A stretch of DNA of 64,000 bases from Stichopus chloronotus (Eukaryota > Echinodermata > Holothuroidea > Aspidochirotida > Stichopodidae): positions 24,275,559-24,339,558 of the forward strand of contig CM037840.1 of assembly GCA_021234535.1 (NCBI GenBank), read 5' to 3'. Of this stretch, positions 1 to 64,000 are shown in pieces; position 1 is the stretch's first letter; the number at the start of each line of letters is the position of its first letter. The notes under the pieces were generated by a model that saw only the letters and a list, made by a program, of their open reading frames with translations, searched no databases and had not been told where the DNA came from. A program made the position numbers and the translations under genes.

Positions 1-1952
1 CATGAAAAATAATATGGATGCATACTATAACTATAAGCTACTGTACCTACACACCAACTTTGAAGGTTAGACACCATTCACTTCTTGAGATATCGAGTTT
101 ACGAGCCAAGCCATCACATATGCACACAGAACATACACACAGCTTTACATTACATACAGAGTGAGGACTCCATTCAATTTTCCTTTGTTGTTTCTTCCTG
201 AACCCTAACCTTAGCAATAAACTCCCCTATTGTTATTTTTCTGAGGACTTGAGAATTCAACAGAATTCTCTCCGACGACCTGAAATTCTTTTGTTCAAGT
301 CTTCAGAAAGTACTATAATACAAGGTCACACCCACACAGAACATACACACATATATTCTCACACTCAATGCCTTATGGGTGATGACAGTTCCAGTATGGA
401 AGTCACAGGAATTCCAATTAAAGGGAAATAGGGTGTTTGTTTTACCGACAACAATCATATTTTTAAAACCAATACTTGAGGACTTAGAATGATAGATTAT
501 TCAAAATAAGAAAGGACAGTAGCCTTCTTTTCAAGGAATAAGATTCTCACAGATAGAAATTCAGTTATTTGTTGCTCAACAATCATTTGTTCACCCAAAC
601 TATTCCAAATTCAAATGATGCATCTTCCGTTACTCATCACATGCATAATGTTTTGAGGAGATGAAGATTTTGCGGATGTTTCTTGGTGGGACTGAATGGT
701 TTAACGATGTTTAAAGTTATTTTCTTTGTACGCCGTGGTGGTGTATTCTAAACGCCCTATTTCCCATTTTAAGCCAATGAGTGCATGCAGCATGTGAATG
801 CCTGAAGAGAGATCTGCGTACACTGCGCGGGGTTATCAGGTTTGAGAACTCATTGCAGTGTTAAAGTTTTCTGGCAGACTGAACTCCAGCTATAGGCCTA
901 CAGTAGTGTATCCAAATCAGTTCTACATTATATCTAACCTTGCTAAATTACACTCTTTGTGTAATACAGTACATAGTTAAGGCCCTATGATTATGGAAAA
1001 ATAATCAGAAAATGGGGGAGGGGGTGGGGCACCACATAGACAATTATCTCCTCCCCCCTGGCTCGGCAAGAAATAGAAACTGCAAAAATATTGCCATCTG
1101 TGAATGTGATACCAGATCATCAGTCAACAGTGCCAAATTTCCAAAGTAGATCGGGAATGAGGCCTGCATCTGAGTTATTTCCTTCATCCAAAGGTCTAAC
1201 CAGGCAGAGATTTAATTGTCGTCATATGAGCGTCACCATGCATGGGGCAGTACGGGGGTACGTGAATCAATATCCAGAAGGGTTGGCGGTTCATAGCTGT
1301 GGGTATAACAACACAGATTCACCAAACATTCTGTCATGCAATTACAATTCCCTCTGGCCTGTAGAGGATGCTTCACACTCGTTGCATGGTAGGTGATCAC
1401 TTACCCTGAGTGTGGGGCAGTAATCAATATCATGATCACTCACCAATTCCATATCGCCATTAGTAGCGGCTAGGGCAACCTGGGCGCAGTAAGGCCAGAT
1501 ATCCCACACCGGCTCTGTTTTTACGTTACCCCTCTTTCAAAATCAAGTTCAGGCACTCATGTATGAATGATGATACCAACTTTCATGTAGTTTAGTTAAA
1601 GGTTCATACGTACCTTCCCTTCACTCCGCGATCGGTCAAACCTCGGCAACAGTTTGAGACAGAAAGTTACCAAATAACAGTAACAGTACACCTACTGACC
1701 TACAATCTTGGACAAAATACCTTGAGATTCCCCGCTCAATGTTGGCTACAGGACTACTGTTCAAAGTGTACATTCACTCCTGTAGCGCAACATTGGAAAG
1801 GGGCGCGGGGTTTCATGTTATCCTCTCACCTAAAATTCAGTATTATATTTGCAAAGTGTCCCAACAATTTTGTCCAGGGTTGTAGCTACAAGTGCAACTT
1901 ACTGCCCTGAGCCTGCACTACAGAAGGCTCTCACAAGTTACAAAATGCCCAC
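1..1952. other. no exon recognised; probable first intron of the S28 peptidase gene
   Basis: This stretch follows the donor site of the minus-strand peptidase exon, so it is probably intron. I looked for the next S28 exon (the conserved YTGNEG-type segment) on the minus strand and did not find it. The short open frames, such as the 101-codon one at 1091-1396 (+), resemble nothing I know and lack codon or splice support. Confidence 0.5.
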
Positions 1953-2115
1953 CTGTGTATAAAAATCGCTGTTTGTACTTCTGATTTCTGTAACTTCCGA
2001 AGTTGAAGTGGTCAACATATTGGTCAAAGTAGGCTGTTTTAAGAGTTGGATATTTACTTTCGACGGCCAACAAATAAACCATAAGAACAACGAATAAAAT
2101 CTTCAACAAATTCAT
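1953..2115 (-). CDS. first coding exon of an S28 serine carboxypeptidase (prolylcarboxypeptidase / DPP2-like), partial gene
   Basis: Residues 1-20 form a typical signal peptide: Met, Asn, a hydrophobic core rich in Leu and Val, then a small-residue cleavage region. The following segment carries the family N-terminal signature of mature S28 enzymes, YFDQYVDHFNF, then a spacer and QRFLYT. The exon ends at a good donor, ACAG|GTGGGC on the minus strand, exactly where the homology would pass to the conserved YTGNEG region, which is not in the window. S28 enzymes are lysosomal or secreted serine peptidases that remove residues next to proline: PRCP cleaves a C-terminal residue after Pro, DPP2/DPP7 an N-terminal dipeptide. 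The catalytic Ser, Asp and His lie in later exons, so the two subfamilies cannot be told apart here. The start is the only Met before the signal peptide. Transcription runs toward the left edge. Confidence 0.82.
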
Positions 2116-2410
2116 CGTTTTAAATTACGAAGGAAGTCGCTTTCCATAAACAAAGTGAACTCCCGATGCCTGACAACAGATTGGCCCACGGTTATCTCGC
2201 TTGGCTTAGGATAGTCAACTTCAATGTGAACGTTGGCACTTGGCAACTTAACCATGGGAAAATTCATATCTGACATTGACAATAACACTGCTCAATTCAC
2301 CTCTATGGACTTCGATCAGCTGACTGTAAGATAGATCAAGCTGTGTTTACTTGAAACACGGATCACAGATGACACATGCGGGTCGCTGAAGGAATCCACC
2401 ACTGTGTCGT
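2116..2410. other. 5' flank of the S28 peptidase gene
   Basis: This stretch lies immediately upstream of the peptidase start codon on the minus strand and should hold its 5' UTR and promoter. I see no convincing TATA box or other specific motif. It ends where the AGGTCA-rich repeat element begins. Confidence 0.4.
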
Positions 2411-3470
2411 TTTTTATTCCTTGCGGAAGCAAAAGGAATCTATGCGATGGTGATGTATGTGTAATATGTAATATGTGTGTATGTGACACTTATAAACACG
2501 GTATCTCAAGAAGGGTAACCATGACTGATCTCATACTTGGTGTGTGGGTTGGTCATAGTAGGTAGATGATCCCTACTATTTTTGGTGGAGGTCAAAGGTC
2601 ATTTGAGGTCACCAGAGGTCAAAATGTGAAAATCGTTTAAACACAGTATCTCCAGAAGGGTAACTGTGACTAATGTCATACTTGGTGTGCAGGTTGGTCA
2701 TATTTAGTAGATGATCCCTATTGTTGTTGGTGGAGGTCAAAGGTCATTTGTGCTCACCAGAGGTCAAAATGTGAAAACCTTTGAAACACGATATCTCAAG
2801 AACGGTAACTGTGACTGATGTCATCCTTGGTGTGTGGGTTGGTCATATTAAGTAGATGATCCCTATTGTTTTTGGTTCAGGTCAAACGTCACTTGAAGTC
2901 ACCAGAGGTCAAACTGTTAAAACCTTGTAAACACAATATCTCCAGAATGGTAACCATGACTGGTATAATACTTGGTGAGTGTGGGTAGGTAATAATGAGC
3001 AGATCTTTGGTTTTGCTCAAGGGTCATTTGAGGTCAAACTGTAAAAATATGTAAACACAATATCTCCAAAATTCTAACCTTGACTGATGTCATACTTGAT
3101 GTGTGGATTGTATATACTGAGTAGAAGACTCATTTTGTTTGTGGTGGAGGTCAAAGATCGTTTGAGGTCACCTGTGGTCAAACCTTGCTACCACATTAAC
3201 TCCAGAAGGGTAATGTTGACTGATGTCATACTTGATGTGTGGGTTGGCCATACTGGGTAGGTGATCCCTATTGCTTTTGGTGGACGTCAAATGTCATTTG
3301 AGGTCACCAAAGTAAAGGTCACCAAAGTAAAGGTCATTTTAGGCTAAAGGCTTATTAATGTGGTGTTTCAGGAACAACAACTGAAGTTGATCTCATACTT
3401 GTCATGTGGATAATTTATGTTTGTTATAATATAACCATGTCGCAAGGAATCACAAAACCTTTTGGCTTTC
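2411..3470 (+). mobile_element. non-autonomous repeat element with AGGTCA-rich tandem units, copy 1
   Basis: The element is bounded by an inverted motif: ATTCCTTGCGG near 2416-2426 on the left and CGCAAGGAAT at 3441-3450 on the right. Between them lie about six tandem units; the marker TATCTC recurs at 2502, 2647, 2792, 2937 and 3061, giving periods of 145, 145, 145 and 124. A second copy in the opposite orientation lies at about 16331-17540 and shares both ends, including the hairpin-like segment around CCTTTTGGCTTTCTG at 3459-3473. There is no coding capacity. The inverted ends, the repeated interior and the dispersed copies suggest a non-autonomous DNA transposon carrying a minisatellite, but I see no clean target-site duplication, so the class is inferred. 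Confidence 0.7.
2589..2621 (+). promoter_or_regulatory. four AGGTCA half-sites with spacers 1, 4, 4 (nuclear-receptor-like DR1/DR4 array)
   Basis: Perfect AGGTCA hexamers start at 2589, 2596, 2606 and 2616, all in the same orientation. The first pair is a direct repeat with one spacer base (DR1, the type bound by RXR, HNF4 or COUP-TF dimers). The next two steps have 4-base spacers (DR4, the thyroid/LXR type). Degenerate versions recur once per 145-bp unit, for example at 2734-2766, and in the inverted copy at 16.3-17.5 kb. Receptor binding is an inference from sequence only. Confidence 0.35.
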
Positions 3471-3494
3471 TGGTTTCACAACTCTTTGTGTTCA

Positions 3495-3603
3495 TGTATG
3501 TATGTATGTATGTATGTATGTATGTATGTATGTATGTATGTATGTATGTATGTATGTGTGTGTGTATGTATGTATGTATGTATGTATGCATGCATGTATG
3601 TAT
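3495..3603. repeat. ATGT tetranucleotide microsatellite
   Basis: About 27 units of ATGT/TATG with a few interruptions (GTGTGTG near 3557-3565, TGCATGCA near 3587). It lies just past the right end of the AGGTCA element. Open frames across it on both strands (repeating YVCM or HTYI) are artefacts of the repeat. Confidence 0.97.
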
Positions 3604-3604
3604 C

Positions 3605-3780
3605 ACTTAACAGGGAAAGTCAGATGAAAGTCAAACTCCTGGTATGTACGTCTGCCATTATATTGAGGTGTGCCCTATTGTTTTTTGTGGAGGTCAAAAA
3701 TCATCTGGGGACACTAAGGGCAAAATTATGAAAACATTTCTAAAAGGAAAGTTACAAACCTTAGACAAAGTTTATTCTTG
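3605..3780 (+). repeat. extra partial AGGTCA-type unit
   Basis: The segment around 3670-3750 (CCCTATTG, then GGAGGTCAAA, then TATGAAAACA and a GTTAC motif) follows the order of the 145-bp unit of the neighbouring element, so the element or a second fragment resumes after the microsatellite. Confidence 0.5.
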
Positions 3781-3794
3781 GTTTATGGATGCAT

Positions 3795-4110
3795 TACGGT
3801 AGTGGCGCCTTTGTGGTACTCAAGACTTGGGGGTCCAAATGGGCCATTTTATGAAATCATGCAAAATGCCTCTTCTCCTTCAGATTGTATGGTATTAAGT
3901 TGAGATTGTGTCACAATACTGCTATGGTAGAGGCTACCTCATGTTGTTCAGGATTATTTGTCCCATAAGGACAATTTTATGAAATCATGCATAATGTTTC
4001 TTCTCTGCATATTTTGCTTTACAATGGGAAATGTTTGTCAAATTAGCATTGTGGTAGTGGAACCTTTGGCAGTGTTGCAGTGACAAATTTGTGCTGCAAA
4101 ACTATCTAAA
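3795..4110 (+). repeat. diverged tandem repeat, about 120-bp unit, 2-3 copies
   Basis: The blocks GTAGTGG...CCTTTG, ATTTTATGAAATCATGCA and CTTCTC recur in the same order; ATTTTATGAAATCATGCA appears at about 3847 and 3973 and GGTAGTGG at about 3796 and 4033. No coding potential is seen. Confidence 0.6.
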
Positions 4111-4339
4111 CACCTTTGTTTGCATATTGGAAACTTTTGACATGTGAAGGAAAGTTAGGATCCCGTGAGCATGTTATTTTAGCATTTGATGTTGTTTGTA
4201 ATGTAATGTTAGCAATGAAATGGTGCCTGACTTTTCGCGTGCAGATGTGGTAGCAATAAGAAATGAACTTTTGTTTCCAACGTGTCAAAGGTTAACTACT
4301 ATTCACAATCTGGACTCTGTTCATTTTTAAGATGATAGT

Positions 4340-4510
4340 GTTTTAAAAGAACCACTGTGTTCTATAATTCTATAAGATTTTCTGCTGAATCTAATAGAAA
4401 ATCCTGTAGAGCACTCTATAGAATCCTATAGAGTTTCTTTAGAACAGCTCTATGAAACTCTGTAGAAACGCTACAGAAACCCTGTGGATACTCTCAAGAA
4501 ACTAGTATAT
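4340..4510. repeat. cluster of short TCTATAG/TTCTATAGAA-like palindromes
   Basis: Variants of TCTATAGA, CTATAGAG, CTCTATAG and GTAGAAA recur every 10-20 bases on both strands. A similar cluster lies at 21115-21300. It could form many short hairpins; no function can be assigned. Confidence 0.5.
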
Positions 4511-4789
4511 AGTACAAAGTATATATTCTGAACAACAGCGTAGGAAGTATTGATCAGTGTACTGATTTACTTCATATGGTTTCAGTTTATAGTTGTTATC
4601 TTGCTTTCTCGGAATTTACATATACAGATTAGGAATTTGAGAGTCCCAGGAATTAAAAGGTCAATTGCTCTCTATTGAATCCTTTGATACAAACTGTTTT
4701 CACGGTTGTTCTCATCCTCCAAAATTTCTATCTCCTTGCATGGTTTGCTAGACGTTGGGCAGAACCATCGCTAGGGTACAAAGGAGTCT

Positions 4790-4870
4790 CCTTGAGACAA
4801 ATAGTTTGACTTGTCATCCTCAGGTATAAGGCCAGTGACAGTTATGTCATCAGCAAATTTAACCACGTCG
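4790..4870 (-). pseudogene. reverse-transcriptase scrap (Rex1/RTE-like KFADD segment)
   Basis: On the minus strand a short open stretch reads KFADDITVTGLI, followed by an acidic segment. This matches the catalytic A/C region (F/YADD) of reverse transcriptases and has the flavour of Rex1-type LINEs. Flanking sequence in the same frame does not continue the homology, so only a small relic remains. Confidence 0.45.
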
Positions 4871-5451
4871 GAACTCTGGTTTTCAGCTTTAAAACAAATG
4901 TGAAATCTGTGGAATACAATTTTAATGACAGCTTGACAAAACCGGCGTGTAGCAGTATGCATTCAAGATTAAAACAAGCAATAAGTTGGTACCATTCTGT
5001 ACAAGCTGAGGACATTTCAAAATAAACTCTTAAAGAATTGGGTATGGAAGCAGGGAGCTTGACGTTACATTCGTGAGCCATAAACATAATTTCAAAGAAA
5101 AAAGTGCTTACGGTATACTGCTCAAGGTGAAAAACACACTATACTAGTGTGAATGTAAATGATCAAAATGTTGTTAATTATGTAAATGTATTCTACTTAA
5201 CTACGCTGTAACCACCACTATGACACTAAAATATGTTGTAATAAATGTAAACGAACTAATTTTAATGTGAATAGGGTGGAAAATATATTGCCTTAGATAT
5301 TTGCCAATAACACAATATTCTGCCTCAATACAACTACTAATGCACCTGAAGCCCATCTGGGTCTCATATGGGTAATATTTTTTTTTTACCTGGATGGCCA
5401 CCCACTCATCTCGAGGAGTCTTCTGAGAGAATGGCACTATGGGATGGGAGG

Positions 5452-6330
5452 TCATTGACCCTTGAAGATTCCGCTTTCTGACATTCCGCTCTTAAATGCA
5501 TTAAGTGATGGGGCACTCACAACTTTCTCTGGTAGTTTATTCCATACTTTCCATATTCTATTAAAATATGAATTCTTCGTCACTTCCAATCTCACTGTTG
5601 ATGGTCTTATTCCTTTGGAGTGTCCTCTCGTTTTACTATCTCTAATAATTCCCACATGATCTTCTAATTTGATGTTCAGTTTCCCTCGTGTTATATTATA
5701 AAATGTTATTAAATCCTGGCGCATATGTCGTTGTTCAATTGTCATCAACCTTAGGTCTTGAATTCTTTCTTCGTATGATTTACTCTCCATTCCTTTTATT
5801 AACCTGGTCATTCTCTGTTGTACTCCTTCCATTAAATCGATATCTTATTTAAATATGGCTTCCAGAGTTGAGTGAAATAATCCAGATGTGGTCTTACTAA
5901 AGACTTATACAGGTTCAAAACAACTTTACGATCAAACTTTATGAAGTTCCATTTGATAATACCCATAACTTTATTAGCTTTTTTCTGTTGCTTCGGCACA
6001 TTGTCAACTGAACTTCATTGATGTTTTCACATACACTCCCAAATCCTTCTCCTCATCACTTTCTGACAATTCCTTCCCTTCCATATAATACTTGTACTTA
6101 GGATTATTATGTCCAAAATGCATTACGGAACATTTTCCCACATCAAATTTCATTTGCCACTTGTCAGTCCATGACATCAAAATATCCAAGTCTTGCTGCA
6201 GCTGCTGCTTATCTCTCTCATCTCTCTCTCTTATCTCTCTCATCTCTTATTGGACAAATTATTTTTGTATCATCAGCGAAGTTACTTAATTCTCTTGTTT
6301 CTTACTTAATTCTCTTGTTCTCGGTGATCG
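5452..6330 (-). pseudogene. 5'-truncated CR1/L2-type LINE, C-terminal half of the reverse transcriptase
   Basis: Read on the minus strand, the catalytic motif FADD is at 6269-6280. It is followed by the thumb-side segment with LQQDLD.L..W...W.MKF...KC.VMHFG and DLGV (6004-6243). After a frame break comes the C-terminal segment with RM..LI.GM...YEER...L.L and WNKLPE (5452-5832). This order is diagnostic of ORF2 of CR1/L2-type LINEs. The endonuclease and the N-terminal RT are absent, as expected from 5' truncation. A TCTC-rich run at 6205-6250 lies inside the coding part and gives an ERDERDK stretch, an expanded microsatellite. It is not the same family as the larger LINE at 13.7-18.4 kb. Confidence 0.85.
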
Positions 6331-7924
6331 CCCCTGGTTTAACAAGTCGGGTTACCAGCGATTAAGCCACGGTCACCTGACTCACATGGGCCAATTGGAG
6401 TTGAGGATTCTTTCCAAGTATGTATGAATATCAATTGAACGTGACCTACGCACTGAATAGCGTGCGGGTTGCACGCGCCTGCGTATTACACGTGAAAATG
6501 ATATTTGATAGCAGATTAAACGTTCCCATAGTGGTCATCCAATCTGGATGGCCTGAAGAAAGTTGATCAGACTATGCAACAGTTTTGGCAGAAGAAACAA
6601 ACAGCTCAATGCGAAGAACATAAATTGTTTTTTGAACGTATACGATGTGGACAAGATATAATGGGTTTAATGTATATATCCCAGTGAGCTTGTACTTTGT
6701 AGTACAAAGTATCCATTGATAAATCAAAACGTACGTGGCAGTAATGCTGTGACTTCGAATACCTCGTTGCGATAGTTTGGTCTCTGCAGTGAAGTCTCGA
6801 AAAGATACTTTTATGGTGTTTTGCCCCCCAAAAAATGCATTTTTTAAAGACTGTCGGTTCTGAGTTTTGGACTGAGTTAAACCAATGTTTCCCTTTAGTG
6901 GCTTGAGTTATAGTGGGTATTATTAGAGGAAGTAGGCTAGTCACAATTGACGAGGGGTGATGTTAAATGTTAATATAAAGAACTTTTAGATTGGATTTAC
7001 GTTATTGCAGCCACTACTAGGCAACGCTTATCTTGTCTTCAAAGCGTACGATATTGAAGCTAAAACTGAACAGGCACGGGTCCATGCGTGGGCGCACAAA
7101 GCCCTTTTCCAATGACCAACGATTTTTTTCTTTTGCCTAATATCTGAAAAATCTGATGAGAAAATATGCTTACCAGATGCTGGGAAATAGCATTGGAGAG
7201 CATTTAGAATTCAACTCAAAATTTTCAACCCCACCCTCCTGGCTTTGGTGCCCACTCACCAGGCTTTTGATTGAGTGCGCCCTTCCTGGATCCGTACCTA
7301 TTACACGTATTAAAGGTACAAGTAATATGGAAGGTATGAAGGACGGTGAATCTAAAAGACTTTTAGATGGGTTATGTTATTACACTAACTTCTGGAAGAA
7401 GTTTATCTTCCACAGAAAGTATAATTAAGAGGGGAGTTGATCCGACTTAATGCTCTTCAGGATCAATAATTTTAGGTGCTACATACGCTACTGTAATATT
7501 TAAGGAACTGTGCACTGGTCTCGTCCCGCGTAAAGGTAATCTGCATTCCGTGGTATACTGCACTGTACCATCGCGGCTTTGAAAATTAATCTGTAACTAT
7601 GTAAGACATGAATATTTTAAAACGATCACTTAAAATGTTGAATGCAGGTTACCTCTGCCTCAGCTAAACTATCATAGACGCACACACCAAACAAATGACA
7701 TGACAGTTAAATCAAAGTTTCCAATCTATTTATAAAGATTAAAACTTTCGTATTTAAGATAAGTACATATCAAGTTGTGATAAACAAAATATGCAAACAG
7801 AGATAAAGAAAAAACCTTTGACTTTATGAACAATTAAAGGGAAAGGATAAATGTACTAACCTATTTTATCATTTTATGCAGATCACCAGGACAATTGATC
7901 CATTACAATTCAACCAAGAAGGAA
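6331..7924. other. no recognisable feature
   Basis: Mixed AT-rich sequence. Open frames at 6606-6944 (-) and 7156-7428 (+) match nothing I recognise and show no splice context. Confidence 0.5.
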
Positions 7925-8220
7925 ACGAAATGGTGGATAGGCGGCCTCCTCCTCCCCTAACAGCCACCCCTGTTCCTCTCCATTTTGGTATTTTAGCTGT
8001 CGTTTATTTACCCCATGAAAGTCATCAGAGTTTCAATGGGAAACAGTATTATGGATTACTTAAAAAAAAAAAATGAAACATGAATCTGAAAGTGATGGAT
8101 ACGTGGCCTCCTCCCCTTATAGCCACCCCTGTTCCTCTCCATTTTGGTATTTTAGTGATTCTTCCTTTACTTTATGAAAGTCACCAGCGTCAATCCAAAC
8201 TGTGGTATGGATTATAAAAT
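7925..8220 (+). repeat. imperfect tandem duplication, about 120 bp at a spacing of about 163 bp
   Basis: The segment beginning GTGGATAGGCGGCCTCC near 7932 and continuing through AGCCACCCCTGTTCCTCTCC and ATGAAAGTCA to TATGGATTA recurs, diverged, from about 8095. The two halves are separated by an A-run at 8060-8074. Confidence 0.7.
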
Positions 8221-8423
8221 CAAATAAATGGGCAAATACAAACAAGAAAATTCTGGAGAGGCATTTGAATGATAGTGAACGTGCTAGTAAGAAACTTAGA
8301 ATTTTTTTTTTTTTTTTTGCAAAGACACAAAAGTATGACCTAACTTTCTTCCTACCCACGTCTCTATGACAGTGACTAGCCAAAAACATACTAGTTAACT
8401 ATTATAAATGACGTTTGAAAAAA

Positions 8424-8906
8424 GACACTGCAAGGCATTCGAACAAGCTTGACCTGACCCTTGCTCGGAAAAGCTGCCTGAGTACCAATACAATGATTAC
8501 TTACCAACCAAAATCAGTCCAAGAAGGGGCCTAGTGAAAAGGTTACATGGGTAACTGTAGACACTGCAAGGCATTCAAACAAACTTGACCTGGCCCTTGC
8601 TCGGAAAAGATGCCTTAGTACCAATACGATGATTACTTACCAACCAAAATCAGTCCAAGAAGGGGCCTAGTGAAAAGGTTACATGGGTAACTGAAGACAC
8701 TGCAAGGCATTCTAACAAACTTGACCTGGCCCTTGCTCGGAAAAGCTGCCTGATTACCAATACAATGCATACCTACCAACCAAAATCAGTACACTAAAGG
8801 GCCTAGTGAAAAGGTTACATAGGTAACTGTAGACACTGCAAGACATTCAAACAAACTTGACCTGGCCCTTGCTCGGAAAAGCTGCCTGAAAACCAATACA
8901 ATGCTT
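8424..8906 (+). repeat. tandem array, 136-bp unit, 3.5 copies
   Basis: The marker GACACTGCAAG starts at 8424, 8560, 8696 and 8832 (GACACTGCAAGA), an exact 136-bp period with only a few substitutions between copies. Each full unit holds CTTGACCTGGCCCTTGCTCGG and a GGTTACATGGGTAAC motif. The array lies about 130 bp beyond the 3' end of the SGNH/transposase unit, so it may be a subterminal array of that element; this is not shown. Confidence 0.92.
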
Positions 8907-9039
8907 CCTACGGTAATCCACCAAAGAACAATAAGGTAATTTATTTCACATAAGTCTCAACTCTAGGCCTAAATTTATATTGCATCTAGTTCCGTTGAGG
9001 GTCTATGGCATCTAGCAAAAGGCTCAAAATGACATGAAT

Positions 9040-9723
9040 TCAGAAGTGAAACTTATTGTGGTGGTTGTGATGACTGGATGGGCTGGCTTGTTCTGACAGA
9101 GGTAGGAGAAATTTTGAAACATTTTTGCCTAAACTTCTACAAATACTAATGGCTGCACCACGAATTTTCCTGTAGTACTGTTTTGTGCCTACATCGTTCA
9201 AATGGACGCCATCATGTCTTATCACACTGGGGTTGGATGCAATTCCTTTTCTGCCACCTTGACTCCATGATGAAATTTTTGCATCACTACAGCAGAGGGC
9301 CTCAAAAGAGGAATTCAAAACATCTACCTTCTGGCTATAATTTGGGACACAATTACGTAGTTTTTCCCTATGGATAGTTTCCAATACACAAACCACTTTC
9401 ACATTGTAGTGATGGATTCAAAACTTGCACAAATCAAAAATCCATTGGGCAGGCAGCTCTGGGTTGATGGCCGGATTGCACAGATCATTTCAACTTATAT
9501 CCAAAATGATGGCGTCCAGGTGCAGCACTCCCACCACTAGTCTAGCTGCCCTTCCCCTCATTCCTGGCAGTTTCAGACCACCTACACCATTAACTGTAAC
9601 TTTCACATTCCCTTGTAAACCTAAATTCTGTTTCAACCCCATTTTCCTGGCTGAAACTGCCTCTCCTAACCTCCGGACTAAAGAGTGCCCCCATACCAGG
9701 ATGGTTGTTGAATCCATCTGCAC
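9040..9723 (-). pseudogene. SGNH-hydrolase (esterase) reading frame downstream of the transposase, two in-frame stops
   Basis: Three SGNH blocks appear in order in one frame. The nucleophile block reads ILVWGHSLVRRL, with Ser at 9682-9684 (GHS in place of the usual GDS). An ND pair at 9484-9489 is preceded by a TGA (9490-9492) where GxND would need its x. The last block reads RHDGVHLND, with Asp at 9211-9213 and His at 9202-9204. A second TGA lies at 9418-9420; sequence between and after the stops stays homologous in feel (LCNP...PE, KVVCVLETIHREKL), so the two TGAs look like point mutations. SGNH esterase domains are known in ORF1 of CR1-type LINEs; here the domain stands alone after a DNA-transposase-like gene, 25 bases past its stop and in the same frame. 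The last residues, a His-rich tail, end at 9040. Confidence 0.7.
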
Positions 9724-9747
9724 AACCTGAAAGAGAAAAAGAGGTGG

Positions 9748-11091
9748 TTACACAAATCGAAGCTCGTGCTTCAGATAGTCTTGAAGCAAATGACATTCAA
9801 AGACATCATCTTCATCCTCATCTTGAGGGTCCTCATTTGTGTAGATGACTTCGAACAAAGTGTTGTTTCCTTCATCTTTATTAAAACTCACAACAACACC
9901 TTTGCACCAAATCTCTTCATCATCTACTAACCACAAATGCATTATTTCCTTATTTAACATGTCACCTGGGCTTAGAATTAATACTCTTAAATCACCACAC
10001 TGAATGTCCTCCTCAATGTCCTTTAAACTGAATGAATAGACGTGAGGGAATCCATCGTATCGAAGGAAGCACTTGCTGCCTTTAGAACCAACTACAATAC
10101 CCTTGTACCAGTCCACTTGTCCATCTTCTTCTCTGTGGTGCTCTATACGTTTGCCAACCAACTCTTCTGGCACTTTGATGTTACTACCTTCAGTCACTCG
10201 TGCCTTCTTTGCTGCGGGGGGTTGAAGTCTGCTTTTGAATGCCTCTACTGCATCCACTGGAGCTAAACCAACAGCCACGTTCTGTAGGCTGGATGATGCT
10301 TCTTCCAAGTGCTTGTTGTCTGACTCCATGACTGAAAGCAGTGAGGCTTTCAATTCCTTGACAGTCTTGGATTTTCCACTGACTGACAGGTTCAGAACAC
10401 CACCTTTGTTCCTGGCACCAAGTACGTACCTTCGATACTTCAGTTGTGTTTGCAAGTACTTAGACTTACTCTTCATCGACGCCAGCTCACTCAATTTCTG
10501 GTCAAGTTCGGCATGGGACTCTGCTAAACCACCAACTGCTTTGATATCCTTTCCCAGGAGAAGCTTTCGGGTACGATCTTGTCTTTTCTTCCTTGCAATG
10601 GCTTCCTTCTTGTCCAGTTCCTTCTTCTCCCTTGCAACTCTGATGGTGGCTAGTCTTTCCACATATGCCTTCTTTTGCTGGGCCTTGGACTTCTGTGCAA
10701 GTGCTAGATATGCTGAGCGTTGTGACTCTTCCAGGGAGGCAGTCCAGTTGGATGTTTGGTTCCTCCTGTACATGATCATAGCTTCCAATGCTATGGATGA
10801 AGCACTTGGTTTCTCCCTCATAAGGCGATCTAACATACCAAAGTCACGTTCCACTGTAGTGTTTGTTGTTGGCACACTGTGCGTTTCTCTGTGTTGGTCA
10901 GCAGACATGCTAGAATACTTTCCACCTTTCAAATGCTCAGACAACATTCTCTCACTGAGCATTTTGAAAGATGAACACAGCATTTCCAGAACCTGTTTGA
11001 CCATTCCATCAAGCTCACATGACTTCATGAGACTGTCATACACAGAGTCTTTCTTCACAGGTACATCAGAATAGAGGATGTCTTTGGCCAC
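9748..11091 (-). pseudogene. transposase C-terminal segment: catalytic Glu region, basic helix, two Tudor/Agenet-like modules
   Basis: Residues 75-90 of this segment (TTNTTVERDFGMLDRL) resemble the ERxF catalytic Glu motif of hAT-like RNase H-fold transposases; Glu is at 10849-10851. Residues 110-220 are a long Lys/Glu-rich helix. Residues 311-370 carry VGKRIEHH, DWYKGIVV and LRYDG...Y.F.L..DI..GDLRVL, the pattern of a Tudor/Agenet-like chromatin-reader fold. Residues 375-443 repeat the scheme (HLWLVDDEEIWCKGVV, FEVIY, HLLQDYL). The acidic DEDEDD linker is inside the second module. The segment begins at a frameshift, not at a start codon: the first codon is GTG, and upstream sequence continues in another frame. 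It ends at TAA 9748-9750. The overlapping 279-codon frame on the plus strand at 10235-11074 is its shadow. Confidence 0.75.
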
Positions 11092-11884
11092 TCATCAAGT
11101 CTGTGGAATCACTGCTCCATTTTGTGAGGCACTGCAGAAGCCTGTCGTAACGCTCATTCATCGCTAGCACATGTTGTTCCTTCTCCATTGCCCGCCAGAG
11201 TGGTCCCGTGACTGCTTTGTCGATGATGCCCAGGGATCTGACACCAGCTATGTACTGCGGAACTTCGAGATCAGCAGCAACAGCCAGCATCAGCTCGTTC
11301 TCTGACTTGTGCCTGTTGAAGAAAACCGAAAGGTGGTGAAACATGTGATAGACACCAGCTCCATTGTGAAATAGAATATTAAACCTATTTCCCTTGAATG
11401 GGGCTAGAGGGACACTATTGACACCATGCTCAGCAGATAGAAAAGCCCTAAACTGTGCTGCTTTGCCACTCTTCTCACATCCACGATCCTGAACTCCGTG
11501 GCACACAGTGCAAACAAGTCGTTCAGTCCCACTTTCATCCTTCCCTGCAAAGCCTGTCACAAGTTGAGCACCTACCTTTTCCTCACCAAAAATCATCTGC
11601 TCCCAAGCCTTGAGAGTTGACGATGCTTGTTCGGCAAGACCGACAACAAAGTGCATGCCACAGAAAAACTCATTGAGTTCCTGGGCTTTCTCTCTCTGTG
11701 TCAATGACATCTTGTCCCAGCCACCACTTACAGCTTTCAGAAACTTGCCTCTGAAGTCAGCAAGAAGTCCATCGAACTTTTTCTGGACAGAGTGTCTATC
11801 ACTCATGACATTCTTGATCTTTGCCAAGAAAAGGCCTAAATTAAGCCTATCCTGTTCCACCAAGGTCAACAAGATCTTGGACAA
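11066..11884 (-). pseudogene. transposase central segment: second catalytic Asp and Cys/His region
   Basis: The sequence IKNVMSDRHSVQKKF places an Asp (11798-11800) in the context SDR...KKF, typical of the second acidic residue of RNase H-fold transposases. It lies about 73 residues after the first Asp if the frameshift near 11870 is bridged. Further on, CTVCHG...RGC and NILFHNGAGVYHMFHHL make a Cys/His-rich insertion before the Glu region, some 320 residues downstream of this Asp. The segment ends by frameshift near 11090, where the protein sense passes into the next frame at DLMS. Confidence 0.7.
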
Positions 11885-12365
11885 TTTCTTTCAACACTGT
11901 TAATGTGGTGACAGCTGTACCATCCGCTGTCTCTCGCACTCCCAGCGTGAACACCTTACCCTCACCTAAGCCTATATCGTACGAGCCAAAGTGATGGCCA
12001 AACCTGGTTGTGCCATCGCTACAGAGAGTGAGATTGTCACCCTCAAGAACCTCATGGCACAACTGAAGTTGTGCCATAGCCCTTGCCTCAAAAACCATAT
12101 CCTTGGCAAAGGTGGCCTTAGGCAATCTCTCTACATCAAGGCCTGCAATGTCCTTCAGCACTGTGCGCACAATGTCTTCACAATTATTGCTACCAACATT
12201 CAGGCACATCAAGTGCTGGTATACACTCCTAATGCTGTCCTTATATTTACCTTTAACCATTGTGCTTACCTTGCCACATTCTTTGTTGACCATGTCTTCT
12301 AGACGCTCTTCTAGTTGCGCCATCTGTTCTTCTCTGTCTCGAAGCTCATCGTTCAGCTCTTGCAT
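11847..12365 (-). pseudogene. transposase segment with first catalytic Asp
   Basis: After a short coiled coil (ELNDELRDREEQMAQLEERL) comes a helical region, then LTLCSDGTTRFGHHFGSYDI at residues 112-131. The Asp of CSDGTT (12015-12017) is the candidate first catalytic residue, on a strand followed by a turn and GKVFTLGVRE, as in an RNase H fold. The segment enters by a frameshift at an A-run near 12366-12369 and leaves by one near 11870. Both sites are close to short homopolymers. Confidence 0.7.
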
Positions 12366-12608
12366 TTTTCGTCAGGCTGGCAAAGTCTGATGTACTTTTC
12401 TTCTTGTAGTATGAAGCCCTTCTCTGCATCCTGTCTCTCTCTTCCTCTAGCTGCTTCTGTTTGGTGGTGTCCTTCTGCCTTTGGTCCTCCATCTCCTTTT
12501 TCATTCCTTTCACCCGCTGCTTCAAGTCTGCCAAAAGCTTATTCTTTCGTTGTACCTGCCTACGAATGTTCCTGGTGGTACTGCTACTTCCTGGTTCTGC
12601 GCGTACCT
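12366..12608 (-). pseudogene. transposase coiled-coil segment
   Basis: In the third minus frame the sequence after KRRQE continues as a Lys/Arg/Glu/Gln-rich helix (VKGMKKEMEDQRQKDTTKQK and QLEEERDRMQRR) up to SDFASLTKN, where an A-run shifts the frame. It joins the N-terminal coiled coil without a gap in sense, so one extra or missing base near 12608 is the simplest explanation. Confidence 0.65.
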
Positions 12609-13226
12609 TTACCTCTCTTGTCTTCTCTTTATGCTGAGATCTGTCTCCAGTTGTTTGACTTTTTCCAGTAAATCTGCCCGCTCTGCGAGAATCTCGTCCA
12701 GGAAATCCCTCTGTGATTTCTGCTCCTTCTTCAGTTCATCTACTTCTCGTCGAAGCTGGTCCTTCTGCTGTTGAAGTCTGGTGTACATATCCTGGGAAAC
12801 ACTGCCATGCTCTTCAGTAGGGGGGGTTTTCGTATGCGACTTAAAAATACATGACTCTTGACGCAAAAAAACACTAAACTTTTCTTTGCTTTTCAGTTTT
12901 GCCAATGCACGTCGTGTTTTCACAACCTTCAACAATCTAGAATGAACAGTATTTTCCTTACAGTTAATAGTATGTACATCGAAGAACATGCCTACCAACT
13001 TAATAAACAACTGTACCTTATTTGTACCTGCCTTACTCTTACTACCGACAATACGCCACAATTCATACACGATGCCATTGGAGAGACGAGTGCTTGGCAA
13101 CTTTTCAGTGACATTTAACATTAGGTCAGAGTTGGTCTCCTCCCTAGTATTATCTAACAGTGACAAAGCTGCTTCCACACTCCGTAAAGTGATACCTACC
13201 TCTTCACAAAAACTGTGGTCGGCCAT
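12609..13226 (-). pseudogene. N-terminal domain and coiled coil of the transposase-like protein
   Basis: This 205-codon segment starts at ATG 13224-13226. Residues 1-110 form a compact domain I do not recognise (two conserved-looking stretches, VYELWRIVGSK and FIKLVGMFFDVHT). Residues 145-205 are a strong coiled coil (LQQQKDQLRREVDELKKEQK). The start is chosen because no earlier in-frame Met with coding character is seen upstream. The domain could be a DNA-binding module, by position only. The frame is lost at TAA within 12609-12611. Confidence 0.65.
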
Positions 13227-13711
13227 TATCTGCTTTCAAAAGTACTCACCGATACAGACAATGGTCTTAAACAGGAGGAATTTCGATGAAAATTTCTTGA
13301 GTTGAAAGTGTTTGTACGTTCGTTGGAGATTCACGTTATGAGTATACACGTGCTGGATATATAGCGTGCCTCGCGACAATACACTGCACTACGTGTACGG
13401 CAAGAGTTATCTGCTGTTTGAGAAGATTTAAGAAAAATACTAAACACTTCCAAACTTTCAACACAAAAAAAGGCACAATATGTGTTATACCAGCATAAAT
13501 ACTCTTAAAGTTTCCTGGCTGTCACTGCTTGCTTGTGTTTTTGCAAATTTGGCCCAGACTACCTTGCCTACAGTGCCTAACAATAGGTGTAAGCAAATCA
13601 CACACTGGTTACCAAAGCAACCCTCCCTTTAACAGCTATCCGGCCGTACGGTTACTTGCACTGCTTTTAGTTTACGTTACTGCACGTTAGGATAGAAACT
13701 TACAGCCTTAG
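13227..13711. other. 5' flank of the transposase-like gene
   Basis: This is the expected place for the promoter and terminal repeat of the unit. It is locally CpG-richer than its surroundings. I see no inverted match to the left flank by eye. Confidence 0.4.
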
Positions 13712-16330
13712 TTAACATAACATAACATAACAAGTTTAAGGGCAAAGGAGGGCAATGGCCCTATAAGATGCCCTGTAATCAGACCCTCCAAAAAACCCTA
13801 ACCAAACTAATATCCAACAAAGCCTAGTGTAATCAGATTCTGCCACAGTCACAATAAAACTTCTCAATGTTACCTTTGAAGCTATTTACTTAAGTGGAAT
13901 TTACAACCCAATCAGAAAGACTACAGTATTCCACTCATTGACAACTCTATGAGAGAAGCTAAACTTTCTCACATCAAGCCTAGAGAAGCATTTCACCAGC
14001 TTCTTACAAGGACCACGAACGGGAATTAGGACAAACCTCTATGTAATCACAATTAGACAGAGAATTCCTACCAGATAGGAATTTTAAAACCAGCAACATT
14101 GAACATATCCCCCCTGATCCTTCTTAACTCAAGAGTAGTAAGTCCCAGACATTTAAGCCTATCATGATAAGGGAGACGACTACATCGGGAATAAGCCAGG
14201 TGGCAACCTTTGCATAATAGGAACTCCATGCCTGCACAGCTGCCTAACCAACTGCTTATACAGGATCAACACAATATCTTTACTAAAATTACTCTTGATC
14301 AATCTGAGCACCCTGTTCGCCCTGGCAACAGCACCTGCGCACTGTGTAGAAGGCTTCAGATCACTTGTAATGATAACACCTACCTGTAGGTCTTTTCAGA
14401 AGTCACATTACTCAAAATACTACCAGCCATGGTATAATCATAATTCAAATTATTAGTACCAAAGTGAAGAACTTTGCATTTGTCAGCATTAAACGACATT
14501 TGCCAAGTTTTGGACCATGTTAATAATCTATCCAAGTCCCCTTGCAACAATGAAGCATCCAAGTTGTCATCACTTACTATCCGATACAGCTTGGTGTCAT
14601 CAGCAAACTTACTAATACTAGAAGTGAGAGAGCTATCTATATCATCAAGTGGAGAATTGGGCCAAGAAGAACAGAACCCTGAGGAACTCCACTTGTGACA
14701 TCTCTCCAAGAAGAGAAATTACCATTCACATCAACTCTCTGCCATCTACTGTATCTACGGGAGTGCTGTAGCCATGAATTGATCAAATCTGCAAACCTGC
14801 ACTGAATACCAAACTGCCGCAGTTTCACCATAAGTACCTAAAGGTACTTTATCAAATGCATTTTGAAAATAAAGGTAGATGACATCAACACAGTGACCAG
14901 AATCAAGAGATAAAGAGACATCCTTACGAAAACTCAGTAAATTAGAAACACATCACCTGTTAGGCAGGAAACCATGCTGAGACAAGTTCAGTAAACTATT
15001 ATCTAAAAGGTACTTAAGCATATAATCCTTGTACCACAGACTCCATGACTTTACACACTACACTGTTAAACTAACAGGCCTATAGTTGCAAGGCAAGGTC
15101 CAATCCCCTATCTTAAAAATAGGAGTAACGTTAGCAATCCGCCAGTCATCTGGAACGTAGCACAAGTCTAGACATTTCTGAAAAATAATACACAGAGGAA
15201 CTGACAAAATCTCAGAGCATTCATGCAGTATGGCAGGATGGATCGCATCAGGCCCAGAAGACTTGCTAGCTTTCAAACTCCTAAGTTTTTTGCAAACCAG
15301 TTCCCCAGAGAAAACAAAAATCTTCCGTGCAAACTGAGCTGACTGAATCTCTACAAAAAACTGTTTCAGAAGACTCCTTGGTAAAGACAGAAACAAACTA
15401 ATCATTCAACAAATTAGCCATATCCTGATGATCACTAACTAAAGTACCCCCATCACCATGGAAAGGCCCAACACCCTCTTTAACTTTCTGTTTCAACCTA
15501 ACATAAGCATGAAAAGACTTGGGATTAAACTTCACCTCATTAGACAGCGTCCTCTCAAAATTTGCTTTAGTCACTTTAACAAAATCCTTCACTAGGAGTT
15601 CCTGGTGCTTATAAACAACAAAATCTGAAGAGCTCCTACTAACTCTGAAGCGATGCCAACATTTACGCTTTTTCCTAGAAGCTCTAAGAACCTCTCTAGA
15701 AACCCACACAGGCCTATGATTACGGAAAGCTTTCTTGAGTGGAACACACAGCCTAATGTAGTACAGTAGCATTAATGACAATGTCACAGAAGACTACCCA
15801 AGCCTCAGCAGAACTTAGGTGAGACAAATGAGTGGACAAATCTATAGAAAGGTGCTCTTTTACTTGCCTAAAATTAGCCTCACTAAAATCCAGAACAAAC
15901 TTATCAGTACGATTGAAACTGCTACGGTAACAAAGATCAAAGCTAATAAGGTCATGGCCACTAGACCCTATTTTACCATAATTCACAACATTTTTTACCA
16001 CATTACACGCAGTACAAAACACCAAATCTAGACAGTTAGCCCCGCTTGTGGGAAAGAGAACATGCTGGGTCCAGAAACCATCCGACTGCAACCTTGAGGA
16101 AATCCCTCCCATGTGAACCACTTAAGTAAGCATGCCAATCACTATCAGGGGAAATTAAAATCAGTACATACAAATGCCATTTTAGAAGAGGCCTCCCTAA
16201 AACAATTGAGTAACCTATGATTATTATCAGCATTAGAATTTGGAGAGCAACAAATAATAGCTATGACCAAAGGAGCACCTTCCCCAATGCCAAAACTAAG
16301 TTCGCAGCATAAGCAGTTTGAATCAGAAAG
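13712..16330 (-). pseudogene. CR1-type LINE, ORF2 (endonuclease and reverse transcriptase), decayed
   Basis: Reading 5' to 3' on the minus strand, the APE-type endonuclease part has PDSDWHAYLSG, LDLVFC and SGHDLISFDL (catalytic His near 15955). A linker follows (15398-15787). The RT has LKASKSSGPDAIHP, then W..ANVTPIFK.GD and NYRPVSL (15058-15405), GVPQGS at 14673-14690 and FADD at 14596-14607. The thumb and C-terminal region run to about 13740. The copy ends in TGTTATGTTATG-type repeats at 13712-13732, a short tandem 3' end as in CR1 LINEs. Several frameshifts and stops break it. The N-terminal part of the endonuclease is missing at the junction with the nested repeat element at 16331. ORF1 resumes beyond it. 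Confidence 0.88.
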
Positions 16331-17540
16331 CCAAAAGGCTTTGTGATTCCTTGCAACATAGTTATATTATAACAAACATGAATTACCCACATGACAAGTA
16401 TGAAATCAACTACAGTTATCGTTCTTGAAACACCACATTAATAAGCCTTTTAACCCCAAATGACCTTTAATTATTTTGGTGACCTTTATTTTGGTGATTT
16501 CAAATGACATTTGACTTCCACCAAAAGCAATAGGGATCAGCTACCCAGTATGGCCAGCCCACACATCATTGACATCAAGTATCAGTCAGCATCATCCTTT
16601 TGGAGATAATGTGTTAGCAAGGTTTGACCTCTGGTGACCTCAAACGACCTTTGACCTCCACATAAAATGAAAAGGAGTCTCCTACTTAGTATATACAATC
16701 CACACATCCCGTATGACATCAGTCAAGGTTAGATTCCTGGAAATATTGTGTTTACATTTTGATCTCTGGTGACCTCTGACCTCGACTAAAAACAATAGGG
16801 ACCCTTTGCTCATTATTACCAACCCACACACCAAGTATTACATCAGTCATGGTTACCCTTTTGGAGATACTGTGTTTACAAAGTTTTTAGAGTTTGATCT
16901 CTGGTGACCTCAAACAACCCTTGACCTCCACTAAAATCAAAAGGAGTATTCTACTCACTATACACAATCCACACACCAAGTAGGACTCAGTCACAGTTAC
17001 CCTTCTGGAGATATTGTGTTTACAAGGCTCTTATAGTTTGACATCTGGTGACCTCAAATGAACTGTTGACCTTGACCAAAACAATAGGGATCATGTACTC
17101 AATATGACCAACCCACAGACCAAGTATGACATCAGTCATGGTTACCCTTCTGGAGATATTGTGTTTACAATGTTTTTAGTTTGACCTCTGATGACCTCAA
17201 ATGACTTTTGACCTCAACCAAAAACAATAGGGATCATCTACTCAATATGACCAACCCACACACCAAGTCTGACATCAGTCACAGTTACCCTTCTGGAGAT
17301 ATCCTGTTTACAAGTTTTCGCATTTTGACATCTGGTGACCTCAAATGACATTTGACCTCCATCAAAAACAATAGAGATCATCTACTTAATATGACCAACC
17401 CACACAGTAAAAGTGACATTAGTCACAGTTACCGTTCTTGAGATATCGTGTTTACAAGCAAGGCGTCACATACACAGGCACACACACGACATCACCATTG
17501 CATAGATTCCTTGCCTGCCTTCCGCAAGGAATCAAAAACC
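16331..17540 (-). mobile_element. AGGTCA tandem-unit element, copy 2, inverted and nested in the LINE
   Basis: This copy is the reverse of the element at 2411-3470, with the same ends: CAGAAAGCCAAAAGG...TTGTGATTCCTTGC at 16325-16354 and CCGCAAGGAATC at 17522-17533. It has about seven tandem units; the GGAGATA-type marker recurs at roughly 16602, 16738, 16863, 17007, 17153, 17296 and 17438. LINE ORF2 sequence ends at its left side and LINE ORF1 sequence lies to its right in the same orientation, so it inserted into, or replaced, an internal part of the LINE. Confidence 0.75.
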
Positions 17541-18430
17541 AGATGAAAACTAGGAAGAGGACTTTCTTTTATTGTAAGAATCCAAACCAATACAATTAAT
17601 GATCCCAGGACAAACAAACCTCACCCCTGAAACTAGTTTGACAACTGACAGTCAACACCCCTATTAACCAACTTACCCAACTCTTTAGCCCCAATGTTTG
17701 TCAAATAAAACGCATCTCTAGGAAAAAGATCACGTCTATTTTGAAATACTGCCTATGTGTCGATAAACTGGACCCCTCCCAGAGCGCACTCATTTTGCAA
17801 CCACCTATTAAAATCCACCATTTTGCCCAACGAAACCCTTCTACAGTGTCAAACCTAGGGAGAATACAACAAATGACACACTTGCTGTGAGACTTAAGTT
17901 TACAGATCAGTTCCTTGAATTTTGACCTAAGCAATGATGGACTATCCCATTAGAGATTGTTAGTACTACTGTACCAACTTGAACTGCAATTACTTCTTCG
18001 TTCCCCACGATCTAATTGACTCTAGCCAAAACGTCCTCATTTCGGGCACCTGGTTGGCAAACGTTAATCCCTTTACTTTTATCTTTCTTACAACATTCCC
18101 TGTCTGAGTACCTTATGATTGAGTCACCCACCAACAAAGCCTTCCCGTTATCTTTTTCTCCCTTCCACAGACCACAAGGTACACCCAAATCAGAAAACTT
18201 CTTGTCAGTTACACTTACAGTACAGACTTGTCTGACTCCTCCACAGGCAAACCAGAAAAAGAGTTTGATAGCTTGAAACTTTCACCCAATACTTTTTTCA
18301 CAGACCCAGAGTTACAACCCTCCTGCACTGTAACTCAATCTGTTTCACCATCACAAGCAGCCAATAAAGCCTCTAGTTCCCTAATGCGAGTTCACATTTG
18401 ACAAACAAATACGAAATCCTCTTTAAAAGC
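17541..18430 (-). pseudogene. CR1-type LINE ORF1 with SGNH esterase domain, decayed
   Basis: On the minus strand, from about 18430 leftward, a coiled-coil-like segment reads RELEALLAACDGETD, then LSNSFSGLPVEES, then DLGVPCGLWKGEKDNGKALL. The SGNH nucleophile block follows, VGDSIIRYSDRE (about 18105-18140), then GINVCQPGARNEDVLARV and VQVGT. After a frameshift comes LICKLKSHSKCVICCILPR (17701-17934), and finally RDAFYLTNIGAKELGKLVN near 17650-17710 in another frame. This order (coiled coil, then SGNH) is typical of ORF1p in CR1-type LINEs, where the esterase is thought to aid membrane or RNP interactions. Frameshifts and stops make it a relic. The GTND and DxxH positions are degenerate. Confidence 0.75.
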
Positions 18431-18439
18431 CTCTTCAAA

Positions 18440-18876
18440 GGTACAACGGTATGACTGTATCATAAGTGGAATTCATTGCCTAGTGAAATTAAAAAGTAAA
18501 AGAAATATTCATACTTTCAAGTCATCCCTAAAGAAGTATCTTTTTAGTTCATTGGCCATTGATATTTAATTGTATTTGGTTACCTTTGATGAGTGCATCT
18601 GTATTCTGGAAGGTTTTTTTTTTTTCCACCTTGGTGTTTCCTTTCTCTACTCTACTTTTGTTTTCTTTTGTTTCATTCACTTGTGTTTTTCTTAAGGGGC
18701 CAGATTAAAAAGTTCTGCTTACTTCTGGCTCCCCTACCCTTCACTTACTACAGTTAAGTTTATTTTAATGCTTGTCTTTATTTCTAAAATAAGTTTTAAT
18801 ATTTTCTGATACTGTATGTGCTGACATTCTTGTGAAGTTGTTTGACGATGGTAGAAATAAATTGAATTGAATATGT
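18440..18876 (+). pseudogene. 3' end of a second LINE family, 5'-truncated
   Basis: The plus strand reads WNSLPSEIK and, after one frame slip, FKSSLKKYLF, the C-terminal signature of CR1/L2-type ORF2. It is followed by a T-rich 3' UTR and the terminal repeat AATTGAATTGAAT at about 18860-18871. Orientation is opposite to the LINE next to it. Confidence 0.7.
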
Positions 18877-19026
18877 AGGCCTAGCCCTTTGTTAGGCTTA
18901 GACTACTACTAGTAGTACTAGGCTAAGCTTTCATTAATTTAAGGATTCCCTTTGTCTTTACAGTAGGTGTGTGAACTTCTGCAGTCTTGTTTAGTAATTG
19001 TACCCTAGGGTTTTTTCTCCTCATTC

Positions 19027-19302
19027 ATGGCTGAAGATCAACTTATTTATTGCGAAGATTGTTGTATGTGGGCAGAGTTTGGGAAGGCAACTTACAGCAG
19101 TCATACTAATGATTGCCCGTGATAGACCATCCTAGAGTTGAATGCCCTGTAGTGTTATGCTCAAGTGAATGTCCGTTGTGCATCTGATGTGTAGAATGTC
19201 CATTTGAAATGTGTACCACGGGTGTCTGTGGATGGTGCTACAGCTACAGAAGCCCACTGGCACCTGTAAAATTCTGTTTTCAATGTCCAAATCTGTAAAT
19301 CT
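19027..19302 (+). pseudogene. Cys-rich open-frame relic (zinc-finger-like)
   Basis: ATG at 19027 opens MAEDQLIYCEDCC and continues to SSHTNDCP. After a frame slip near 19120 the next frame reads CPVVLCSSECPLC, a TGA, then CVECPFEMCTTGVCGWC and FCFQCP. About 15 Cys fall in roughly 85 codons, many as CxxC. I do not recognise the family. It could be a zinc-finger or PHD-type fragment from a transposon protein. It is broken by one frameshift and one stop. Confidence 0.35.
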
Positions 19303-21399
19303 GAATCCCGTTTTTATAATTGGTCTGCAGTTTAATTAAAGGCTGTATTGCATCACCCTAAGCTATATTTTTACCTCCCGGAAAGCAAAATTCTCAACTG
19401 GTTCTAAGTTACAGTACTCTTAGATTGACAGCAAATTCGAAAGATGCAGAGCAGCTGGTATTACACAGCGTACACAGGGATCCATTGTTTTGATTACGCA
19501 TGTGGAGGAATTTAAGACAGGTTGAGGGAGGGACTAGAAGTAGGCGGTTGGGAGAATTTAAACTGTCTGGGGTGATGAGTTTTTGTCTTTAAACGTTTTT
19601 TTGGTATTCACTCTTTCTGAATGAAGGACAATGACATCAAGTTAATAAAGTGGTATTCTACATGTTTTGACACAGGGTAAATGGAGAAATCTAAAAAATA
19701 ACATTCATAACATCAATAACATAGATTTAACGTTACATCATCATCGAAAATTGATGTCTAGGTCCAAGGCTTTACAGTACAGTAGTTAAGTTTGTACCTA
19801 ACTTTGAACTTATCTTTTAAATGAATTACCCTAGCTACGCTCACTATCATAGTATCAGAGTGTTCTTGTAATCAACGAAGGGCATTCAAGTTCAGTGCAG
19901 GATGTAAGACTAAGACTAGAGGCTAGAGCAATCGATCATGCATGCCCACAACGGGCATTCACCGTGTATAATTAAAGGGCATTCGGACGGGCTATCACAG
20001 GAAATCATTGGTATCACCCACTTTCAGCACATACAAGTTACAGTAGAGCAAAAATAGAAGGTATGCAAGGCGCCCTAAAAATATGGCCAAAGATGCAGAA
20101 ATGAAAGTTTAGAGAAGAAAACCAAAGAGAAAGAAACGGGAACACGCAGAAACAACTGTGTGTCAGAGGAAACTCATCAACTTACGCCTTAAGGTAACAA
20201 ACAAGGAGGCTAGGCTCACACAAACTTGGTTTAGAAATAATTCTAGTACAATTAAAAAGGAAAACCGTCATGCCTTCAGGTTATTTATCATTTTATGACA
20301 CTGATGTCTGATGACTAGCAATAGCATACCTGCGGCTGCGAGGAAAGCGCAAAGAACAGTACAACCTCTTCACGATTGTCTACATCAAGACGTTTTCAAA
20401 ATTCAAATAACAAGCTTCATATGCAGCGTGACCAGAACGTGGACGCTTTTTATGCTAAAACTGAAATGCTAACGTACCTTTGAGATAATTATGGCATGCC
20501 CGATTGGTAATAATTCTAACAATAGCGATTAGAGAGCTGGTAAACAATTTTTTCTGTTACCCTGGTGACACTGAGCCCAGTTAACACATGGGCTCCATGT
20601 AGTTGAATCCCAACTCAGTCTATTTTGAGAAAAAAAAAAGAGAGGCTGACGCAGAGATTTGCCTCTTCCTAAACACCGTGTAAGAGTGCATTGTAGATAT
20701 AAGAACTGAAATGCCCTTTAGTTCAATAGTAAATACTTGTTGTTAGGAAGATCCATGCCACTGCACACACACCACTTCCACGCTCGGATCCATGCACGAA
20801 TGTGAGAAAGGAGGGTACATACACCGTCGGCCGAAGGGGGTTGCAGTTTGAATTGTAGATGCGATTTCCCAGCATTTGGGAAGTAGGATATATGCCTACT
20901 TTCCATATACCTACTTGGTCATTTTCGGAGTATTTGAAAAAAATACGGTCATAATAAATTAATTTTTGGTCATCGAAAAAAGGGTGAGGGGGGGGGGCAT
21001 GCTCCACCTGCATCCACGCCGTCATCGATCAGACAACTTGTCAAGCTTTAACTGCATTCAATCATGAAAGATTCTGATAGGCTTATAGGTAAGCCTATGT
21101 AAGGTTCCTGTGTATTGTGTACTACTAATAGAATTTCTATAGAGAGTACAATGTTTTAGTAGAGATTGTTCCTTATAGAAACTATTGTATAGAAATTTGT
21201 AAATTCTAACTCTAAAGAAAATGCAAATGTCTAAAGAGGAAATCAAACATTTCTGTAGAAAATCGTTGATTCTATAGAGCTCTATAGACACAACTATACA
21301 TAACTTTTGTATGGAAGTTAAGCTGCAAGGGGATTTAGATGTAATATAGTTGGTCGAAAGCTTGGCAAATCTTATTCAATCTAAGCAAATGAAAGTTAA
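19303..21399. other. no gene; scattered repeat fragments
   Basis: The segment at 19510-19600 is matched, inverted and diverged, at 23965-24062. The part at 21115-21300 is rich in TTCTATAGA-type short palindromes like 4340-4510. A run of ten G lies at 20988-20997. No exon is recognised. Confidence 0.55.
19510..19600 (+). repeat. about 90-bp dispersed repeat, inverted partner at 23965-24062
   Basis: Shared blocks in order are GACAGG, TGAGGGA, GGACTAGA, GGTTGGGAGAATT and AACTGTCTGGGGTG, then TCTGTCTTTAA/TTTGTCTTTAA on the reverse of the partner. GACAG and CTGTC near the ends could pair. Confidence 0.65.
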
Positions 21400-21900
21400 T
21401 GCACATTGGCAGTCATAACCCACAGCTCCAGTATACCTAGAATGGTGAAGTTCAGGAGGTGTGTACTGAACCAGATGTAAGAATGTGGACTCATTCTTGC
21501 AACCGTCAAAACAATGCTCAAGGAGCCAATATGGTTTTGGGTATGATCAACAGAAACTTCTGTTTTCTTAACAAAGGATATTGCTGTAAGACTTAACAAC
21601 TGGCCTCTGTTAGGCCTCATTCTGATCGAGTATGTAGTAATGCAAGCTTGGAATCCCGGGATAAGGAAGAATGTGAGAAAGTACAAAGAAGGGCTGCTAT
21701 AGGTTGATGAGCTCGTTTATGAGGGAGTTTCATATTGTAAAATTAATTACAATATCTGAACACCACTTCTCTTGAGCTGATGGGAATACAGGGTGATACG
21801 ATTCAGGTTTTTAAGATTGTTCATGGGTATGATAGGCCTAGTTTATGTTTTTTTTTTAAGTTTTTTAATTTTGCCATTAATGATTGCACAATCAAGAACC
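21400..21900 (+). pseudogene. LINE reverse-transcriptase C-terminal relic
   Basis: On the plus strand, in shifting frames, the text reads ANMVLGMINRNFCFLNK, then QAWNPGIRKNV and later LMGIQGDTIQVFKIVHGYD. These three segments occur in this order in the post-catalytic region of CR1/L2-type RTs (VLGMIKRNF, WNPYLRKD, RRGDMIEVFKI). At least three frame changes are needed, so it is an old copy. Confidence 0.7.
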
Positions 21901-23383
21901 TTTTGCCTCGAACTCCAAAAGGTGCATAGTAATATGAATGTTCGTCATAACTTCTTTTGATCGTTGGCAGGGACGTATTTTGTCCCTAATCAGTTTTCCC
22001 TACCAAACTTTACTTCATTTTCCCTTACTAGTTGTGGAAAGAAGGGTGGGCAAGAGTATATTCTCTCCCACCACCTTTGTTGTCAAAATTAGTGACTGTC
22101 ACCAATTAAGGAGTTGCCACGCGATATTAGCTGTGGCCCGGATGAATATATATAGCATTTAACGGAGCTTAAACAAGTTAAGATGATGATGCTAGATGGG
22201 GATTAATGAGTGCTAATAGACCATGAAAGACTACGCCTTGATCTAAGACTTGATTGACGGCGATCGGGGGGGGGGGGGGGGGAGGGCGAGGGGGTGGTCG
22301 ATTGTCAGCCTGTTTTTTTTTTTTTTTTTAGCTAAGGGAGCTTTCATTCATATAGGCTAGTGTATGGTGTTGGTAATTTCTACTGAACTTACCCCATTGG
22401 AAGAGTAACGCCAGTATGATGTAATGATATTCTTATAAAGATGATAATGATATTGAGATTTTGATGCTGCGTTTGTTGTTATTGCTCTTCGTAGAAGATC
22501 AATTTTGTCGTTCGTTGAATGATCTACTGTTCATCAGCTTCTAGTCTGGCCCCCAGGCCATAACATCTTGGCGTCAAGAAACAAGGCAATATAGTCACGT
22601 TCCTATTTCTTCAAGTTGGAGTTGCTGTATACCCCACCCCGTCCTAAGAGGCTCAGGTCATATTTGCAACAGAAAACTGAAATACCTAGAAGATCGACGG
22701 AAAACTTTCGAGTTTTCCTTGCAAACTCTCTTCCCGTTCAAAATGAAAATCATGCACTTTTGAAAGGCAACGAGTGGATTTGGTAAAAACATGTACTTGG
22801 ACTTTCTATAACTTATATAGGCTTAGCCTATGATGCTTTTACTGAGCCCTTTCGCATAAAATACAAACAACATGAATTATAGTTCTAATCCATATCAAAA
22901 TGGGAAATTAATAATAAAAAAATATTACCAACTGCGACCGACAAACAAACTTTAATCGTGAAATTTTGACAAGGTACATGACTCCGTGCTTTCGGAATAT
23001 TAGTCAATCAAGAAATTGGGAAGGGGTTGGAAAATTTGTTGAATACGAAAAGCTCAGTCCTGGAATAGTCATTGTAAACTCGATATTCGCTCAAAATAAG
23101 AGTAACTTTGGAAAGACATACAAATTTGATAAAAAAATTCGGTCTCAATAGAAACAGCAAAGCCTTAGTGATTTACGTCTCCGAGGCGGCTTTCAGTTAG
23201 AGTACCTTTATACTTAGTAGCCTACCAATGCGCTCTCGTACTTTTCAAGACACTGTAAGACCTTACGATAGAAATAGATAACATCCATCTCTGTATATTC
23301 AACTTCTATGATCCTAGTGTTTGGGTACGTCCTGTACATGCATATGTAGGCATAGAGCTGAGGAACACAACACATTTTGTAAA
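21901..23383. other. intergenic, including 5' flank of MRPS14
   Basis: It holds a 17-base G run at 22266-22282 and an 18-base T-rich run at 22312-22330. Nothing else is recognised. The last few hundred bases should hold the MRPS14 promoter; I see no TATA box. Confidence 0.5.
22266..22282 (+). repeat. homopolymer run of 17 G
   Basis: An uninterrupted G run, one of ten runs of at least 10 G on this strand. The others are at 20988, 31173, 40320, 56333, 60443, 60999, 62329, 63853 and 63944. Confidence 0.95.
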
Positions 23384-23467
23384 ATGGCTCTTAACGTTGC
23401 AGTCCGACCACTACGACGGCTGTGCACCATTCAGAGTGTCTTCCTTGATAATGTTCCATCAATTGGG
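23384..23467 (+). CDS. MRPS14: MRPS14 exon 1 (start, targeting peptide)
   Basis: 28 codons from ATG, phase 0, ending at donor TTGGG|GTAATG. It is rich in Arg and Leu with no acidic residue before codon 22, as expected for a mitochondrial presequence. It is the least conserved exon, so the call rests on the exact phase match with exon 2. Confidence 0.75.
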
Positions 23468-26400
23468 GTAATGTCCTTAACACCGTGATTAAATATTCTA
23501 TCCTGTAAAAGTAGAACACATTTGGAGATGTGTTATCTTTGGATCAACCAAGTTGTGAGTTTGGTCAGCACAACGATAGAGATAGCTGCCTGTGTCAACA
23601 CAACCTAACGTTAGGTCCAACATAAGGCCAACTCAGCGGGCCTATGGCCTAGCCAGTATTTTAGGCTAGTAGTAGTAAGAGAAAGACTTAGAAGAGTGGC
23701 TTAGATATTCTTAAGTTACGCTCACGACAATATTATACCGCAGACGTAAGTGTTGAATCAGGCCTCGTGTATGTGCACAGCAAATGTATACGGTCATTTA
23801 ATTATAACTATGACTTAGGCCTAGGCTACTAATTAGTCTAGGCTTCGATTCAGCAATTGTGGCTTGAATTTGCAAGGACTACCATGTAGGGTTAGCGTAC
23901 ATCTTTGAACACTGGACAACCAAGTTGGCTTTCATATCGTAGTGGGTTTTGCTTAATTAGGACATATGATGCGACTGTCATCTTAAAGACAGAAACCCGA
24001 CACCCCAGACAGTTGCAATTCTCCCAACCACTTACATCTAGTCCATCCCTCAGCCTGTCTAAAATTTGAATTTGAAAGTTGAGGATCAGGAAGCCCCATA
24101 TGGGCTCATCAAGGACTCTTTACCTTGTTGATCGTGGATGAACACTGGCGAGATTCGCCTACTCTTTTCGATAAGTGTCCAGAGGATATCGAGGCAGGGG
24201 TGAAACCAGACAATCGCCAATGCAAACCCAAACCTGCTCCCGGGACCGCCTTTTAAGGTCCCCATCCGACGGACGAGAGTGTATCCCCCAGTCTTCAGCC
24301 ACTTTCCCAAAGGCTGGGAGGGGTGGAGAACCTGCCCAGCTCAGCAGCCCATCAGCTGTGCCAAGCAACCTGAAGGGGACAAGACCTAAATCGGACAACA
24401 GGAACCCAAATAACCCCCTCAGCACGACTGTAAACAGCTTTACTGAACAATTCAAATTTGAATTCCCAGAAATTTTCCAAGTGGTTCCACAGGGATTTGA
24501 TCAGGGGACCCTTTGATTGCAAGACGGACACTCTAACCACCAAGCTAACTCTCCACCCTAAATTTCTCCACATGCTATCAAAACAATGGATCCCTGTGTA
24601 CGCTGTGAAATATGAACTGCTGCACTCTACATCTTCAGGGTTTACTGTCAAAGAGTACTGCAACTTAAAACCAGTTGAGAATTGTGCTTTCTGGAAGTCA
24701 AAAATATATCTTCTAATCCAGGCTGAGGGCCTATGCTTGTCTACATTTCATGCAATAAGCTTACACGATTTGTTGACTAAAATGCAGTAAAAACCGGTTT
24801 TTCTAAATATTTGGACAATTTGGATATCCAAAAACTGCCGTTGGTGTGCTTCTGAAATCATCCAATGTTATACTATCAAAGTTTTCATTTTCACTGTTGG
24901 AAAGCTTCCATTTGAAAAATCTTTATTTCTGTATGAGGTCAGATGTCATATTTGGAGCAGATTCATGCATGAGCCATCTCTCTGCAATAATTGAAAATGC
25001 TTTTACTTACACATACTTTCATGGATTTGTCTGAAACTTGCATACAATATTTCTTAGGTGGTGGGCCACTTGAAACATTCAGGAATTTTTGGTTCAAGGT
25101 CCCTTTGCACACTTTATGAAATTGTTTTTCGCTTCTCATAGGTGATAAAATTTCGAGCATCTATAGGTTTGATTTCTCTTTCAGACATTTAATGAAAGCC
25201 TTAAACATTCACAGTGTCACATTTTGCAAGTGCAAACTAGCTCTAATGCAACAACAACGTTTTCTGCTGCGGCATGTTGCCACTGTAATTCCCACCAACT
25301 CCCACACATGAAATGAGTATTTCCTGCCAAATAGGAATGAATGTGTGTAACTTAAATGCTTCATGTGTGGTTCATGATCATTGAACAGCAGGCAATGTTA
25401 TGAGGTACTGTGTGTAGGCCTATGGTAGTACTGAAGTATAATTTACCTGTGTTAGTGTGTTGTTTTGTTGGCGTTAGAATGCTGATACGTTGAAGTATCT
25501 TCGACTTTTGTATTCACCACATGGAATGCTCCCTAGTGTCTTAAGTGGCTATCTCAGACATTTTGATCAACCTTGCTGGACATTTTGACCAATTTTGCTG
25601 GTCATTTTGACCAACCTCATTGGTCATTTTCAACCAACATTTCTGTTATTGTGTGAGAAGCGTAGCATGGAAGTATTGCATTCAGGAAGGTACTGTAGCC
25701 CTGTTGAGTTCAGCAAGTGATTATAACAAATGGAAAGTTAAAATTCACGTAGTTTGTTAACTCATTAAGCCGCATGTAGTTTACCAAGTAATCAATGCAA
25801 AATTGACAGCTAATTCGAGTAGTCAGTCCAGTGACAGCTAGAATTGCTTCAAAACCATTCTGAATGGCATCATTGTCTGTGTTTTACAGTATGTCAGAAT
25901 TTTAGCTTGTTGAATTGATCAAAGAGTTTGGCTAAATTGGCAGTAGGTGGTTGAATTTATAGTCAGTGGAATTGACTGCAAAGCATTCTTTACCACACTA
26001 ACGAAGATGCCAAGTTGAGCGAGTGGCCGTGAGTTTGATGAAAGGGAAGCCTGTAACGTTGTAATAGCAAGTTTGACGTCTCAGAAAATAATGAAGTGTT
26101 AAAAATGTACACACCAGTTTTCAGGTTTCTTGGACTTGGGTGTTTGGTCAGAATCAGTGAAAGCCCTAATATCACATTTTTGTAACAATTTGATCATTTT
26201 GTGCAGCAAAAAATATTTGAACGTGAAAGTTTGAGTATCAGGAAGCTCATATGGGCTCATCAAGGACCTTTGATTTTGTTGATCAGTCATGGATGAACCA
26301 TGAGGAGAATGGCTTACCCTTTTTGATAAGTGTTCAAAAGTAACAAGGCACAGAAGGGGTGGAGCCAGATAATCTCAATGCAAACTTAAACCTGCTCCCA

Positions 26401-28961
26401 AGAGTCTGCCATTTACCATCTCAATTTGACGGATGAGAGTGCATCCCCTAGTCTTCATCCACTTTCCCAAAGGGGTGGAGGGCTCCAGTTTTTACCCAGT
26501 TCAGCAACTCATCAGCTGTACCAAGCAACCTCAAGAGGACTAGATCTAGTTCAGACAAGAATTACAACCAAATTCCCTTCAGCACCACTGTAAACAGCTT
26601 CAAGTGAACAAGCCAAATTTGAATCTCCCGAAAAATTTCAAGTGTTCCCACCGGGATTTGATCCAAGAACCCAAAGATGCAAGATGGACACTCTAACCAC
26701 TGAGCTTACCCTAACCCTTCACCCTAAAATAAGATTCAATGTAGCTCAAGCCAACAGAAAGCTGTTTTGTAGCTGAATAACAACGAAAATCAGAATCAAA
26801 CTTATTATTATGCTTTTATTCTAACAATTCAATGAGTCATATTTAATAATTTGATCTAATCTGATAATTATCACTTTTTGCTTTGTAGGTTGTCTACGTT
26901 CCTGAGAGAAGTCGATACACCAACTGGAGAATGCGTAGGGATGCCATCAGGAGACAGATGGTAAAGGAGCAGGCCATACAAAGAGTTAGACTAAACTGTA
27001 TCAGGAAAAACACCATTCTACCCGATGAATTAAAGGTAAAGTGCAGAAACAGGGATGAAACACTGACGCTATTGTCTTGGCCTCAGTGGATTTGGCATAT
27101 TAATCATATTTAAAGCACCGGATCTTTCCCAAGGTTGAATATGTTCTTGTACAGTACAAACTGGTAGGGAATGCTCCCTCAAGTAAACTTATGCAAATGA
27201 AACCATTATATGCAACAGTATGGCTTTGTTTGATCAAAAGTATGATTTGAAGCATGATTCGGAGGGTGAACTAAAGTGTGGTATGTGTGTCTCCTCGTGT
27301 GCAACATAATGAAGGCTCGCGATGCATTTGCACCTTCTTTGCTCTTACTTTTTCTTTTTTAATGGTGTGTATTTGAATGTCAGGTTGGTAACATGTATTG
27401 ATGCAATCAAGTTTGGATAAAGGTTTTACCTAGCAAAGGAAAAAACCACACCTGTAGACTGATAAGGCAGCCTGAAATATACAGATGAGCTCACAAGAAT
27501 GCGATTCGTGTGTAGCCTTTCTTGTTTTTGTTCTTCCAACAATATAACAAGGTGTCAGTTTCTTCCCTGTAATAATTACTATTCTAATTTTCAGCTTTTG
27601 TCTTTCAATACATTAGTAATTTGCTGAAAATATAGTTATTATATGTAAATTGACAACTTTAACTGCAGGCTGTGCCTTAGTTTCACTTTAAAAAACTTAC
27701 TCACTGATATAACCTTTTATGATGGCCTTATTTTGTGATTGCAAGCTTTACAATATCAAAATTGACTTTCTCATTTGCTGGTGAAATCGTCAGGGAATGC
27801 AACTAGTACAGTAATTGTTGATCAGCTGTGCCTCAACCAATTTACTGTGTCTTAGCTTCCTCAACATTCCCTGTTCCTTCTGGGTAAGGTAAAAATGCCA
27901 CACAGATCCATCAGGAGTAGCAGTTTCTGAATAAATAGGTCAATAATTTGAGGTCAAGCAACCTCTCTCAAATATATGCATACAGGACTAAGTATTCCAT
28001 GAGGCATATTTCCCTGATAATAAAAATACTTATCAAAATGGGAAAATGTGGTGGGAATAAAATCAAACCCACTTGATGTGGACAGAAGATATCCTACAAC
28101 GTTTCTTTATCTTGTCTCATCACTGGGGAAGAATGGTCTCATCTCAGTGAAGTGTTAATACAAATTTCTTACGGATGCCTTAGGATGGGAACTTCACAGA
28201 AACTATGATGTATATGGGAGCTCACTGTCGCAGCTATGAACATGCAGTGGCAAAGGTCAAGTCGCTTCGTATTTACAGTCAATGTTAATCGTAGTTTTGT
28301 CGAGAAATTTTTGCAGTCTCACAAAGTCGTATCGATTGGATGCAGTAGATCACCATAGAGTGTACTGCCTGCTATCCTCTACTAAACCACAGAATGCTGT
28401 TTGTATTTCAAAAGATTCACATCCTGCTATGAAGACCTTCCTCTGTCACTGCACTGCTGTTTTGTTAACAGAGCAGAGATAGTGTTTTGATTTAAACCCT
28501 GATTCTTTCATGTGCTTTTCCTGGCAATTTGAATTGTTTGAAAGATGTACGTCATGTGCGAGGAGTCATTATAGACAAATAATCACCGCTGATAGAGACA
28601 AGAAATGTTATCTAAGCATTACCATGTGACCATTCAGACACATTACCAGATCTTAAAAGAATATTATTTGAAAAAAAAAAAAATTGTCATGATGCTAGAA
28701 AATGGAAATTTAATGTGTCGAATTGTATATCCAGATAGCATTAAAATATGGATTTCTTTGTATGCTCCTCCCCAACAGCGAGTAGCCGATGTGGAAATTG
28801 CCGCCGAGCCACGGGACAGCAACTACGTGAGGGTGAGAGACCGGTGCGCATTGACATCCAGGCCCCGCTCAGTGATCCCTAGGTGGAGGTTGTCCAGAAT
28901 TATGTTCAGGGCCATTGCTGATGCCTGCCACATGTCAGGTGTCAAAAGGGCATCTTGGTGA
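23384..28961 (+). CDS. MRPS14: MRPS14, mitochondrial ribosomal protein uS14m (gene span, 3 coding exons)
   Basis: Joining 23384-23467, 26889-27035 and 28779-28961 gives 137 codons plus TGA, near the 128 residues of the human protein. uS14m is an rRNA-binding protein of the mitochondrial small subunit, needed for mitochondrial translation. Residues 1-28 are basic and hydroxyl-rich ([17 protein letters not shown]), as in a mitochondrial targeting peptide. Exon 2 carries YTNWRMRRD...RR..V and [16 protein letters not shown], the animal mitochondrial version. Exon 3 carries [22 protein letters not shown] and GVKRASW, the universal uS14 C-terminal signature. Both introns are phase 0 with GT-AG ends (3421 and 1743 bp). 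The start is the first Met opening a frame that splices in phase to exon 2. The gene converges with the PTDSS1-like gene. No nearby AATAAA was found downstream. Confidence 0.93.
24060..24560 (-). mobile_element. tRNA-headed SINE, copy 1
   Basis: On the minus strand the head near 24560 reads through TTAGCTTGGTGGTTAGAGTG (A-box-like, about 24530-24549), then 35-40 bases later CTGATCAAATCCC (B-box match to GWTCRANNC, about 24491-24503). About 420 bp of unrelated body follows. The whole roughly 500 bp aligns with copy 2 at 26219-26740 at moderate identity, in the same orientation. Confidence 0.7.
25560..25645 (+). repeat. short tandem repeat, about 21-bp unit, 4 copies
   Basis: CATTTTGACCAA with flanking TTGCTGG recurs four times with substitutions. 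It is a minisatellite-like stretch. Confidence 0.6.
26219..26740 (-). mobile_element. tRNA-headed SINE, copy 2
   Basis: This is the better preserved head: on the minus strand GTAAGCTCAGTGGTTAGAG (26691-26709) and TGGATCAAATCCCGG (26651-26665), with the spacing of Pol III A and B boxes. The body matches copy 1 throughout, including TATGGGCTCATCAAGGAC near the far end. Head similarity to a specific tRNA isotype was not determined. Confidence 0.72.
26889..27035 (+). CDS. MRPS14: MRPS14 exon 2
   Basis: 49 codons. Acceptor is TTTGTAG|GTT and donor AAG|GTAAAG, both phase 0. It encodes the central basic helix of uS14m with NWRMRRD and CIRKNTILP. Confidence 0.93.
27036..28778 (+). other. MRPS14 intron 2
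   Basis: 1.7 kb, AT-rich, with no repeat or exon recognised. It ends in a pyrimidine-rich tract and CCCAACAG. Confidence 0.8.
28779..28961 (+). CDS. MRPS14: MRPS14 exon 3 (C-terminus)
   Basis: 60 codons plus TGA after acceptor CCCCAACAG|CGA. It contains [17 protein letters not shown] and KRASW at the very end, the S14 family signature. This exon alone identifies the gene. Confidence 0.95.
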
Positions 28962-31954
28962 AGAACTATAGCGAAGACATGAATCTTTGCCGCGAAAGAA
29001 GCGAAGTGCCACTGGCCGTCTAGAGTCAGAGCAGTGCATTGTCTTGGCGATGAAGAGGAAACCGTCGATACTGACCTCAGCAAGATGAGGAACAAGCTTG
29101 GAAGACAAACAAACAGCAGCACAGTACCAACCGTACACTACCAGTTAGATGATTTGAACATCAAACCCAAAGTTTGTTATGTATGTTACACTGGAGTGAA
29201 TTTGAGTTGAGGAGTGGATGTTGTACTGATGTAGCTGGAATTTGAAGATGAAAGAGAAGATTTGGAAGTGATAACAAGGGTAGGGGATGGGAAAGAGTGG
29301 GGATCATGAAGGGGATCATAGTGGGGATCATAAAGGGTACAGAGGAACATTAGAACAGAATACTAAATGGCTGTTCATATTAGTTTAGTCTGAAATTTCA
29401 TTCAGGTCATGACTGGTTGTGTCTGAGGACAAAAGTCCAGTTGTTGAATATCAAGAATCTTCCACTTGAAATTGAAGTAGTGGAAGAATTTGCTCAATTT
29501 TTGGATCGAATTCCAAGTCGAGAGAAGTTTGTGCATGCTGTGTACGTTGGTCATTGTAGGCCAAATGATTTGAAGCCAACAGCCATGTTTACTTCCACAG
29601 TGTCAAAGAGTTAACTGTGAAGGAAAATCTATTTCAGCACCAGCCTGATCTTATTCACCACATACAGTAATGGGTGTAAATCCATGCCAGTGGTAGTATC
29701 AATATATGCACAGACATGTATATAATTACATCGTGACCTTGTGTTTTCTTTCTGAAGGTATCCTGTCTCTTCTGTAAGCTTTTGAAAACTAGTCATTTTT
29801 AAAATTTCAAAATTAGTGTCAATAGGGCCTAATGTGTTATATGAGACACAACTGCCAGACTCCTGTGGACGGGCCAGTTCACCCCACCTAATGTGAAGGA
29901 TAATATATGAGTGTAACTTTTGTGTGCAATAGTCGCATATGGCCTCTATCACAAGAACCAGGCAACTCAAGGTTGATAGTGTTTGTTACGGGTGCCTGGG
30001 TGCCCAACGGATCATAGCAGGTCCCAGTTCTGAAATTGCAAGCCAAATTTAAAGTTTCACTAACTTTCACTGTGTGACAAAATCAAGCATGTAAAGAACT
30101 ACATGGTCATGCCATACATTGAGTAAGGTTCCTGGTGTTTTATCGTCTTGCAAAACAAAATGTCATATTATGACTAACCAATGAGCGTGAACCTTAGAAG
30201 AAATCGCCACACTTCAATGTGCATTGAGGCATCCTTCATTTTCATGGTGAGCATACCTCTTTAGTTTCGTGATTTGACCAACTCAAAAGAAGATTTGCCA
30301 TTTTTGGAAGGTTACGACAGCGTCGAAAGTTTTCTTTTAAGAACACTTGCTATGAAAGCTTTAAAGTGATTGGCCACTGGAGAAAATGGATATTGCACAA
30401 AAGTCAGAGATATTTTCCTCTTTATATCAGTGAAAACCAATCTTTACAGCATGTTCCATTTGGAAGTGATGGATTTTTTCAAGAAATACCGATTTTGAGT
30501 TGGCATTTTGCATGGTGGGAATTTTTGTGACATCACAAATATCCTTTGCATTCCTTATAATTTGAACTGTCTTGAAAGAAACGAACAGGATAGTTTTAGG
30601 TATGTGACCAGGTCCACAATAAACACAATTTATTATTTTCACCTAGTTCAATTTCAAGATTAAATAATCGCTCCTCTTTCCACGAACAATAAAAATATCT
30701 TGCAACAATTTGCTGTTGTCACATGGCAGTTTTTGCAACCTTTAGGCAACTAGAAATCTTTCTTGATCAGAGAAGTACTTTCTTCAAACAGCATTATCTC
30801 GAGGTTGGGACAAGATATTGGTATGGGGTTTGAAATGCCTACTGTGAAACATGTTCATGTTTGGAACTCTTCACTTGGCAATTGAATATTCCTCTAAGTA
30901 TTGGTAGTATTAGTAGTAGTTTAAAAGAATCTAAAGGAAAAGAATTTAAAAGAAAAGAAAAATGCCATTTTCTGAGGAATCCTGGCAGAAGTTGTGTTGC
31001 TAACTACTTCTTTCTTTTGTCAGACCCAAGTTTAGTTTCCTTTCCCAAAGTGTGCCAGAATTTCATGTGACTTTGACAGTGCTTGTTGGGTGGACTTTTG
31101 ACAAGCCATTGCTTTCAGATAGCTATTACCAATCTGAGTACAGGAGAATCCAAAGAGGAAGGAGAGGAAGGAGGGGGGGGGGGGGGGGTACTTACAAGCA
31201 GGCCAACCATTGAGAGCAGGTTTTACCCAAGGGATGCATGTGGATAGCCCCATTTGATGGTGTGGGATATATTTTTAGGGTATTCATTACAAATTGTGAC
31301 ACAAAGAAATTTGGAAGAAATTTAGGTGTAAAGAAAGTGGGAACATTCACATCTGGTGGGATGTGGGAAACATACTTCCTGTAGCATCCCCCGCCGCAAC
31401 TCTAAGGGTTAAAACAGCAAGTGCTCCAAGCTGACATTGTCAGCTCAATGTTATCTATTTACAGTCTGTTTCCTGAATTTTGCAATAGGCAATATGTCAG
31501 GGTCAGTGCACACAACACTCTGACCACTTTAATGGGACAAACATAAAAAAAAAAAAACAATGAAACAGGTAAGATTGAGTGCTAAGCAACTGTATAATTT
31601 TGGTATAAAATGTGCTAGACGTAGAGAAATTTAACACAACACAGCATGCAGAAACAAAAATAGCATCCCACAGACAAAAGCCTGTATCTCCTATTGAGAT
31701 AGTATGTGTAATACCATTCCCTTGGTACGGAAGCTTAATAGTGCCGTCTAGACAAGAATATATCTTTGTCCCATAACTTAACAATTTTCTGAAAAATGTT
31801 TCGCTAGCAAGAATATACCACATCAAAAAACTGAAAAATGACCCACCTGTTTAGTTGTCTTATTTGAGCAAATAACAATTTCTGCTAAGTGTTCAAATGA
31901 CAAGTTATATCTTGTCATTTCCACAACTTTTTGCAAGATGGCTGCTTGTTCATT

Positions 31955-32215
31955 TCACTGCTAAGTGAGCAAATTCAACAATTTCGTGCAAAATATTAGA
32001 ATGAAAACTTATCATATTCTTGCCAACTTTAAAATTCTCTGCAAAATGTTGATTTCCTTTTCTGAATGAGCAAAAAGTTCTTGTTTTGCTCACTTAGGAA
32101 GTGAAGAAGTGAGCATTTTGCCGAATATTGGGACTTAGCAAGATGTGATGACTTGTCAATTGAACATCTTACAGCAAATTGATAAATTGCTCACTTTAGA
32201 AGTGAGCAAGTGGAC
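31955..32215. repeat. cluster of AAGTGAGC hairpins
   Basis: The near-perfect palindrome TTGCTCACTT...AAGTGAGCAA lies at about 32187-32210. GCTCACTT...AAGTGAGC recurs at about 32087-32115 and a single arm CTAAGTGAGC at about 31961. Spacing is about 100-130 bp. Confidence 0.55.
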
Positions 32216-33614
32216 ATTTTGCATACAATTGTCAACTTCTTGGGCAAAGATATATTCAATCTTGATGGCATTGTTACACTTCTGTACCTTGGTCAGCAAA
32301 TGTATGTATTAAATAGGGAAGCATGAAGCAAAGGAAAGTATTTGATAGAATCATTTAAAATCTGGTGAATCTGTTAAAATACAAATTGTCTCCACTCAAT
32401 CCCAGGACTGTAGCATTTTAGACCATTTGCAAATAGGAGGCTCAGAGTGCTTCTGCCTTTATTCTTTTTGATGATCAACTCATAAATGACTGCCCTAAAA
32501 CTTGTAAACCACAACAAAAAACCCATTTAGATTTTGAAATGCTCCATGTCAACCAACGAGGTACACTTGCTCCAGCTGTACACCTCGCAGTAACTGACAA
32601 AACCTGCTGCAAACTTGTGATGGCAATGTGTATTGTGTTGTGTGAAACAAATTCACATGTGAAGTGAGACATTGAAGGTACATAAAACAATGTTGAAAGG
32701 ACTGCACAGTCATACACAACTATTAGGACCCTCTGTGCACTGGCACGCTCATCATTGGACAATCCAAACAGAAGTTTCCTTGCACATTCATTGGCTCACA
32801 AAATAGTTGGTACAGTATGATGCTGTTCTGCATAAAATAAGGACTGACAATGCATATTTTTTCTTTTGCCAATTTCAACGTAACATAAGAAAAGGAACTG
32901 TCAAAACGGGGAAGAGGGAATGTACATTGGTAAACTGTAGGCATGTAAACCCAGGTGATTACAAAATTTACAGAGGGGAATCGTGGCAAGATGAAGCAGT
33001 CATGGGTTGGAGGAGGTAAATCAAACAAGTGTGAATATAAAAAGATGAATGAAATCTAAGAATACATGTTAGCTATGTTGAATGTCAGTTACAAGAAAAG
33101 ATAAAAAGTATATACAGACTTTCTTTGTGGTGCAAATACAAAACAAAGGAGCTTTATAAGCAAACCACAGGATGTGTTTCCATCACAGCAAAGTTACAAT
33201 GTTCAAATTTCCTTCCTCAAATTTAGATTGGCTTAATGCCATCCAATGGAAAGCACAGGCCTTTTTCAAATAAAACATTTGTAACGTTCTCTCCAGGAAA
33301 AAAAAATTTATGAATGTCATATGTTGTAAAGCTTTTGGTATGATTAAGGAAACAAGTAAAACAGAAAGAAAAATGCCAAAATATTTACTGAAATCTTAAA
33401 AGTTTTCAAAAATAAGGGAAACTTGTCCAATGTGTGAGGATATAACAACATAGTTTCCTGGGAGATCCTTTTGGGTGTTGGTAAGTTGAGAAGGGAGAAA
33501 GGGTTAGGTGCGAACCACCAAACAGCCACAGTTTTAGTTTCCACTAAAGGTAAGCAGATAATTTTCACTGAAATCACAGTTTCAACAATTCTAGTTTTCT
33601 TAAATGTTAGTTTA

Positions 33615-33775
33615 ACAGGTGCTGTGACCGAGTGGATAAATGTGGTGACATTTTCAGCAATGGAGCATAGTTACAGGGAGCTTTGGGGTTCTGACCCTGG
33701 CGGGGTCACTGTAAGCTTTTTCAGTTGTTGTCTAAGAGTAACATAAGGTTTTTTTCACCTGAATTGACCTTGTGA
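33615..33775 (+). mobile_element. tRNA-Leu/Ser-like SINE or tRNA pseudogene
   Basis: GTGCTGTGACCGAGTGG (A box at 33625-33635) is followed 53 bases later by GGGTTCTGACCCTGG (degenerate B box at 33686-33700). The long A-to-B spacing fits a class II tRNA (Leu or Ser) with a variable arm. The T-loop is mutated and no CCA or clean acceptor stem closes, so it is not a functional tRNA. A short unrelated tail follows. Confidence 0.5.
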
Positions 33776-34053
33776 AAAAAGATACCAAATTTGATAAGAA
33801 ATCGTTAAATTGGTAGTCACCAGACATGAAGCAGTAATATATGCCACAGGCTTCCTCAACATGTGTGTGGTCACTCAGTGCTGTAAAATGACTACCCTTT
33901 GAGACCACAATATCATTATTGGTTTTTCAAAATTCACCCAAAGAAAAGAAAAATGCTTCCACTGCAAGAGAAACACCTCCTTGAGGAGTTTTGAGTGAGG
34001 CATAAATCACTGCCAGACATCGACCGTAACTGAAGAGAGCCAACAAATAAAAC

Positions 34054-34059
34054 TTTATT
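34054..34059 (-). terminator. possible polyadenylation signal of the PTDSS1-like gene
   Basis: AATAAA on the minus strand, 2.1 kb past the stop codon. It is the first exact hexamer I noticed downstream. A closer variant signal could be the real one. Confidence 0.25.
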
Positions 34060-36137
34060 TCCAATTATCCAAGTTTGACAGTTCAACAGGTGATGCAGTA
34101 CAGAGTTAATATGCAGCTGTAGATACCATTGACAGGTCTAAACATACATTATAATGCCAGGACTGTCAGCTGAGTGACACTTCATTGAGAAAATGACTAC
34201 AGGTCACAAAATTGACCGCTGAGGAGGACTTTGAAGCAAGTTTCATTTCTATTCAAAGTTGGTCACTAAAAAAAGAGAGAAAAAACTGAAAGAGATAACA
34301 AACACCACAAAAGTGTTAACATGGCGGTCTTCTTCTCAGCCACAGTAATTTATAAGGGTTTCCAGATATCTATCACCTTGAGGTAAAATCAACAGGCTTC
34401 AGCTAAAGGACTGAACTTCAAATTCAAGATTAAATTTGAAGTAACCATTTTTTTCCTGAGTTGCAGTATTTACATAAGCTTTCTTTACTTAACCTCAACT
34501 GACCTTTGACCTCAGAGATAAATGATAGTGTTTAGCTACTGTTAACTTACTTGAGGTATCATGTTTACCAGGCAAGGTAGTATCAAGTTGCATGTTATAA
34601 TAGATCCCTTTTACCGTCAGCAAATGTATGAAAACCAACACAAAATCACCAATTGCACGAATAGTTTTTAAGTTATCATGGTTTGGACTGCCATGTGGAT
34701 TCAAAAATGCTGTCCAAATAGGAGCTACCAACATTCAGACAGGAAATGCATCAAATCAATCAATATAACTTCATTTGCATATTTGTCTTTAAATATGCAT
34801 CATTACATAATGTTAATCATTAGCATTACTATTTCTATTTTAATTACTCCCTACTGAAAAATACGGAAGATACATAAATGTGAAAACAAACATTTTGGAA
34901 ATTCCCAAATTATGTTGCATGATTTTCCCCTCTTCTAGCTAAGTGGATTAAGAAATATTGCAAAATTTATGCACTAGAAACATTTAGCTTCAATATCAGG
35001 TCTTTGTTCTTTCCGTCTGGACTACACCAACAATGGCAACGAAATCCACACTTAATTCACCTAACTGAAAATTAGTCCGAGGACAGGATGGCAACTAGTC
35101 AGCTAAAAAAATCATACTTTACAAAATCTGAAGCTAAAATATCCATTGAAAGTGGTGTACATGCAACCACATACTTGCACAACTTCACAGACACGTGTTC
35201 AAAAGAAGCTTCAGAGTTCAAATTCACCACTTCCATGCAAGTCTGGCAGAAGTGGTCCCTTCACTGGCTACCAGTGTCAGTCATATTTTGAGTGTAACAA
35301 CCACTTGCATCAGAACTGTGGACAAAGAGACATCTAGCATTGCTCGTTAGTTGAGAGAAAAGTGCCTTCATATATTGATCCACTATACTATCCACTTTGC
35401 CAGAAAATTCACAAAGAGATAAAAAAAAAATAGATTGTTTAAATGATAAAATGATCTTTGAGCATCAAGTCTCCCAATTGGCTTTTCATATGCTCAGATT
35501 ATTTTGGCCTCAAGAGAAAATGACATGATTTTCATGGACTTTTATGCCCAAGTTAGGTCAATAGGTGCGATTTCCATGATCTCAACACACTGAGAGTAGA
35601 GAAGATGATGACTGACTTCTGAAAGCTTGTCATAAATCCCACGTACAGTCACTTCCGAGGGAGGCGATCTCGATAGTCACTCACAGTATTAGTGACTGGT
35701 AACATGTCTTTCATTGTATAATTGCAGCAGGAAAGGACATGAAAGGTAAATTTCAGTGAAATCACTCAACGAATGGACATTAATACAATTCTACACAATA
35801 AGTTTGACTGCCATTGGAGAAAATTTCAAAGGCAGCAAAGTCAAATAGCACCCCATCCCCCTGAATATCTCAACAACTAGATTTCTCCACTGAGACAATA
35901 CCACAAGACGAGACTAGATTCTTGGCCAAGGACGACTGCCCAAGTTTGACCAGCCTGGAGTGATTTTCATTCACGTGACAGGAACCACAGCAATATAAAA
36001 GAGTCACCAGTTCCAAGTTGTACCAATACCACAGGAACGACTTACTCGTGACTATCAAAGCAAACCATCTCACCCAGTCTGAACACATTTTGCAACTTTT
36101 GGTTCTCCTTATCAGGTTGTCTGGAAAATGTCTGTCT

Positions 36138-36299
36138 TTAATCTTGAATGTACCTGGCTAGGTCACTGTTGGTGGGGCTGTTGCTTGTGCCTCTACGCTT
36201 CCTGATTGAGGACCTGGTGTTACTACTGACACTGCTTTGATATATGTAGTCTTCTTCCGACTTGTCGAAACCTGGGTTGTGCTTGGATTCGCGCTCTTT
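36138..36299 (-). CDS. PTDSS1: PTDSS1-like exon 13 (C-terminal tail)
   Basis: 53 codons plus TAA (36138-36140). Hydrophilic tail with [15 protein letters not shown] and RKRRGTS; cytosolic by analogy with PSS1. Acceptor TTTATTCAG|AAA, phase 0. Confidence 0.9.
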   Translation of the reverse strand, partial: KERESKHNPGFDKSEEDYIYQSSVSSNTRSSIRKRRGTSNSPTNSDLARYIQD

Positions 36300-39200
36300 C
36301 TGAATAAACAAAGCGAAATGAAAAAGCCCGTGTCTTAGTCGGATGCAGAAAGTTCAAAGTTCAAAATGAAAACAAAATGTCTAAAGCTGTGATTTCAACT
36401 GCAGTGAAAGAAGAAGCGTTAGTTGTGATACACATTTTAGGCAACATTTAACACTTTGTTCTTAAAACAGGCAGTGTAAGCACAACTCCCCAGCAGACCT
36501 GTGACAAAAAATGATGTACCACTAGCAAACACAGTCAGGAACAGAAAGTTCCCCAGTATTCAGAAAACAAACTGAATATTTGAATTTTTCTTATCTTGAT
36601 TTCCCAAACTTATTATTCATGAGTATGAGAATTATGTGTCTCACTTGCTTTAGCTTGATCATGGACTGTTATTTGGATACAGGTCATCGATGTTTATCCT
36701 CACAGTGCAGGTTGACAATGATGACACTTGACCAACAACATTCCATGTTCAAAGCAAAAATCTGTTGAGGATTTATTCTTGCACCTGATTTCCAAGAATC
36801 AAGTGTAAGAAGTTATGAAAAATGATACATCACAGCTACCTGTTCTCCTTGATCGAGCTGTTACAATAAACACCAGAAGTAAAATGAGTGGGTAAGGATG
36901 CGAGAGAAAAGGTGCCTGTTGGCTACCAACTTTTCAACTCATAACCTTACCATCCAAGCTCCTCCACTCCAATGAAAGAGGAAAAGTGAGTAATAGGAGA
37001 GACCATGGGAAAACAATAGACGGATGTTAGCAAGGGGGCAAGGGTAAGCAGGAAAGGGGTTGGCGGAAGGCCGAGGAAAAACGAAGGTAGAAGATCCAGA
37101 GACCAATGCAGCAGACTTACCGCGATCTTTTTCCTCTGCTTGGTGAAGAAGAACCACAAGATGTACAAACAGATGAGCACCATCCCCATCTAAAAGGAAA
37201 AACAACAAAAAGAATGACAGAACTGAATGAAAATAACAGGAACTCAACACTAAACTTGCAGACATCTCTGAGGTTAACTCCAAGGTGTAAAAACCATTGG
37301 AATATCTTCACAGTAGTTAGGTAGTGCAAGGCCTTTCCTTGTGTCCCTTCTCTTGCATCAGAATAAAGGCAGATCCAGCTTTTCTCTGGCTGAATCTTAT
37401 GTTAAAGGAGCATAGGGCACTGCAAAATACATGTTACATAACTTTTTGCTCTTTCTTTCCTCAAATCTACCTGCAGAGTCCAGGTAAACATTGATAACAT
37501 TCAACCAAACAACTATTCATGTGCAAGCTAGCGGGAAGCATAAAAGACATACTCATGAATATTATCTTGCAAGCTAGAAGATAAGAAAATTCAAATATTG
37601 ATGCCTTTATTGATGCCTTTCTTGCTACTGGGGCGCTCTCTAAAAAAATTGCCACTGGCAGATCATTTTTTACCACAAATCTGTTAAACAGGTATGTTTC
37701 AACTCAATTTGGAGAAAGAAATTTATGTAAGATGTATTTTACAATGCCCTATGCTCCTTTAATAGCCACGGTGTCTGCATGACATGAAATACAGATCTAT
37801 GCAATATTTTTACATAATCACTTTGTTAAATGTTAACACCTATCTTTGAGCTCTGTTTAGATCTGCTTACCTGGACTAGTAGCCAGAGGATGACATTGGT
37901 GAAGATGGTTTGAGAAAACACGTCGTGACCGTGTTTGATGCTGATCATGAACTCCAGGAGAGTTATAGCTCTAAGAGGGGAAAAAAAAACAAAATAGACG
38001 ATACACATCAGAAACAGAGAAGAATCTTGGAGGATGTTAAAAAGCACTGAGAGATCTGTGGAGCCTTTCACCAATTTCTGGAAGGACATTTCAGGAAGGA
38101 CATTTCAAGAACAAGCATTCCACACTATGCATGACTTCACTGAGCAAAGACAGGGTGGACTGACACACTGGGTACACTGTCATTGCAACGTAACTCTTGA
38201 GTCTAAGCAGAATGAGGTTATAAAAGATAAAAAAATTCATAACATGTACGGTAAACAGCCCGGACAATGTCACATTTAAAAGCAACCTTCTCTTATATGG
38301 GCTTGTCTGGGTTTAACCTGATTTTTTTTCTTTTAACTATGTGACTGGTGCATCACAAGACTCCAGACTGTATATATTACATATAATGTTATATTATTAT
38401 TACTCCAAAACTTACATAGTGCGCTATTCAAAATTAAAATGCTCTAAGGTGCTGAAGAACAAAGGGATTAAAATATTAAACTTACAAAATACAAAGCACA
38501 TTACAAAACTTAAAACCAGTAAAAAGACGATAAGATGGCAAAGACACAAGTGACAAGAAAAAACAAGCTACCGGCTAACAGATAAGACATCTAAGCAATT
38601 AAAAATTAAGTATTAAAATCACAAAGTACAGAGTACATTCATAAAACAAGTAAAAGCAAGTAAAACACGTCTTATACCTGACGAAGTGTAACACCAATTC
38701 ATGAAGCAAAAGACTCCTTCCTTTAATAATAATTGGAAGACAAATGAGGAATACTTACGTGAAGACCCAAAGCTGTGTCCCCACTCTTTTGCACATAGGG
38801 TCTGTGACATAAGTGTAATATTGCCTAGAGAAGTAAAAATTAACAAAAACTTAAACTAGGACCCACGTGGATGAATAACAATGAACATTAAAAGTGTCAA
38901 ACTCTATGAGCCAACTCCTATGTACTGTTGGCATTGAACTGCTTTGGCAAACACAAGTGAATAACTTTGACCTAGATGTAGAAATATTGAGAAGCCTGCT
39001 CACAGCTAGAAAGAGCAGTCACATGGATAGAGGGAAGAAGACAAATACTAAGACAGACATTGTACTCGTAATTGTGATTGTAACAATGAAATTATAATAT
39101 TTATTTTAAGACTGAAAGGGGTACAACTGGTCCTATATTGGTGAACACAAGCACCAACTCCCTCAATATGTGCAGCCATATAACAAATGCACAGTGCATG

Positions 39201-42200
39201 TTTGATCAACTTAGCAAAACAATCTGTTTATCAACTGAGGTTTTTGAGTTTGTCCAAAACTTTTACTACCCTTCTATGTAAGACATGTGAGTATCTTAGA
39301 TGCTGCCAAGTACGGTTCGGTGGTATCCCGGTATCCAAGTCAGTAACAGTATTCACAGTACTGGTATTTGCAGAACCCGTGGTAGAATGTGTTTGTGCGA
39401 GTACTGATACTCAGCAGTGAAAGCACTATACGATGCACATACAGTGGTGTGTGCTCAATGGTCCACAGACCTTGTATCAAGAAATTTACATTGTTTGTGT
39501 TCATAAGCAGTATTGACAGCGAATTTGCATTTCTGGGGTTTCAACAAAACAAGTTTTCAAGTATTTTATGAAACGAAATAGTTTGTAAGTAATGTACACT
39601 AATCAGATCAACTAAGTTAAGAATGTAATGCTGAGAGGCTACTTGTCATTGAAGTTTTAGACCACAAGTGGCGAGTGGGGATGTTGACACGTGATCAAAT
39701 CGGCAAAAATGTGGACACTGATTTAGTTGATGTGTACAGTACTGCTCTCAAAACTAGCTGAAGTTGCATAAATGAAACTTTTTTACCACCGTTTCGTGGC
39801 GTTTTTTTTTGTCGATGCATTAACTTGCAGACATGAATGTAAATTACTGCATTACTACCACAGTATATAGCGCACAAAACCTTGATTTCTCACATTTGAA
39901 CATGTGGCCAGTACCGATACTTCAACAAATATCGTGCTGATATGCTGTGAGTACCGGTACTCATTTTCCTGGTACCACCCAACCCTTCTTTTAAGTACTG
40001 CTGCAACCCTTCCTTGACGATCCTCCACCTCTTGGTCTAGCCGTGGCCTATCCTCACCTAACTCAACGCGTATCTGCAGATAAGTTGACACAGATTACCT
40101 CATGCTGGCAAGACAGACAAAAACTTGGCATTGGGAGCAGAAAGGAAAATTTTGTTTGCAATTTTACCTGATTGTCGGAGCCACCATTGCACAGACAATG
40201 AGAATACGGATTATACCGAGCAGGTGATTGGACGGAAATAAGAAGATGTGCTTCAAAAAAAAGGTGTTCAGCTCTGCTAGCTGTAGGAAAAAGAGAATAA
40301 AGCAGATGAGAGAATACAAGGGGGGGGGGTTCAATTAATAAGATGACGACAACAAAAAATAGTGAGAGTTCAGAGTTTTTCTAACCACTGTCGAGGAGAG
40401 TCACGAGCATCTCTTAATTCGTCAAGTTTTTCAGGTGTAGAAAGCAGATCACCGACTGTTGTTGTGTATTAGCAGAGTGTGACCTACTGCATACATGTGG
40501 TCGGTATTGACAACGAGCAGGGGGATGTGAGAGAGCAAAGCCTAGAAAGAGCTGAAGTTAGGTCATCCCTTAACTTGTTTGGTACTTCAACCTCAAAAGA
40601 CACTGATCACAAGGGTTAAAACTAGGAAAAGCTTAATACTAATGTTAAACCAGATCCTAAATTCTGAGCCAGGTACCTACATTTCATAGTCGATCAGGTC
40701 CCTGGGCACTTGAGAATATTAACCAGTTAGGCTACAACTTATTTGTGAAGTCATGATACAACAGGTTGATTTGCTTGTTAAGATAAGAACATGTTTCTAC
40801 ATACAAGTATGATAACAAAAAGATCTCAGTGAGGTATATGGGCTAAATTTGCCACACGTAAAAGGTACATTCCTAATTTTTTTATCCAGGTTTGTGATTT
40901 CCGAGCAAACACTGGTTGATACCAGTTAGTTAATATTTGACACAAATCACACAGGCTGTTCCTCACAATTCCCTCCCCCCCACCCCGTAGCATCGCATAG
41001 CAACATAAAGAATTGACCAAGTGCGTGCCCAGAGGAGAAAAAAGTTGTTAAGCCCCAGGTGACAGGCTGAGATTATAATCCTAATTCAGAGTTGATGTTG
41101 CCATGGTTTTCATGGTTGTCATAGTTACCTGAGTGACCAGCATCATGATGAATATTGCGATGACTCTCATGAAGGAAGATTCCGGATCCAGCCAACGAAC
41201 ATGTGTCCAACTGTAAGGGTGAGAAAGAAGGACAAAGTAAGTATATACAGTAATGTACCATATGAACGTTGAAAAGGCACAAATCACTTGGACAGACTGT
41301 AAACAGAAGTAACAACTACAACTGATACACCAGTCAAATGGTTTGCTACTTACAGCAGGTTAAGTGGGCACATAAATGCTATATGGAAAGCAATTGCACA
41401 ATACAATCACAATGCAACATAGGACCATATGGTGTTAAGTTTGACTACATTTTCATCAACACATTCACATATGTTGATGGGGCTCCCATGCGCAATGTGG
41501 TGGTGGTGTCTCCATTGATGTCTAGTCACTGGTGTATGAGTTGTGTGAGCTGCAAGACTGAAAAAAATACTGCGTGCATTGTAATTTAGTGGTGAAAACT
41601 GCACGACTAAACCAACATGGATCACACCTGACTGGTGAACTTAACGTATCAGTATCAGACAAACCAAACCGGTGCACACCACAGAATGAAATTAATACCG
41701 AACATACTTAACGGGTTGAAACCGCAGGACTAGACCATTATCTGACTCGCCTGACGAGCGATGTCTGACATTCCTGACTGGTACAGACCAGGAGACTTAA
41801 CAGATGTGTGACTCGCCTGTCTGTTAGTGAACTGGTGGGAGGGAGGAACTAAACAGATATCAAACTCACCTGACAGGTGTGAACTGCAGGACTGCTCTCT
41901 TGATTTTACCAGAGGTAGTTTTGATGTCCCTGTTGAGAGGAGAAAGATCATCACAAGGTTAACAAATAGGACAGAGAATTTCGCAGAATGTTGAGATGGG
42001 AGAGCTACAGTAAAGATAAACTTTTTGACTGAAAATAGATAAATGTGAAACAAAACAACAAACCATTTACATATCTGGTATTTGTGTCACATTTTGCTAG
42101 ACAAACTTGCTTTACCATTTGGACTGCACTGAAGAGGTTTCTTTCATAATTTTTAGTGATATTTGCACTAAAAATGACTTAAGTTTCATAAAAATTAGGG

Positions 42201-45200
42201 CATTTTATCCCTTGTTGGTCAAAGCCATATCTAAATAGCAAGTTCTGTTTGGAAGTTATGGATTTAAATTTCACCATTGTGCACTGCATGTGATACCAAG
42301 TCATCCCTGACAAACTAATTAAACATCTTATATATGTCTCTATAACTAATGACTGTCCTTAGGAGAAAAATCATGATAGTTAAAATTTCACCCACTCAAA
42401 GGGAAACAGGGAATTTAGAAGATACCAACATGGCATACAAAGAAAATGGCTTTCATCATCGTTATTAAACCATTCTGGCTCACCAACAAACATCTGCAAA
42501 GGCGTTTTCTCCTCAAAACGTTATGCATGTGATGAGAAATGGGAGACACGTCATTCAAATTTTGAAAAGTTTGGGTGAACAAATTATTGTTGAGCAACAA
42601 AAAACTGAATTTCTATCTGTGAGAAACTTATTTCTTGACGTATTGGCCACTGTCCTTTCTTATTTTGAATAATCTATCATTCTGTCCACAAATATTGGTC
42701 ATTTTCTGCATAGTAAATGCCTTATTTCTCATTAATGCTCAATTTATTGAATTGTTCGCTGGTGTCAAATTGCCATTTTAAATCAGAGATGCCCATGTTG
42801 AGATGATTTTTTCAGAGGGTAAAATTTTCTGACAGGGCCCATTCACTGTCTTAAAGTAGTGCAACCATGTTGAACAGAAATTTTTTACAAGGTGTATAAA
42901 GAACATCGCTTTAAGCCAGTCATATCAAGTATGTAAGCCTACAATTATTTCTTATCCTGGGGGGTTTGAGATTTTGGCTCAGTTAAATGAATTTATACTA
43001 AAAAGCAGAAATTCATTTTTTTCCAGAGAAAATTATGTATAATGAAGGAGACTTAAGTATGCGGGAGATTCGGATAGCTTAACAAATGAAAAGCAGATGA
43101 CCAGAAAATGGTGACACCAGCTCAATTTGGATGACTTGGCCAGCCTTGTCCAATATAGAATGTCATTTCCAAAGAAGAACAAAGAAAATTTGCTGTAATT
43201 TGCTGGTGTTACATAATATTTACAAGTAACCATTAAGCAACTCAAACTCCTTACAGACAATACATTAATTTAGACTTTAAAACAAATGCAGTAAAAAAAA
43301 ACAAAAAAATCTGCTTTCATTTAAAAACCCCTCAACTTGTCATTGACATATTCCTTTATCTTAGTGTTTACATATTCCTGTATTTTAGTGTTGACATATT
43401 CCTGTATCTTAGTGTTGACATATTCCTGTATCTTAGTGTTGACATATTCCGGTATCTTAGTGTTTTCCAAGAATTTGTCACAGAAATTTGATACAAGAGA
43501 AAATTTTCTCTAACATGAAATTTCAAGATACCCTCACTAGATGTACCATTCTCTTTCAACAAGTAAATCATGTCATAAACATATTCCAATAAGTAGACAT
43601 AATGAGGTTCTTTTCTAAAATCCCATAGGACATCTTGATCACAGTGCTATTGACCTATATGAGTGGGATCATGACAAATACCAACACTACCGTATAGAAC
43701 TTCATTGACTTTGTTCAGAAGTGGTATACATTCAACAAATGTATTGTGCTAGCAATTTTAATAAAAGAAAATATGTACTTACTATGGAACAGCTATTGCT
43801 AAAATACTTAAAGCCCACCAGAGCAAAAACTGCCCCAAAATGGGGGAGACAAGGAAGATGGGGGTGTCCAAGGGTGCTTTAATTGTGCTGCTCTGACTGT
43901 ATGAATCGGTGATTTGCGTACAATGTATTGAAGGGACAATACATTGTGAGAGCATCTCTATATTAATCGAACTAAAATGAGACCTTTCACTACAAAGACA
44001 ACACTTGCATCTGGGCTACGAAAATGATCAATTTGAAGCTATCACGTTTTTAGATGAATGCATCGATAAACCGACTGACATTCCATAGAAATGATTACTT
44101 CAAACTAAAAACCTGATGACATTCATAACTACACAAACCTATGGCATACTGTTACACCTCACAACCACTTATTATTGAAAGAAGTAGAACATCAACCACC
44201 CTGTTGCTAAATTGGTGCTTCCTTCAAGCAAATTGGACTTCTTATTGCAGAACTCAACAATAAATAGAAATAATAAGAGAAGACAGTTGAATCTAATGGG
44301 AGAACCTGTGGCTTGCCACCTCCCTCCTGAGTCACGTCACATCCGTGCGACTGATTTTATCGCTCACTCTAAGGGGCGACGTCCTAACTTGCTTTCACGA
44401 CCCGTGGAGGAAATCAATAAACTCTGAGCAACAATGAATATGCACAGTGACTTCAATCAGTTTTCTCTGAAGTTTAATGTGCGAGCAAGCCAGTGAGTTC
44501 TTGTGTGCAACGTGATAGGTGTCTGGCATGAATTGACTGACTTCCTTGAGTCATGAATAGTGAAGAATAGTGAAGTTCCACAAATAGATTTTGTTTGGAT
44601 TTTAAGCTGTCTTTCATGTTAAGGGCAACAGTCAGCAGTTCTGATCAATACTGGATGGTTTTACTACATGTTAAGCGCAGTTTGTTTATAGTGTTAAGTA
44701 GAGTATAACCAGATTGTACTCTACGACATAAAAAATAAACCAAGTGATACCATGCTCGCTTTTTCTTCATTTTTACATTGAACCTGGTTTTCATCTCACC
44801 TCTGATGTTGTTGCCATTTTGTCTCATTTCTTTAACAATCTTACGTGTATGCAAGGTCATGTTACTTTCACTCTGTATGTATAATCCAACATAACATCAG
44901 CTGTTCCATTTGGTAATGGTAGGTCTGAGGGCGTGTTTTGCTTTCTGTTTCCTTTTGATACGTATAGACTTTATATGCTTAAGTTTTAACCATACGAACT
45001 TTGTCAAGTTGCAAGGCTCCTTGAGACATGACTTCTAATGCAACTTATGGTGACATAAAGCCTAACATTAAACACAATGCGCAATGAACTAATCACTTGA
45101 ACATGGTAAACATGGTGGCACTAAATAATATGTTGCCCTCTCTATATTGAAGTAAACACAAGATTGAATGTGTAGAAATCATTTTTACAACTTCTGGGGA

Positions 45201-48200
45201 TGAGAGACTTCTGAAGTTGGAGGAGAAACTTAACAATAGTTGCCTTAAAATGGCGACAGTACTGTACAAACTGGATGTGCAATGAGGCTGGCGTGGCAGG
45301 CAGCAGCTAGTTGGCAGCCTTGTCAAACTTAGCTCAGGTTACATGGCTTTGTTTTTGATTTTACACTCTGAATATGTAACCTCATCAAAATTGGAATTCC
45401 TCAACAATGTCATCTTCTATCTTACAAATTATGGCCAATCAGGACTTATCATTTAGCTTGTAGATCTACAATTAGAAGATATAGAGATGGTCTGATTGTA
45501 TCTATAATTATCACACATATTCAATGGCCTAAATGTGCGTTTCAAAAACATAAGTGAAGTAATGTTTGCAACCCATTAAACATGTGAGAATGGTTTGTTC
45601 CTCATACTGTCTCTTTGGAGGATAAGTCATAGTCATAGGTTTGTAGGGAACTAGATTTGAAAGTGGCTGCAGAGTGCCACAGACAATTGGAAATGATGGG
45701 ATATTATTGGTACCAATTCTGCAAAAGTTGGACTCCGTTGTACAAACACCTGCAAAAGTTACCAATGAAACACTTCAGCAGAGGTAGGGCACAGCGAGAG
45801 ACCTTACAACCTGTCTGACCCTAAAATAAGGAAATGTTAACTTTTTTATGGCAGAAAAAAAAACTAAAGATCTGGAGATTTTGTGGGAAAATCTGAGTTT
45901 TGGTAATTTTCACTTGATTCACTTCAATTAACTAAATCATCTAATGTGATCTTTTTCAAAATTACTGAAAATTATCCTGACATAAACCGGGTGAAGATGA
46001 TGTGTTCCAAAGTGGAACACAATCTCGTGATACAGAAAATTATACATCATTTTTTGTTCTTTTCACCTGTTACAAACTGACGACACCAATGCTGGAAATA
46101 CTAAAATGGAGGACGAACAACCCTTAGTTGCTATTAAGAATTTGAGAGTAGCTACAGCCTGGGAATGATTTTGATGAGACTCACACCCTTGTGGATCAGA
46201 CAGCCATAGACAGCTCCTTTAGTAAATAACCAGCTGCGGCTAGTGTGGTACCTGTCACCGACCAGACATTGAAGACTCAATTCCTGCCCTTAGTAACAAA
46301 ACAGTAGCACCAAAGTGAGATGAGTATCAGAGTGAACTTTCTCATCAAATTTGAAAGGACGTTAAAGACCTCAAAATGGAAGTGGGTGTGAACAATGAAA
46401 TCATTAAGATGAAGACAAATTTTTCACAAATGCTGTTGAACTATAATGCAAATTTCCCAGTCCAACATAGCAGCATTTCTAAAGCTCAAACAACTTCAGG
46501 GGGAGGGGGTTAGGCTGATGGGGTGACCCAGGAAAAGGATGTAAATGAACAAATCATGTGTGTAACTTTTATAATTGATTGATAAATTTCAGTTTAATAC
46601 CACATCCTGGAGATTAAATTCATTTGCAGTTTTACAAGAAGGGGTCATCTTTTACTTATTATCTTGAGTTTTGTTTAAAAAATGCAATAGAAGTCTAACA
46701 GACATTATTTTATTGGAGGGTAGGTGTGGGGATGTGAGGTGGCAAGGAAAATGTATAACACTTCAGTAAGAAACTCTTTGTCCTTGTCCTGTGTATTGCT
46801 TTTATACACCCTTTAGTTATCACATCCAGCAGATAAAATTTACTTTTTATCGATAATTTTTTTTTTGTTTTCTTATTTTTTTATCATATTTTATCCATTT
46901 CAATTCATTCCCTTTGTATTTCTCACCATGACCTTTGACATTCCTACATGTGGATCAAATAAATGTGCGAAGAGCAGCAGCAGTATGTTTAGCAAATGTT
47001 GAGAGATGGTCATACATATACCATACATAGGTAGGTTAATGCCTAGCCTTGCAATATACCTGAGTGGATTTGCGAAAGGAACTGATCAAAGTAGTTGCTT
47101 ATAGTGATTAAATCTTTATGACAAGTAGATGTTCTAATTTTCTATAGGATATGAACCAAAACTTACTGCAGCTCTGGAAGCTGATCCACTCACGAAAGTC
47201 CCACATGCGAGAAGGAATCGACTAATACTCACTTGATACTGTCCCAGTGGTAGTTCCTTATCTCCAGCCAATCACCGATCTTCATTCCGACGTAGATCCC
47301 CAGCCCATTGCACACCAGGACATCCAGGACCAGGGCGTCCCACCAACATTCCGCAAAGTTTGGTAGAAGGTGGATGAAAAAGAACTGATGACAAAGAAAA
47401 AAGAGAAATGACTTTTACAATATTTCACAGAGAGTTCCATTCACACAGGTAGCCTGTCGGGCTAATGTCGTGAGTGGAACAGTCATATTTTCAGGATGTT
47501 TCTGGCAGCTGCTGAAACATTGCTCTTTTGTTGTGAACAAATTGGTACACCTGCTTCAAAGTGACAGAAGCCACGGCACGGATGGTTCTCATGACTTTTT
47601 AAATGTTCATGCAAAATGGAGACACTAGCATGGTCCTCTGAAGGTCAAAGTTGGGTCCTCTTAAAACTTACCAAAACAAACACTACTGTTTCATTAATTT
47701 TTACAGAATTATTTTTATCTTTAATTTCACTGAATTATAAAACATACATTTAAACAAGCAATCTAACAACCACACGTATAAATGAACACACACTCATAAA
47801 AACATGCACATAGGCACAAAGAGTTCGTTCAGCATGATACCTCTGTGATTTCCCACATGATGCTAATTGTCCAGAGTATCCCGTAATGCCTCATTAACAT
47901 GGCTTTGATTGCCCAGCCTCCGAAATGGCAGAAGGCAAACCAGTCGACGTGTCCCCATATTCTGTCAAAGGTGACGTCCGAACAGTTTACAGCGTACTCC
48001 TAGAAAAGTAAGGAAAGAGAGACACTGACGGAATTTCACTCCAAACACAAATGACAAGTTTGACGCAGTGGCAAAGTAAATGGTTCAAAAAAAATATATA
48101 TATCAGCATCAACTTAATGCACTTTTTTATGAGTTTTCTTTCTCATTCCTGCAGTATAGTTGATCAACTAGGTTTGCTCTCAAAATATTTTAGAAAACCA

Positions 48201-51200
48201 AACTGTTTCACTGAATCTTGTGTATTCGTTTCTGGGCTTTGATGTGCTACAAAGTTCCACATAGAAAATGTTGAGCACAGTGTAAGGTTCAAGTTGCCTA
48301 CTACATTTGATTCTGTCCTCCTGTGTTTTGCCTCTTGCAGAAGCATTTACAGTACAGGAACCTTGACATTACAGCAAGTTCTGCCGGACAACAGAAACTC
48401 TGAGACACCAGTAACCCTACCTGCTTTCCTTTACATAACTTTAATCCAAGCCATCAATTGGACAAGTTAGCTTTTCCTTTGGTTCTACTGTCATCAGTGG
48501 TGCAACTTACCCCACAAAAACACCCCCTACCCAGTTGTACTATCCAACTAGCGCTGCCCAATTTTCATGTGAGATAAGTCAATAAATTTCCGACCATCGG
48601 CCGGCAGCGCTCTTTACCTTTTCGATGGGATCGTAACTTTCCAAGTCTGGGAAGGCCCAGAACAACATCCTCCTGACATCTTTGTAATTTTGAAAGAGAA
48701 TGAAGACCAGAAGCAGCATATACATGACACTGACACCTGGAGAGGAGAAATTAAGATACCATCATCAGACATCAGAAAATACCAGAAAACACTAGAAAAT
48801 ACCAGAAAACACCAGAAATTGAGATACCATCATCAGTTGACAAACATCACTGTACAAGTCATTGAGCCAACAATTCTACAAACTGCCCAGGATAAGACAA
48901 ATCCCTCCCCAAGTTGTGCTGTCGAGGCCAAGCACACCTAGTCTCCGATGCTGCCATTCCATGCTGGTATGTGTTCTACATCCCACATGATGACACGTTC
49001 ATTCAGATGTTGTATCACAAGATTTTGTTCCATTTGTACCTTCAACCCGAAAGTTCCGAAATAACAAAATGGAATGCTTGCATCCATCACTGCAGATGTT
49101 GCAATGTGTATGTATGCACTTCTGTATGTACTATGAACAGAATCGGTACTGAGCAATGTTGAATACAGCAGATTAAGTGTTGGCAGCAACAACTAAAGCG
49201 ACCACCAAGCGTTGTTCCGCACAAACATACAAGAAAATGTTTGGCTCCACGTACTCCCAGATTGCAGGAAACTGCATTCTCAAGGTCTTGTGAGGTACAT
49301 TCAAATGTTGGGGAATTTACTCCAAGTTCTGGTTGGGACATTTTTATCACTGATAATGGCTATTTTAATAGCGACTAAAGTTCTGAAAAATAGAGCCTGT
49401 CAGGAAACTCTACAGTAGTCTCTTAGCCATGAATGGTAGGCCGTTTTAAAGTCATGGTCGTACCAGACTACAGTGATCGGTAATAACTGTTAACAGATGG
49501 CTTGGTACTAACGTACAGATGTGGGGTTCCTGTTGTGCTGCATGCGATCCTCCCTTTGATACTAATGTTTTCAATGTAAACAGAAAATCTTCAACCTGCT
49601 TTTATTTTCAATGAAAACATTTTCTTCTGAATATTTTTTTTTTTGTCACGTAAGTTTTTCTTTTCAAAATTCCAACTCATTCTGTGACTATGATTTACAG
49701 GAAATTTACGAACAGCTCAACGTCAAATGCTAGCATTACAGCCGAATTGGTTACGGAAGCCAGACAAAAGGTGTTTTCACAACTAAAGTTCATTCACTGC
49801 CTTACAAGAATGCTGTGAATTTCTTTGAATGGCACAAAAGCCCTTTTACCTAGTAAGGGTTCACAGTGCTACAGAAACAATTCTTTGGATAGTTTTGTCA
49901 CTGTGAGTTTGTTGATCGATTCTAAACACAAAATGATCAGTGATTCAAGAAAAATCTGTTTTTCAACTTGGAATGGAATGACAACTCACCAAAGACAACC
50001 CTCCAGATCGCAGGGTGAGGTCTTGTAAATGGTCCTGTTTGAAAAACAAATAATAAATAAAATTTACATTAGTCACTATACCAGCAACAGCTAATACATA
50101 AAAGTAATAAGTGGTTGTCTTTCAAACATATAAGTTATTTTGAAGGAAACCACAAAGAAGTGAGGTGCTTGGCTTATACCCATATGTTGAAACAATGGTT
50201 CTAAAAGTGCCTTGTACACCCAGTTATTTCCTGCGGACAATTTCATCTTGTTTTCATGTGTATTGTACTGTTCTTCACAGATCCATTATCAAAACTGGCC
50301 GAAATGAACATGAAAGTACAGTACTCATCTGTCGCTGACCATTGTTACACTTAGAAGGATGTGCACAGTGGCAGACATTTCTTTTGGGTACATGTAAATT
50401 ATGGATTTCTACTTGTAAGTAAGAATGAAAGCAAACTTTCCTTAAGTAAAATCAAACAATGTTCACGAAAATATACCTCATAACATTAACAAGCACACTA
50501 TTAAACACTCAGAAATTGCTGAACAGATCTGATGTTATTGTTAATATTTACAGCAATACATTAGTACAATTGATGTACTTCATTTCCAAAAGATTGAAGC
50601 AAACTTCGTAATTTCAAGGTGTGAGAAATCTTTGGAGAAGACGGGAGTTCAGTATATCAGGCAGTGTCACACATAATTTGGTGCCTTTTTTCACATTCAC
50701 GTTTTCAATACATCCACCTCAAACCAGAGCAAACCTATGATCCTCCTTATCAGAATCTACACAGGCATGAGAAACAATTTCTTATGACAACAATGAAGAA
50801 AGAGAAATCTCGAATTTAAGTTTATTTCTGATGATCAGGCAGCAAGCATACTTAACATACATGGTATGGTGTATATTGTACTAACACATACTGAAAACAT
50901 TGCTCTAGGTACAGCACAAACAGTGCTACAGGGTATAAACAGTATAAAATGTTACTGAATATGGACCATACTTTTTTCGTATAACTGCACCGTGATGGGC
51001 ATTTCCGTAAATGCCCAAACTGAAGTGAACCTGTGTCTTTTTATTCAAAGTTAATTAATAAACATGTGTTTAGAAGGGACCAGCATTTTCATTTCCATAT
51101 GCACTATAAATTTTTAACAAAAAGGAAAGAAATTTAAACCAAATTTCTTTGAGTTACCCCATACCATTTGGAAAGGTCAGAAGGCCAATAATCAGGAAAA

Positions 51201-54200
51201 AAAATGCCACACAGCAAAGACCATTTGATACATTCTGTTCTGAAGAAACCTCATTGGTTCTGTTGGGAGAATAAGAAAACGATGTATGAAAATTCACTGA
51301 CTGTTGAACTCCAATAGTGGGATTACAGTACAATGAGATGGTCCACAGTACCCATCACAACTTAACTTTTTCACTGCTTTGCACTGCGAACAGCTAAATT
51401 TCTCTTTCTTACAATAGATACCATACTTCAGTACCTGTAGGCTGTAGGTACAGTGATATGTCACTTTGGTAATACAATATTCCTACATCACAATTTTAAA
51501 ACATCACTTTTGTTTGTCTATGGCCAATTACAAACATACAGTACTTCATGCTGGGAATATGATGCCAGCTACAGCATGCCTCTAAAAATAGTTGGAATGC
51601 AGAGAGCATACAGATCTACTAGACTGTACTAAGCTGTACTGTATCTCATGGCAAGGAAGTGGTCACTGGAATTAGTATACTGCAGTACATAATGAAGTGA
51701 ACTTTCCCAAATCGGCAGTGTGTGACACTAGGTCACACTTCAAAAGTAGAGGATATGCAGTACTACTTCCTTGTGCAGCATTTCTGTTAAAAAAAATCAA
51801 AAGGTCTGTAAAACAAGAGTACTGTACATACAGATCAATCATTTGCCATACATGTGACAGGTATGTACAGTACAGGTTAGTGTCATTAACACATTACCAA
51901 TTAATTCTACAATACATGTAAAGATAAAATATACTGTGTTGTATGAAGATCATATATCACACCATACTAAATACTGTAAACTGAAGACTCCACGATTGTA
52001 ACTGCTGATCATCTCCTAAGAATGGAGGCCATTGTGTGCTATTAACTACAGCACCATGTAGAATACTATTTCTCAAACTAAGGATACAATAATGCAGCTT
52101 ACACATTGTGCACATGGCAGTGTTAAAGGACAACGTCATCAGCTACACAGGTCTCCATATCCTGTGCACCTGATGGAAAATTTCCCTGCAAGATTACAAT
52201 TTTGACTTTTTAATTTCCTCAAGGAGACTTTCTTCCAGCTGCAGCATAATTTTATTCGAAATGTTGTGGAAATTACGATATCTCAAAATAAACTGTAGCA
52301 CTGTGCATAGCACTGTGCATTTCCCATCATAAAGATATAAAAAAAAAAAGATGTATTTCTTTCCAAATCTACACTGTAACTTCAAACTGAACATGCTATT
52401 GAGATACATACTGTGGTTTTCAATATAAAGAAAGGGGAGAAAAATTTCCATAATTTTTAAGAAACATTAAACTTCTCTAGTAGCCATTCTCTTTAACTGG
52501 ACATTTGAAATGCTGTAATGTACACAGTAACAGCAAAAAATGTCACTACACACTCTTCTCAAAAGTTATCTTCTGGCAAATCAGAACATACTCTGATAAA
52601 AAGGAGTGCAATTAAGTTAACCTGTACTATTAATTGACAATGGCATAACCAGTAATGACTATAGTAAACAGCTGACTCAAGGTTACTGTACCACGCTATC
52701 AAACTGACTAGAGACTAAGAGTGAATAATATGCTGACTCAGACTCATTCATAAACACTGCCCTCTCATGGAAAGCCAATAGCAGAGTTTCAAGTTGGATA
52801 ATTAGTTAAGTGAGTAGCAATGCTGTACCACATGTAAGAACAATTATGGTCCATGAAGCCACACAGAATCACCATACTGTAGGACAGATATCATTTACGA
52901 GTGCAAAGCCTGAATATTTCTATAATAAAGTACAGTAATGCATTGTCAATGAACTTACTCTACGGTCAGGACACTATGAGAAAAATTGTATCTGTTGTCA
53001 CCGTTTGCTGTCTTTCACAGGATGGCATAACCACAATGAACTACTGTACATCTACTGTGCATCTATACAGTAGGCCTTAACACACTGTCTGTAAGCTAAC
53101 AATGATGCAGTTTAAAATGTATCAGGAATATCTGAATTTCATAACACTCACAAAGACACATGTAATGATGTACACTACTGTAGTAAACTTCCTCAGAATA
53201 ATAATATCGCAGGTAAGTGGTTACAAAAAGACTGTGAGTTCTGTTCCCTTATATATACTGTATGACAGGAGCAAACTTTGGCCTCAAGATGTCTGACACA
53301 CCAAGTCCCTTTTAACTTCCACTGATTGGTCATTGTAAATTTAATGGAAGAATAAACAAAGTCTCCACAAAACCTCAGTCGCATGCATGTAAATGTGCTT
53401 AATAGACCAGTCACAGCGGTACGTACATTCTTTCCTACTTCAGACTATTTTTATCATGTGACCGGACGATTCCCCTTGATAATTCCCATCAGGACAACTC
53501 CAGTTCTCCTCAGACGACTCCAAAGTTGCCAAATTCCTTCAACGAAAATGTTAGGGTTAAGTTTGAGGGAGGTTGGGAGTTGTCCAACTTTGGAATTGTG
53601 GGGAACCTTTTCATCATTTCTGCGGAAGGTTCTTTAAGTTAAATCAACAGAGAGCACCAAAAGACCTACTGTTATCATATACAATGATATTCATGAGTCT
53701 GCGTGAGCAAATTATCACTACATGGTATTTGACACCCTGTAGTTTCTGTTCGTCTTTTGCTTCATATTAACTTTATGCGGACAGTATAATGATATTAATC
53801 AGACACTTCAACGACTGAAAATGTCCAACTTGCTACCATGATTATTGAATGATCTTCATTAAATGGAATTCATGAAAAACAATTTTGAACTTCAGCAGAT
53901 CCAGAATTTTATAGTTCTCATGAAAGTTTTTAGCAAATTTTTCTGTATGCTACAGGTGTATCGGATACCTGTTAAGATCTGTGAGTATATAAATCAGTAT
54001 CAAAACAACACAAAGTTCTGCAGATCTGTTGTAGTTTTGTTTACATAAACTCTGCATTAGGGCAGTGAGTAGTTGTTCATGCAGGCTGCAACATGTTTCT
54101 AAACTAAACTCATAACTTTAGGCCACATCGAAACTTTTGTGCTCGCTGCATTCGGACATTCTCTCATTTTAAGGGCTTCCTAAATTAACTATGAAATAGT

Positions 54201-57200
54201 TCTTGTGACTCCTTAAGGTAAGCATCTCAACTCACATTATATGGTCTAATTTTGGCAAGTTTGATGGCCTTGTGAACCCGGGTGAACATTGCATATTTTG
54301 AAAGTTTGTCAAACTTTTTTGAGTCGAGTGTGAAGTAAGGTCTGGTTCACAGGCATCCCTATATTTTTAAACACAGTAATGTTACATTGAGAGCTAAGGT
54401 ATGTCAGAAGAACTGAATGCATGTCAGCTGGTGTTTGCTGGAGTACAAATATTCAGACTAACCAGGCCAGTAACACTAGGGTTTTCATGTACTTTCTTAT
54501 GCGTTTCCTTTATTTTTTCTGAAGTACGCCTGGGCCAGTTGGGAATGGATGGTGGGAAGCTATTCGACTGAAGGCAGCCCTAGTCACATTTGTTTCCTTT
54601 TTGCATATGTCTAACTAAGGTACTATGCAATGTGCTGTACGAGTAAACCTGGATAAAGGATGGTGTAGGCACAGCTTGTGGTACAGCACATAAGTGCAGC
54701 ATGAAGGTCATACATCATTGCAATTTTCAATCTACCCTTGGATGCAAAAAGTTTTGGAAGGACGCAAACTTTTCAAGTTGGTTGTGTCCCTAGGACACAA
54801 GTTTCCACATCATAATAAAAGCACTGATCATCATGTTATTGTTACTTTGAGAGTGGGGCACAGTCGTCCTGGCAGTTAACGTATATGAAACTACTGTTAT
54901 TCTGAGAGTGGTGGCGTAGCGAAGTGCGACTACGAAACCGGACTCTCAGTGGTACAGGTATCTATAGGGATGGTGTATTCTGCACATGTACCCTAATTAT
55001 TTATGCCTAAGCTAGGACTAGACAGCCAGTACTTATTAACTTAAATGTTAAGGCTGATGTTTAGCTAAGATGGTGCAAAAAAAATTGCTTGTACAGCTAA
55101 CATTAGGCTTAGCATAAAACCATCATCTGACAAAGTACTTAGACTAGTTTGTTATTTAGAACTTAAAAGGAAATTTACTTTTAACTACCATTTGTAACAA
55201 CTTCATCAGTCATAAAAAGTTTTAACCAACTTGTTTGATACTGGACTGTGGGCCAAAGGTTTAAATTCCCTTCCTATCTCAAGTTCCGCAGTCAACCTCT
55301 GGGGGCAACATGAAAACCCACTTATTTTGTAGGTATTTAGGTACCTGACTACAAAACAATAAAGTTCCATTGAAATTTCTAGCATGTTAATGTATAATTC
55401 CAAGTTAAAGTTCAGGTCGTTTTTAAATGTACCCCCCATGTTGTAGAATGTCTTGTTTTTTCTTCCTAAACGGCCCCAACAGAATAGAATAAACTTACCG
55501 TGCATCAGAGAGATAACTGCAAACATATACTCTATGTCATTTGCTACGTGCATGGGACTTACAGTACTGCATGGATCCCATTCCCCTCTAGCTATATTCG
55601 TCATGCAGAATAATACACAAACCTTAATGGCTAGGCCTACGTACAAACTTAGGCCAAAATTTGTACTACACAATCTGCTGGAATAATGAGCTAAGCGGTT
55701 GCTACCGCCACTCGGATTAATAACAGGAATTATTGAATACTACATCCCCTTCCCTCACTAACCCTGGACAACTAGCAAAATTTTGGACCTAAAGGATTCA
55801 AAATTTTTCACAAAATTTGCAAGCTTCATAACATATACAGTATGTACCACAAAGCGTGCACATACTGTATGCCCACCCCCACATCTCCACAGTAGCATTC
55901 ATTTTATCTGCAACTCCATCCCCACACACTTTTCAGAACCTCAGCCACTGCATTCATTCACAAATTGCAAAATTGTCCTCATGTGTGTGCGGTGAAAGTG
56001 ACAAGCTTGTCATAACAGCAGCAACATGTACTGTAACATTGATATTGTTATTAGCAGAACTTTAAGCTCTAGAACAAGAAATACAAGTTGTAAATGTTAG
56101 CATCAATACGAATTCAATCGTAGCACAAGACAGCGCTCTCTATATCCTGGTATCCACCTAAGTGGTGTAAAATTTGCAAAGGTCCAAAATTTATTTGAAC
56201 TAATATTCCTACAACTTAATAAACCCCATAATAATCAGGAATTCATCCAATAATCTGAGGAATTAAAATAGGTAGGTACATCTTTCATACACAAACTTCC
56301 TGGTGACCATGATTTTGTAAAAAAAAGAAAAAGGGGGGGGGGGGGGAAGAATGAAAAAAGTTGTTGAACATCTTCATAAGTACTGTTAACAGCGAGGTAC
56401 GGTAGTTGCAAGTTTAGGAGTGACTTTAGAAGGCTCTGTAAAACTCAGGCTACTGGATCACAGCAACTCATGGAATCACTCAGCTACATCAAAGAATGCC
56501 ATGTGACATCAATTACTGAAACTATCCATCACACCTTTTCCCGAAGTCGTCACAACGAAAAAATTTAGATTGTCTTCAAAGCATTTGGGCTAGGTTGCAG
56601 TCCTGGCTCAATGACAATTATTCATACAGTGGCTAAGAGGCAAAAAAAAAACAGCGTTTAATTTATGTGGGGAATTCTATAGTTCTATTCCTAAAGGCAA
56701 AAGTGTTAACATCCGATGTTAGTTACTAGATCTTTGGCTTAAAGTTGCAGACAGAATTACCCACAGCAGATGGTGTGTGAATTAGAGGATTGTGAAAGGA
56801 AGCAAATCTTAGTCATGTTAAAATCTCCACAAACTTGCATATTACATTAGCCTCATGATGTTCATTTACAGTAATACATACACAGCTAATACATCCAAAA
56901 GGAGCAAACAACTGTTGTGCAGGCCAGTTATACCTATGTCAACCTCTCAAGTATACCAAAGTAAGATACTTATATATTTACAAGGTAACAATGGACCTGG
57001 GACATGAAACTGAACGAACTCTGTCTTTTTCATTTGGTTGAAATAGGCTAATCAATTGCATGACATTTCAAACATAACCTATCACTTCTTTTCAAGGGTT
57101 TGAGTTTGACTTACTCAAAAGGCGGGCCTACACTCACAGCCAGCAGTGTGAAGCATCTGCGGTCCTATAGATAGGCCTACTGTACAACCCACTGTGGGGT

Positions 57201-58491
57201 TCTTTGCCTATTGTCAAGACCACATACCATTACCTTAACATAACAAACCCCTAACCTAAACCCTACCAGTAACATTACCACTGAAAATCTTGTGAGTAAC
57301 CCTGCGAATGGTTACTTCATTATATTTTTAAGCTACAAATAATTTTAGCTAAACCAGCTCATGTGGTAAATACAGGACTTGCCAAGTTGCTATGCGAATT
57401 GGAATAGTTGATCTGTAGCATAACTAATGCTACAACTAACCTAGATATGCAGTGTTTAGGATATATTGTAGATTTCAGATGAGTAAATTTACACACTTAA
57501 GCGATGAAAAACTGTCTAGCCTTGTTTGAAAAGTACCAAGGTGAGGTGAGGATGAACTGACATCTCAACGTTTCATTTCTTCATAAACCAAACCAATGCA
57601 AAAGATGTTCACACACAGGCAGAGAAATCGAGGTTCTGTACAAGGTTTTATAGAAGTAAGAAAGATGATTGACCATCTAACCAAACAACTTGATAGCCAA
57701 TGGATGATCAGTAATGTGAAAAGTTAAAAAATATTTTTGAGAGATTTTGCCTGTTTTCTTAAATAAATACCAGAAAGAAAAAAAATTGAAACCTTTCAGA
57801 TTCATGATTTGTAGATTACATGAGGATTTATCTGTGTAAAATCATGTTGTCCCCAGAGATGGAGTACGAAATTGCAGTGCACAATAGAGACCTTCGGCCT
57901 ACAGTCTGTACGCAATTCCGAATGCTGAATGGGTTATTTTTAGAATGATGCAACATTCAGTATTAAAATAATTAATCCTATATTAATGGATCTAGCCAGT
58001 TTGTACCGACCGTCAAGATCTGTAAGTGTAACATGGTGTACATTTTTCTCAGGTAGGCGTGGGTTAGGCTACGGTAGGCCAAGTGATTTTTTCTTTGCAA
58101 CCCACTACCTCAGTTCATTCCTACATTACGTACCACTACCAGTTAATAAAAGTGCTCTTTCATACATCGACCGCATGATTCTGTGATAATACCTTGTCAC
58201 TTCAGCAGCCTCAGGTTTAACTCAGTCTATCGCCTAAGCTATCCTAATTCAGTACAACCGTGCAACACCACACAGTCACATACGGTACAGTCAATGAGTT
58301 ACCCAGTTACAGTATTACTAATGCAAGGCCTACCGAGTAAACGCGAAATACAATGTTGTGACAATCGCCACACACAGAAGTGTCAGTGTGTGAGGCTTGT
58401 AGAAAAACTCGAGTGTTATATCTTCGACTTCTTGTTCATTAACGACGACAAAATGCTCCTTTTCAATATCCGCAATCCTCCGCTTTGCCAT
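36138..58491 (-). CDS. PTDSS1: PTDSS1-like phosphatidylserine synthase (gene span, 13 coding exons)
   Basis: Thirteen exons join in phase to about 459 residues (human PSS1 has 473). The enzyme sits in the ER and its mitochondria-associated membranes and swaps the choline head group of phosphatidylcholine for serine. It is assigned to type 1 because the C-terminal half follows PSS1 ([23 protein letters not shown]) and not PSS2. The conserved polar residues known to matter in PSS1 all lie in exons 5-6: CHFGGW (His), WEITE (two Glu), [10 protein letters not shown] (Asn, Glu, Asp), VLDVLVCNG (Asp, Asn). Many hydrophobic segments indicate a polytopic membrane protein. The tail is basic and Ser-rich. 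The start ATG (58489-58491) is the first Met after an in-frame TAG at 58534-58536. All introns are GT-AG. The only fault is one extra G in exon 6. Confidence 0.95.
36300..37120 (-). other. PTDSS1-like intron 12
   Basis: 821 bp. The part at 36575-36640 resembles, inverted, the interior of the MITE at 37402-37762 (shared TTGAATTTT.CTTATCTT and ATTCATGAGTATG), so it may be a decayed relative. Confidence 0.7.
37121..37189 (-). CDS. PTDSS1: PTDSS1-like exon 12
   Basis: 23 codons, phase 0 at both ends. One transmembrane segment ([12 protein letters not shown]) followed by TKQRKK. Donor ATCGCG|GTAAGT. Confidence 0.9.
37402..37762. mobile_element. MITE with about 40-bp terminal inverted repeats and TTAA ends
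   Basis: The left arm from 37402 and the reverse of the right arm from 37762 both begin TTAAAGGAGCATAGGGCA and stay matched for about 41 bases with three mismatches. Each end begins with TTAA, consistent with a TTAA target duplication as made by piggyBac-type elements, though TA-type insertion is also possible. It is 361 bp, non-coding, in intron 11. Confidence 0.85.
37871..37970 (-). CDS. PTDSS1: PTDSS1-like exon 11
   Basis: 33 codons plus one base completing Thr. It carries [16 protein letters not shown] and a membrane segment VILWLLVQ. Donor CCAG|GTAAGC. Confidence 0.92.
37971..38758 (-). other. PTDSS1-like intron 10
   Basis: 788 bp, AT-rich with A-rich stretches at 38380-38650. No repeat was recognised. 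Confidence 0.7.
38759..38824 (-). CDS. PTDSS1: PTDSS1-like exon 10
   Basis: 21 full codons ([21 protein letters not shown]) plus split codons at both sides. Strongly PSS1-like. Donor TTCAC|GTAAGT. Confidence 0.93.
38825..40167 (-). other. PTDSS1-like intron 9
   Basis: 1.34 kb, containing a probable MITE at 39314-39984 with GGTT.GGTGGTA.C ends. Confidence 0.75.
39314..39984. mobile_element. possible MITE with short terminal inverted repeats
   Basis: GGTTCGGTGGTATC at 39314-39327 is mirrored by the reverse of 39971-39984, GGTTGGGTGGTACC (11-12 of 14 match). GTACCGGTAC-like palindromes occur inside both ends. No clear target duplication was seen, so the class is unknown. Confidence 0.4.
40168..40280 (-). 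CDS. PTDSS1: PTDSS1-like exon 9
   Basis: 37 codons plus two bases. [13 protein letters not shown] followed by a membrane segment and APTI. The eight-T run encoding Phe-Phe-Leu keeps the frame. Confidence 0.93.
40281..41128 (-). other. PTDSS1-like intron 8
   Basis: 848 bp with a run of ten G at 40320-40329. Nothing else was recognised. Confidence 0.7.
41129..41210 (-). CDS. PTDSS1: PTDSS1-like exon 8
   Basis: 27 codons plus the last base of a split Ser codon. [13 protein letters not shown] is diagnostic of the PSS1 branch, and FIMMLVTQ begins a membrane segment. Donor CTCAG|GTAACT. Confidence 0.94.
41211..41869 (-). other. PTDSS1-like intron 7
   Basis: 659 bp. Short imperfect repeats of GACTCGCCTGAC and GTGAAC type near 41590-41880; nothing else. 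Confidence 0.6.
41870..41929 (-). CDS. PTDSS1: PTDSS1-like exon 7
   Basis: 60 bases: [19 protein letters not shown] between split Lys and Ser codons. Donor GTCAG|GTGAGT. Confidence 0.94.
41930..47232 (-). other. PTDSS1-like intron 6
   Basis: 5.3 kb. It contains a 24-bp minisatellite at 43343-43464. A 71-codon open frame at 44212-44427 (+) matches nothing I recognise. The rest is AT-rich sequence without identified repeats. Confidence 0.7.
43343..43464 (+). repeat. 24-bp minisatellite, 5 copies
   Basis: The unit GACATATTCCTGTATCTTAG plus TGTT repeats five times in register with a few substitutions. The unit length is a multiple of three, so an open frame with an 8-residue repeat (minus strand) arises by chance. 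Confidence 0.93.
47233..47385 (-). CDS. PTDSS1: PTDSS1-like exon 6, with a one-base insertion
   Basis: This exon carries much of the catalytic region: [10 protein letters not shown], then VLDVLVCNG and IRNYHWDSI. It is 153 bases, but the phases of its neighbours need 152. At the ECWWD codons the minus strand reads TGGTGG followed by GGACGC, one G too many in a run of four (about 47339-47342). Upstream and downstream of this point the two frames give perfect family sequence. Either the assembly has a homopolymer error or this allele is null. Confidence 0.92.
47386..47840 (-). other. PTDSS1-like intron 5
   Basis: 455 bp, no recognised repeat. Confidence 0.8.
47841..47999 (-). CDS. PTDSS1: PTDSS1-like exon 5
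   Basis: 53 codons, phase 0 at both ends. [30 protein letters not shown] and SIMWEITE include the conserved His and two Glu residues of PSS enzymes. Confidence 0.95.
48000..48617 (-). other. PTDSS1-like intron 4
   Basis: 618 bp, no recognised repeat. Confidence 0.75.
48618..48736 (-). CDS. PTDSS1: PTDSS1-like exon 4
   Basis: A membrane segment ([15 protein letters not shown]) followed by [21 protein letters not shown]. Acceptor CTCTCCAG|GTG, donor GAAAAG|GTAAAG. Confidence 0.93.
48737..49989 (-). other. PTDSS1-like intron 3
   Basis: 1.25 kb. A short CCAGAAAACAC-type repeat at 48775-48825; nothing else was recognised. Confidence 0.7.
49990..50034 (-). CDS. PTDSS1: PTDSS1-like exon 3 (micro-exon, 45 bp)
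   Basis: Encodes [14 protein letters not shown] between split Gly codons, the conserved RPHPA motif of PSS1. Acceptor TTTCAAACAG|GA, donor CTTTG|GTGAGT. Confidence 0.93.
50035..51164 (-). other. PTDSS1-like intron 2
   Basis: 1.13 kb, AT-rich, no recognised repeat. Confidence 0.7.
51165..51259 (-). CDS. PTDSS1: PTDSS1-like exon 2
   Basis: 31 codons plus split ends. [14 protein letters not shown], then a membrane segment [16 protein letters not shown]. It joins exon 1 at the FAFTR codon and exon 3 at Gly. Acceptor TCCCAACAG|AAC, donor AATG|GTATGG. Confidence 0.9.
51260..58333 (-). other. PTDSS1-like intron 1
   Basis: 7.07 kb. It holds a CpG-rich hairpin at 54902-54949 and a run of 14 G at 56333-56346. 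The 155-codon open frame at 55206-55673 (-) looks like no family I know and lacks support. No exon or transposon was recognised. Confidence 0.7.
54902..54949. repeat. two-stem hairpin, CpG-rich
   Basis: CTGAGAGT (54902-54909) pairs perfectly with ACTCTCAG (54942-54949). Inside, CGTAG (54915-54919) pairs with CTACG (54930-54934), leaving a loop of about 10 bases. The CG content is unlike the surrounding AT-rich intron. Confidence 0.6.
58334..58491 (-). CDS. PTDSS1: PTDSS1-like exon 1
   Basis: 52 codons plus two bases of Arg. [22 protein letters not shown] matches the PSS1 N-terminus (INEQQVEDIT...FFYRPHT); a membrane segment ends in LYFAFTR. An in-frame TAG at 58534-58536 with no Met between fixes the start. 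Donor ACTCG|GTAGGC. Confidence 0.94.
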
Positions 58492-59100
58492 CTTTCTTGT
58501 GCGTCTTTTGGTCCGTAAAATGTAAAAAAATCTCTATGGTAGCTTTCACTTCCAACCTACGACAGGGTAAGATGAGTTACACACTGACACTGCGTCGTAC
58601 ACATTCACAGTAGTATGGTGAAGTCGCCTGATACAGTACATGATGAGTAGTTCTTTCTGATCACACGTGAGAACCGGCTTTTTAATGTGCAGTGTCTTCG
58701 TTATGCTGCCCTAGTGACGTAATACCACGCCTTACTAAAAAAAAAACAAGTTCTGTGAAATATAGGCTGTACATTTCCGCCAGATATTAACAGAATTAAA
58801 GTTGTTTTTACGTGTGACATACGTGCTTCTTAATTCAATCAATACATCGAACGGGTTTAATGGAGACAGGTAATTCGTCCCGACAAGGACTGACCGGAGT
58901 GGCATGCGTAGTCCTCGGTTACAGCCCAAAGTTACGTAATACAGCATCTATGGAGTTAGCCCAAATGTGAGCTGCGTGCTTTACCTTTTGGGAGTTCCTA
59001 AATAGGAACCGGTAGTGGCACTCCAGCATATTACATGCTGACAGTAGGGATCGAGATACTGGTCAGAAGGAGGGTCAGGTGGCAAATTGTAGATATCTTT
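58492..59100 (-). promoter_or_regulatory. 5' UTR and promoter region of the PTDSS1-like gene
   Basis: The sequence just upstream on the minus strand should contain the promoter. A CRE-like TGACGTAA lies at 58715-58722, about 225 bp before the start codon. No TATA box is evident. Assignment is by position only. Confidence 0.3.
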
Positions 59101-59744
59101 CAGCAAAGAGGCCTATTCCAGCCCAGATAACATTCCATCAAGGACCCTGTATCACGGTATGGGCCATATAGGGGTCAGTCCCAGTGTTGTAGTGACTCGT
59201 CACTACAGTCACTGACTCAAGGCGGACTCCATTCACGATTTTTGAAGACTATACTTGACTCGAGTCACTTGTTTCCTTGAACAGCTACAAAGTTTTATGC
59301 AGATCATAAGTTGCTGTAGTCACCTGGTCCAGTGAACAAGGGTACTCTTTGAATTGTGATTAGCTCGAAAGACTCCGTCTGACTCGACTAGTGGGAGACT
59401 CGACTCACTCAAGGCTCGAACTTTAGTGACTTGATTACAACATTGGTCAGTCCTGACCGAGATGACCCATATGTGGTTTCTGGGGTCCACATGGATAATT
59501 GTCCCATACGGATCAGCATTACGATCCCATATGGATCATGTGGTTATCTGGGATGGTCCATATAGGCCCCTTATGCAGATCGTAGGTGCAAAATCATATG
59601 GGCCCCATACGGAATCACCTGTACAAGGGCAGGTAACATTCAAACAATTATGAAATGAATGTGAATCCAAATGGGGCCCATATCATATTGCAACCAGGTC
59701 CGATTCAGCAGGGGCCATATAGGTCAGCTCATGTAACCGTCATA
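59101..59744. repeat. region rich in CCATATGG/GGGCCCATA and GACTCGAGTC-like motifs
   Basis: CATATGG, CCATATAGG, CCCATACGG and GGGGCCCATA variants recur at least ten times between 59155 and 59725. GACTC/GAGTC repeats lie at 59190-59410. The CATATGG pattern resumes at 60140-60250 after the LINE fragment. Probably a decayed repeat family interrupted by the LINE end. Confidence 0.5.
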
Positions 59745-60125
59745 ACATACCGTAACTAGCTAAAGTGCAAAGGACGGCCAAATGCCCCATAAAATGCCTT
59801 GAAGAAAAATCCGTTAAACAAAATTAAGAAACAAACGCAAACCACGAAAACACCGAGGAATAATTAAATTCTACCAGAATCTGAAAAAAAACTTTTCAAT
59901 GTTAACCTTGAAACAGCATCCTAAACTGGAGTTGGCAACTCAATCATGTAGATATTCGATTCACTAACGACACTGTGGGACGGAGAAGCTAAATTTCTTA
60001 ATATCGAATCTACGTAAAGACTTGACCATCTTTTTTACTGTGACAACAAAGGCGGGAATAAGTACAAAAACCTTTAAAAAGCTGCAATTGCCCAGTGCAT
60101 GATAAATTGCCTTGTAATTGTCCTA
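59745..60125 (-). pseudogene. 5'-truncated 3' end of the CR1-type LINE family of 13.7-18.4 kb
   Basis: Blocks match 13735-14060 in order: GCAAAGGACGGCCAAATGCC, CTTTTCAATGTTA.CCTTGAA, GAGAAGCTAAATTTCTTA and CGGGAATAAGTACAAA. Even the ATAACATAACATA-like 3' terminus is present at the left end. Same orientation, about 380 bp. Confidence 0.65.
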
Positions 60126-61161
60126 ATAGTCCAGGAAACCATATGATTCATCATCTGGAGGATGTGGTGTCCATATGGGACAACCGTATGAATCTTGGGT
60201 GCAAAGTCGCGTGGACCACATTATGTTCGCCATAAGGGTCTTATGCGGGAATGTTACTTGGGAAAGCGTCTTATAGGCCTATCACTGTACATGCAGGGAG
60301 GGCCTTTGTCACCATAGCTTCTAAACTTCTTGTTTCTCTCACTCCCTTAAACTATATATTGGTCTTGAATCAGGGGGGTGGCCAGGTTTTTTTCTGTGAG
60401 GAGGCAAAATCGATTCATCGCCCCTATCTTGACCGCTGTCCTGGGGGGGGGGGATATGAGGGGAGGGGGTGTCCTCTCCTATGACTTAAGCCCAGGACTT
60501 CCAATCAGTCAGTCCACAGATAAGCGGGAGGAGGAGGGGTCTAAGAGGATGGGGCATTCTTCTCTCCTTCATTTTCGATCATTTTCGCTCTTCTTAGTTG
60601 CCCGATAGGGCAATCGATCACGTTGATGAATCCACTTTTTGACACCTGCACCCATGAACCTAAAATAAAGGTTATACGGGACGAACAAAGCATTTGCGAG
60701 GATGGATGCCGACACCTGAGTATTATGTAAGCGGAGCGTCACAATCGGTTGGCGAGGAGCGCACAAGAACAAACTCGCTTTTCAAACCCTCCAGATGACC
60801 GGAATCGCCACTTCCCGCGTGTTCAAAGCTGCATGTGAGCAGCCTAGAAATAACGATCTCATGCATGCAATTTCTCAATAACGAGGTAAACATATCAATA
60901 TAGGGAAAATGGTAATACATTTCAGATGAGCCCGAGATGATACAAGAATCCATAATGAATTTCTGTTTTGTTTATTCTTGGAACAGTTGGCAAATAGTGG
61001 GGGGGGGGGGGAGATGAACTTACCTTTAGTCCTCACTTTTTCCTGGTTGAAAATGACCGATTTTAGGCTTGAAAGTGAAAATCGGGGCGGACGGTTGGAT
61101 GCTATCGGAGCAACAAAGCGACACAGAATAAGATTGGAATATTTTAAGAGGAACGCCAGGG
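60126..61161. other. no gene; repeat fragments and G runs
   Basis: It holds the remainder of the CATATGG-rich region (to 60260), G runs at 60443-60453 and 60999-61011, and one copy of a dispersed repeat at 60620-60890. Confidence 0.55.
60620..60890 (-). repeat. dispersed repeat, copy 1 (partner at 62031-62215)
   Basis: On the minus strand the blocks TTGAGAAATTGCA, GGAAGTG, CATCTGG.G.GTTTGAA, GACG.T.GCTCCGCT and AAGTGGATT follow the same order as on the plus strand at 62031-62215. No coding capacity. Confidence 0.6.
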
Positions 61162-61620
61162 CAGGGGCGTAGCCGGGGGGAGCGATCGGGGCGGTCGCCT
61201 CCCCCCATGAGAGAAAAATGAAAGTGAAAAAAAAATAACAGAGAAAGAATGGGAAGGAGGGGGAAAAGGGAGGAAGGAATCGAGGACAGGATTATGTAAG
61301 AGGGTAGCGATTTATACTTCAGTGTGTGTTTTTGTAGTGTGGATGCTTTAGGCAAAAGTCTACTCCCGTATGATGGTAGGAGAATAGGTTGGGGACAGGA
61401 AGGTTAAAAATAGACGAAAAATTAAAATCATTATGGTCTACTTGAAGAATAGGGATTCCTGGAGACATGTTAAATTTAAATTCAGCTTCAAATGTGCACC
61501 ATTTTGCATCTAGCGCACCCTCTGTGAGCTAAAATTTTCCAAATAGGAGTGGGACAGCACCTTCCCTTAGACCCCTCCCCCATGGACGCCCCCTAACGTT
61601 AAATTCTCGCTACGCCCCTG
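61162..61620. mobile_element. hAT-type MITE with 8-bp target duplication
   Basis: The left end CAGGGGCGTAGC (61162-61173) is the exact inverse of the right end GCTACGCCCCTG (61609-61620). It is flanked by CGCCAGGG (61154-61161) and CGCTAGGG (61621-61628), an 8-base duplication with one difference. CAGGG-type ends with 8-bp duplications are the mark of hAT elements. 459 bp, non-coding. Confidence 0.88.
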
Positions 61621-61628
61621 CGCTAGGG

Positions 61629-64000
61629 TAAAACATGAGCTTGTGGCATACATCCGTGGTGAGCCTATTTTCAACTTAGTTTAAAATGAGAATGACATAC
61701 ATTTAAGTAGTAGAATTTACGTAGGCCCCTACTTTTTAAATAATAATAATACGACAGAATATTGGCTTGTATTAGCAATAGCTTTTGCTGGTACTGACAA
61801 GCAAGTACATTTTTTTTTGCAATTTTTTTTTTTAATTTAGTGTTAGGTTATAAAAAAGAAACGTTTCCAGAATCCATGACAGCATAAAAATCCAAGATTT
61901 TGATTGGTTGTTCGAGGAAGCGTATTGTCAGTGTATTGAAAGAGGATGCATAATTTATGATTCTTACATCAACTTACTTTATCTGATATGTATTAGCATT
62001 TTCATAAATTTACTTTTACTCTCATTTATTTGAGAAATTGCAAACATGAAATCCCTGCTTCAAGACTGTGCATAACACCCAGGAAGTGCCATCTGGGGAG
62101 TTTGAATAGTCAAAATTTACTTGTAGGCCCTTGCCAACGAGACGGTTGCGCTCCGCTGGGATATTTCTTATGGTTCCTATATGGAGCGGGTTGCGACAAG
62201 TGGATTATTTGGAGCAAAGTTTGCCTCAAACTGCGACCTTATTGATGTTTTGTGAGACACGACAACCCCCAAAATTGCCGTATTACATGTTTGCTTTACA
62301 GCCCCGTATGCAGCTTTTTTTGTGTTGTGGGGGGGGGGGGCAGGGTCGATTTTACCACTAGTGGAACATTTAACCCGACAATTATGACCAACAAATTAAA
62401 GCTCATTTTATATTTTACTAACGCCGGCCTACTATCAAAGGCTGAGTGGAACTCTTGCTCTTGTAAGGGGGTTGTTCGTCCGACCCCCCTAAACCGCCCT
62501 CGCCTAATGAAGGTCTGAAATAAGTTGGGATAATGTATCAAAGTTTGACTAACCTTCACGCACGTATCCTCGCGCAGTTGGAGGCGAAATGAGCCACCTT
62601 CTCTACATTAATTGGAACCCCAATAATCCTGCTAGCACACACCCCCTAATATCTTTTACGAGTAGTAGGTATTCCTATTATACAATCTTTTTAAATGACC
62701 AATTCAACAATTTTCTGTAAAATTTTCAAATGGAAACTTACAGAATCTTGTTTATTCAACAATTTTTTACGGGGGCTTATGGGATCGAGCCCTTCTCCTC
62801 AATCGTTTCGCTCCACGCGTCTCACAAGTGATCTGGGCCATAAACTTCACCCGATTGGGCTACTCAACTTGATAATGATAGACTCTGACTGTAGAATATT
62901 TCCATTCTAATCAATCCACTGATGCCAATTTGTTTTTGTTCCTAACTAAACGCGAACATTTTAACACAAATTTTACTTCAAAAGGTAGCTAATGTGGCAC
63001 CAGATTGCATGCAAGGACACCTAATATTTCAAACTCCTTCAAAGGAGGAAGGGGACACCCCCTCCACTAGGGAACCTCCTCCAAGCGATCACGCAACATA
63101 TTGCATATCCCTACAATTCCATGAGAGATATCCTGGGTTCGCCACTGACTGAAATCCATCGAGATAAACCCACTTTGAATAATTTTGTACAAATTCCGAT
63201 AAATTGAGACAAACTGAATGTGTGGCATAAAATCAAATCAAATTTTACATTTTTTTCACAAAACTTGCACATCTTGTGTCGATGATTGCTGTAAAGCATG
63301 ACCAATGGTAAGGGCGGCTATCTAGGATGTATTTAATTCTCAGATTTTCTGGGCATCCTACGATTTAAATACACCTTTTTGTCAATCAGCATGCATTGTC
63401 ATTGGAAACTACACACTGCATTTCAAAGTGACGCATCGAAATTGAAAGGTAGTCGTTACAGAGGGTTGTCGTTCTAGTGCATGGCTTGATGGTTGTGAAT
63501 GTCACTATTACGAAAATTCCACTATTTGTACATTATAGATTGCAGGGGTTTTACAACAAAAATTGGTACGTTGCAACTCTGACTTCTATTTTCCTACTGC
63601 CACATTCCTGCAGGAATTTTCCTAAAATTGTTCCTAAATAGGTTCAGTTGTATCAGTTAAATGGCTTCTCTGAGGGAAAGATTTGGCAAAAAGGTGAGAG
63701 TAGCTTTGGGTCTGTCCCAAACAAACCACTAGTTGGTGTCAAAACAAGTACTCAGTATAAAGGTTGTGATATTTTTGGGACACGTGCCAAGAATGCTTTT
63801 TTTTTCATGAATAGAGTAAACAGGTGTTCGCGCTGCGGGGTATAGATGATGAGGGGGGGGGGGAAGTTCGCCATTGTTTTCATATAATACAATTGCATAA
63901 GTCTGGAGAGTTCCCTTTGAAATCAATGTGAGAGCACCAAGAAGGGGGGGGGGGGGGGGGGATAGCATTCGTATTATGATGTATGATGTAGCATAAAGTA
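61629..64000. other. no gene; repeats and G runs to the right edge
   Basis: It holds the second copy of the dispersed repeat at 62031-62215 (+) and G runs at 62329-62340, 63853-63863 and 63944-63961 (18 G). No exon was recognised. Confidence 0.55.
62031..62215 (+). repeat. dispersed repeat, copy 2
   Basis: Partner of 60620-60890 in opposite orientation, about 1.2 kb apart with the hAT MITE between them. Confidence 0.6.

Follow-up and report, generated by a model that had tools for sequence, protein, structure and literature searches.

Probable remnant of a DNA transposon joining a hAT-like transposase to Spindlin-like Tudor modules in the holothurian Stichopus chloronotus

The window, a stretch of 64,000 nucleotides from Stichopus chloronotus (GCA_021234535.1, contig CM037840.1, positions 24,275,559 to 24,339,558), holds on its minus strand what is quite probably a defunct DNA transposon copy, of a little-described animal kind in which a hAT-like transposase carries Spindlin-like modules. 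The element exceeds the span of 9040..13226 named in a previous reading of the sequence alone. Its features, together with an adjoining repeat, are the following.

6427..13418, minus strand: transposon remnant of about 7.0 kb (homology with the C13 copy spans 6427/6433-13418)
9748..13226, minus strand: ORF1, transposase pseudogene with four single-base frameshifts relative to an open paralogue
12270..13226, minus strand: helical N-terminus with a long coiled coil (limits approximate)
12015..12017, minus strand: predicted first catalytic Asp (CSDGTT), Asp in 158 of the 158 proteins with this position, 17 being gapped; codon checked
11798..11800, minus strand: predicted second catalytic Asp (MSDRHSVQKKF), Asp in 169 of 170; codon checked
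11651..11662, minus strand: CxxH motif (FFCGMH), Cys in 170 of 171 and His in 171 of 172; codons checked
10849..10851, minus strand: predicted catalytic Glu (TTVERDFG), Glu in 163 of 167; codon checked
9979..10164, minus strand: Tudor module 1, Spindlin/Ssty-like by Pfam Spin-Ssty and Spindlin-1 chains (approximate limits)
9751..9975, minus strand: Tudor module 2 (approximate limits)
9727..9965, minus strand: candidate intron (AG/GTGACA ... CTTTCAG/GTTGTG), splice sites present in the window and C13
9040..9717, minus strand: ORF2, SGNH/GDSL-esterase-like frame with GHS, SND and DGVHL-like blocks and two in-frame TGA codons
8423..8903, no strand assigned: tandem copies of a unit of about 136 bp, within the element, past ORF2 toward its 3' end, seen as off-diagonal blastn matches between two copies
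6322..6430, no strand assigned: short, abundant dispersed repeat next to the point where the window copy breaks off on its 3' side

The motifs CSDGTT, SDRHSVQKKF and TTVERDF, on which the sequence-only reading was built, are all present in minus-strand open reading frames, with their codon positions checked. The repair of the frames against another genomic copy, as that reading had proposed, succeeded with a paralogue (C13:15063688-15067155) that forms a single unbroken frame of 1155 amino acids. Relative to this paralogue, the frame of the window copy is shifted by four single-base indels and contains zero in-frame stops (dS 0.107, dN/dS 0.31 over 1148 codons), and because the paralogue reads as one open frame, the frame breaks of ORF1 are damage in the window copy. 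The stop codon of ORF1 (9750-9748) lies directly after the second Tudor module.

All three residues of the D-D-E triad are present in 144 of the 175 family proteins, and the median spacings of 73 residues between the aspartates and 316 from the second Asp to the Glu (range 249-325, n=144 proteins) agree with the values of about 73 and about 320 estimated before; the conservation counts of the core leave out the rows P0065, P0066, and P0067. The fold was assessed with the AlphaFold model of P0004, a relative from Patiria, rather than with the window protein itself. Hermes is the top match of this model by both Foldseek and VIA-align (Hermes 135-609), and the match reveals an RNase H-fold DDE core with a helical insertion between the second D and the E. 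Model, match and residue conservation all support the hAT-like RNase H fold that had been suggested, and it is likely from the sequence and the model that the triad is catalytic. Neither P-element nor RAG chains were found among the best 50 VIA-align matches, a result that excludes neither. In the N-terminal region, the model has helices between residues 2 and 115, followed by helices at 146-312 and 321-363, and the coiled-coil matches of the region are to SMC models, in line with the long coiled coil described previously. Two scattered Pfam matches within the core that fall below the cut-offs, SelO (E 0.025, a piece of the window protein) and UvrD_C (E 0.0062, the relative P0024), were discounted.

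The two modules behind the core, previously described as Tudor/Agenet-like, are supported by Pfam, Spindlin-1 and structure matches and are specifically Spindlin-like. The Tudor matches of the window copy all fall short of the Pfam cut-offs, the Spin-Ssty match of module 1 having an E-value of 8.5e-5, under the curated cut-off. The Spindlin-1 chains reach a full-sequence E-value of 3e-7 when the repeats are added together, the single-repeat alignments being weak alone (i-E about 0.3 for module 1). Tandem Tudor-like repeats with an aromatic cage, by which the Spindlin/Ssty domain is recognized, are found here, with a partial cage in module 1. In the open paralogue, the module 2 residues that correspond to the four H3K4me3 cage positions of Spindlin-1 are W, W, Y, and F, and position 177 of this module is aromatic in 20 of 30 sequences; in module 1 one cage aromatic is missing, position 62 being aromatic in 2 of 30. 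These counts leave out P0003, P0042, and P0063. Among ten further relatives, five have no Tudor match at E 0.01. Spindlin/Ssty proteins have three repeats, whereas two (or one) are present here, joined to a transposase.

ORF2 starts 30 bp past the ORF1 stop. The earlier suggestion of an SGNH esterase beside the transposase holds as far as the association of the frame with the element is concerned, while its identity as an SGNH esterase is weak: the best Pfam match, Lipase_GDSL, has an E-value of 0.028 (profile 21-202 of 208, under the cut-off), no homologues were found at E 0.001 among 390 candidates, and a PDB search with ORF2 gave no meaningful match. A single-sequence AlphaFold model of the ORF2 protein was uninformative (pLDDT 38). 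The frame could be a passenger that was inserted once in an ancestor and stands outside the transposon machinery, a possibility that we consider appreciable but doubtful. Such an origin would fit with the lack of homologues among those candidates and with the frame being broken in both copies, by the two TGA codons in the window and by shifts in C13; moreover, the frame was not found at the other places of the element in its own genome. On the other hand, the two copies' frames are about 90% identical as protein, and the frame occupies the same place behind ORF1 in both and, judging by the protein record P0003, in Apostichopus. Ownership by a LINE, the alternative raised by the sequence-only reading, was checked with a negative result, as the LINE reverse transcriptase fragment at 14380-14718 lies outside the opposite end of the element and the frame was found only behind the transposase, with four matches in the own genome that fall in two places.

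Removal of the candidate intron would skip module 2 and enter the esterase-like exon in a different frame. P0003 matches the spliced C13 frame in 28 of 50 residues.

In the C13 copy the full element is 8.1 kb long, while the window copy lacks both ends, its homology breaking off at 13418 on the 5' side and at about 6427 on the 3' side. Positions 13418 and 6433 were considered as true termini and rejected, since both are breaks of the window copy; three other genomic copies run on beyond the point matching 13418. A terminal inverted repeat candidate that used the break as the 3' end was also dropped, as 0.22 and 0.03 of random pairs scored as high. The repeat at 6322..6430 accounts for 37 of the 41 matches listed (40 of 1469 candidates scored).

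Inspection of the copies with their flanks, as had been recommended, yielded common termini and a target duplication in one copy. The termini read TA..TA, and the short inverted repeat is imperfect, 7 of 11 by eye (the local aligner did not pick it out). The C13 copy is flanked by an exact 7-bp duplication, CTAATGG, with differing adjacent bases; of the three copies with both ends, the other two (L057 and C17) have no such duplication. The C13 target is a dispersed repeat, and two empty-site loci, one of them L065, span the target junction uninterrupted. Two deletion derivatives have the same two ends, and the element occupies about 19 dispersed places in its own genome.

These results bear on the possibility that the proteins are a domesticated host gene family of old transposon origin, of which the window has a duplicated pseudogene. 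The open C13 frame and the dN/dS of 0.31 would be compatible with this, and in the tree, of which only the broad shape was used because the five own-genome copies entered as short concatenated pieces, the sequences of holothurians and echinoids cluster broadly along host lines, a pattern that an old gene family would also give. However, the ends, duplication and uninterrupted target relatives of C13, the two ends common to the deletion derivatives, the dispersed places, and family clusters reaching 143 members, the named sources listed including a single catfish, largely refute it for these copies, and we regard it as very unlikely.

The assignment to a superfamily was left to four candidates in the sequence-only reading, and of these hAT stands out by its fold. 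The likeness to Hermes comprises the RNase H fold, the helical insertion, a similar D-D-E spacing and the CxxH motif. In contrast, hAT elements duplicate 8 bp, and 7 bp are found here in the sole readable copy; they have a BED finger and a dimerisation domain, neither of which was matched in Pfam here, a coiled coil being present instead; and the present element adds the C-terminal Tudor modules and the second, esterase-like ORF. Separate Pfam scans at E up to 1, 0.1, or 0.01 returned no hAT, KDZ, or other transposase model, and with query A1 at E up to 10 no hAT or KDZ model was among the 25 families listed out of 91. Kolobok elements duplicate TTAA, according to the excerpted text of PMC9587614; this 4-bp duplication was not found, the duplication here being 7-bp CTAATGG. 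IS3EU, named for IS3, has TA..TA termini and usually 6-bp duplications in the portion of PMC10045372 consulted, and would have an IS3-like transposase; by this description the termini agree, but the duplication here is 7 bp and the matched fold is that of Hermes.

It is worth considering here the Dada superfamily, whose core is described in extracts of PMC3706591 as related to hAT, P, and Kolobok, with 6-7-bp duplications and no terminal inverted repeats. The 7-bp duplication (one copy) and the poor inverted repeats would suit it. However, Dada-U6_DR has, in the same extracts, a D-to-E spacing of 176 (D635-E811) against the median of 316 here, the Dada motif is DxxH rather than CxxH, and Dada proteins have CCCC and CCHC zinc fingers. 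Dada also targets multicopy small RNA genes, whereas an Rfam search of the C13 target flanks (one insertion) gave no match and the target is a dispersed repeat. We regard membership in Dada as highly improbable.

For the hAT-like element, we propose that the helical N-terminus and coiled coil, probably in place of a BED finger, multimerise the transposase or bind DNA, and that the D-D-E core with its insertion would cut and join the element ends, leaving the 7-bp duplication. The two modules would probably recognise a methylated histone tail (H3K4me3, if they behave as Tudor 2 of Spindlin-1 does) and, once bound, steer or tether the transposase complex to chromatin. The esterase-like ORF travels with the near-complete copies; any role of its protein is inferred. 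In its full form the proposal is tentative, somewhat short of an even chance: H3K4me3-binding modules (module 1 perhaps binding a second mark) would aim integration at active chromatin, in a lineage present in echinoderms and molluscs, and probably also in cnidarians and sponges, that the present Pfam scans do not recognise, with alternative splicing yielding a form without module 2.

Alternatively, the element could be a cut-and-paste transposon whose modules act after integration, for example by recruiting transcription factors or guarding against silencing, with no targeting. Spindlin1 promotes transcription, according to partial literature text, some family members have no detected module, and the single readable insertion with a duplication affords no measurement of target bias. 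However, the modules lie covalently within the transposase and the cage positions of module 2 are conserved, and we consider this role rather unlikely.

The targeting proposal has a parallel in RAG1/RAG2, a DDE recombinase of transposon origin with an H3K4me3 reader, the PHD finger of RAG2. That reader sits in a protein of its own and has a different fold, whereas here the putative reader modules are in the transposase chain, so that the element might be likened to RAG1 and RAG2 merged into one chain. For the esterase-like frame, the texim SGNH genes that travel on fish Helitrons and the esterases of CR1 LINEs are comparable (PMC4021074, in part); those are Helitron or LINE cases and this is a DDE transposon, the likeness drawn here being one of gene type. 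The papers found to combine SGNH, transposase, and DNA transposon mention the pairing solely by citing PMC4021074. Searches for transposase with agenet and for the hAT superfamily with Tudor domain gave only unrelated work, by titles and abstract starts, and no paper was found joining spindlin, transposase, tudor domain, and transposon; the family may be listed in Repbase.

Little is known of what guides cut-and-paste transposons to particular sites in chromatin, and a built-in Spindlin-type reader would make the question directly testable; if the proposal is true, it could offer a tool with integration aimed by histone marks. Finally, three listed family members from Mya arenaria are named SPIN3-like protein by NCBI, which suggests that such multi-copy invertebrate proteins are transposases rather than Spindlin orthologues.

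The transposase gene of the window lies on the minus strand, where the motifs named in the sequence-only reading, their codons checked, are present in the stop-to-stop ORFs. The repair of its frames against another copy, proposed in the same reading, succeeded with a paralogue on contig C13, 93% identical to the window copy, which was found in a search of the animal's own genome (719 Mb, 267 contigs). In the C13 copy the gene is a single, uninterrupted open frame of 1155 aa. Measured against it, the gene in the window is interrupted by four frameshifts of one base each and contains no in-frame stop. The dN/dS ratio between the two genes is 0.31 (dS 0.107, dN 0.033; 1148 codons); for most of their divergence the two lineages were therefore probably under selection to keep the protein. 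The features considered below are:

C13:15059967-15068031, complete C13 copy, 8065 bp, termini TAGCCTTGTCG...CGTCAGCGTTA
Window 8423-8903, tandem copies of a ~136-bp unit inside the element, in tandem also in the C13 copy
Window 9717-9040, minus strand, esterase-like frame starting 30 bp past the stop of the transposase gene
Window 13700-15793, minus strand, disrupted non-LTR retrotransposon with an RVT_1 fragment at 14380-14718, next to the point where the 5′ part of the transposon breaks off

The element is a transposon, the window copy of which lacks both ends. Its 3′ side breaks off against an abundant short repeat (6322-6430), a high-copy, dispersed sequence that accounts for 37 of the 41 matches listed; an Rfam scan of the window, this repeat included, gave no match. 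Past position 13418, additional sequence is common to three other copies, and a sharp 5′ boundary with the terminal sequence GTCAGCGTTA is shared by the copies on C13, C5, and C106. The limits of the C13 copy are fixed by two deletion derivatives that retain both ends: L057 (on C1), in which the end regions are joined directly by an internal deletion, and a ~390-bp derivative on C17. The C13 termini form an imperfect inverted repeat (7/11, by eye), and CTAATGG stands on either flank. When these flanks are fused with a single CTAATGG, 38 of the 41 matches listed cross the junction, and two more are the flanks of the C13 copy; L064 and L065 align through it without interruption, reading CTAATGG and CTGATGG. 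L064 (C3:22700873-22701165) and the other junction-spanning places represent a dispersed repeat, the target of the C13 insertion, and an Rfam scan of L064 and the C13 flanks gave no match. The duplication is found in one of the three copies with both ends, C13, and was sought but not found at L057 and C17. In the own genome, 6 of 15 matches reach the 5′ end, the C13 copy itself counted. Remains of the family occupy ~19 places (41 matches), a lower bound in which the weakest matches may be due to chance; at least two (L029 and L036) are nearer to the Patiria protein P0004 than to the C13 copy. A TTATG-type repeat occurs near 13710-13730, within the broken retrotransposon.

Given a duplication of 7 bp at the one readable copy and no hAT model among the Pfam matches listed, the element is not assigned to hAT. 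Dada shares a 6-7 bp duplication with the element but differs in spacing, motif, and targets (PMC3706591), the Kolobok duplication is TTAA, as opposed to the 7-bp CTAATGG at C13 (PMC9587614), and IS3EU takes its name from IS3 (PMC10045372). The titles and abstract openings searched, a literature outside Repbase, describe no transposase with Spindlin or Agenet modules.

Judging from the fold, residues, and insertion structure, the element would most likely be excised and joined in a hAT-like manner with a 7-bp stagger. The conserved cage positions suggest that the Tudor modules would, most likely, bind a methylated histone tail and so steer or tether the complex.

The esterase-like frame carries GHS, SND, and DGVHL-like blocks and covers almost the whole Pfam Lipase_GDSL profile, but with an E value of only 0.028. 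It occurs at two places in the genome, the window and C13, each time behind the transposase gene; the neighboring LINE, with its RVT_1 fragment (E 6e-4, below the cut-off), lies past the opposite end of the element. This placement ties the frame to the element rather than to the LINE; of the adjacent SGNH esterase proposed earlier, the association with the transposon stands, and the SGNH identity and activity are putative. The Apostichopus japonicus record P0003 runs from module 1 over an apparent splice junction (AG|GTGACA...TTTCAG|GTTGTG) and then reads the esterase-like exon in a different frame, which suggests that Tudor module 2 is spliced out. Since P0003 matches the spliced reading of C13 at 28 of 50 residues, the order of transposase and esterase-like exon is probably the same in this second species. 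Among DNA transposons, fish Helitrons carry SGNH genes (PMC4021074); the literature excerpts searched contain none in a DDE transposon.

The nearest relatives come from Apostichopus, 87% identical across 60% of the query, and Holothuria, 68% identical across 100% of it. A first search gave 64 relatives; a profile search raised the number to 184 (120 listed), with up to 143 sequences in single 90% clusters. The named sources among the matches listed are echinoderms, bivalves, one gastropod, and one catfish, and three Mya proteins among them are named SPIN3-like; from their EukProt identifiers, we take some relatives to be from a sponge and a jellyfish. The catfish protein (P0159, Neoarius graeffei) lies on a 59-Mb contig, the other named sources among the matches listed being invertebrates; horizontal transfer is a possible origin of this member.
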